Shown here one piece after another: positions 1 to 30,795 of a stretch of DNA of 30,795 nucleotides. Under the pieces are notes generated by a model. It had not been told where the DNA came from, searched no databases, and saw only the letters and a program-made list of their open reading frames with translations. The position numbers and the translations under genes were made by a program. This DNA comes from a virus: positions 1 through 30,795 of IMG/VR virus record IMGVR_UViG_3300038701_002479; one strand, written 5' to 3'. Every line of letters starts with the position of its first letter. The stretch's first letter is position 1.

Positions 1-71
1 GGAAAGGAACGCCATCAAGTCAAAATTTTACTCGATGTAAGTTTTGTAGGGGGGGGTATAAAGTAGTTGAT

Positions 72-506
72 ATGGAAATAGTTGGAAAAGGTGAAGGTAC
101 AGATGTACTAAGCAAATTGGAAAGGCCGCCAAGTTTTTTGGATGCGGCTGCAAAACGGTATTACAAAAAAATTGGTGAAGTATTGATCACTGCCAAGGTC
201 CTAAAGCGCATTCACTTAACTACTTTGGAAATGTTGGCCACAAACTGTGCGCAGTGGGAGTTTGCGGTGAAAGAAATTACCCGAAAAAATAAAGAGGCCG
301 CCGGTACTGGATATATCCAGACGTACACATCCAAGGCTACCAACATTTCTACGGAACTGGTCCTTAAGCGTGATGCAGAAAAAGCAATGCGTGATAATAT
401 TGCCGCTTTTGGTATGGACCCGCAGAGCGAAAAGAAATTAAAACAAAATATTGATCCCGCCCAGGGCGACCTATTCGGGGATTTTATGAGTAAAAAGCAC
501 GGTTAA
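72..506 (+). CDS. terS: Terminase small subunit (P27-like)
   Basis: A 144-residue protein directly upstream of the large terminase, the usual place for the DNA-recognition subunit that starts packaging. The N-terminal stretch has the P27-type pattern: a Pro-rich lead (ERPPSFLDAAAKRYYKKIGE, residues 17-36), then helices with LTTLEMLATNCAQWEFAVKEI, and a C-terminal acidic tail ending near DPAQGDLFGDF. Family members usually have 110-160 residues, so it is full length. The ATG at 72 follows a TAAGTTTTG stretch (38-46) that is one base away from a Bacteroidota -7 element, so a late promoter may lie here. It ends 6 bp before terL. The call rests on family pattern and position. The N-terminal HTH is inferred, not demonstrated. 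Confidence 0.82.
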   Translation: MEIVGKGEGTDVLSKLERPPSFLDAAAKRYYKKIGEVLITAKVLKRIHLTTLEMLATNCAQWEFAVKEITRKNKEAAGTGYIQTYTSKATNISTELVLKRDAEKAMRDNIAAFGMDPQSEKKLKQNIDPAQGDLFGDFMSKKHG

Positions 507-512
507 AAAAGC

Positions 513-2228
513 ATGAACCTACCAACAGAAATATTATCTAGTGTGCCATTCCAATACGCATCGGATGTAAAAGAGGGGCGCATTACCACAGGCCGAAAAA
601 TTAAGCTGGCCGTGGATAGGTTTTATTTCTGGTTGGAAAATGCGGACCAAAAAGGCTTTGTCCTGGATAACAATTCTGGAATGAGGCACATAAATTTCTT
701 TACAGAGTTTCTGGTACATACTAAAGGGGCTTATGCAGGTAATGCTTTTGAGCTTTCCCCATACCAACAATTTACCATCTACAACATATTTGCCTGGAAA
801 AAATACAATTCTAATGGCCAACTGGTCCGGGTAATAAAAACGGTTTATGAAAAAGTAGGCCGTAAGAATGGTAAGACCGCAGTATTGGCAGGGTTGGGGC
901 TGGATTGTCAAGGGTTTGATTTTGAGGAAGCGCCAGAAATTTATGTGGGTGCCACAAAAGAAGCACAGGCAAAGGTACTTTGGGAGCAGGCCTACCAGTT
1001 TGTTTTTAAAAGTCTCAAACTTAGAAAAATTGGCTTTAAGAATACCCAAAGGGAAATACGTTCCACGTTCAATATTGGTGTGTTCCGTTTTTTGGGTGGG
1101 GATAGTAAAACATTGGACGGACTTAACCCTTCTGTCTCCATAATAGACGAATACCACGCCCATAAAGATGATTCCATCCGTGAGGTACTGGAATCTGCAA
1201 TGGGTGCCAGGCTACAACCGCTAATTTACATTATTACAACCGCTGGGACCAATGTGGTTAGTGCCTGTAAGTTGTACGAAGATGTTTGTGTGGAGATTTT
1301 GGAGGGCCAAAAAGAGGATGATTCCACTTTTATTATGATCCATGACTTGGATGATGATGATGATTGGCAGGATGAAACCAACTGGATCAAGGCCAACCCA
1401 AATTTGGGTGTGTCCATAAGCATGGATTACTTAAGATCAGAGTTCCAAAAAGCAATTAACCAGCCATCAAAAGCACCAAATTTTAAGACCAAGCACTTAA
1501 ATATGTGGGTAGATAGTCCAGAGATTTGGATACCTACAGAAATATGGAAAAAAAATAAAGTGGATTCTATCCCTATGGAGAAGTTCCAGACCTTTGGCAG
1601 TTTTGCCGCCTTGGACCTTTCCACCACTACAGATTTAACCGCTTACATAAACTTGAGCGAGCCGGACGAAAATGGGGACCGTTATATTCTGCCCTACTTC
1701 TTTTGTCCTAAGGATACTATAGATAAAAGAAGCAAAGAGGACCATGCCCCCTACAGGGATTGGATGGACCGCGAGCTTTTAATTGCTACCCCTGGCAATA
1801 CCGTGGATTATGATGCCGTACAGGAAAAAGTATTGGAAACATTCCATGTAAATGGTGTAAAAAGGTTGGAGATGGACCAATGGAACGCAGCGCAGATGGC
1901 CAACAACCTTACAAAGGCCGGTATAGAAGTTAGTTTTTTTTCACAGGCCATTAGCAATATGAGTTTCCCTACAAAACAATTCGAGAAACTGGTGTACGAG
2001 GGCAAGATAAAACACGATGGCAACCCTATCCTGGAATGGATGCTTAGTGGTTGTGTGGTTATAGAGGACCCAAATGAGAATATAAAGGTCCATAAGGGAA
2101 AGAGCCACATGGGTAAAAAGCGGGTAGACGGTATAGTGGCCACAATAATGGCTTTGGGCGGCTCCCTGTCCATAGAACAGACCAATGAAAGTAAGTATAA
2201 TAATCCTAACGAAGAAATTATAATGTAA
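513..2228 (+). CDS. terL: Terminase large subunit, ATPase and nuclease
   Basis: The 571-residue DNA-packaging motor. The ATPase domain shows a Walker A-type loop GRKNGKT (about residues 116-122) and a Walker B VSIIDE (about 208-213, Asp212 and Glu213). A downstream IITTAGT coupling motif lies near 240. The C-terminal RNase H-like nuclease has AALDLSTTTD (Asp368 and Asp374) and the conserved RVDGIVATIMALG (Asp near 539) as metal ligands. This order is typical of the Terminase_1 family of HK97-like phages, and the length is normal. The stop overlaps the start of the next gene (TAATG), which suggests translational coupling. It would act at the portal vertex with the 72-506 product. Confidence 0.97.
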   Translation: MNLPTEILSSVPFQYASDVKEGRITTGRKIKLAVDRFYFWLENADQKGFVLDNNSGMRHINFFTEFLVHTKGAYAGNAFELSPYQQFTIYNIFAWKKYNSNGQLVRVIKTVYEKVGRKNGKTAVLAGLGLDCQGFDFEEAPEIYVGATKEAQAKVLWEQAYQFVFKSLKLRKIGFKNTQREIRSTFNIGVFRFLGGDSKTLDGLNPSVSIIDEYHAHKDDSIREVLESAMGARLQPLIYIITTAGTNVVSACKLYEDVCVEILEGQKEDDSTFIMIHDLDDDDDWQDETNWIKANPNLGVSISMDYLRSEFQKAINQPSKAPNFKTKHLNMWVDSPEIWIPTEIWKKNKVDSIPMEKFQTFGSFAALDLSTTTDLTAYINLSEPDENGDRYILPYFFCPKDTIDKRSKEDHAPYRDWMDRELLIATPGNTVDYDAVQEKVLETFHVNGVKRLEMDQWNAAQMANNLTKAGIEVSFFSQAISNMSFPTKQFEKLVYEGKIKHDGNPILEWMLSGCVVIEDPNENIKVHKGKSHMGKKRVDGIVATIMALGGSLSIEQTNESKYNNPNEEIIM

Positions 2229-3208
2229 TGCCAAAAAAAAACAAGATAACCCCAAAATGGGAAAAGTACATCATAAAAAATCGCCTTAAAAAGACCGCCA
2301 AGGAAATGGCCTTGGTAATAGGTTGTTCCTCTTCCGCGGTGTGCAAATGGCTTAAAGATAATGATCTATCCGTGTCCAGGGCTGTAATAACCCCTGAATG
2401 GGAAAAATATATAACAGAAAACAGGTTTAAAATGTCCTCTAGGCAAATGGCAGAAGTAATTGGTTGTTCCCCTGGGCCTGTAAGTAAGTGGATGCGCCAA
2501 AACGGACTATCAGTATCCAAGGAACTGTCCAATAAATTTAAGGGAGATGCCTTAAAGGGCCGTACCATAATGACCCCAGAACAGGATGCCATCCTAAAGG
2601 AAAAATACCTTACCGTTCCGGTAAAACCTTTGGCCCAGGAAATTGGCGTATCCCATGGCTGCCTTAGTAACCGTATGAAACAATTGGGCCTAGTGGTCCC
2701 AAAAGAATTACGCCAGGCACGCAAAGCCAAAAGCAGGTTCAAAAAAGGGCATATAGCCCATAATAAAGGGTTAAAGCGTTCGCAGTTCATGACCCCGGAA
2801 GGAATAGAAATATCAAAAAAACATCAATTTAAAAAAGGCCACGTACCGCATAACGATCTGGGCAGGAACGGTATTATAAGAGTGCGTAAGGACAGTAAGA
2901 CCAGGGCACAGTACCAATACATAAGGGTTTCGTCCGGTGAATGGGAATTATTGCAGAGATATAACTACAGAAAGTATTTTGGAGAAATACCGGAGGGGTA
3001 TTTGGTACGCCTAAAAGATGGTAATACTATGAACTGTAGCCCTGAAAACTTAGAATTGATCTCCATGGCAGAAAACGCCCGCAGAAATACAGAACAGTTC
3101 CACAACTGGCCAGAACCCTTAAAAAAAGCAATTCGCATCAATAATAAATTAACAAAAACCCTAAGAAAAAATGGAAAATCAAAATCAAGAAAACAACAAG
3201 ACGCTTAG
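2228..3208 (+). CDS. Three-HTH protein with degenerate HNH domain
   Basis: A 326-residue protein in two parts. Residues 1 to about 160 hold three tandem helix-turn-helix repeats, each starting TPEW/TPEQ and passing through a motif like AEVIGCSPGPVSKWMRQNGLS. The C-terminal half has two FKKGH-x-x-HN motifs (near 178 and 203) and an HNH_3-like domain (about 235-290) containing FGEIPEGYLVRLKDGN and CSPENLELISMAENARRN. The first His expected of this family (usually within LHR) is Gln here (LLQRY), and the DHIDGN-type motif reads RLKDGN. Nuclease activity is therefore doubtful and DNA binding is the safer prediction. Homing-type HNH genes are common next to terminases. It overlaps terL and the next ORF, and is probably co-translated. 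Confidence 0.75.
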   Translation: MPKKNKITPKWEKYIIKNRLKKTAKEMALVIGCSSSAVCKWLKDNDLSVSRAVITPEWEKYITENRFKMSSRQMAEVIGCSPGPVSKWMRQNGLSVSKELSNKFKGDALKGRTIMTPEQDAILKEKYLTVPVKPLAQEIGVSHGCLSNRMKQLGLVVPKELRQARKAKSRFKKGHIAHNKGLKRSQFMTPEGIEISKKHQFKKGHVPHNDLGRNGIIRVRKDSKTRAQYQYIRVSSGEWELLQRYNYRKYFGEIPEGYLVRLKDGNTMNCSPENLELISMAENARRNTEQFHNWPEPLKKAIRINNKLTKTLRKNGKSKSRKQQDA

Positions 3209-3647
3209 TCATTTAAACACCGTCCTTTTTAATTCCCTAACGGAAGTTATAGAGGGAGCAATGGACCCCAAAAAGGGCCAATTAATAAGCAACTTGGCCG
3301 GGCAGATCATCAACAACGCCAAAACACAGTTGTCCTATTACAAACTTACCAGCAATAAAAAGGCATTAACGGCTTTTGAAGCTCCACCGGCACCCTTAAC
3401 CCTATCCATAAACAAGGATATTAAGGCTATTCCTGTAACCTCAGAAGTGGTTTCTCCTGCAAAATTGCAGCAACCTTTAGAGGTTAAGGAACACGAGCCA
3501 TTTGTAGAGACCCCGGAGCAGATTGCCTATGCCAAGCATAAGAAATATTTAAACGTGGTAGAGGGTTTGGTGGTAGAAGGGCAGGACACCTTTAAAAAAA
3601 ATGTGGCGGAATGGGCAGCGGCCAATTTACAGCCCGTAGAATCTTAG
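3171..3647 (+). CDS. Hypothetical phage protein
   Basis: A 158-residue ORF starting inside the 3' end of the HTH/HNH gene (38-bp overlap, different frame). The sequence begins with an Asn/Gln-rich lead. Around residues 20-65 it has a helical segment (FNSLTEVIEGAMDPKKGQL, then NLAGQIINNAKTQLSYYKLT), followed by a Pro/Val-rich linker and a helical C-terminus. There is no signal peptide, membrane segment or recognisable catalytic motif. Codon use matches the surrounding structural genes. The segment IINNAKTQLSYYKL resembles a motif often found in small phage proteins of unknown function upstream of portal genes. I assign no function. Confidence 0.7.
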   Translation: MENQNQENNKTLSHLNTVLFNSLTEVIEGAMDPKKGQLISNLAGQIINNAKTQLSYYKLTSNKKALTAFEAPPAPLTLSINKDIKAIPVTSEVVSPAKLQQPLEVKEHEPFVETPEQIAYAKHKKYLNVVEGLVVEGQDTFKKNVAEWAAANLQPVES

Positions 3648-3651
3648 ACCA

Positions 3652-3747
3652 ATGGAAAGCTCCAATGAAACATACATATTGGGAGCCATCATGTTTGCAG
3701 CCTTAATGCAGATAGCAGAAATACTATATCAAAAATATAAAAAATAA
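3652..3747 (+). CDS. 31-residue single-span membrane microprotein
   Basis: A short ORF starting 4 bp after the preceding stop and ending 3 bp before the next start. It has a hydrophilic N-terminus (MESSNET), one predicted transmembrane segment (YILGAIMFAALMQIAEILY) and a basic tail (QKYKK). The tight spacing on both sides and the complete hydrophobic span argue that it is translated. Function unknown. Confidence 0.55.
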   Translation: MESSNETYILGAIMFAALMQIAEILYQKYKK

Positions 3748-3750
3748 GAA

Positions 3751-3936
3751 ATGATAAAATTATTCAATTACGGAAGTAGTTTTTTTTACGGTCCGCTGTT
3801 CAGCACCAAAAAGACAATCAAGATAGTTAAAATGGTATATGTGCCGTTTATTATCCTGGTAGTAATATTGTTTTTGGCAGATGCGCTACAGGGCAACGTA
3901 GATTTCTCAAAACTAAACGGCCCGTTGTTACCATGA
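3751..3936 (+). CDS. Small membrane protein
   Basis: A 61-residue protein with one strongly hydrophobic stretch (MVYVPFIILVVILFLADAL, about residues 28-46) between a basic N-terminus and a short polar C-terminus. Its stop overlaps the next gene by 4 bp (ATGA), so the two are probably coupled. It belongs to a run of small membrane proteins between the terminase and the accessory island. It has no recognised family and might be an accessory holin or superinfection factor, but nothing in the sequence decides this. Confidence 0.6.
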   Translation: MIKLFNYGSSFFYGPLFSTKKTIKIVKMVYVPFIILVVILFLADALQGNVDFSKLNGPLLP

Positions 3937-4136
3937 AGACCATTTACAGGATAATACTTATCATATTTGGCACCTGTGGCCTAATGCTGTTAACCTCATG
4001 GCTATTGTCCTGGAGTTTTATAGCACAGAGCTGGGTGCGGCAGGCCGTGGTAATGTTGCTTATGGTCCTGGAGCTCTTCCACGGATTTCTATTGTACCAA
4101 CAACTGGGCATGTCCATTAAAAACCAAAAACAATGA
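3933..4136 (+). CDS. Small two-span membrane protein
   Basis: A 67-residue protein with two hydrophobic segments: IYRIILIIFGTCGLMLLTSW (about 4-23) and QAVVMLLMVLELFHGFLLY (about 37-55), followed by a basic tail KNQKQ. It overlaps both neighbours by the ATGA arrangement. Size and topology would fit a small holin-like protein, but it lies far from the endolysin, so that role is only a possibility. Confidence 0.6.
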   Translation: MKTIYRIILIIFGTCGLMLLTSWLLSWSFIAQSWVRQAVVMLLMVLELFHGFLLYQQLGMSIKNQKQ

Positions 4137-4387
4137 ATATAGGCACGGGGCAATTACAGATACAGGAACTACAGGCAAACTTTAATTTTTTGCGGGCCTG
4201 CGCAACGCAGGAAGGGTTTTTTAAACTCTATTTCAATGCCCTTCCTGCCCACCGCACCCAGGTAGAATGCTTTAACCATTTAAACGATAGGTATTTTGAT
4301 CTAGTAGGCGAGTACCGCTATTCAGGGTACGAAACATTTAAGGTCCTTATGGGCCGTTACCGTAAAAACAAAAAAGAAGCACAATGA
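4133..4387 (+). CDS. Hypothetical protein
   Basis: An 84-residue soluble protein that is mostly helical by eye, rich in aromatic residues (NFNFLRACATQEGFFKLYF, then YFDLVGEYRYSGYETFKVLM) and with a basic end RYRKNKKEAQ. It overlaps both neighbours by 4 bp (ATGA), so it belongs to the same translationally coupled operon. No motif recognised. Confidence 0.6.
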   Translation: MNIGTGQLQIQELQANFNFLRACATQEGFFKLYFNALPAHRTQVECFNHLNDRYFDLVGEYRYSGYETFKVLMGRYRKNKKEAQ

Positions 4388-4629
4388 TTAAAGTTGTTTT
4401 GGGTAATATAAAAGTCTGTCCAGATCCAGGTTGTGATGCGGTTTGGCATAACATTCCACAATCATATACGAAATGTGATGATTGTGGAGGAAGGGTTATG
4501 TTGATCAATGAGAAAACATTCTGGAAAAAATTCTCAAATAATTGGTTTCAGTACAATTTTATTTCAGGAGAATATTATCGCCCCCAAAAACCTATTGTGC
4601 AGCTTACTTTAGATATAGATCCACAGTAA
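4384..4629 (+). CDS. Zinc-ribbon protein
   Basis: An 81-residue protein with a four-cysteine zinc-ribbon pattern near its N-terminus: a first pair in CPDPGC (about residues 12-17) and a second pair in CDDCGG (about 31-36). An aromatic-rich region follows (TFWKKFSNNWFQYNF). Such ribbons bind nucleic acid or protein, and the partner here is unknown. It is the last gene of the overlapping run that began at 2228. A non-coding AT-rich stretch and the first copy of a 13-bp direct repeat follow, so it marks the left edge of the accessory island. Confidence 0.65.
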   Translation: MIKVVLGNIKVCPDPGCDAVWHNIPQSYTKCDDCGGRVMLINEKTFWKKFSNNWFQYNFISGEYYRPQKPIVQLTLDIDPQ

Positions 4630-4651
4630 TAAACCTTGAACATTATAACAT

Positions 4652-4664
4652 TAAACCTTATAAC
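4652..4664 (+). repeat. Left copy of 13-bp direct repeat TAAACCTTATAAC
   Basis: The same 13 bases recur at 7992-8004, with a 10-base partial copy (AACCTTATAAC-type) at 8016-8027. The copies bracket the HNH gene, the cassette array and the recombinase. They may be the footprint of an insertion or simply a repeated AT-rich spacer. Confidence 0.55.
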
Positions 4665-4672
4665 TCTCTACT

Positions 4673-4846
4673 ATGATCAACAAAGATTATCTGGACCACT
4701 TAAAAAAGACAGACCCCATGGCTTACTATGACCTTACACAGGACCCTATGGTGGTAGGTGAAGATACTGATTATGGATGCGGTTGTATATTGGCTCTAAT
4801 TGTTTTTATATTGTGTTGTATGCTGTTAATTATAATATTATGCTAA
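4673..4846 (+). CDS. Small Cys-rich membrane protein
   Basis: A 57-residue ORF: a hydrophilic N-terminal half (MINKDYLDHLKKTDPMAYY), an acidic middle, then GCGC and a C-terminal hydrophobic span with several cysteines (LALIVFILCCMLLIIILC). Its stop lies inside the start of the HNH gene (ATG at 4840, TAA at 4844), which supports translation of both. Function unknown. The Cys-rich span at the extreme C-terminus suggests a membrane-anchored protein with its N-terminus exposed. Confidence 0.5.
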   Translation: MINKDYLDHLKKTDPMAYYDLTQDPMVVGEDTDYGCGCILALIVFILCCMLLIIILC

Positions 4847-5154
4847 GATTAAAATTTGAATGGTGCTGTAATAAAATGGAAATATTTTCTAAATGGGATA
4901 TACCTTGTGAAGGTTGCGATAGAAGCTGCGAGCATTTAACTAAGGTTGCTCCATGTAGAGGTATTCTAGATAAAGATAGAAACAGGCTTTTGGAAAGAGA
5001 TAAGGTGTGTCTTAAATGCGGTTCTGAAAGCAAGTTGACCATTGATCATGTAGTGCCAATTTCTAAAGGTGGAAGTAATGACTTTAATAACCTTCAAATT
5101 TTATGTGAAAAATGTAATTCGTTAAAAGGTAGTAAAATTGCGGATTACCGTTAG
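4840..5154 (+). CDS. HNH endonuclease
   Basis: A 104-residue protein with a complete classical HNH core: a zinc pair CLKCGSE, the catalytic TIDHVVPISKGGSNDFNNLQ (His-His/Asn pattern) and a second zinc pair CEKCNSLKG. A further Cys cluster (CEGCDRSCEHL) lies upstream. Small HNH enzymes of this kind nick or cut DNA. In phages they act as homing endonucleases or, next to terminase and portal genes, help packaging. An in-frame upstream start at 4777 would overlap the preceding ORF, and the ATG at 4840 overlaps its stop neatly, so I prefer that start. It lies just before the cassette array and may belong to the same island. Confidence 0.85.
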   Translation: MLRLKFEWCCNKMEIFSKWDIPCEGCDRSCEHLTKVAPCRGILDKDRNRLLERDKVCLKCGSESKLTIDHVVPISKGGSNDFNNLQILCEKCNSLKGSKIADYR

Positions 5155-5188
5155 CCTACAATAAGCAATCTTTTAAACTATTAAAATT

Positions 5189-5335
5189 ATGACTCTAAAA
5201 TCTCAAATTAGGAAGGCTATAAACGAAAATACCAAGTACACCTATATCAAAATGTATAAGCCTGAAATTAGGACTTTTGATGATGGTTCTGCAACTATCT
5301 TAATAGAAGTTGACATAAAATCAAAACCAAAATAA
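5189..5335 (+). CDS. 48-residue hypothetical protein
   Basis: A short ORF beginning MTLKSQIRKAINENTKYTYI and ending in a basic EVDIKSKPK tail, preceded by an AT-rich leader (TTAAACTATTAAAATT). Alternating hydrophobic residues (SATILIEVDIK) suggest a beta strand. An imperfect hairpin (AAACCA at about 5326, TGGTTT at about 5343) overlaps its end. No family recognised. It may be a cassette gene lying before the first clear hairpin site. Confidence 0.4.
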   Translation: MTLKSQIRKAINENTKYTYIKMYKPEIRTFDDGSATILIEVDIKSKPK

Positions 5336-5373
5336 TTTTACTGGTTTGATTGCGGGGCTCGATGCCCCATTCG

Positions 5374-5607
5374 TTGCCACGTATTAGAGAAACGGGTAAA
5401 ACGTAGGTACGGAGTTTTGTTTCTCGTATCCGAAGCAAAGGACAGTTATTTGAAACGGAGTGAGTAAATCACTGTCCTTTGCTGAGGTTATGCGTGGCAA
5501 CGTTTAGTATAAAAATTGAAGCGTGTAAGTACGCTAAAAGAAATACATTAGTTAACAAGTAATAGCCTTATAAATTGCACCTGAATAGCTATTATTTTTA
5601 TACATTG
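5374..5607 (+). mobile_element. Cassette 0: non-coding hairpin unit
   Basis: The unit runs from the TT of CGTTGCCACG (5372-5381) to the G of the next GTT boundary at 5607. Its start is the exact complement of CGTGGCAACG at 5493-5502, where its own terminal hairpin site begins. It holds no plausible ORF. It contains nested hairpins: GAGAAAC/GTTTCTC (5387-5393 with 5419-5425) and a perfect 13-bp stem at 5434-5446 with 5471-5483. The stretch 5336-5626 therefore has structure but no gene. It may specify a small RNA or be a decayed cassette. Confidence 0.45.
5434..5483 (+). repeat. Perfect 13-bp hairpin in cassette 0
   Basis: AGCAAAGGACAGT at 5434-5446 is perfectly complementary to ACTGTCCTTTGCT at 5471-5483, with a 24-base loop. 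There is no T-run after the 3' arm, so it is not a simple terminator. Confidence 0.7.
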
Positions 5608-5613
5608 TTAGGG
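5495..5613 (+). repeat. attC-like hairpin site 0
   Basis: An imperfect dyad with outer boxes ending in CAAC (5495-5501) and beginning GTTAGGG (5607-5613). Its inner arms are perfect: GTATAAAAAT (5507-5516) with ATTTTTATAC (5594-5603). The left spacer between outer and inner box is 5 bases and the right one is 3, the unequal spacing known from integron attC sites. Further small hairpins (TAATAGC/GCTATTA) lie inside. The outer left box departs from the RYYYAAC consensus. Confidence 0.5.
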
Positions 5614-5626
5614 TGCGTTATTTAAA

Positions 5627-5881
5627 ATGGATAACCCAATAAAAGACAACAGAATAGTAAAAGACAATACCTTCGCTTTAAGACTTTTAAGTTTTGCGTT
5701 AGAAACTAATTGTGCTGATGCTTGTAGTGAGGATGAAAAAGAATCTATGATAAGTTACTCTACAAGTTTACTTAAATACCAGATAGAAACTGCAACCGAA
5801 ATACACGAAATAACTTATTTAGAAAGGTGTAACGCAAAAGCAATACTTAAAAAAGGCTTAAAGTTTTTAGGTAAATCTTAA
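5627..5881 (+). CDS. Cassette 1 gene, hypothetical
   Basis: An 84-residue soluble protein, mainly helical by eye (NTFALRLLSFALETNCADAC, then STSLLKYQIETATEIHEITY), with two Cys near residues 29-33 and a basic C-terminus (KAILKKGLKFLGKS). I do not recognise the family. Codon use is more AT-rich than in the morphogenesis genes. It fills the unit bounded by GTTAGGGTGCGTTATT (5607) and AATGCACCCTAAC (5880-5892), so the gene sits exactly between the two halves of a long inverted repeat, as in an integron cassette with a single ORF. The stop overlaps the right arm. No obvious promoter lies inside the unit. Confidence 0.65.
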   Translation: MDNPIKDNRIVKDNTFALRLLSFALETNCADACSEDEKESMISYSTSLLKYQIETATEIHEITYLERCNAKAILKKGLKFLGKS

Positions 5882-5885
5882 TGCA

Positions 5886-5985
5886 CCCTAACGGGCTGGC
5901 GTGTATGGTGAGTGAGCAATAGCCCGTTAGGAGCGGTGCGGAACCACCATCACACTCGCTCATTGACTGTACACGCCTGTTGGCG
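5886..5985 (+). repeat. attC-like hairpin site 1
   Basis: The outer boxes CCCTAAC (5886-5892) and GTTGGCG (5979-5985) resemble the integron R boxes RYYYAAC and GTTRRRY. The inner arms GGCGTGTA (5898-5905) and TACACGCC (5970-5977) are perfect. The left spacer is 5 bases and the right one a single base. An alternative internal dyad GGGCT/AGCCC (5893-5897 with about 5921-5925) is also present. The expected recombination point by analogy is between G5979 and T5980. Confidence 0.55.
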
Positions 5986-6021
5986 ATAGTGCCCATCGAA
6001 TACAAACTAAATTATATAAAT

Positions 6022-6264
6022 ATGAACCGTATTGAATTAATAAAATTCTATGATTATTTAGCTGATAAAAAAGTAATCACAGACCAAGAGGTAGGTAAAG
6101 CATTTAGATGGATTGATAATTTTATTAATTCTATGAGCGAGGGTGAACGCCAGCCCGTTGGCAATAATGAGCAGGGCGTGAGTAAATGCATTCCATTGTT
6201 TCATAACTCTGCCATTAAGTATTATGGACAATGTGGCAAATGTGGTCAAGCCACTGAAATGTAA
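6022..6264 (+). CDS. Cassette 2 gene, hypothetical
   Basis: An 80-residue protein starting MNRIELIKFYDYLADKKVIT. It has a helical N-terminal half and a C-terminal region with CIPLFH and a CGKCGQ pair that could bind a metal. The frame stays open upstream to a TTG at 5980, but that would lie in the inverted-repeat arm, so the ATG at 6022 after an AT-rich leader (TTATATAAAT) is more likely. The gene is enclosed by GTTGGCGATAGTGCCCAT (from 5979) and its near-perfect complement ending in TTGCCAAC at 6310. Family and function unknown. Confidence 0.6.
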   Translation: MNRIELIKFYDYLADKKVITDQEVGKAFRWIDNFINSMSEGERQPVGNNEQGVSKCIPLFHNSAIKYYGQCGKCGQATEM

Positions 6265-6303
6265 TGGCATTTACGAAGCAATGCGTCCCTCGATGGGCAT
6301 TAT

Positions 6304-6474
6304 TGCCAACGGTCGGGGTATATCTTGCTGTAAGGCGCAGCCTGACAGAGTGCAAGATTGCTGCGGCTTATTGAAGATATACTTTGTTGGTGGTCGTCAC
6401 CTAAAGTAAGGCACGGAATTAAATAAATATAATACTAACTGACTCTAAGCCGTAGCATACCCCGACCGTTGGTG
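6304..6474 (+). repeat. attC-like hairpin site 2, composite
   Basis: Two overlapping dyads share the left box TGCCAAC (6304-6310). The short form closes at GTTGGTG 6386-6392, with inner arms GTATATCTT (6318-6326) and AAGATATAC (6374-6382). The long form is a perfect 15-bp stem of 6306-6320 with 6458-6472 (CCAACGGTCGGGGTA and its complement). The decamer GTTGGTGGTC occurs at both 6386 and 6468. This suggests either a duplicated boundary or an 82-bp empty cassette. The gap 6265-6510 holds nothing but this structure. Confidence 0.55.
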
Positions 6475-6630
6475 GTCATGAAGTGGTGCGGGAGTCTTAA
6501 ATTTTTAACTATGGAGATATTTACATACATAATCGTAGCGATTGTTTTTTGGTTGTTAGGTTTTGCGACTGGAGCTGGCGATTAAAAATTTATAGCGTAG
6601 CACTACGGCCTTTAGGTCATGACCACCAAC
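6468..6630 (+). mobile_element. Cassette 3 inverted-repeat unit
   Basis: GTTGGTGGTCATGA (6468-6481) is exactly complementary to TCATGACCACCAAC (6617-6630). The match continues imperfectly inward: GTGGTGCGGGAG...AAATTTTT against AAAAATTT...GTAGCACTAC. The unit encloses one microprotein ORF. Its right end abuts the next hairpin arm (CGGAACGGGGCTATG). Confidence 0.55.
6511..6585 (+). CDS. 24-residue membrane microprotein
   Basis: The sequence MEIFTYIIVAIVFWLLGFAT followed by GAGD is almost entirely one hydrophobic span. It is the only ORF in the cassette 3 unit and lies centrally between the inverted arms. An A/T-rich leader (TTAAATTTTTAACT) of the type favoured in Bacteroidota precedes it. Translation is unproven, but its location argues for a real gene, possibly a small membrane toxin or regulator. 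Confidence 0.4.
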   Translation: MEIFTYIIVAIVFWLLGFATGAGD

Positions 6631-6636
6631 GGAACG

Positions 6637-7061
6637 GGGCTATGAAAAGTACGTGAATTAAGCACTTACTTTCAATAAAAAACCTAAAAATAAACCCTTT
6701 TTTAGCGCGGGGATTGGACGCTATTAACTTTAATAAATTAAAAAAATGGATTACACTGATTTTTTAGTAGAATGTAGAAACCCAAAGGCGTTTGATGATA
6801 CAATACAACAACTGGGTAAAGCCGTATTACACCAAAACCACAAAGGTGAATATGAAAAAAAAGAAGGTTATTATTTAATGAGAGTTATTGGAGATTCAGG
6901 ATTTCTAAAATTTGCCATAGAAAACCAAGGTTATGGTAAGGTGATTAGAAAGTTTGAAGAACCGAGCTAAAAAGCGAAAAGGCAAAAAAGGGTTTATTTT
7001 TCTTTGAATTTAAAAACTACCATTGATGAATAAGCCTTGCCTTACGTGTTTTTTATAGCCC
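6637..7061 (+). repeat. Long outer and 18-bp inner inverted repeats
   Basis: The inner arms are AAAAATAAACCCTTTTTT at 6686-6703 and its exact complement at 6984-7001. The outer arms are GGGCTATG plus TACGTGAATTAAG (6637 to about 6663) against CTTGCCTTACGTG plus TATAGCCC (about 7037-7061), which are imperfect. Outer boundaries are CCAAC (6626-6630) and GTTGTGC (7064-7070). The 74-residue ORF lies within both. Confidence 0.6.
6746..6970 (+). CDS. Nested cassette gene, hypothetical
   Basis: A 74-residue protein starting MDYTDFLVECRNPKAFDDTI, with a helical first half, a charged centre (HQNHKGEYEKKEGYYLMRVI) and a short C-terminal strand region (GYGKVIRKFEEPS). Function unrecognised. The ATG is preceded by an A/T-rich leader TTTAATAAATTAAAAAA typical of Bacteroidota starts. 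It is unusual in lying inside the arms of the hairpin site that should close cassette 3, and in having its own perfect 18-bp inverted repeat. It may be a separate insertion into that site. Confidence 0.6.
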   Translation: MDYTDFLVECRNPKAFDDTIQQLGKAVLHQNHKGEYEKKEGYYLMRVIGDSGFLKFAIENQGYGKVIRKFEEPS

Positions 7062-7063
7062 TT

Positions 7064-7147
7064 GTTGTGCGTAGTGCTTACCTTAAACGATAAGCACGGA
7101 CTTGCGAGATTGCACTAAATTAGATTCTTTCTTGCATTACGCACAAC
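7064..7147 (+). repeat. Terminal inverted-repeat unit of the array
   Basis: GTTGTGCGTA (7064-7073) is exactly complementary to TACGCACAAC (7138-7147). Inside lies GTGCTTA/TAAGCAC (7074-7080 with 7091-7097). The unit is short and has no ORF. It is the last of the chain and no clear right-hand closing box follows before the recombinase, so the final hairpin site seems truncated. The gap 6971-7199 holds only this structure. Confidence 0.55.
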
Positions 7148-7199
7148 TCCTATATATAAACACCCACCACACAACCCTAATAAAATATACTAATCACCT

Positions 7200-7994
7200 A
7201 TGAAAGTTGTAGAAAAATTTAAAATAATTCTTACAAACAAAAACTACTCTACCCGGACCATAGAAATCTATGTACACTATTTGGAAAAGTTTTTAAAGGA
7301 CTTGGGTAAAAATCCTTATCACATTACCCAAAAGGAGATAGAGGCGTATTTGTTAAGGTTTAATTACTCAGGTGTATCGCAACAAAACCAGATTATTGGC
7401 AGTATTAAATTGTTTGCCAGGTACATCCTCAACAAAAAGGAAGTGCATTTATCAAAATTGGAGCGACCAAAAAAGGAAAAGAAATTGCCTAGGATTATAG
7501 ATGTACAAATGCTTAGGAATAAGATACTGGCTATCCGTAACAAAAAGCACAAGGCAATATTAGCTTTGGGCCTTGGTTGCGCTATGAGGGTAAGTGAAGT
7601 GATCAATTTAAAGATTGCGGATATAGATGGGGACAGGTCCGTGATCCATATTAGGAACGCTAAAGGTAGAAAGGATAGGATTGTACCCGTATCGGACGAA
7701 CTATTAAAGATACTTCGGGACTATTACAAAGCCTACAGGCCAAAAGTATATTTGTTCAACGGGCAGTTTAGCGATACCTATTCTGCGGCAAGTTGTAACA
7801 AGATTATGAAAAAGTACATCCACCCTAAAGCACATTTTCATCAATTAAGGCATTCCGGTGCAACCCATATCCATGAAACAGGCACGGATATAGCAACTAT
7901 TTCTAAATTCCTGGGGCATAATTCGGTAAAGACCACCATGATATATACCCATGTAAGCAATGAAGCGCTTAAAAGGATACGTCCGGCAATCTAA
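7200..7994 (+). CDS. XerC/D-like tyrosine recombinase
   Basis: A 264-residue site-specific recombinase with every catalytic residue visible. An N-terminal SAM-like DNA-binding domain spans about residues 1-85. The catalytic core has Arg130 (CAMRVSEVINL), Lys155 (NAKGRKDR), HxxR as His214-Arg217 (FHQLRHSGATH), His240 (FLGHNSVKTT) and nucleophile Tyr249 (MIYTHV). The TTMIYTHV ending is shared with XerC/D and integron integrases, but the extra segment specific to IntI between the Lys and HxxR motifs is not present. It lies 53 bp beyond the last inverted-repeat unit, in the same direction, and its stop is inside the right direct repeat. It may act on the cassettes, on the island or on a dimer site. 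The phage has a second, unlike integrase at 28899. Confidence 0.9.
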   Translation: MKVVEKFKIILTNKNYSTRTIEIYVHYLEKFLKDLGKNPYHITQKEIEAYLLRFNYSGVSQQNQIIGSIKLFARYILNKKEVHLSKLERPKKEKKLPRIIDVQMLRNKILAIRNKKHKAILALGLGCAMRVSEVINLKIADIDGDRSVIHIRNAKGRKDRIVPVSDELLKILRDYYKAYRPKVYLFNGQFSDTYSAASCNKIMKKYIHPKAHFHQLRHSGATHIHETGTDIATISKFLGHNSVKTTMIYTHVSNEALKRIRPAI

Positions 7995-8004
7995 ACCTTA
8001 TAAC
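7992..8004 (+). repeat. Right copy of 13-bp direct repeat TAAACCTTATAAC
   Basis: Identical to 4652-4664 and overlapping the stop codon of the recombinase. It is followed by two further AACCTTa/c units up to 8027. The stretch 7995-8123 before the portal gene holds only these repeats and AT-rich leader sequence. Confidence 0.55.
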
Positions 8005-8123
8005 CTTACAACCTTCAACCTTATAACACACTTCCAACAAAATAAACAATGTTTACCAACTCCCTCTAAAACACCACATAATTTTACGGCCTAGGGTAAT
8101 TAAGGTTATTTAAAAATTATTGC

Positions 8124-9332
8124 GTGAATCTTTTAGAAAGAGGTGTGGTTAGTATGTTTGAAAAGAGGGCATCGGGGGAAACTTCCCTAATGCCCTCTTT
8201 GTTTTCTTTTGGCAGCTTCGCATCTACAGCGGCAGGCCGTAAGGTAAACCGCAATACCAGCCTTAAGATATCCGCATTTTACTGCGCCCTTACCACCTTG
8301 GCAGAATCCTTTGCCCTATTGCCCAAAGCAGTGTACCAGGTGCAGGGAGAGAACAGGAACCGCCTACCGGACCATCCTTTAGATTATGTCCTGCACGACG
8401 AGGCCCATAATTACATGACCGCCTTTATGTTCAATTACATCATGGTCCTTTCCCTTTTTGTAAAGGGCAATGCCTATGCCTATATAATGCGCAACAATTC
8501 CGGCAACATAGTTGGCCTACAGTATTGGGATGCGGACAAGGTAGAAGTGGTAGAATCCAACGGAAAACTGTTTTACAAATATAACAACAAGACCTACGGG
8601 GCAGCGGAAGTATTCCACGTGCCCGGTTTCTGCTTTAACGGCATAGTGGGCCAGAGTATAGTACATTTTGCAGCGGACAGTATGGGCACGCCCTTGGCCG
8701 CACAGGAATACGGTGCCAATTCTTATAATGATAAAGGGGTAAGTATGGGTGTCCTGGAGACTGATTTGGCTTTAAAGCCAGAAGCCAAGGACAGGATGAA
8801 AAATGCATGGGCGGAAGCCCTTTCCGGTAACGACCCGCATAGGGCCGTGGTATTGGATGAAGGTTTCAAGTACAGCTCCATACGCCTTTCCCCGGATCAG
8901 TCCAAATTTATAGAGGCCAAGGTAGAAGGTACGGGAGATATTGCCCGTTGGTTCAAAATACCCTTGCACATGTTGCATGTTACCGGAGAGGGCGGATACA
9001 ACTTTCTGGTACAGATGTCCATTAGTTACCTACAACATGCCGTACAGCCCATAGCGGAAAAGTTTAAACAGGAATCAAATAGAAAACTGTTGACCAGGAC
9101 AGAGCGCCAAAACGGACTGTACATTAACTACAACTACAAAAAATTATTGCAGGTAGATCCAAAATCAAGATCGGAGTTCTATAAGAACATGATCATGATG
9201 AAGGCCATGACCCCTAACGAGATAAGGGACCTGGAAGATATGAACCCTTACAAAGGTGGGGACGAACCTTTGCAGATGGTAAACATGCAGACCTTAACGC
9301 AGATAGAAAAATCGTTGGAAGATGAAGGATAA
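8124..9332 (+). CDS. Portal protein (HK97 gp3-like)
   Basis: A 402-residue portal subunit, the dodecameric ring through which DNA enters. Conserved patterns include ISAFYCALTTLAESFALLPK near residues 50-70, the DHPLDYVLHDEAHNYMTAFMF region, KGNAYAYIMRN, and the C-terminal NEIRDLEDMNPYKGGDEPLQ that is standard in this family. The length is typical. The GTG at 8124 gives MNLLERGVVSMFEKRA. An in-frame ATG at 8154 (MFEKRASGE) is an equally good start and would remove ten residues. It overlaps the prohead protease gene by 11 bp. In most HK97-like phages it follows terL directly, but here about 6 kb of accessory DNA lies between them. Confidence 0.95.
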   Translation: MNLLERGVVSMFEKRASGETSLMPSLFSFGSFASTAAGRKVNRNTSLKISAFYCALTTLAESFALLPKAVYQVQGENRNRLPDHPLDYVLHDEAHNYMTAFMFNYIMVLSLFVKGNAYAYIMRNNSGNIVGLQYWDADKVEVVESNGKLFYKYNNKTYGAAEVFHVPGFCFNGIVGQSIVHFAADSMGTPLAAQEYGANSYNDKGVSMGVLETDLALKPEAKDRMKNAWAEALSGNDPHRAVVLDEGFKYSSIRLSPDQSKFIEAKVEGTGDIARWFKIPLHMLHVTGEGGYNFLVQMSISYLQHAVQPIAEKFKQESNRKLLTRTERQNGLYINYNYKKLLQVDPKSRSEFYKNMIMMKAMTPNEIRDLEDMNPYKGGDEPLQMVNMQTLTQIEKSLEDEG

Positions 9333-9939
9333 AAATAAAATACAGACCCGTTTTGTGCAGGTGCGCCAAAACGGAGTGGACTTAGAAAAAAGGACCGCAG
9401 AATTTGTAATAAGTACAGAGGCCGTGGACAGTTACGGTACTGTATTCCTGGCGGATGGTTGGGATTTTACCCGTTATAACCAAAATCCTGTGGTATTCTA
9501 CCAGCACGGTAGCCATAGTGCGGACCCGGATGCATTAGTAGGGGTATCCAGTTTAAGGCAGGAAGGTAAGGATACTATTGCAAAGGTCACTTTTGAGCCA
9601 GAGGATATTAATCCGTTGGCAGAAAAGGTATTACGAAAATTGCACCACGGCACCCTTCGCGGGGCTTCCATTGGTGCGGATATTAAGCAGGGCCGTTGGG
9701 GCAAGAAAGATGCTGGGGAGGACCCGGACGTAATATATTTTGAAAGACAGGAACTGTTGGAGTGGTCCATTGTTACCATCCCTAGCAACCCTGCCGCATT
9801 AAAAAGAAATGCCGAGGATCTGGATGCCTTAAAAGCATCCTTGGCACCTGTAACCGCGGAAGTGGTTGCACCAGAAAATAGAGAAAGTGGGCTGGATGAA
9901 TTTGAGGCTCAGTACATGTATAACAAAAACAAAGTTTAA
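9322..9939 (+). CDS. Prohead maturation protease (S78-like)
   Basis: A 205-residue serine protease that trims the capsid delta domain during head maturation. His62 lies in NPVVFYQHGS and the likely nucleophile Ser116 in GTLRGASIGAD, the pair expected in the HK97 gp4/S78 family. The segment QELLEWSIVTIPSNPAA (about 140-156) is the conserved C-terminal strand region. Length is typical. It starts within the 3' end of the portal gene and is followed after 2 bp by the capsid gene, the usual portal-protease-capsid order. Confidence 0.93.
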   Translation: MKDKNKIQTRFVQVRQNGVDLEKRTAEFVISTEAVDSYGTVFLADGWDFTRYNQNPVVFYQHGSHSADPDALVGVSSLRQEGKDTIAKVTFEPEDINPLAEKVLRKLHHGTLRGASIGADIKQGRWGKKDAGEDPDVIYFERQELLEWSIVTIPSNPAALKRNAEDLDALKASLAPVTAEVVAPENRESGLDEFEAQYMYNKNKV

Positions 9940-9941
9940 AG

Positions 9942-11249
9942 ATGAAAACGTTAGCAGAATTGTTACAGGAGAGAGCTTCAAAGATCACAGCTCAAAAAAA
10001 GATGATCGACACCCGTAAGGCCGAAAAAAGGGACTTTACGGAAGAAGAGGCCACGGCATTCCGTGCCTTGGACAAAGAAATTGAAGGTTTGGATACCAAG
10101 ATTGAGGAGCGCAAAGCAGAGGACGAGGCGGAAAAGCGTGCAGCTTCTTTAGCTGGTGCCGTTGTTACGGATGGTGAGGAAAAAGAAAAAGAAAAAATCC
10201 AAGAGCGTTTTTCCATCTTAAAGGCATTGAGAAATGCGGACCCAAGAAATGCAAAAGGTTTGGATGGTGCAGAAAAGGAAATACATGAGATTGGTATGGC
10301 AGAAAACCGTAATGCCAAAGTTGGTAGTGGGGATGTGCCCAGCCTTTCCATTCCATTATCTTATTTCTCTAGGGCTACGGCACAGACAAAGACAGAGGAT
10401 AGTGGTTCTTATGGTGGTGCCTTGGTGCAGAACCAGGCTCCGCAGATGGTTGCCCCTCTACGTCCTAAATTGGCGTTCGAGGAATTGGGTGCTTCCTTTA
10501 TGACAGGCTTGTCCGGTGGGGATATTCCTTTGGTAGTGGATAATGATTTTGCAATGACTTTCCTAGCGGAAACCACTGCCATTACACCACAGAAAAAGAC
10601 CTATGCAGGTCCTACCTTATCGCCTAAGCGTGCGGGTGGTGCTGTGGATATTTCCAACCAATTGTTGTTACAATCTTCTGTAGATGTAGAGAACAGGATT
10701 GTATCCGGTCTTAAAAACGGCTTTGCGCAATTATTGCACACTGCAATTATCAATGGTGCCGGTGGTGTTGCCCCAACAGGGCTTTTGACGTATTCAGGTA
10801 TTAACGATGCTGCGGCTACGGCTGCACAGTCATCCTCTTGGGCGCGTATTGTAGAGCTTATGGCCCTTATAGAAGAGGACAATGCCACAGATGAGAGCCT
10901 TGGTTTCTTATTGTCCCCAACCTTAAAGGCTGCGCTTAAGCAGGTTAAAAAGGATGCAGGATCAGGGCGTTTCTTGTTAGAGAACAATATGATAGATGGG
11001 TATAAGACCATCTCCACGTCTTTGGTTCCTGCCTTGGATGATGATGGTACTGCCGTTTATCCTTTGATCTATGGAGATTTCAAACAAATGGTAATTGGCC
11101 AATGGGGAAGTGTTAACGTAACCATCAACCCTTACAGTGCAGACCTTAGTAATTCTGTTCGTTTAGTGTTGAACACTTATGCGGACATGAAGATTGCTAA
11201 CCCTGCTGCCTTTGCAAGAAACCTTTTCTTGACCAACGCAGTATCTTAA
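9942..11249 (+). CDS. Major capsid protein (HK97-fold)
   Basis: A 435-residue capsid protein. Residues 1 to about 75 form a charged coiled-coil (LLQERASKITAQKKMIDTRK, then RALDKEIEGLDTKIEERKAE), the scaffold-like delta domain that the preceding protease would remove. The rest has the HK97-fold pattern: the PLVVDNDFAMTFLAETTAIT stretch, DISNQLLLQSSVDVENRIV, INGAGGVAPTGLL, and a final strand region ending ADMKIANPAAFARNLFL. The cleavage site would lie between about 100 and 140, which I cannot place exactly. Codon use is strongly biased, as for highly expressed genes. A clear hairpin terminator follows 17 bp after the stop. Confidence 0.95.
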   Translation: MKTLAELLQERASKITAQKKMIDTRKAEKRDFTEEEATAFRALDKEIEGLDTKIEERKAEDEAEKRAASLAGAVVTDGEEKEKEKIQERFSILKALRNADPRNAKGLDGAEKEIHEIGMAENRNAKVGSGDVPSLSIPLSYFSRATAQTKTEDSGSYGGALVQNQAPQMVAPLRPKLAFEELGASFMTGLSGGDIPLVVDNDFAMTFLAETTAITPQKKTYAGPTLSPKRAGGAVDISNQLLLQSSVDVENRIVSGLKNGFAQLLHTAIINGAGGVAPTGLLTYSGINDAAATAAQSSSWARIVELMALIEEDNATDESLGFLLSPTLKAALKQVKKDAGSGRFLLENNMIDGYKTISTSLVPALDDDGTAVYPLIYGDFKQMVIGQWGSVNVTINPYSADLSNSVRLVLNTYADMKIANPAAFARNLFLTNAVS

Positions 11250-11266
11250 GTAGGATATTTATAATC

Positions 11267-11295
11267 AATTCCCCTCTATAAATTAGAGGGGAATT
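11267..11295 (+). terminator. Hairpin after capsid gene
   Basis: A perfect 11-bp stem AATTCCCCTCT (11267-11277) with AGAGGGGAATT (11285-11295) and a 7-base loop, directly after the capsid stop. It lacks a long T-run, so it may be a partial terminator or an mRNA stabiliser that keeps capsid mRNA abundant relative to downstream genes. Confidence 0.75.
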
Positions 11296-11309
11296 ATATA
11301 CCGGGTATA

Positions 11310-11561
11310 ATGGCAACTAAGTCAAAGATTGAAGCTAATAAAAAGGTGTTGGAAAACACAAAAAAACAAGTGGCGGACCAAAAAAAGGAATCGGATGCCC
11401 AGGCACAGATTTCCAAAAAAGGAAAGCGCACAAGATTAAGGGCATTGGTTGGGCTTGCGGGCCACTACAACCTGCCTTATTCAGAAGGTATGGAATTTTC
11501 GATTAACGAAAAAAAGGCCGCTGAAATAGTAGAGAACAAACATGCCGAAAAGGTAAAGTAA
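11310..11561 (+). CDS. Small capsid-adjacent protein
   Basis: An 83-residue protein with a very basic, coiled-coil-like N-terminal half (SKIEANKKVLENTKKQVADQ) and a compact C-terminal part (LRALVGLAGHYNLPYSEGME). Such small proteins between the capsid and connector genes may be head-completion or decoration factors, or carry a peptide-bond-free HTH-like fold. I do not recognise the family. Its ATG follows the capsid hairpin by 14 bp, and its stop is flush with the next ATG. Confidence 0.65.
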   Translation: MATKSKIEANKKVLENTKKQVADQKKESDAQAQISKKGKRTRLRALVGLAGHYNLPYSEGMEFSINEKKAAEIVENKHAEKVK

Positions 11562-12122
11562 ATGGAATACAACATTACATACGGTGCAAAGGTAGAAGAG
11601 GCGGCAGTGGTAACACTGGCCCTCGCCAAACAGAACAGCAATATAGAGCATTCGGATACGGAGGCCTATTTGCAGTTGTTGTTAGATGCCGCTGTGGAAG
11701 ATGCCGAGAACTATACGGGCACTTCCCTTTTGCAGCGTAACGTAACTATTTCCTTTACAGATTGGGCAACAATATATGAGCTGCCCTTGGCACCTATCCA
11801 GAGCATTACCAGTGTAAAATATTTGGATGCGGACGGTGCGGAGCAGACGGTGGACACTTCTGGTTATACTTTTTATACCAAGGATGGCCAACATAGGTTG
11901 CAGATAGAATTGGATACGTTCCCTGTCTTGGATGAGGATGCACCTTTTTCGGTAACCGTTACCTGTGTAGCAGGGTTTGCCACTGCGGATATGCCCGCTT
12001 TTGTAAAGAGTGCCGTAATGATGCGCTTTAGCCATAAGGAACTATATAGGGAAGATATGGCCATACCCACAAGTATGGACCGTGCCTTTCAGAACGCCCT
12101 ACGGCCAATAAAAAGATGGTAA
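11562..12122 (+). CDS. Head-tail connector (HK97 gp6-like)
   Basis: A 186-residue connector that would attach below the portal. The family pattern is clear: an N-terminal helix with AYLQLLLDAAVEDAENYTGT, the LPLAPIQSITSVKYLDADG strand segment, then a beta stretch ending in DMPAFVKSAVMMRFSHKELY and a C-terminal NALRPIKRW. Length suits the gp6/YqbG-type group. It follows its neighbour with no gap and is separated from the next gene by 1 bp. Confidence 0.85.
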   Translation: MEYNITYGAKVEEAAVVTLALAKQNSNIEHSDTEAYLQLLLDAAVEDAENYTGTSLLQRNVTISFTDWATIYELPLAPIQSITSVKYLDADGAEQTVDTSGYTFYTKDGQHRLQIELDTFPVLDEDAPFSVTVTCVAGFATADMPAFVKSAVMMRFSHKELYREDMAIPTSMDRAFQNALRPIKRW

Positions 12123-12123
12123 T

Positions 12124-12468
12124 ATGAAAGATGTACCCTACAGTGGCCAGTTAAACAGAAGGGTAGAGTTCTTTGAAAATACTACGGTAAAGAACAGCTC
12201 CGGGGAGCCTATAGAGACAGAGCAGTCTTTGGGGTCCAAGTTTGTGGAGCGTTTAGATGCCGTGGGCAATGAGGAAGAGGATGGCCGTTTGGTAGGCTTG
12301 GCGGTTTGCCGCTTTAGAATGCGTTTCAATGCTTCTATTTTCGGTAAGGGCAGCGCCCTTTTTATCCGCGATTTTGATGGCGATTGGGAAGCGGCTGGTT
12401 CGCCCCGTTTGCTGGATGGCCGTAAAAGGTACATGGAATTTAAATGCAGGAAGCGTGGCGAAAATTGA
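12124..12468 (+). CDS. Head closure / head-tail adaptor protein
   Basis: A 114-residue protein of the SPP1 gp16 or HK97 head-tail joining type. It has the typical opening YSGQLNRRVEFFENTTVKNS, the middle EPIETEQSLGSKFVERL and the FRMRFNASIFGKGSALFIRD beta region. The end DGRKRYMEFKCRKRG is where the consensus reads R-x-x-x-L/M-E. It seals the filled head and docks the tail. The gene lies between the connector and the gp10-like protein, the expected order, and overlaps the latter. Confidence 0.82.
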   Translation: MKDVPYSGQLNRRVEFFENTTVKNSSGEPIETEQSLGSKFVERLDAVGNEEEDGRLVGLAVCRFRMRFNASIFGKGSALFIRDFDGDWEAAGSPRLLDGRKRYMEFKCRKRGEN

Positions 12469-12916
12469 TGTTTTTGAGGTAGAGGGCTTTGAGGAACTCA
12501 ATGCCAAGCTTAAGCAGTTACCGGACAGGGTAAAGCGTAAAGAAGTGTTGGCCATACAGCGTAGGTTGGCAGAACCTATAAGAAAGGCATACGCAGCAAA
12601 CCTACCGGAAAGTTCTGGAACATTAAGTAGATCGGTAGCGGTTAAATCCGTGTCCATTAGAAAGTCCGGGGGTAACCCTGCCATACAGGTAGTACCTGGC
12701 AAACGTGGTAAGAATGACGGGTATTATAAGTTTATGGTGATCCGTAAAGGGGACAGTCCAGGAAGTACGGACCGTGGCAGCCGTAAGGGAATGAATACTG
12801 TAGTAACCGCCTCCCGTAACCGTACCCTGGCGCAAGTTGGTGACAATGTGGCCAAAGATGCAGAGGGCACCGTGGCAAAATATGTACAGAAAAAAATAGA
12901 TAGTTTATCAATATGA
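12455..12916 (+). CDS. HK97 gp10-like tail-connector protein
   Basis: A 153-residue protein from a GTG start. The frame is open far upstream (ATG at 12329), but those codons overlap the preceding gene and do not resemble the family, whereas GTG 12455 gives MAKIDVFEVEGFEELNAKLK, the standard N-terminus. Other family features are LPESSGTLSRSVAVKS, VVPGKRGKNDGYYKFMVIRK, and a C-terminal helix. It likely joins the tail tube to the head. It overlaps the upstream gene by 14 bp and the next by 4 bp. Confidence 0.8.
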   Translation: MAKIDVFEVEGFEELNAKLKQLPDRVKRKEVLAIQRRLAEPIRKAYAANLPESSGTLSRSVAVKSVSIRKSGGNPAIQVVPGKRGKNDGYYKFMVIRKGDSPGSTDRGSRKGMNTVVTASRNRTLAQVGDNVAKDAEGTVAKYVQKKIDSLSI

Positions 12917-13266
12917 ACCTGGCAGCGCAGAAAATAGAGACAGATTTGGCAGCTTACGCACCTTTAGGGGCTGTGGTAGGGGAAAAGCATTACAGGGGGC
13001 TTGCCCCAAAGAATGCAAAGGTCCCTTTTATTGTCTACAAGATCAAGGAAAACAAGCGGGCCACCAAAGATTATACGGGGGAGTATGAAGTGCAGATCTA
13101 TTGTTTTCAGAACAGCCTTACCAATGCCTCTACCTTATCGGACCTGGTAAGGGATGCTATGCCGGATACGGAATATAGGTACCAGGGCGGTTCTGAGGAT
13201 TACTCGGACCTAGAGGGTAAGGAGGCGTATGTGGAACTAAATTTTAACTTTAAAATAAGAATATAA
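12913..13266 (+). CDS. Tail completion protein (DUF3168-like)
   Basis: A 117-residue protein whose pattern fits the tail-terminator group: an N-terminal helix, then VPFIVYKIKENKRATKDYTG, the EYEVQIYCFQNSLTNASTLS segment, and a last strand EAYVELNFNFKIRI. These proteins cap the tail tube and face the head connector. It starts at ATGA with its upstream neighbour and ends exactly at the A of the major tail gene start, so the genes are tightly coupled. Confidence 0.82.
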   Translation: MNLAAQKIETDLAAYAPLGAVVGEKHYRGLAPKNAKVPFIVYKIKENKRATKDYTGEYEVQIYCFQNSLTNASTLSDLVRDAMPDTEYRYQGGSEDYSDLEGKEAYVELNFNFKIRI

Positions 13267-13712
13267 TGGCAGGAGAAAAAGTACTTAGTGGCAACCTAAG
13301 GTTGTGGCTAAATGATCTACCCATATTCGATGCTACAGGCTGTAGCGTATCGTTTGCACGGGAGACAAAGAAGAGGGCGGCCACCAAGGATACGTCCGCA
13401 GGGGCCTCTACAAAAAGTACCCGTACATGGAGTGCAGGGTATAATGGTCTGGCAATCTATGCCAGTGATGGCAGTACCCACCACGACTTTAAGGCGTTGG
13501 TAGATCTGTTCAATGATGATACGGATACCTTGGTGCAGGTAGATTTTGTACCTAGCAATTCGGATTATACCTATTACCTAAAGGGTAACGGTATTTTAAC
13601 CGCCTTGGACGGTACTTTTAATGTGGATGAGGACGGTACTATTTCCTTATCCATAGAAGGGGTTGGCGATCTATTGCCCGTATCCAAATCGGTAACGGCA
13701 CCGGACGAATAA
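13266..13712 (+). CDS. Major tail tube protein
   Basis: A 148-residue tube protein of the short TP901-like kind. It starts MAGEKVLSGNLRLWLNDLPI and then has the SFARETKKRAATKDTSAG loop and a WSAGYNGLAIYASDG core. It ends with a FNVDEDGTISLSIEGVGDLL strand region. Many copies polymerise around the tape measure. A strong terminator follows within 25 bp of the stop, consistent with high expression of this gene. The upstream overlap with the tail-completion gene is 1 bp. Confidence 0.88.
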   Translation: MAGEKVLSGNLRLWLNDLPIFDATGCSVSFARETKKRAATKDTSAGASTKSTRTWSAGYNGLAIYASDGSTHHDFKALVDLFNDDTDTLVQVDFVPSNSDYTYYLKGNGILTALDGTFNVDEDGTISLSIEGVGDLLPVSKSVTAPDE

Positions 13713-13733
13713 CAAACTATAAAACATAACAAC

Positions 13734-13757
13734 AACCCCCTAAAACTTAGGGGGTTT
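13734..13757 (+). terminator. Intrinsic terminator after major tail gene
   Basis: A perfect 10-bp stem AACCCCCTAA (13734-13743) and TTAGGGGGTT (13747-13756) with a 3-base loop, followed by TATTTAAA. It probably reduces read-through from the abundant tail tube mRNA into the chaperone genes. Confidence 0.85.
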
Positions 13758-13769
13758 ATTTAAAGCACT

Positions 13770-14219
13770 ATGAACAAAGCATATAAAATTACGGTAGAAG
13801 GTAAGGAATATCCAATAAAGTTTGGGTATGGGGCAACAGTATTGTTAGGTGAATTATGGTCCCTTCCGGGCATGTTGGATGTATTCCAAAAAGCATTGGG
13901 CATTTTGGGGTTGGATGGTGAAGCTGCGAAAAATACAGATGTAGATAAAGTGGATTCTACAGCTATTGCTGCCAACATTCTAAAATTCAAGAATCTGGAA
14001 ATTATGATCGATGTTGTTTCTATTGGCGTACAGTATGCCTCTCCGGACTTGGAGCTACCGTTTACAAGAAATGATTTGTCAGATAGTGTAGTTATGGATA
14101 TTGAAAATTCAAGTGCCATATTTATGGCGTTCATAAATACAATGCCACGGCCAAAAGATAAAACTCCACAGCCAAAAAAAAGCACGGGAAAGGGGAAGCC
14201 CAGGACAGCGGCAAAGTAG
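13770..14219 (+). CDS. Tail assembly chaperone, upstream (G-like) product
   Basis: A 149-residue protein between the major tail gene and the tape measure, the invariant position of the lambda G-type chaperone. It opens MNKAYKITVEGKEYPIKFGY, has a helical middle with LWSLPGMLDVFQKALGILGL, and an end rich in Lys/Pro/Gly (PKDKTPQPKKSTGKGKPRTA). A slippery run of eight A residues lies 38 bp before the stop, and a -1 slip there leads into the next ORF. A G plus G-T ratio set by frameshifting controls tail assembly in many long-tailed phages. Confidence 0.78.
   Translation: MNKAYKITVEGKEYPIKFGYGATVLLGELWSLPGMLDVFQKALGILGLDGEAAKNTDVDKVDSTAIAANILKFKNLEIMIDVVSIGVQYASPDLELPFTRNDLSDSVVMDIENSSAIFMAFINTMPRPKDKTPQPKKSTGKGKPRTAAK
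14174..14180 (+). promoter_or_regulatory. Programmed -1 frameshift site A_AAA_AAA
   Basis: Codons read CCA AAA AAA AGC, giving the canonical heptamer A_AAA_AAA. A -1 slip reads on through AAG CAC GGG with no stop into the ORF at 14240 and on to 14557, making a 262-residue fusion. This matches the conserved G/GT frameshift of lambda-like tail genes (Xu, Hendrix and Duda). A weak GGG/CCC hairpin lies about 12 bases downstream. Confidence 0.82.
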
Positions 14220-14239
14220 AACCGCTTACCTGGGACACC

Positions 14240-14557
14240 ATGGAAGAGATTGCCCTGGGCGAGATGGGCATGACAGAAAAGGAGCTTTGGGAAATTTCGC
14301 CACGTTCATTGTTCAATAAGTTAAGAGGGTTTAGGATATTGGAACGGGATGCATGGGACCGTGTTAGGGTGCAAACATTTTATATGTTGATCCCGCACTG
14401 CGGTAAATCTGGACCACCACAACCTTTAGAACTAATGCCGATGCCTTGGGATGATGAATTAGTGGATACCAGGAAGATAGATGCTGATGAAATAAATAAG
14501 AAACGGGCGGAACTTTGGGAAAAGATAGATGCCGATAAAAAGAACAGCGCGCAATAG
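14240..14557 (+). CDS. Tail assembly chaperone, downstream (T-like) domain
   Basis: The second half of the chaperone pair. Its frame is open without stops back to the A-run at 14174, so it is probably translated mainly as a frameshift extension and not from the ATG at 14240. The sequence includes TMEEIALGEMGMTEKELWEI, SPRSLFNKLRGFRILERDAW and a phenylalanine/tyrosine-rich VRVQTFYMLIPH, which resembles T-domain segments that contact the tape measure. It ends in a charged helix and AQ-stop. The last 10 bases lie within a tRNA-like element, an unusual overlap. Confidence 0.75.
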   Translation: MEEIALGEMGMTEKELWEISPRSLFNKLRGFRILERDAWDRVRVQTFYMLIPHCGKSGPPQPLELMPMPWDDELVDTRKIDADEINKKRAELWEKIDADKKNSAQ

Positions 14558-14619
14558 GGCAGCGGTAGCCCGCCCGATTGCTTTTCGGGAGGTCGTAGGT
14601 TCGAATCCTGCTTGCGCTA
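14548..14619 (+). tRNA. tRNA-like element, anticodon GCT
   Basis: A 72-base cloverleaf can be drawn. The acceptor is CGCGCAA/TTGCGCT (pair 1-72 mismatched). The D arm is GGGC-AGCGGTA-GCCC. The anticodon arm is CCCGA-TTGCTTT-TCGGG with GCT at 14580-14582. The variable loop is AGGTC. The T arm is GTAGG-TTCGAAT-CCTGC, with discriminator A. GCT would read serine codons, but tRNA-Ser normally has a long variable arm, and U at position 37 is atypical. It may be a phage tRNA, a tRNA mimic or an old att remnant. Its 5' end overlaps the T-like ORF stop, and it starts the moron. Confidence 0.55.
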
Positions 14620-14680
14620 CTAAAGATGTATAACGAATAAAAAAGTAGTTAAACTATGCAATTTGTATTATTAATTTTAT

Positions 14681-14688
14681 TAGTTTTG
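14681..14688 (+). promoter_or_regulatory. Bacteroidota-type promoter -7 element TAGTTTTG
   Basis: An exact match to TAnnTTTG. A TTTG lies upstream at 14662-14665, but the 15-base spacer is shorter than usual. The transcript would start near 14693-14695, at the first arm of the structured leader. It would drive the small protein and antirepressor independently of the late operon. Confidence 0.5.
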
Positions 14689-14691
14689 CTT

Positions 14692-14848
14692 TGTCTAACA
14701 TTTTGCGGAGAAATCCGAAACAACTTATTTATAAATAGAGCCGCTCTATGGTGCGCTATGTCGAAAGTCATAGTAGAACCGTTCCGTGAACTGTTAGACA
14801 CACCTAAGGGGCGGCTCGCGTGTTTAATTTTTTCAATTATGTCTAACA
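14692..14848 (+). promoter_or_regulatory. Structured leader with alternative pairings
   Basis: TGTCTAACA at 14692-14700 pairs perfectly with TGTTAGACA at 14792-14800. An identical TGTCTAACA at 14840-14848 overlaps the start codon of the next gene and could pair with the same partner instead. Inside are small hairpins CGGA/TCCG, AGAG/CTCT and CTATG/CATAG. GAGCCGC (14738-14744) can pair with GCGGCTC (14811-14817) outside the first stem, a pseudoknot geometry. A third TGTCTAACA lies at 14917-14925 inside the gene, so protein-binding sites are an alternative reading. The stretch 14620-14838 holds no other gene. Confidence 0.5.
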
Positions 14849-15066
14849 GTGAAAAACAATTACAAGCTCTTCTACAAGAGTTTAGGAACTATGCTAATGC
14901 TTCCCAGATTAGCGATTGTCTAACAGAACTATCTTCGGATTATGTTGCGAACAATGAGGGTGTAGATAGCCATCATATGGCCAGCGTAGTGGGGATGTCC
15001 TCTAAATTAAGCAGCTTCTTTTTTAGATTGGAAGCTATTGTAGGAAAGGAGGTGTCTTATGGATAA
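14839..15066 (+). CDS. Small antirepressor-operon protein
   Basis: A 75-residue soluble protein starting MSNSEKQLQALLQEFRNYAN. It has two helical regions and a C-terminal LEAIVGKEVSYG. The frame continues upstream to an ATG at 14656, but that stretch overlaps the promoter and the structured leader and gives an odd hydrophobic lead, so the ATG at 14839 is preferred. It ends inside the start of the antirepressor gene (ATG at 15059, stop 15064-15066), so the pair is coupled. Function unknown. It is likely a co-factor or regulator of the antirepressor. Confidence 0.6.
   Translation: MSNSEKQLQALLQEFRNYANASQISDCLTELSSDYVANNEGVDSHHMASVVGMSSKLSSFFFRLEAIVGKEVSYG
15047..15053 (+). promoter_or_regulatory. 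Strong Shine-Dalgarno AGGAGGT before antirepressor
   Basis: AAAGGAGGTG lies within the last codons of the preceding gene, 5 bases before the ATG at 15059. A perfect SD is unusual here because neighbouring genes and Bacteroidota in general lack them. It may reflect foreign origin or a need for efficient coupling. Confidence 0.6.
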
Positions 15067-15796
15067 GCTTATAAATATCCAGGATAACAAGGATTTGGGG
15101 CAAGCGGTATCTGCTCTTGAACTGTATTCTTTTTTAGGATATAATTCTACTCAATGGAAAAGATGGTACACTATAAATATTACGGAAAATAAATTTGCTG
15201 TTGAAGGTGATGATTATATAGGGTTCGACATGATGTCGAAAACCTCTGGTGGCAGGCCTTCAAAAGAATTTGCACTTTCCATAGACTTCGCTAAAAAGCT
15301 TTCCATGTTGTCCAGAACGGAGAAAGGGGAGATTGCCCGTAACTATTTTTTGGAAATGGAGCGTTTGGCAAAAGCGGCCATTCCGGAGCTTTCTAGATTG
15401 GATTTGTTGCGTATGGCCTTAGAGGCAGAGGAGCGTACCCTTTTATTGGAACAGGAAGTTAAGGTGCAGGCACCTAAAGTCTTGTATTTTGACAAGGTTT
15501 TGGATAGTAAAACAGCTTATGCCACTACTTTAATAGCTAAAGAGTTGGGAATGGGTGCCGTTACCTTAAATAAAATTCTACAAAAATGCGGAATACAGCA
15601 TAAGGTAGATGGGTCGTGGGTATTATATTCCAAATATCAGAATAAAGGGTTTACAAATACAAAGACATATACCTTTACGGGTTCGGATGGTAGGCAGCGT
15701 ACAAGTATGCAGACTGTTTGGACGGAGAAAGGAAGATTTTTTATTCACCAACAGGTGAATTCACATCAAATAGATAATTTAATCTCTAAAGACTAG
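15059..15796 (+). CDS. Phage antirepressor, AntA/AntB plus KilAC domains
   Basis: A 245-residue protein with two domains. The N-terminal AntA/AntB-like domain (about 10-110) shows VSALELYSFLGYNSTQWKRW and the hallmark GGRPSKEFALSIDFAKKLSM followed by EKGEIARNYFLEMERL. A helical linker (about 115-150) follows, then a C-terminal KilAC-like domain (about 155-243) with YATTLIAKELGMGAVTLNKI, GSWVLYSKYQNKGFTNTKTY and WTEKGRFFIHQQV. Such proteins inactivate the prophage repressor or act on DNA. The gene has its own upstream promoter and leader and lies between the chaperone and tape-measure genes, a site where it does not belong by gene order. It is probably an inserted moron. Confidence 0.9.
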   Translation: MDKLINIQDNKDLGQAVSALELYSFLGYNSTQWKRWYTINITENKFAVEGDDYIGFDMMSKTSGGRPSKEFALSIDFAKKLSMLSRTEKGEIARNYFLEMERLAKAAIPELSRLDLLRMALEAEERTLLLEQEVKVQAPKVLYFDKVLDSKTAYATTLIAKELGMGAVTLNKILQKCGIQHKVDGSWVLYSKYQNKGFTNTKTYTFTGSDGRQRTSMQTVWTEKGRFFIHQQVNSHQIDNLISKD

Positions 15797-15864
15797 GCCG
15801 AAGCGCATCATTTAGTGAAATATCCATAAGATTTTCTGCCGACCTTAAGCAGTTCTCTACGCAG

Positions 15865-17907
15865 ATGGCAAATGCCCAGCGTAAGATGGAGGGCTACGGT
15901 AGGCAGATGCAAAAGGTGGGTGGTGCCCTTACCCTTGGGGTAACGGGTCCTATTTTGGGTATTGGTGCCCTTGCCGTAAATGCTGCGGCAGATTTTGAGA
16001 CCCTTAACACTTCTTTGGAAACGGTCTTTAAAGGCAATAAACAAGCGGCCAAGGAAGCTTTTGATCAGATTACGGACTTTACTTCCAAAACGCCTTTTCA
16101 GTTAGAGGAAGTGGCGGGCGGTTTCCTTAAGTTGAAAAACTTGGGGCTGGACCCATCTATAGATAGTCTACGCTCTTACGGTAACACCGCATCCGGTCTG
16201 GGCAAATCTTTGGACCAGATGATAGAAGCGGTGGCAGATGCTTCCGTGGGCGAGTTCGAAAGGCTTAAGGAGTTCGGTATAAAGGCCAAGTCCGAAGGGG
16301 ATAATGTGGCCTTTACCTTCCAAGGGGTAACCACTACCGTAAAAAAGAACTCGGAAGAGATACAGGAATACTTGCTCAACATGGGCAATACTACCTTTAG
16401 CGGGGGTATAGAAAGGCAGGCCAATACCTTTAACGGTGCCATGAGTACTTTAAAGGACAACGTTAAATTGTTGTTTGCAGATTTCGGTGCCATCATTATA
16501 GAAATTATAAAACCCCTTACAGGGTTCTTACAGGATATAGTGGCCAAGTTCAGGGAACTTTCCCCGGAGACCAAAAAGTTTATTGTCATTTTAGGAGGTG
16601 TAGCCGCTGCCGTTGGTCCGTTGTTGGCCTTGGCGGGCACAATTTTACCGGCCATCGGTACAGGGCTTACCCTTCTTACGGGTCCTATAGGTTTAATAGT
16701 GGCCGGCCTTACCGCTGTGGGGGTTATTATCTACAAAAATTGGGAGCCTATAAAAGGGGTGTTGGTAGATATTGCCAACTACTTCATCGATCTATATAAT
16801 GAAAGTACCATCTTCCGTATTGCAGTAGAGGCTATTACCACGGCCTTTAAAAACATCTACGATACGGGCAAGTTTATATTTTCGGTACTGGGCGGACTTA
16901 TTTCGGAAATAGCATCCAACATAAAAAATTCTTTTACCAGTTTGGGCAAGATTATTAAGGCAGTGCTTACTGGCAACCTTAAGGAGATACCTACCATCCT
17001 GGCCAATAATTTTAACGAGAGTACCAAAGGGGTACGCGGCTTTGTGGAAGAGGCCAAAAAGAATTTTGGGGATCTAAAGGAAAATATTAGTACCAACATT
17101 TCCGAAGGGGTAGAGAATGCCATCCGTGGTAAAAAATACACCCTGCTAGGTGAAAATGTGGATACGCAGGAATTGGAGGACAATGTGGCCAATGCCGTTA
17201 CCAATGGCCTACAAAAAGGTGCTTCCGGTGCTGGTGGCCCCTTTACCCCGCAAACTGAAAAGGTGGGGCTTACTTTTGAGACTCAGGGCGTAACCAACCC
17301 ATTGGGCAGTGTAGCGGAGCAGTTAACGCAATCTACAGAAGGTATTCAGGCCTCTTTAGCGGCAACAACCAATGAACTTACTGTTTTTCAAGAAAATGCA
17401 CAGCTTGTTGGTGCCTCCGTAGGAGAGGCCTTTGAAGGTATGACGGGTAGGTTTATAGATAGTCTTGGCCTTGCGGATGATGGTTTCCAAGGCTTTGCTA
17501 AAAACTTAGCAAAAACAATTACCAAGTTAATATCCATGTTGTTGGCAAATGCTATTGCCAACGCTATTACTGGTAGTACGGCATCCGGTTCAGCTACTGG
17601 TGCTGCTGCCGTGTTTACCACCCCTGTTTTTATAGCTACTGCGGTAAGTGGGGTATTGGCCGCCTTTGCCGCCATACCCAAGTTTGCTACGGGTGGTATT
17701 GTGGGTGGTAGTTCTTTTTATGGGGATAAAACTTTGGCACGGGTAAACAGTGGGGAGCTTATCCTGAACATAGCACAACAGAAAAACTTGGCGGGGGTAT
17801 TGTCCTCTGGGAACAATATAACCCTGCAACCATCCTTAAGGGTGGAAGGGGATGGCATACGGGTATTGCTCAATAGGGTAGAGAACAATAGAAATAGGCG
17901 TACTTAA
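15865..17907 (+). CDS. Tape measure protein
   Basis: A 680-residue protein from the first ATG, the longest structural gene near the chaperones, which sets tail length. It has an N-terminal alpha-helical region, PFQLEEVAGGFLKLKNLGLD (about 75-95, the typical tape-measure motif), a central hydrophobic block (VAAAVGPLLALAGTILPAIG and following, about 245-290) and a Gly/Ala-rich C-terminus. The frame is open 25 codons further upstream (to 15790). Those codons read like a normal family N-terminus (SFSEISIRFSADLKQFSTQ) but contain no ATG, GTG or TTG. The start seems to have been lost or displaced where the antirepressor moron ends. At the usual 0.15 nm per residue the tail would be about 100 nm. 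Confidence 0.9.
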   Translation: MANAQRKMEGYGRQMQKVGGALTLGVTGPILGIGALAVNAAADFETLNTSLETVFKGNKQAAKEAFDQITDFTSKTPFQLEEVAGGFLKLKNLGLDPSIDSLRSYGNTASGLGKSLDQMIEAVADASVGEFERLKEFGIKAKSEGDNVAFTFQGVTTTVKKNSEEIQEYLLNMGNTTFSGGIERQANTFNGAMSTLKDNVKLLFADFGAIIIEIIKPLTGFLQDIVAKFRELSPETKKFIVILGGVAAAVGPLLALAGTILPAIGTGLTLLTGPIGLIVAGLTAVGVIIYKNWEPIKGVLVDIANYFIDLYNESTIFRIAVEAITTAFKNIYDTGKFIFSVLGGLISEIASNIKNSFTSLGKIIKAVLTGNLKEIPTILANNFNESTKGVRGFVEEAKKNFGDLKENISTNISEGVENAIRGKKYTLLGENVDTQELEDNVANAVTNGLQKGASGAGGPFTPQTEKVGLTFETQGVTNPLGSVAEQLTQSTEGIQASLAATTNELTVFQENAQLVGASVGEAFEGMTGRFIDSLGLADDGFQGFAKNLAKTITKLISMLLANAIANAITGSTASGSATGAAAVFTTPVFIATAVSGVLAAFAAIPKFATGGIVGGSSFYGDKTLARVNSGELILNIAQQKNLAGVLSSGNNITLQPSLRVEGDGIRVLLNRVENNRNRRT

Positions 17908-20681
17908 TGAACTATACGGTAGACATAATAGATACAGAGGATGATTCCCATACGCTCCAATTGGAGAATGCGGAAGCGGCTTCTATTGTGCTTACCTGGA
18001 ACGGTGGGGATAAAAAGGATGATCAGTCTATTGTGGGCAGTTCGTTGGACTTTACATTGGAGGTGCATACCTCTACGGGTACGGACGGACATTTTAGGCA
18101 CCTCTTTACCGGAAATGAGACCAGGTATAAAATACGCCTGTACAAACCTGCGGATGATCCCGAAGATGAAGAAACTATCTGGACGGGCTTTTTGTTGCCG
18201 GACAGTTACCAGGAACCTTATGGCAATGGTACGTTTTACCCACGGTTTACCGCTACGGACGGTCTGGGAAGGTTAAGGGGCAAATACCTTACGGATGATT
18301 TTTATGAAGACGAAAAAAGCGTAGTGGATATTATATGTTCCATACTACAGTTAACAGGGTTGCAATTACCCGTTAATATAGCCCCTGCCATAGAAAACTT
18401 TTTGGAAAAGGACTATTCCAATATTTATCTGAACACTTCAATTTTTATAGAAAAGGATAGGCTATTGGATGCCTACAATATCCTTTCCCAGATAATGGGT
18501 TCTATGTTGTGCGTAGTGTACCAAGCGGACAATGAATGGTGGATAGAGGGTCTTAATCGTAGGCATGTAAAAATTGTGCCTTTTATGAATTATGACTATG
18601 ATGGTACTTATTTAGATTTTACCAAAAAGGTAAAACTGGAAAAGGATTTTGCGCCCTTGGACGAGCCTTTGATAACTGTGGTTTCTCCTTATGCCAAGGT
18701 TACTGTTACCCATACCAGGGAACAACAGGCGTTACCGGATACCATAGCACAGGAGGCCAACGATGGTTGGGCCATTGGCCAAGGGGTTAATGGGGATATA
18801 CACCCTACCCATTGGCATGGTAATGCGGGTTTCTATGCCAAGGCATTGGCACCGGATTATAAGGTAACCCTGCCCACTAGGAACGAGGCGGGCTTTAATA
18901 CCACCGCCTTTGTAAACCTGCGCAACAAGATCTATGTAAAGAAATATGACAAGCTGGTATTTTCTGCCAAGTTTGCCTCTCCCGTATCCGCTAAGACAGA
19001 TGATGGCACCACGGTAAACGGTATGCGGGTAACCTTTTTATTGAACAATGGGGTTATCTATAGTTTGGATAGGTCCTTTGAGGATGATGAGATAGAAATG
19101 AAGTTCGACCTGTACATTACCAATGCAGGCCTGTTGGATCTAAGAATATTGCAGCCCTACTTTATGGGCAACTTAGAGGATGAGACCTATGCCAGGTACA
19201 TAACCATAGATGAGCTTAAGTTAGAGGTCATTGCCTTTAACGATACCATGACCTATGCCAATGTTATAAACGATGAGTTTACGTTGGAGAAAGATGTGCC
19301 CTTGGATATTGCGGATGATGCCGCAGGCTTTTCCAAGGCTTTTAGGTTGGCCAGACTGGATCAGTTAGGGGAGACCTTTAACGAGATAGAGGTGCCCGTC
19401 CTGTACGGCTTTACCCAAAACAGTAGGTACTATAGCGTGGTTTCCCTGTACGGGGCCAATCTAATAGCGGACAATATAGATACCGTTTATTATGATGATG
19501 TACTGCTTACGGGCCTGGCAGTGACCTACAACCACCAGAACGGGGAGCAGATGGTGGTAGAAACCGCTTCCGCTATAACTACGGGCAATTTTGTAGTGCG
19601 GAAGTATAAGGTTCTGGACCATACGGCAAGTAGGTCCCATTGGGAACAGTGGACAGATGTGGTATATCCTATAGAAAAGGACAGGTATATAGAAAGTGTG
19701 GGCAAGGTGTTCCGCAGGCTGTTCATATCTGCCCATGAAAAGGTAGACTTTACAAGTGATGCCGCTTTTAAGTTTAATGATATGGTCTACTTCAACTATA
19801 TCCTGCCCTCCAATTACTTCCTTACCAATGTAAGCTGGAACCTGGACACGGGGGAAAGCAGTGGGGTAATGGTAAAGGCGGTGTACCAGAACGAGATTAT
19901 AGATGTAGGGGTGGGCAACATACCGCCTATTGTGGATGCGGGGGATGATCTGTATTGGCAATTTATAGGATTTGTAAAATCCAAGCACACTACCGCGGAG
20001 GCCTACGACCCGGACGGCTTTATTGCTTCCTACCTATGGACCATAGAGGCAGGTGATCCCAATGCGGTACTTACGGGAACGGATACCCTGCAACCAACTA
20101 TAGTACGTTTTTCTGGCAATTCCCTAACGCTTAGGCTTACCGTAACGGACAATGACGGGGCTACGGCCTATGATACGGTATCCTTTTTTAAGCGTGGGGA
20201 CACGGAGCTTTTCCTTACGGAGGACCTATACTTTAATATTGGTGATCCTACGGAATCCGGTCTGGTGTACAAAAGGGACCTATTGTCCTTTTCCCCTGCC
20301 TTATCAGATGGGGTTGCCATTACCGTAAAGGGCAATTATTGGTTAAAGCATTTGGACCCGGAGTTGATTGATGGGGCTTTGTATCCGGGAATAACCACCT
20401 TTCAGGTTATGAAAAATGGGGTGATCATTATATCCAACGTATTGGCGGGCGAAGTGGTAGAGGAATTGGGAGATTTTGAATTTAATTATATAGACGGGGA
20501 TGTTATTAAGATAACGGTACAGGCATTTTCAAATTTTGTACTGCCATCAGATAGGGATTATATATTCCTGCATTCAGGGTACGAGATAAATGGTGTAGTG
20601 TACCAGAACGGTACGGGCGTAGTGTCCGGTTATCCGGTTAGTCAGGAAGTAGTTTATACAGGATCACCACCAGAACCATAA
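17907..20681 (+). CDS. Large tail-tip protein with PKD domain
   Basis: A 924-residue protein directly after the tape measure, where distal tail and tail-tip proteins lie. The N-terminal part is beta-rich (DDSHTLQLENAEAASIVLTW, then TGFLLPDSYQEPYGNGTFYP). The frame YYDDVLLTGLAVTYNHQNGE and RYIESVGKVFRRLFIS resembles baseplate or hub proteins. Residues 670-765 form a PKD-like domain: VDAGDDLYWQF, AYDPDGFIASYLWTIEAGDP and RLTVTDNDGATAYDTVSFF. PKD modules are common in Bacteroidota surface proteins and polysaccharide-binding proteins, so it may bind host surface glycans. It overlaps the tape-measure stop and the next gene start (TAATG). Specific hub function is inferred from position only. Confidence 0.75.
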   Translation: MNYTVDIIDTEDDSHTLQLENAEAASIVLTWNGGDKKDDQSIVGSSLDFTLEVHTSTGTDGHFRHLFTGNETRYKIRLYKPADDPEDEETIWTGFLLPDSYQEPYGNGTFYPRFTATDGLGRLRGKYLTDDFYEDEKSVVDIICSILQLTGLQLPVNIAPAIENFLEKDYSNIYLNTSIFIEKDRLLDAYNILSQIMGSMLCVVYQADNEWWIEGLNRRHVKIVPFMNYDYDGTYLDFTKKVKLEKDFAPLDEPLITVVSPYAKVTVTHTREQQALPDTIAQEANDGWAIGQGVNGDIHPTHWHGNAGFYAKALAPDYKVTLPTRNEAGFNTTAFVNLRNKIYVKKYDKLVFSAKFASPVSAKTDDGTTVNGMRVTFLLNNGVIYSLDRSFEDDEIEMKFDLYITNAGLLDLRILQPYFMGNLEDETYARYITIDELKLEVIAFNDTMTYANVINDEFTLEKDVPLDIADDAAGFSKAFRLARLDQLGETFNEIEVPVLYGFTQNSRYYSVVSLYGANLIADNIDTVYYDDVLLTGLAVTYNHQNGEQMVVETASAITTGNFVVRKYKVLDHTASRSHWEQWTDVVYPIEKDRYIESVGKVFRRLFISAHEKVDFTSDAAFKFNDMVYFNYILPSNYFLTNVSWNLDTGESSGVMVKAVYQNEIIDVGVGNIPPIVDAGDDLYWQFIGFVKSKHTTAEAYDPDGFIASYLWTIEAGDPNAVLTGTDTLQPTIVRFSGNSLTLRLTVTDNDGATAYDTVSFFKRGDTELFLTEDLYFNIGDPTESGLVYKRDLLSFSPALSDGVAITVKGNYWLKHLDPELIDGALYPGITTFQVMKNGVIIISNVLAGEVVEELGDFEFNYIDGDVIKITVQAFSNFVLPSDRDYIFLHSGYEINGVVYQNGTGVVSGYPVSQEVVYTGSPPEP

Positions 20682-20854
20682 TGGGAGATATAAGACATAG
20701 AATAGGATTAGGTACTGTAGGGGGCGGCAGCTTAACAGGAAAGAACGATGTAAACCAGGACGGAGGAATTGTGGAACTGCCCCCTTTTACCTTTGATAGG
20801 ACAGATATTAAGATGGATACCCGTATCCGCAAGTTTGATGAAATTAAACCATAA
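20681..20854 (+). CDS. 57-residue tail-module protein
   Basis: A short basic protein (MGDIRHRIGLGTVGGGSLTG, then VELPPFTFDRTDIKMDTRIR) lying between two 1-base-overlap junctions. The Gly-rich start and small size suggest a structural linker or fibre-assembly piece. No family recognised. The perfect start-stop overlaps on both sides are the main support. Confidence 0.6.
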   Translation: MGDIRHRIGLGTVGGGSLTGKNDVNQDGGIVELPPFTFDRTDIKMDTRIRKFDEIKP

Positions 20855-21192
20855 TGGCATATAGCGAAATAAATTTAGGAACAACCGCAAACGATGGCAC
20901 AGGGGACGATGCCAGGACCGCAGGGGGCAAGATAAACAACAATTTTAAACAGTTGTTTGGGCAGTTCTTTATGCTGGACGGTTGGCGGGTAACCAGGGAT
21001 ATTGTGGATGTAAACGATCTGGACCTGGACACCTTTAAGGATAACGATATGGTGTGCCGTTGGACGGATACCGGAACAAAGGACCGTTGGGTAGAGGGCA
21101 TTATTCTGGATGCCGATGGCATAGACCTGCCGGATGATGTGGACGACCCTGCCAAGTTCTTTATAACCAACCAAAAAATAAAGTCAACCTAA
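20854..21192 (+). CDS. Tail-module protein, fibre-adaptor-like
   Basis: A 112-residue protein opening MAYSEINLGTTANDGTGDDA and RTAGGKINNNFKQLFGQFF. This is a phage structural motif often found at the N-terminus of tail-fibre or appendage proteins (the NLGTxxNDGTGDxxRxAxxKINxNF pattern). Here the protein ends soon after, so it may be a stand-alone adaptor that connects a fibre to the baseplate. Overlaps of 1 bp at both ends couple it to its neighbours. Confidence 0.72.
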   Translation: MAYSEINLGTTANDGTGDDARTAGGKINNNFKQLFGQFFMLDGWRVTRDIVDVNDLDLDTFKDNDMVCRWTDTGTKDRWVEGIILDADGIDLPDDVDDPAKFFITNQKIKST

Positions 21193-21356
21193 TGGAAGAT
21201 GTATTTATAAAAATTGGGATCTGCGTAAGCCTGGCCTTCAATATAAAAATGTGGTGGAACGGGCGCAACAGGGTAACCAGCAAACGCAACGGGGAAGAAG
21301 TGGAACTGTGGGACCGCCACGGAATAATAAAGGATAAAATAATAAGCGAAAAATGA
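21192..21356 (+). CDS. 54-residue hypothetical protein
   Basis: A short, very basic protein: MEDVFIKIGICVSLAFNIKM, then WWNGRNRVTSKRNGEEVELW. The N-terminal half is hydrophobic enough to be a single membrane anchor with a positively charged cytoplasmic tail. It overlaps the upstream stop by 1 bp and the following signal-peptide gene by 4 bp. Function unknown. Confidence 0.55.
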   Translation: MEDVFIKIGICVSLAFNIKMWWNGRNRVTSKRNGEEVELWDRHGIIKDKIISEK

Positions 21357-22690
21357 AAAAGTATTTAGCAATCATATTCCTATTGGTTGGCCTAATGGCC
21401 ACCGCACAGAACGGGGAGGTATTTAGTGTGCTTAAATTGGAGCCGCAGGCCACCGCGCCCACCAATGCCTTTTGGACCAATGGCAGTCTCTACCGCCATA
21501 CAGATGGCACCCTGTACCATAAGGTAGGAGGCTCTTGGGTGTCTTTAGGAGCAACTCCAGTAATCAACAACCTCACATCTACAAGCACCACAAGCGCACT
21601 ATCGGCAGCGCAGGGTAAGGTTTTGCAGGATGGGAAGTTAAGCCTTTCAGGAGGGACTATGACTGGGATAATAAATAGTGCGAAATTCAGACATGAGCCA
21701 TATATTTTAGGCTCTTTAAGTGTTGCTTATGACAATGCTTTATTAGGAATGAGGGATGATGCTGACGCGACTAATTTGGCGGTTGTTGGATATACAAGTA
21801 ATCCAATTGATGATATAGAATATAAAGGTACGATATTAAAAAACTTTGTTTCAAATAAAACATTAACTCTTTCAGATGACGGTAATCTATATTATGACGG
21901 TGTAGAAGTTGGAACTGGCGGTGGCACGCCAGCAGACGGTTCAATTACCAATGCCAAGTTAGCCGATGCAGCAGCCAACACCTTAAAAGGAAACAATACA
22001 GGAAGCAGTGTAACGCCTACCGATTTGACAACTACACAAGTAAGGGCAATGCTTAATGTTGAAGATGGGGCCACAGCTGATATGACTAATGCGGAAATAA
22101 AGGCGGCATTATTAGCCAATGCGGATACCAATGTTTTAACGGATGATGAAAAATCAAAATTAATTTACCTAGATGATGTTGATGAATACATAGGTCAAGA
22201 GTTGTTAGCAAGAGCACCTTTAAGTAATCCATATTTTGTAACTCCTATTCATATAGAAGAACCTACACAAGATGATCACGCAGCCACAAGGCTGTACGTT
22301 AAAAACGCTGTGGAAGCTTCTAACTTATTAGGAATAGAAACAGCCACAACAAGCAGAACAGCAGTATTAACGGATGCGGACGGTATTCTACAGATTACCA
22401 ACGCCAGCGCAATGACTTACACTGTTCCCACAAATGCAACAGTGGCATTTCCGATCGGCACAGTTATAAGTATTAAGCAGATGGATGATGGCCCTATAAC
22501 CTTAGCATATTCTGGCGGGGTAACTGGTGAAGCTGGAGGAACCTATGCAAAAAACGATAGGATTATAATCCAAAAAACAGGAACGGATACTTGGGTTGTT
22601 TTGCAGCACCCGACCTTTAGGGAAATGACCCAAACGGCATACGATGCTATTACACCAATAGACGGAATCCTTTATGTAATTGTAGATTAA
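21353..22690 (+). CDS. Tail fibre-like protein with signal peptide
   Basis: A 445-residue protein. The first 18 residues form a classical Sec signal (MKKYLAIIFLLVGLMATAQ) with an A-Q junction typical of flavobacterial exported proteins. After it, FWTNGSLYRHTDGTLYHKVG is a fibre adaptor-type motif. TSALSAAQGKVLQDGKLSLS with GGTMTG is a motif seen in phage side-fibre stalks, and NAEIKAALLANADTNVLTDD another. The C-terminal 130 residues are beta-rich (TSRTAVLTDADGILQITNAS). Signal peptides are not normal for virion proteins that assemble in the cytoplasm. Base composition shifts to more AT-rich after about 21640, suggesting a swapped distal region. Confidence 0.75.
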   Translation: MKKYLAIIFLLVGLMATAQNGEVFSVLKLEPQATAPTNAFWTNGSLYRHTDGTLYHKVGGSWVSLGATPVINNLTSTSTTSALSAAQGKVLQDGKLSLSGGTMTGIINSAKFRHEPYILGSLSVAYDNALLGMRDDADATNLAVVGYTSNPIDDIEYKGTILKNFVSNKTLTLSDDGNLYYDGVEVGTGGGTPADGSITNAKLADAAANTLKGNNTGSSVTPTDLTTTQVRAMLNVEDGATADMTNAEIKAALLANADTNVLTDDEKSKLIYLDDVDEYIGQELLARAPLSNPYFVTPIHIEEPTQDDHAATRLYVKNAVEASNLLGIETATTSRTAVLTDADGILQITNASAMTYTVPTNATVAFPIGTVISIKQMDDGPITLAYSGGVTGEAGGTYAKNDRIIIQKTGTDTWVVLQHPTFREMTQTAYDAITPIDGILYVIVD

Positions 22691-23274
22691 TGAAATACTT
22701 ATTTTTCATATTACCACTTTTTTGCCTAGGCCAAAACATAACATCCAGTGATGCGGTATTCCTAAATGGCAGCGCAGCGGACAAGGTGTATTTGAACGGT
22801 GAAGAAGTTTGGAGTGCCACACCACCTGCCCCAGCTAATTTATATGTATATGCCAACGCATCCAATCCAACAGAAACTAACGCTGTAACAGGGTGGGAAA
22901 ATCAAGCAGGAACTACAATTGCTTCGGTTGCTACAACAACACCGGTAGGAGGGGGTTCTTATGTAATAGAGATAACCTCAATAGATGGTAGTGGTTCAGA
23001 TAGGGGTATTACCAATTTAACAGTAGAGGTTGGAGAAACTTATTATTATGAGTATTGGGCACGTCAGACAATAGGAAGTGAAGGCGTTGTTACCTCTTGG
23101 GTAGGTTGTACAGGTGCCTCAGGGCACGCAATAGCAGGGGTGTGGACAAAATATACTGGAACATTCACAGCAACGGCTACAACGGCTTATCCAAGATTTT
23201 ACGCAGCACTTTCCCCAGGTAGCGCAGGAGATAAGATACAGGTAGACTTATTCTATTACTATAAAACATCATAA
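22690..23274 (+). CDS. Secreted or fibre-associated protein
   Basis: A 194-residue protein with a Sec signal (MKYLFFILPLFCLGQN). A short adaptor follows (SSDAVFLNGSAADKVYLNGE), a motif known from flavobacterial phage fibre proteins. The rest is a carbohydrate-binding-module-like beta sandwich (TVEVGETYYYEYWARQTIGS, then GVWTKYTGTFTATATTAYPR). It starts at a TAATG junction and ends the same way. It may be a glycan-binding partner of the lyase-like protein downstream. Confidence 0.65.
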   Translation: MKYLFFILPLFCLGQNITSSDAVFLNGSAADKVYLNGEEVWSATPPAPANLYVYANASNPTETNAVTGWENQAGTTIASVATTTPVGGGSYVIEITSIDGSGSDRGITNLTVEVGETYYYEYWARQTIGSEGVVTSWVGCTGASGHAIAGVWTKYTGTFTATATTAYPRFYAALSPGSAGDKIQVDLFYYYKTS

Positions 23275-25310
23275 TGAAAAAGATACAGTACATATTGTTT
23301 TTTATTACGACTGTAATTACGGCACAAGTTAGGCAATCAGATGCGTTTTATGGTGCTGGTGCTTATGCCACGGGTGGAAGTGGTGGAACAGTATTACACG
23401 TAACTAATTTAAGTGGAGGAACAGGAACTGGATCCTTCAGATGGGCATTAAACCAAACAGGTGCAAGATATATAGTATTCGATGTATCTGGTGTTATAGA
23501 TTTCGGTGGAGCGCAAGTAACAATTACAGGTAAGGATAATTTAACCGTATTGGGACAAACTGCTCCATTAGGAGGTATAACCATACAAAATGGAAACCTT
23601 AATTTTTGGGAAATGGACAATGTTATTGTCCGTTACATAAGATTTAGAAATGGGGAGGTAGATGGTAGTGGAAATGCAGTAGAGCAGGATGCATTTACTT
23701 ATTGGGGAGGGGATGATATAATGTTTGACCACATCAGTGCCACTTTTGGAGGTGACGAATCCATAACATTTACGAATACCAATACAGACATTATAGAAAA
23801 TGTCACCTTCCAAAGGTCTTTAATAGGTAGTTCTAAGACAGGTGGAATAATGGGCAATGCTAGCAGAACAACTACAGTAGGACCTATGTCGTACTTATTT
23901 AACCTTAATGTAGACAATGGGCATAGAACACCCAACTTAGCTGGAAACGCAAGGTTCGATGTTATTAACAATGTTGTTTTCAATTGGAACGGTAGGGGAA
24001 GTTCTATAAATGGAAATACCCTAATAAATCAAATAGGAAATTATTATAAAAAAGGAACGGCTGCAAATTCATGGCCTTTAAACGATAGAAAGCATAAGAG
24101 ACAATCGGGAAGCAATCAAATATATGCTAGGTACAATTTCTTTTCTGATATATATGATGGTACAGAATTAGGAAACCAAGAAAGTATGTGGGCTGCATTT
24201 AGTGGTTCTGCTCCAATATCAAGTGGTTATTTTACATCTACACAACATACTTTATTAGGTGAACCGTTCACGATAATGAGTGCGAATGAAGCTTATATTG
24301 ATGTAATAGGTAACTCTGGTGCAAATGCGTATTTGGATGATGATGGGTATCCCCAAACATATCAAGATAGTTATGATGCAACAAGGTCTGCAAATGTACT
24401 TACAACTACTTCTATAGGTGATAAATTACCACCTTGGACATATCCAACATTGCCAACTAATACAAGAGGAGGGGGTTTTGATACTGATAACGATGGAATG
24501 GCTGATGCTTGGGAAATTAGAGAATTTGGAAATTTAAGCAAGACAGCAACAGGAAGGGATTTAGATTCCGATAGGGATAATATAATGGTATATGCTAATC
24601 AAGTGGATGGAGTTGTTATCGTAGATGAAGATGATGTTACAGGTGTTTCGGTAACTCCAGAATCGGTAAATGTGGTTGATGGCGATTCAGGAACACTTGT
24701 TAGAACAATAGAGCCAGATACCGCTTTGGACCAGACAGGGACTTGGAGCAGTTCTAATACGGACTATGTAACAGTTGATAGTAGTGGAAATTATTTAATC
24801 ATAGACCCACCAGTTGAACTTATTACAGACGGAGATATGTCTAGCAATACAAACTGGATAGAATATGGTGAGAGTTCAATTTCTGGAGGTGAAGCCCATA
24901 TATATAGCCCTACCAATCTTTTCAGTTACATACGACAAAACGATGTAATAGAAGTAGGCAAGACCTACGAACTTAGATATACGGTAACTGAAAAAGTCGG
25001 GGGGGCTTTGTCGTCGGACAATCAAGATATAATAAACAGTTTAACATCTTCGTTGGGTGAAAATTATGTAAAGTTCAAGGCCACTACTGGCAATACTTTT
25101 TTAATGATAAAAAGGTATGGTGTTACTGATATGTATTTGGATGATGTTTCCCTTAAGGAAGTTCCTACCATAACTTACACAACTAATGATGGAGGGTTTA
25201 CGGATTCAACGGAGTTTTTTATAGCACCAACAGAAGAAGTAACACCTACTCCTTACGACATACCACACAGCCAACGCACAAAAAAGAAATTAATTAGAAC
25301 AGGATTTTAA
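23274..25310 (+). CDS. Pectate-lyase-like depolymerase with signal peptide
   Basis: A 678-residue protein. A Sec signal (MKKIQYILFFITTVITAQ) is followed by a right-handed beta-helix of PL1 type (about 25-400). Motifs include GAYATGGSGGTVLHVTNLS, YIVFDVSGVIDF, LTVLGQTAPLGGITIQNG and VIVRYIRFRNGE. Calcium-site-like residues occur in FDHISATFGGDESITF (Asp152, Asp161, Glu162), and a catalytic-Arg-type HRTP lies near 217-220. Then come DTDNDGMADAWE (about 403-414), an Ig-like Big2 domain (about 455-515), and a CBM-like domain (about 520-640) ending in a basic tail. No type IX sorting domain is visible. It probably cleaves acidic host polysaccharide. Whether it is part of the virion or is secreted is open. 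Confidence 0.82.
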   Translation: MKKIQYILFFITTVITAQVRQSDAFYGAGAYATGGSGGTVLHVTNLSGGTGTGSFRWALNQTGARYIVFDVSGVIDFGGAQVTITGKDNLTVLGQTAPLGGITIQNGNLNFWEMDNVIVRYIRFRNGEVDGSGNAVEQDAFTYWGGDDIMFDHISATFGGDESITFTNTNTDIIENVTFQRSLIGSSKTGGIMGNASRTTTVGPMSYLFNLNVDNGHRTPNLAGNARFDVINNVVFNWNGRGSSINGNTLINQIGNYYKKGTAANSWPLNDRKHKRQSGSNQIYARYNFFSDIYDGTELGNQESMWAAFSGSAPISSGYFTSTQHTLLGEPFTIMSANEAYIDVIGNSGANAYLDDDGYPQTYQDSYDATRSANVLTTTSIGDKLPPWTYPTLPTNTRGGGFDTDNDGMADAWEIREFGNLSKTATGRDLDSDRDNIMVYANQVDGVVIVDEDDVTGVSVTPESVNVVDGDSGTLVRTIEPDTALDQTGTWSSSNTDYVTVDSSGNYLIIDPPVELITDGDMSSNTNWIEYGESSISGGEAHIYSPTNLFSYIRQNDVIEVGKTYELRYTVTEKVGGALSSDNQDIINSLTSSLGENYVKFKATTGNTFLMIKRYGVTDMYLDDVSLKEVPTITYTTNDGGFTDSTEFFIAPTEEVTPTPYDIPHSQRTKKKLIRTGF

Positions 25311-25312
25311 CC

Positions 25313-25399
25313 ATGGACCACTACACCACAACCCTAATAATTTTTGCCCTGGCAATGTTGGTAGGTTGGTGTTTGGCCCCATATATAATAGAGAAGTAA
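25313..25399 (+). CDS. 28-residue membrane microprotein
   Basis: MDHYTTTLIIFALAMLVGWC then LAPYIIEK is a single hydrophobic span with a short N-terminus, placed 3 bp after the lyase stop, and its stop overlaps the next gene (TAATG). Good spacing on both sides favours translation. It may be a small holin-type or antiholin peptide. Confidence 0.5.
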   Translation: MDHYTTTLIIFALAMLVGWCLAPYIIEK

Positions 25400-25737
25400 T
25401 GGAAGAAACAAGTTTGTATTTCGGGATAGGCCTAAGACTGGTCCTTGGAATTTTAGGCATTTTGCTATATGCCGGTTGGAAAGTAAGGGAGCATTTGGCC
25501 AATTTTAGTTTTAAGATCCTTTGGGCAAAAAATAAACCTTTTTGGTTGTGGTCCATTTCTATGATAGTGCTGTTATTAGCGGTGGTCACTATTTCCCCAG
25601 ATGCGGCAACGGCAATTAAGACCATAACAGGTTTTGACATTACTAATGAGCCGGCATCCTTTTTATTGCTAGGGCATGGCTTGGCAAGTATTAGCAATGG
25701 TGCGGTTAAAAAGAAGATAGATAAAAAAACAACATAA
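25399..25737 (+). CDS. Holin-like membrane protein
   Basis: A 112-residue protein with two clear membrane spans: FGIGLRLVLGILGILLYAGW (about 8-27) and FWLWSISMIVLLLAVVTI (about 49-66). A possible third lies near PASFLLLGHGLASISNG (about 90-106), and the C-terminus is basic (KKKIDKKTT). The frame extends to 25366, but that would overlap the preceding microprotein, so the ATG at 25399 with its TAATG overlap is preferred. Its position before the endolysin, and the topology with a basic tail, suggest a holin. Family not identified. Confidence 0.6.
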   Translation: MEETSLYFGIGLRLVLGILGILLYAGWKVREHLANFSFKILWAKNKPFWLWSISMIVLLLAVVTISPDAATAIKTITGFDITNEPASFLLLGHGLASISNGAVKKKIDKKTT

Positions 25738-25738
25738 C

Positions 25739-25966
25739 ATGCCAAACACTTCGCATAGTATAATAGTAGAGATCGTATCACTTGCTATGGCATGGATAAG
25801 CACGCTATTTATGGCAGATTGGGTCATGGAAGTGGTAAGTGCCACATGTGTGTTAATGATCGCCAAAATAACGGACCATTACTTTAGGGACAAGGTTATT
25901 GAAAAAATAGACCAATGGCGCATAAAATGGGACCAATTAAAGGAAAAGTGGAAAAACCTTAAATAA
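25739..25966 (+). CDS. Holin-like membrane protein
   Basis: A 75-residue protein with two hydrophobic segments (IIVEIVSLAMAWISTLF and VMEVVSATCVLMIAKI, about 8-25 and 29-45) and a charged C-terminal helix with many Trp/Lys (EKIDQWRIKWDQLKEKWKNL). The small size, two spans and charged tail fit class II holins. It starts 1 bp after the preceding stop. With 25399-25737 it probably forms a holin and antiholin pair, though which is which cannot be told. Confidence 0.6.
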   Translation: MPNTSHSIIVEIVSLAMAWISTLFMADWVMEVVSATCVLMIAKITDHYFRDKVIEKIDQWRIKWDQLKEKWKNLK

Positions 25967-25995
25967 GCAGAACAACAATTAAATAAATTAGAAAA

Positions 25996-27549
25996 ATGAA
26001 AAAGATAGTATTAATAGCAGCGTTTTTATTGGCCTCTTACGTAGGCCATAGCCAAGTGTACCGGATTGAAACGGTAGGGGAATCCAAGCAATTTGTAATT
26101 ACGGATACCGTTAGCGGGGTACGTGAACGGCCTTATTTAAACAGGGAGGTATTGGCAGATACCACTAGTAACGGAAATATTAAGATCTTCCGGCAGTTAA
26201 CTTCAGATGATCTAATTCCTATAGGTTTCCCTTCTCCTAAAGGCCATCCCTATACCGCTTTTATAGATGGCAATAATTCAGATGCTACCTTTGCCAGTGC
26301 CGCAGCGGTAGATACCTGGTTTAAGGATAACACGGGTTTTAATACGGCAGGTGGGGCTGCCTCATCAACCGATTTAGTTACCACAGGGAATAACATCGTT
26401 ATAAATCCTGATAGATATACTATTGGAACAGGAAAAGGGATTGTATTTATAGGTGACTACGACACAGAAGCATTAAGAAATAGATTGCCAGGAAATCAAG
26501 ATTTAAGAACAATAATTGGAGGGTATGATAACGAGATTGAGGGCGGTGCATCTTCTCAAGGGGTGGCTTCGGCCATACTTGGGTCACATCACTCTAGTAT
26601 AACAGGAGCAACATCAAATCACGGTACTATTGCGGGAGGTTCATATAATGCAATAGAGGCAGGTGCTTATAATGCAATATTTGGAGGTACTATAAACACA
26701 ATAAACGGTACTGCAGGAAATGGTTCTGGAATTTTTGCAGGAAATAACAACCAAGTTAGTTCAAATTCAGCTATAGTATTAGGAGGTGGTTCCAATGTTG
26801 TTAGTGGGAATACCGCAAGTAACACATCGGGGCAAGGAAATACAGTAAGCGGAAACCTTGCTGCAAATGTAGGAGGGGAAACAATCGTGGTATCTGGGTT
26901 AAATTCAGCAAACTTAGCGGGAAAACTAAACACTGTTTCTGGGCAGTTTTCAGGTATTATTTCAGGGTTATCAAATTCAAATGCAGGTCAATATAGTGGA
27001 ATAAGTGGAGGTAGAGAAAATACGATTACATCAGGAGCGGAATATATAAGCGTTACAGGAGGCAGGGGTAATGTAGTTTCTGCGGCATCAAAATACTCTA
27101 GGGTTTCAGGACTTGAAGCTTCGGCAACGGTGCAGGGAGCGGATTACTTGTCTAATGGAAAAATAACAACGGTAGGTGATGCGCAAACTTTTGTAGTTCC
27201 TTTAAAAATATCTACAACAGACGCAACAGCAAAACCAATAAGACCGTCTGATTTTGTCACTGTTGCCATTCCATCAAATAAGAGTTGGGTTGTTCGTGCT
27301 TTGGTTATTGGAACTGACGGGACCGATACAGCTTCGTTTGAGGTTAAGGGCTGTGTTATGAATATTGCTGGAACTACCTCTATAAAAGGGACACCAACAG
27401 TCACGGGATTGGGTAATTCAGCTGGCGCAAGTACTTGGAATGTTTCACTAACACTGAACTCAACAGAATTAAGGATAAACGCTATAGGTGAAGCCGCTAA
27501 GACTATTAAATGGTCTGCTAGGTTAGAAGTTTCGGAAATAGGATTCTAA
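25996..27549 (+). CDS. Secreted beta-solenoid adhesin / fibre protein
   Basis: A 517-residue protein. A Sec signal (MKKIVLIAAFLLASYVGHSQ) is followed by an N-terminal adaptor (about 20-120) in the codon style of the phage. A long repeat region follows (about 165-385) of units such as GGxxNxIxxGA, for example AGGSYNAIEAGAYNAIFGGT and SGGRENTITSGAEYISVTGG. These repeats form the left-handed solenoid seen in YadA-like head domains. The C-terminus is beta-rich (TTDATAKPIRPSDFVTVAI). The gene lies between the holin-like proteins and the endolysin. Composition becomes AT-richer after about 26380, as if the distal part had been exchanged. It may be a fibre, or an adhesin shown by the infected cell. 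Confidence 0.75.
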   Translation: MKKIVLIAAFLLASYVGHSQVYRIETVGESKQFVITDTVSGVRERPYLNREVLADTTSNGNIKIFRQLTSDDLIPIGFPSPKGHPYTAFIDGNNSDATFASAAAVDTWFKDNTGFNTAGGAASSTDLVTTGNNIVINPDRYTIGTGKGIVFIGDYDTEALRNRLPGNQDLRTIIGGYDNEIEGGASSQGVASAILGSHHSSITGATSNHGTIAGGSYNAIEAGAYNAIFGGTINTINGTAGNGSGIFAGNNNQVSSNSAIVLGGGSNVVSGNTASNTSGQGNTVSGNLAANVGGETIVVSGLNSANLAGKLNTVSGQFSGIISGLSNSNAGQYSGISGGRENTITSGAEYISVTGGRGNVVSAASKYSRVSGLEASATVQGADYLSNGKITTVGDAQTFVVPLKISTTDATAKPIRPSDFVTVAIPSNKSWVVRALVIGTDGTDTASFEVKGCVMNIAGTTSIKGTPTVTGLGNSAGASTWNVSLTLNSTELRINAIGEAAKTIKWSARLEVSEIGF

Positions 27550-27550
27550 A

Positions 27551-27655
27551 ATGAACATAAAACAATCAACATGGGATTATATAATGCTTTTCCTAGCGAT
27601 AGGATTAGGTATGTTCCTGTGTTGGTTGGTTGTGGTGACAAATGAAATTCGCTGA
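27551..27655 (+). CDS. 34-residue single-span membrane protein
   Basis: MNIKQSTWDYIMLFLAIGLG then MFLCWLVVVTNEIR is a short N-terminus, one hydrophobic span and a short tail. It lies just after the adhesin and overlaps the following small membrane protein by 14 bp in another frame. A lysis-cassette role (antiholin or holin accessory) is plausible from its place before the endolysin. Confidence 0.45.
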   Translation: MNIKQSTWDYIMLFLAIGLGMFLCWLVVVTNEIR

Positions 27656-27761
27656 TAACAAATATAACCTTATCCTTTTGGCAATCTTGGCCTTTATAGC
27701 TTGGATAGTGGGGTATTTGTTTAGGCAGATGTATTATTTATTAAAAATATTTTTTGGATGA
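27642..27761 (+). CDS. 39-residue single-span membrane protein
   Basis: MKFADNKYNLILLAILAFIA then WIVGYLFRQMYYLLKIFFG has a basic N-terminus and one long hydrophobic span. Its stop overlaps the endolysin start (ATGA), so the two are translationally coupled. It is a candidate holin or pinholin for the M15 endolysin. Family not identified. Confidence 0.5.
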   Translation: MKFADNKYNLILLAILAFIAWIVGYLFRQMYYLLKIFFG

Positions 27762-28162
27762 CACTAGGACAATCGCAACGAGTTTTTACAAGGAACATAG
27801 GGTGCTTAATAGAGTATGCCTATTCTATTGGTATAGAATTGACATTTGGAGAGGCTCAGCGCACGCCTTCACAGGTTTTACTTAATTACTTTGGTTATGA
27901 TGTTGTTTTGGTGGATAAGAAATTGGTTTTAAAAAAGCGAAAACCAACAAGTAAAACTTTAGAGAGTAATCATCCAGACCGATTGGCGGTAGATTTCAAT
28001 TTCTTTATAAATGGCAAATTAACCTATAGATATGAGGATGTAAAGCCGTTGGGAGATTATTGGGTTTCGTTACATGATAAAAATAGGTGGGGCGGAGACT
28101 TTAACAAAAACGGAATTGCTGACGGATTTATGGATACACCACATTTTGAAATGCAACGGTAA
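27758..28162 (+). CDS. Endolysin, M15 family peptidase
   Basis: A 134-residue peptidoglycan-cutting enzyme. Zinc ligands of the M15 L-alanyl-D-glutamate/D-Ala-D-Ala peptidase fold are visible: SNHPDRLAVD (His72 and Asp79, the SxHxxGxAxD pattern with the Gly replaced) and DTPHFEM (Asp126, His129). QRVFTRNIGCLIEYAYSIG and GEAQRTPSQVLL are typical of the family. Length suits a single-domain phage endolysin without a cell-wall-binding domain. It has no signal peptide, so a holin is needed, and the small membrane proteins upstream are candidates. Confidence 0.88.
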   Translation: MTLGQSQRVFTRNIGCLIEYAYSIGIELTFGEAQRTPSQVLLNYFGYDVVLVDKKLVLKKRKPTSKTLESNHPDRLAVDFNFFINGKLTYRYEDVKPLGDYWVSLHDKNRWGGDFNKNGIADGFMDTPHFEMQR

Positions 28163-28207
28163 TGCAGCTTAACAGTATAGAAATACAACAACTTTTAATA
28201 CAATTCC

Positions 28208-28636
28208 ATGCGGATACTATTATGTATATTCTTGATCTTTAGCCTTGCCGGGTGCAAGTTAATGCGCAATACGGACACCCAAAGGACCAGTACCCAATTT
28301 TTTGAGACAGAAAAGCGCGTGGAGTACGCCCCAGGGGATAAAGTTTTCTATGCCATACCACAGATACCCAAAGAACGGCCCAAATCCCAAACGGTACAGA
28401 CCAAAGGGGATAATGGCGCTATCCTAAATACCCGTTTTGATGATAAAGGAGAAGTACAGGAAATTACCTGCGAATGCCCGGAAATTAAAAAACAGAACGA
28501 TATACTTCGTGCTTTGTTGGAAGAGGAAAAAAGAAAAAAAACAGAATCTACCAAAGAGACCACCGGTATAAACATTAATATTATTATAATTGCTGCCCTG
28601 GCATTTGTATTCCTGTACCTGGACAAACGCACGTAA
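28208..28636 (+). CDS. Unimolecular spanin (u-spanin)
   Basis: A 142-residue lipoprotein with a transmembrane C-terminus. The N-terminal lipobox LAGC puts the lipidated Cys at residue 16 of MRILLCIFLIFSLAGC. A periplasmic domain follows, with an acidic, coiled-coil-prone stretch near residues 90-115 (EIKKQNDILRALLEEEKRKK). A C-terminal hydrophobic span (ININIIIIAALAFVFLYL, about 121-138) ends KRT. Outer-membrane lipid anchor plus inner-membrane span in one chain is the hallmark of u-spanins such as T1 gp11, which fuse the two membranes at the last step of lysis. The gene follows the endolysin, as expected. Confidence 0.8.
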   Translation: MRILLCIFLIFSLAGCKLMRNTDTQRTSTQFFETEKRVEYAPGDKVFYAIPQIPKERPKSQTVQTKGDNGAILNTRFDDKGEVQEITCECPEIKKQNDILRALLEEEKRKKTESTKETTGININIIIIAALAFVFLYLDKRT

Positions 28637-28640
28637 TTTA

Positions 28641-28657
28641 ACGCATTATTAGCGCAT
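28641..28657 (+). repeat. Left arm repeats (ACGCAT, GCGCAT)
   Basis: ACGCAT at 28641-28646 and GCGCAT at 28652-28657 are 11 bp apart, left of the tRNA-like core. They match three copies right of the core and resemble arm-type integrase-binding sites. Confidence 0.5.
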
Positions 28658-28696
28658 TTACTGTATTTACTTATAAGCTTAGATACTATGTAATAT

Positions 28697-28765
28697 GGGC
28701 TTATAGTAATTTTTGGCTATTGCCTTACAAGCAGGGGGTCACTGGTTCGAACCCAGTAGGGCCCA
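28697..28765 (+). tRNA. tRNA-Val-like element / attP core
   Basis: The 3' half is a near-perfect tRNA-Val(TAC): anticodon loop CTTACAA (28724-28730) with stem TTGC/GCAG, variable GGGTC, T arm ACTGG-TTCGAAC-CCAGT, acceptor AGGGCCC and A discriminator. The 5' half (GGGCTTATAGTAATTTTTGG) has only a weak acceptor and a degenerate D arm. Phage integrases of the tyrosine type commonly recombine in the 3' half of tRNA genes and carry that half on attP. The integrase gene lies 134 bp downstream. A strong terminator directly follows, as after a bacterial tRNA. The 28637-28898 gap holds only these att-related elements. Confidence 0.7.
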
Positions 28766-28771
28766 CACTAC

Positions 28772-28797
28772 AAACCCTCGTATTTACGGGGGTTTTT
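28772..28797 (+). terminator. Intrinsic terminator
   Basis: The stem AAACCCTCG (28772-28780) with CGGGGGTTT (28787-28795) includes one G-T pair. It has a 6-base loop TATTTA and is followed by TTTTG. It would stop late-operon transcription before the integrase. Confidence 0.82.
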
Positions 28798-28854
28798 TGC
28801 TTCTATACGCTTCCTTTTATTTTTGTATATATTTTAAAATTGCGTAATTTTAAG

Positions 28855-28862
28855 TAGTTTTG
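28855..28862 (+). promoter_or_regulatory. Integrase promoter -7 element TAGTTTTG
   Basis: An exact TAnnTTTG. The expected -33 element is weak (TTTT near 28832). Transcription would begin near 28869-28870, which favours the ATG at 28899 as the integrase start. The element ends in the first right-hand GCGCAT repeat, so integrase or a repressor bound there could block it. Confidence 0.5.
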
Positions 28863-28890
28863 CGCATAGTGTTGCGCATTTTAAGCGCAT
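28862..28890 (+). repeat. Right arm repeats, three GCGCAT
   Basis: GCGCAT occurs at 28862-28867, 28874-28879 and 28885-28890, spaced 12 and 11 bp, so on one helix face. With the two left copies they bracket the tRNA-Val core, the layout of attP arm sites. They also overlap the integrase promoter and may be its operator. Confidence 0.55.
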
Positions 28891-28898
28891 TTTTAATT

Positions 28899-30029
28899 AT
28901 GGTCATTACTGTAAAATTAGATCTAAGGAAGTCAGGGGAGACAGAAAACGGTTTCCCCTTGGTAGTGTACTGCTCCCAAAATTACAAAAAAGCGCAATGG
29001 CGTACCGGGTTTTATGTAAAATTGGAGCATTGGAACGACAAGCTTGCGCAGCCTACCAAAAAGCACCCTGGGTATTATGTTTTGTTAGATCACCTTTCCA
29101 AGCTTAAAAAACGTATATCCAATGTAATTAGGGAAAATGGGGGCCGTGCCCATAGTCTAAAGGAAATTAAGGCAATGGTATTCCGTAAGGAATCTTCCGT
29201 ATTTTCGGAATCTGCCTTTAATAGTTTTCCAACAGATTACAAGGGCACTAATTGGAGCGCGGTGGTGGCTTTTGATAAATTTGCACCTGGCGTATATTTT
29301 ACGGAGATAAACAAAGAACTGGTGTACAAGTTCAGGGACCACCTTCTTAAGAAGGGAAACCTGCCCGGTGGGGTAGATAGTTACATTAGGTCTTTAAGGG
29401 CGGTCTGGAACCGTTTAAGTGGCTTGGACAATCCTTTTAGTGGTATTGCCGTGGAAATACCCAATACCGCAAAGAAAGTGGCCACTGTGCAGGATATAGC
29501 GTTGTTGTGTTCCGCGCAATTGGCAGAACATGGGGATATAGGCAGTCCTGCCCATTATAGGGACTATTGGCTGTTAATGTTTTACCTGGGCGGTATAGAC
29601 CCGGAGGTCTTGGCTAAACTAAGGTATGATAAGCATGTGGTGAACAACCGTATAATTTTTAATAGGAACAAAGGAAGGTCCAAGGCATTGTGCAGCAATA
29701 CCATTCCTGCCCAGGCTTGGGAAATTTTGGAAAAATACCAATGCAGGCCCTATCTGGTGCCTATTTATAAAAGTACCAACTATGGTACGTTTTCCCGTAA
29801 TTTTGCCAGGCGTTTTGGTAAGATATGCATTAAATTGGGGGTGTCCGTGGCCTTAAAGCCAAAAGGGGCCAGATATACCTTTATAGACCGTGCCCAACAG
29901 TTATTGGTAGATGAGCGCATTACCGCCCAGATCGTGGGCCACAAAAGGCGTACCGTTACCAGTATCTATACAAACGACTTTCCACAGGCGGTACAGGATG
30001 CCGCGCACCTGAAAATAATTTCTATTTAA
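28899..30029 (+). CDS. int: Phage integrase, tyrosine recombinase family
   Basis: A 376-residue integrase. It has an N-terminal arm-binding domain (MVITVKLDLRKSGETENGFP), a SAM-like core-binding region (about 95-190), and a catalytic domain with FYLGGIDPEVLAKLRYDKHV, RIIFNRNKGRSK (beta-hairpin Lys), GARYTFIDRAQQ (the HxxR site, His replaced), VGHKRRTVTS and nucleophile Tyr in SIYTNDFP. Bacteroidota integrases often replace the first His, but here the usual box I Arg is also not evident. The start at 28860 used by the longest frame would lie across the promoter and repeats, so 28899 is preferred. It would recombine attP with tRNA-Val. Confidence 0.88.
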   Translation: MVITVKLDLRKSGETENGFPLVVYCSQNYKKAQWRTGFYVKLEHWNDKLAQPTKKHPGYYVLLDHLSKLKKRISNVIRENGGRAHSLKEIKAMVFRKESSVFSESAFNSFPTDYKGTNWSAVVAFDKFAPGVYFTEINKELVYKFRDHLLKKGNLPGGVDSYIRSLRAVWNRLSGLDNPFSGIAVEIPNTAKKVATVQDIALLCSAQLAEHGDIGSPAHYRDYWLLMFYLGGIDPEVLAKLRYDKHVVNNRIIFNRNKGRSKALCSNTIPAQAWEILEKYQCRPYLVPIYKSTNYGTFSRNFARRFGKICIKLGVSVALKPKGARYTFIDRAQQLLVDERITAQIVGHKRRTVTSIYTNDFPQAVQDAAHLKIISI

Positions 30030-30396
30030 AAGGATCTTCCAATTCCTTGGTCCTTAGTGCAATTTCATAATCTATAAGCACGGGCAGAAGTCCGTACCCT
30101 TTAAAATGTACGTACATTTTATAGCCTTGGCGTTTATTGCCGTAGGTCTTTAACTTATCTACCACCACTTTTTTACCTGCCAAAAAATTGGCACCATGTT
30201 GCCCGCCTTGGGAAATCCATCTAAATCCACGGTCTATAGATGGTATTCCTATAGTAAGGGTATCTCCGGTGTGTATAGTGTTTCCGGCTTCTGTAACATA
30301 GCTTTCAAAAATGCCGTTGGTAAGCTGATCATGTACGGCACTATCCTGGGCGTGTATAGTTCCTAATGCGAACAAAAAGAGTAAATATTTTTTCAT
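30022..30396 (-). CDS. Small exported protein, lysogeny operon
   Basis: A 124-residue protein with a Sec signal (MKKYLLFLFALGTIHAQ, A-Q junction). The mature part is rich in beta and Gly (SYVTEAGNTIHTGDTLTIGI, RGFRWISQGGQHGANFLAGK, GYKMYVHFKGYGLLPVLIDY). It has no recognised catalytic motif and resembles small periplasmic proteins of flavobacteria. Its start overlaps the repressor stop (ATGA), so the two are translated from one message and this protein is made in the lysogen. It converges on int with an 8-bp overlap. A lysogenic-conversion or superinfection-exclusion role is inferred from this context only. Confidence 0.7.
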   Translation of the reverse strand: MKKYLLFLFALGTIHAQDSAVHDQLTNGIFESYVTEAGNTIHTGDTLTIGIPSIDRGFRWISQGGQHGANFLAGKKVVVDKLKTYGNKRQGYKMYVHFKGYGLLPVLIDYEIALRTKELEDPFK

Positions 30397-30746
30397 TTTT
30401 TATTATTGATTTTATTGTTTATAAATCTTTTTAAATCCTCAAAATAAGGTTCAAGGTGTCCAGCAACTTGTTCTGCAATTCTTTCTTCCATAGATAATTC
30501 CCTTTTGTAATACTCCTTATCCTCACTCACCATTGGTGATATTTTTTTAAAGATAAAGTTATCTAAAAAATTTTCAATTTTTTTTAGAGTTGCTTCTCTT
30601 GGTTTTTTGACCTCTCCGTTTAAAATTCTTTGTACACCAGCTTGGTTTAAACCTGTGTGTTTTTCTATTTCGTAGGCTGTAATATCGTTCGATTTACATA
30701 ATTCAATGATTTTACCCACTCTTTTGTTAGTATTTAAATTGCTCAT
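30393..30746 (-). CDS. XRE-family repressor (cI-like)
   Basis: A 117-residue regulator with an N-terminal helix-turn-helix (about 8-62): VGKIIELCKSNDITAYEIEK, then HTGLNQAGVQRILNGEVKKP, the Cro/cI pattern. The C-terminal 50 residues are helical and charged (SMEERIAEQVAGHLEPYFED), probably for dimerisation. No S24/LexA-like peptidase domain is present, so RecA-driven self-cleavage is not expected. It reads away from the genes to the right, as lysogeny repressors do, and its binding sites probably lie upstream of 30746. Confidence 0.85.
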   Translation of the reverse strand: MSNLNTNKRVGKIIELCKSNDITAYEIEKHTGLNQAGVQRILNGEVKKPREATLKKIENFLDNFIFKKISPMVSEDKEYYKRELSMEERIAEQVAGHLEPYFEDLKRFINNKINNKK

Positions 30747-30795
30747 AATGAATGATTTAGATTAAACAATGAAAAAAATACTATACTTTTACAAT
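30747..30795. promoter_or_regulatory. Repressor upstream region, incomplete
   Basis: An AT-rich stretch upstream of the repressor start that runs off the window. It contains TATACTTTTAC, a partial match to a rightward -7 element, and TTGTTTAA-like sequence on the other strand. It probably holds repressor operators and divergent promoters. I see no clear dyad within the 49 bases. Confidence 0.25.

Follow-up and report, generated by a model that had tools for sequence, protein, structure and literature searches.

Gene layout of the window

The window, here the whole 30.8-kb virus record that was analyzed, carries a terminase large subunit gene at 513-2228 and a portal protein gene at 8124-9332. 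Small genes and hairpins fill positions 5373-7147, flanked by an HNH gene and a recombinase gene, with the portal gene beyond. The features of this region, all on the plus strand, are as follows.

5373..5501, plus strand: gene-less hairpin unit, whose arms GTTGCCACG.../...CGTGGCAAC pair and whose terminal AAC is the left border of cassette unit 1; it is free of ORFs of 60 aa or longer
5501..5891, plus strand: cassette unit 1, AA^C to AA^C, with the same borders in two other viral records (L257, L258)
5501-5607, plus strand: folded site of unit 1, stem GTATAAAAAT / ATTTTTATAC
5607-5621, plus strand: start arm of unit 1, the end arm reaching 5892
5627-5881, plus strand: ORF of unit 1, 84 aa, phrog_24038
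5892..6309, plus strand: cassette unit 2, start arm from 5979 (21 positions), end arm to 6310
5892-5979, plus strand: folded site of unit 2, stem GGCGTGTA...TACACGCC
6022-6264, plus strand: ORF of unit 2, 80 aa, no family
6310..6629, plus strand: cassette unit 3, start arm 6386-6406, end arm to 6630
6310-6386, plus strand: folded site of unit 3, its 3' border alternatively at 6468
6511-6585, plus strand: ORF of unit 3, 24 aa
6630..7147, plus strand: degenerate or composite stretch, with an ORF at 6746-6970 (74 aa) and then a gene-less arm pair, 7064/7147
7145..7162, plus strand: attI-like junction, AAC followed by TCCTATATATAAACA, adjoining the recombinase gene and fitting the phage consensus AACTATTATATATAAACA
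7200..7994, plus strand: tyrosine recombinase, XerA-like, the proposed cassette integrase, 264 aa

Each cassette was found to hold one gene and one foldable site, and the stretch 6630-7064 departs from this rule. The cassette 2 protein had two weak relatives only. The 74-aa ORF is enclosed by an 18-nt exact inverted repeat (6686-6703/6984-7001) that is without the GTT/AAC core. A second copy of GTTGGTGGTC (6306-6321, 6457-6472), together with a second copy of the inner stem partner (6386/6466), gives an alternative 158-nt site, apparently through nested duplication of site 2/3. Another tyrosine integrase, with a SAM_5 domain, is encoded at 28860-30029; it is probably the phage's own integrase, freeing the XerA-like enzyme for cassettes.

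Arm pairs and their control

Arm coordinates are given as the G of GTT and the C of AAC. All sequences quoted in an earlier sequence-only reading of this DNA were present in the window, and its account of the arms was borne out. The near-perfect complement described for cassette 1 pairs 5607 with 5892 over 14 positions (13 Watson-Crick, one G.T), the 21 positions with 19 matches described for cassette 2 are 19 Watson-Crick and two G.T pairs (5979/6310), and the 14 exact positions given for cassette 3 are true of the copy at 6468 set against 6630. The copy at 6386 pairs with 6630 over 21 positions (19 Watson-Crick, one G.T, one mismatch), and 6468 was rejected as the start of cassette 3, being without the position-11 wobble that 6386 has. 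This wobble is present in 5607/5892, 5979/6310, 6386/6630 and 7064/7147, the last a gene-less pair absent from the earlier reading. The continuous stem proposed for the closed unit folds as predicted, and the site in the array does not form it.

Arm pairs were counted at ≥14 positions, ≤1 mismatch, a score ≥12 and a GTT-to-AAC distance of 60-700 nt. Five pairs were found in 5301-7200, against a mean of 0.018 and a maximum of 1 in 500 Markov-1 shuffles. On the plus strand of the 30.8 kb outside 5301-7200, the same settings gave zero further arm pairs, and the single match on the minus strand of the window was the mirror image of one among the five.

Cassette borders

Borders were judged on longer blocks shared between records, because the 120-200-nt BLAST blocks within arrays are mostly the sites themselves. 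The cassette 1 block recurs in L257 and L258 with identical borders and 81-87% identity, from the AAC of the upstream site, through stem and gene, to the AAC of the downstream site, and the stem of the downstream site that follows differs in each. Between L049 and L100, which are different contigs from different metagenomes, a 315-nt block is 100% identical from AAC to AAC. The junction that the sequence-only reading had placed at GTT (5979 joined to 5608) was thus displaced: the shared blocks put the border at AA^C of the 5' arm, and GTT-to-GTT borders were seen in none of them. Since the blocks span AAC to AAC, each hairpin goes with the gene on its 3' side. The AA^C borders in the window have their C at 5501, 5892, 6310 and 6630; the predicted circles are therefore 5501-5891, 5892-6309 and 6310-6629, with the hairpin upstream of the gene in each.

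The adjacent recombinase

The best family for the window recombinase was NF040815 (XerA-like; E 4.6e-51, 173.9 bits, below the curated cut-off of 220), and PDB entries 4a8e and 5hxy were matched. The TIGR02249 (IntI) cut-off of 265 was not reached by the window protein (147 bits) or by its relatives in L100 (151) and L155 (206), and the alignment to IntI4 (2a3v) breaks at the IntI extra domain, where query residues 175 to 210 stand against 180 to 263 of IntI4. By score and by extra domain, the window recombinase does not identify as IntI. The box I R and HxxR lie a median of 86 apart in viral and 92 in chromosomal relatives, compared with 133 in IntI and 97 in Xer; on this sequence spacing, the IntI-specific (I2-type) insertion was judged missing. 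R130, K155, H214, R217, H240 and Y249 were invariant among relatives. In a tree of 66 proteins, the IntI clade (100/100) was separate from the viral (95/98) and chromosomal (87/83) clades, a topology compatible with either one or two origins of the presumed cassette habit.

Chromosomal relatives (e.g. L155 7779-8822) have an N-terminal extension of ~70 aa that is absent in the phage proteins, and the median recombinase size was 352 aa in chromosomes vs 266 aa in phages. One 246-kb virus (G389, the record of L260) carries two differing recombinase relatives, at 77362-78144 and 233732-234511 (46% and 48% identity). In L008, an integrase-like ORF (9358-10668) adjoins the array.

Folded sites beside the recombinase

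A purpose-written attC finder, which was written after the window had been seen and scores top-strand wobbles, was run on 85 viral loci with recombinase relatives, the contigs being in many cases 100-360 kb long. Upstream, on the recombinase strand, 279 folded sites were found in 424 kb (0.66/kb), compared with 0.022/kb on the downstream side, 0.026/kb on the opposite strand and 0.013/kb for Markov shuffles. At least two sites were present in 49 of the 54 viral loci having ≥2.5 kb upstream, in one orientation and directly upstream. For chromosomal relatives (80 genome loci, nearly all Bacteroidota), the opposite strand of the 315 kb lying downstream gave 116 sites. In one of these loci, the Flavobacterium saccharophilum array (L155), a 1,115-nt stretch is duplicated at 99% identity (folded strand 2953-4067 and 5061-6175).

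T4-like jumbo phages were among the carriers of recombinase relatives: the 180-kb record of L100, the 362-kb record of L119 and the 276-kb record of L078 include T4-type portal genes. Terminase genes were present in 5 of 15 sampled viral records. Among isolates, Polaribacter phage Leef (L048) has a recombinase relative and four sites by this finder, and phages Ingeline (L046) and Freya (L047) have a relative and zero sites. The last two count against the proposed system.

The other side and the other strand of the same loci serve as the better control. A set of integrases (L013-L045) tried as a negative control was rejected as weak, with L011 and L020 true IntI, sampled members in the IntI clade and the finder not tuned to canonical attC. 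L011 and L020 are IMG/VR contigs with TIGR02249 scores of 444-450 bits (cut-off 265), and they and the L013-L045 group are either viral records that carry canonical integrons or contigs that were misclassified.

Apparent insertion at an attI-like sequence, and block shuffling

A conserved TATTATATATAAACA-like stretch follows the last AAC before the recombinase in most viral loci. An AAC..TATA string lay upstream in 83 of 88 viral loci, most of them AACTATTATATATA-like at the expected place, the pattern being loose and part of the 83 matches lying inside the recombinase gene. At the recombinase end of the chromosomal arrays, a related AACTNGTTTATA motif was present in most of the 57 pattern matches (80 loci).

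Four viral loci (L068, L070, L072, L069) have recombinases ≥99% identical and an identical leader of ~107 bp, and their arrays (L068/L070, L072, L069) diverge outward from the AAC. In L072, the end of a cassette X (...GGAGCATAAC) adjoins the attI-like motif; in L069 the same end adjoins a cassette Y, which itself adjoins the motif. On this comparison, the pair is an apparent insertion of one cassette exactly at the attI-like sequence. L080 and L093 hold the same blocks in altered order, with breaks at AAC. A conserved motif, with turnover and one clean insertion exactly there, points to an attI beside the proposed integrase.

Self-pairing of cassette ends

For 201 viral and 82 chromosomal cassettes, the end arm was matched against three kinds of start: that of its own cassette, that of the following one (as in the array) and random ones. 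At least 14 positions paired with the own start in 50% of viral cassettes, compared to 10% in the array and 8% at random, and in 55%, 9% and 7% of chromosomal cassettes. The comparison of array and circle suggested by the sequence-only reading thus came out as it had expected, with own-end pairing strong and in-array pairing far weaker (139 viral and 64 chromosomal cassettes).

A column-wise analysis was made on the 139 viral and 64 chromosomal cassettes with ≥9 paired positions. The paired stretch takes in the first 15 positions and breaks down at the 16th. Positions 5-10 and 12-15 differ among cassettes yet match their own partner. At position 11 a start-side G faces an end-side T, and this G.T pair is present in 102/139 viral and 51/64 chromosomal cassettes. 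The R-box consensus here is GTTAKNNGYAGT. The GTTRRRY core of R' was not found as such: GTTA/G holds, and 92/139 viral and 30/64 chromosomal arms have T at position 5. In inner stems, G.T outnumbered A.C by 419 to 25 under symmetric scoring, in sites from a finder that itself favored that strand, which hints at one folded (top) strand as the substrate.

As a superintegron yardstick, a Vibrio-type attC repeat query gave nothing usable in 369 genomes, and gammaproteobacterial integron contigs had few sites by the finder. Because these yardsticks yielded little, annotated class 1 cassettes (15 gene entries) were used instead. Their own-end exact matches were 8-12 nt without the position-11 wobble, a comparison made on exact 8-12 nt runs only, with a random-pair control that is long from searching many pairs. 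Of the earlier suggestion that the arms exceed the usual 7-bp R box, the length stands, at 15 positions, and the uniqueness does not, as class 1 cassettes show 8-12 nt; extended pairing in itself is also seen in class 1, and what is new is the arm length and the fixed wobble.

Cassette genes and their orientation

Viral cassettes (202) had a median length of 422 bp and a median ORF of 90 aa, and chromosomal cassettes (82) a median length of 802 bp. Relative to the folded strand, 168 viral cassette genes were sense and 16 antisense; in chromosomes 12 were sense and 69 antisense. Genes and recombinase were co-directional in phages and in chromosomes alike, and genes pointing away from the integrase and antisense to the folded strand were not the arrangement of the phage family. 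Most of 129 cassette proteins were without a Pfam match; matched cargo includes DNA methyltransferases, the antirepressor-type P22_AR_N domain, an exonuclease and YopX.

The cassette 1 gene also occurs in four records (L259-L262) where it has neither arms nor sites and is an ordinary phage gene. In L261, the homology begins just past the start arm and ends before the end arm. These armless copies are a lead on cassette origin, short of proof.

Proposed mechanism and alternatives

The locus is very probably a phage-encoded integron-like system run by the adjacent XerA-like recombinase, with cassettes reaching from AA^C to AA^C. A cassette would consist of a site foldable as a single strand and then one small gene. 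Its own ends would pair over 15 positions, with the near-fixed G.T at 11, so that a complete site would exist only in the self-closed unit. The adjacent recombinase would cut at AA^C and excise cassettes, insertion would take place at the conserved AAC-TATTATATATA (attI-like) just upstream of the recombinase gene, and each new cassette would displace older ones away from it.

The anatomy, the association, the self-pairing, the exact exchange borders, the attI-like insertion and the shuffling can be read directly in the genomes compared. This recombinase is the presumed actor; likewise, the top (coding) strand would be the folded substrate, circles the intermediate, and the 15-position arm what is read. 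The integron-like interpretation of the sequence-only reading agrees with the own-end arms and with movement at exact borders. Its predicted excised circles are retained in that cassettes move and own ends pair, and corrected in the place of the junction (AA^C instead of GTT), and its recombinase that reads an extended stem is plausible from the 15-position arm with its near-fixed wobble.

Among the alternatives, the one that keeps most weight, though improbable, is an ordinary attC cluster (CALIN) derived from a host integron, whose units are moved by a host IntI and whose neighboring recombinase is unrelated. Phage CALINs are known, and 5 of 6 tested phage attC sites were IntI1 substrates (Qi 2023, PMC9892861); L257 and L258 have cassette 1, and a recombinase of this type was looked for in their records and not found. 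Against this, the sites are strictly co-located and co-oriented with the recombinase family, and the arrays end at the recombinase in the window and nearly all viral loci, where a CALIN is an attC cluster without a nearby integrase. The conserved attI-like motif lies beside the recombinase with turnover exactly there, the R-box consensus is unlike GTTRRRY, and Bacteroidetes are nearly without integrons in IntegronFinder 2.0 (In0 and one complete integron, in Salinibacter ruber; PMC9024848).

Movement of the units by host XerCD or another host recombinase through dif-like sequences, as in pdif (Xer/dif) modules, would suit the Xer-like character of the recombinase, and Xer-type modules occur on plasmids. 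The form of the sites speaks against it, these being variable folded palindromes of ~40-190 nt with GTT/AAC borders, unlike the short fixed dif, as does a dedicated recombinase with an attI-like motif on one side, and we consider this explanation quite unlikely. That the hairpins are terminators or RNA-processing signals among small phage genes, with the arms as by-products, fits small co-directional genes parted by hairpins that are mostly strong stems, but is least likely of all given outer arms that pair across the gene, vary by cassette and match their own partner, blocks that move with exact AAC borders, and chromosomal array genes that lie against the site strand (69 antisense vs 12 sense).

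Comparison with known systems

The proposed phage-encoded cassette system shares with IntI integrons the one-gene cassettes, the folded imperfect-palindromic sites with GTT/AAC core boxes and a predicted cleavage point that corresponds to G^TT and reads AA^C on the folded strand. In both, an attI-like site adjoins the integrase gene, cassettes are gained next to this site and shuffled, and the order on the folded strand is array, attI-like site and recombinase. Canonical attC folding and strand rules were taken from PMC8946536. The differences are the protein (no I2-type insertion, below the TIGR02249 cut-off, in a separate clade), the arm of 15 positions with a near-fixed G.T at 11 compared to 8-12 nt without it in class 1, and a second core position that is T or G here and R canonically. 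Inner and outer stems are here separated by a spacer that is short on one of its sides (a,b 5,2 / 6,3 / 6,2). Phage cassette genes are sense to the folded strand, whereas canonical ones are antisense; Bacteroidota chromosomal cassettes are antisense as in canonical integrons, yet co-directional with the recombinase, unlike them.

Phage CALINs (Qi et al. 2023), one of them in a Polaribacter phage, likewise combine attC-like arrays with small genes including methyltransferases. They were found by canonical attC models and are without an integrase, whereas a non-IntI recombinase and an attI-like sequence are present here. XerA/XerC-like recombinases (NF040815) are the closest protein family, with the catalytic residues conserved; those act at a single dif site, and the relatives here are tied to cassette arrays. 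Full-text searches, confined to openly accessible published papers, turned up no account of such a system.

Significance

Judged from the genomes compared, some viruses of Bacteroidota carry rows of what appear to be integron-like cassettes beside their own recombinase, outside the known integron family. On balance we lean towards regarding this as a second integron lineage, in which a XerA-like family separate from IntI has attC-like and attI-like sites of its own, is present in Bacteroidota chromosomes and phages, and goes with the opposite cassette gene orientation in the phage pool. IntI is the sole integrase family behind current integron biology, and a separate recombinase family with cassette logic would part the essential features (folded site, attI, self-pairing ends) from the IntI-specific ones. 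A non-IntI family could also explain the near-absence of integrons in Bacteroidota surveys. Phages, jumbo phages included, would gain a dedicated route to swap small genes, e.g. methyltransferases. The 15-position arm and its near-fixed wobble open strand choice and cassette circles to direct testing. Because some cassette genes also occur as armless ordinary phage genes, a second lineage may reveal how cassettes are made, and these armless copies offer a handle on the question of cassette origin.
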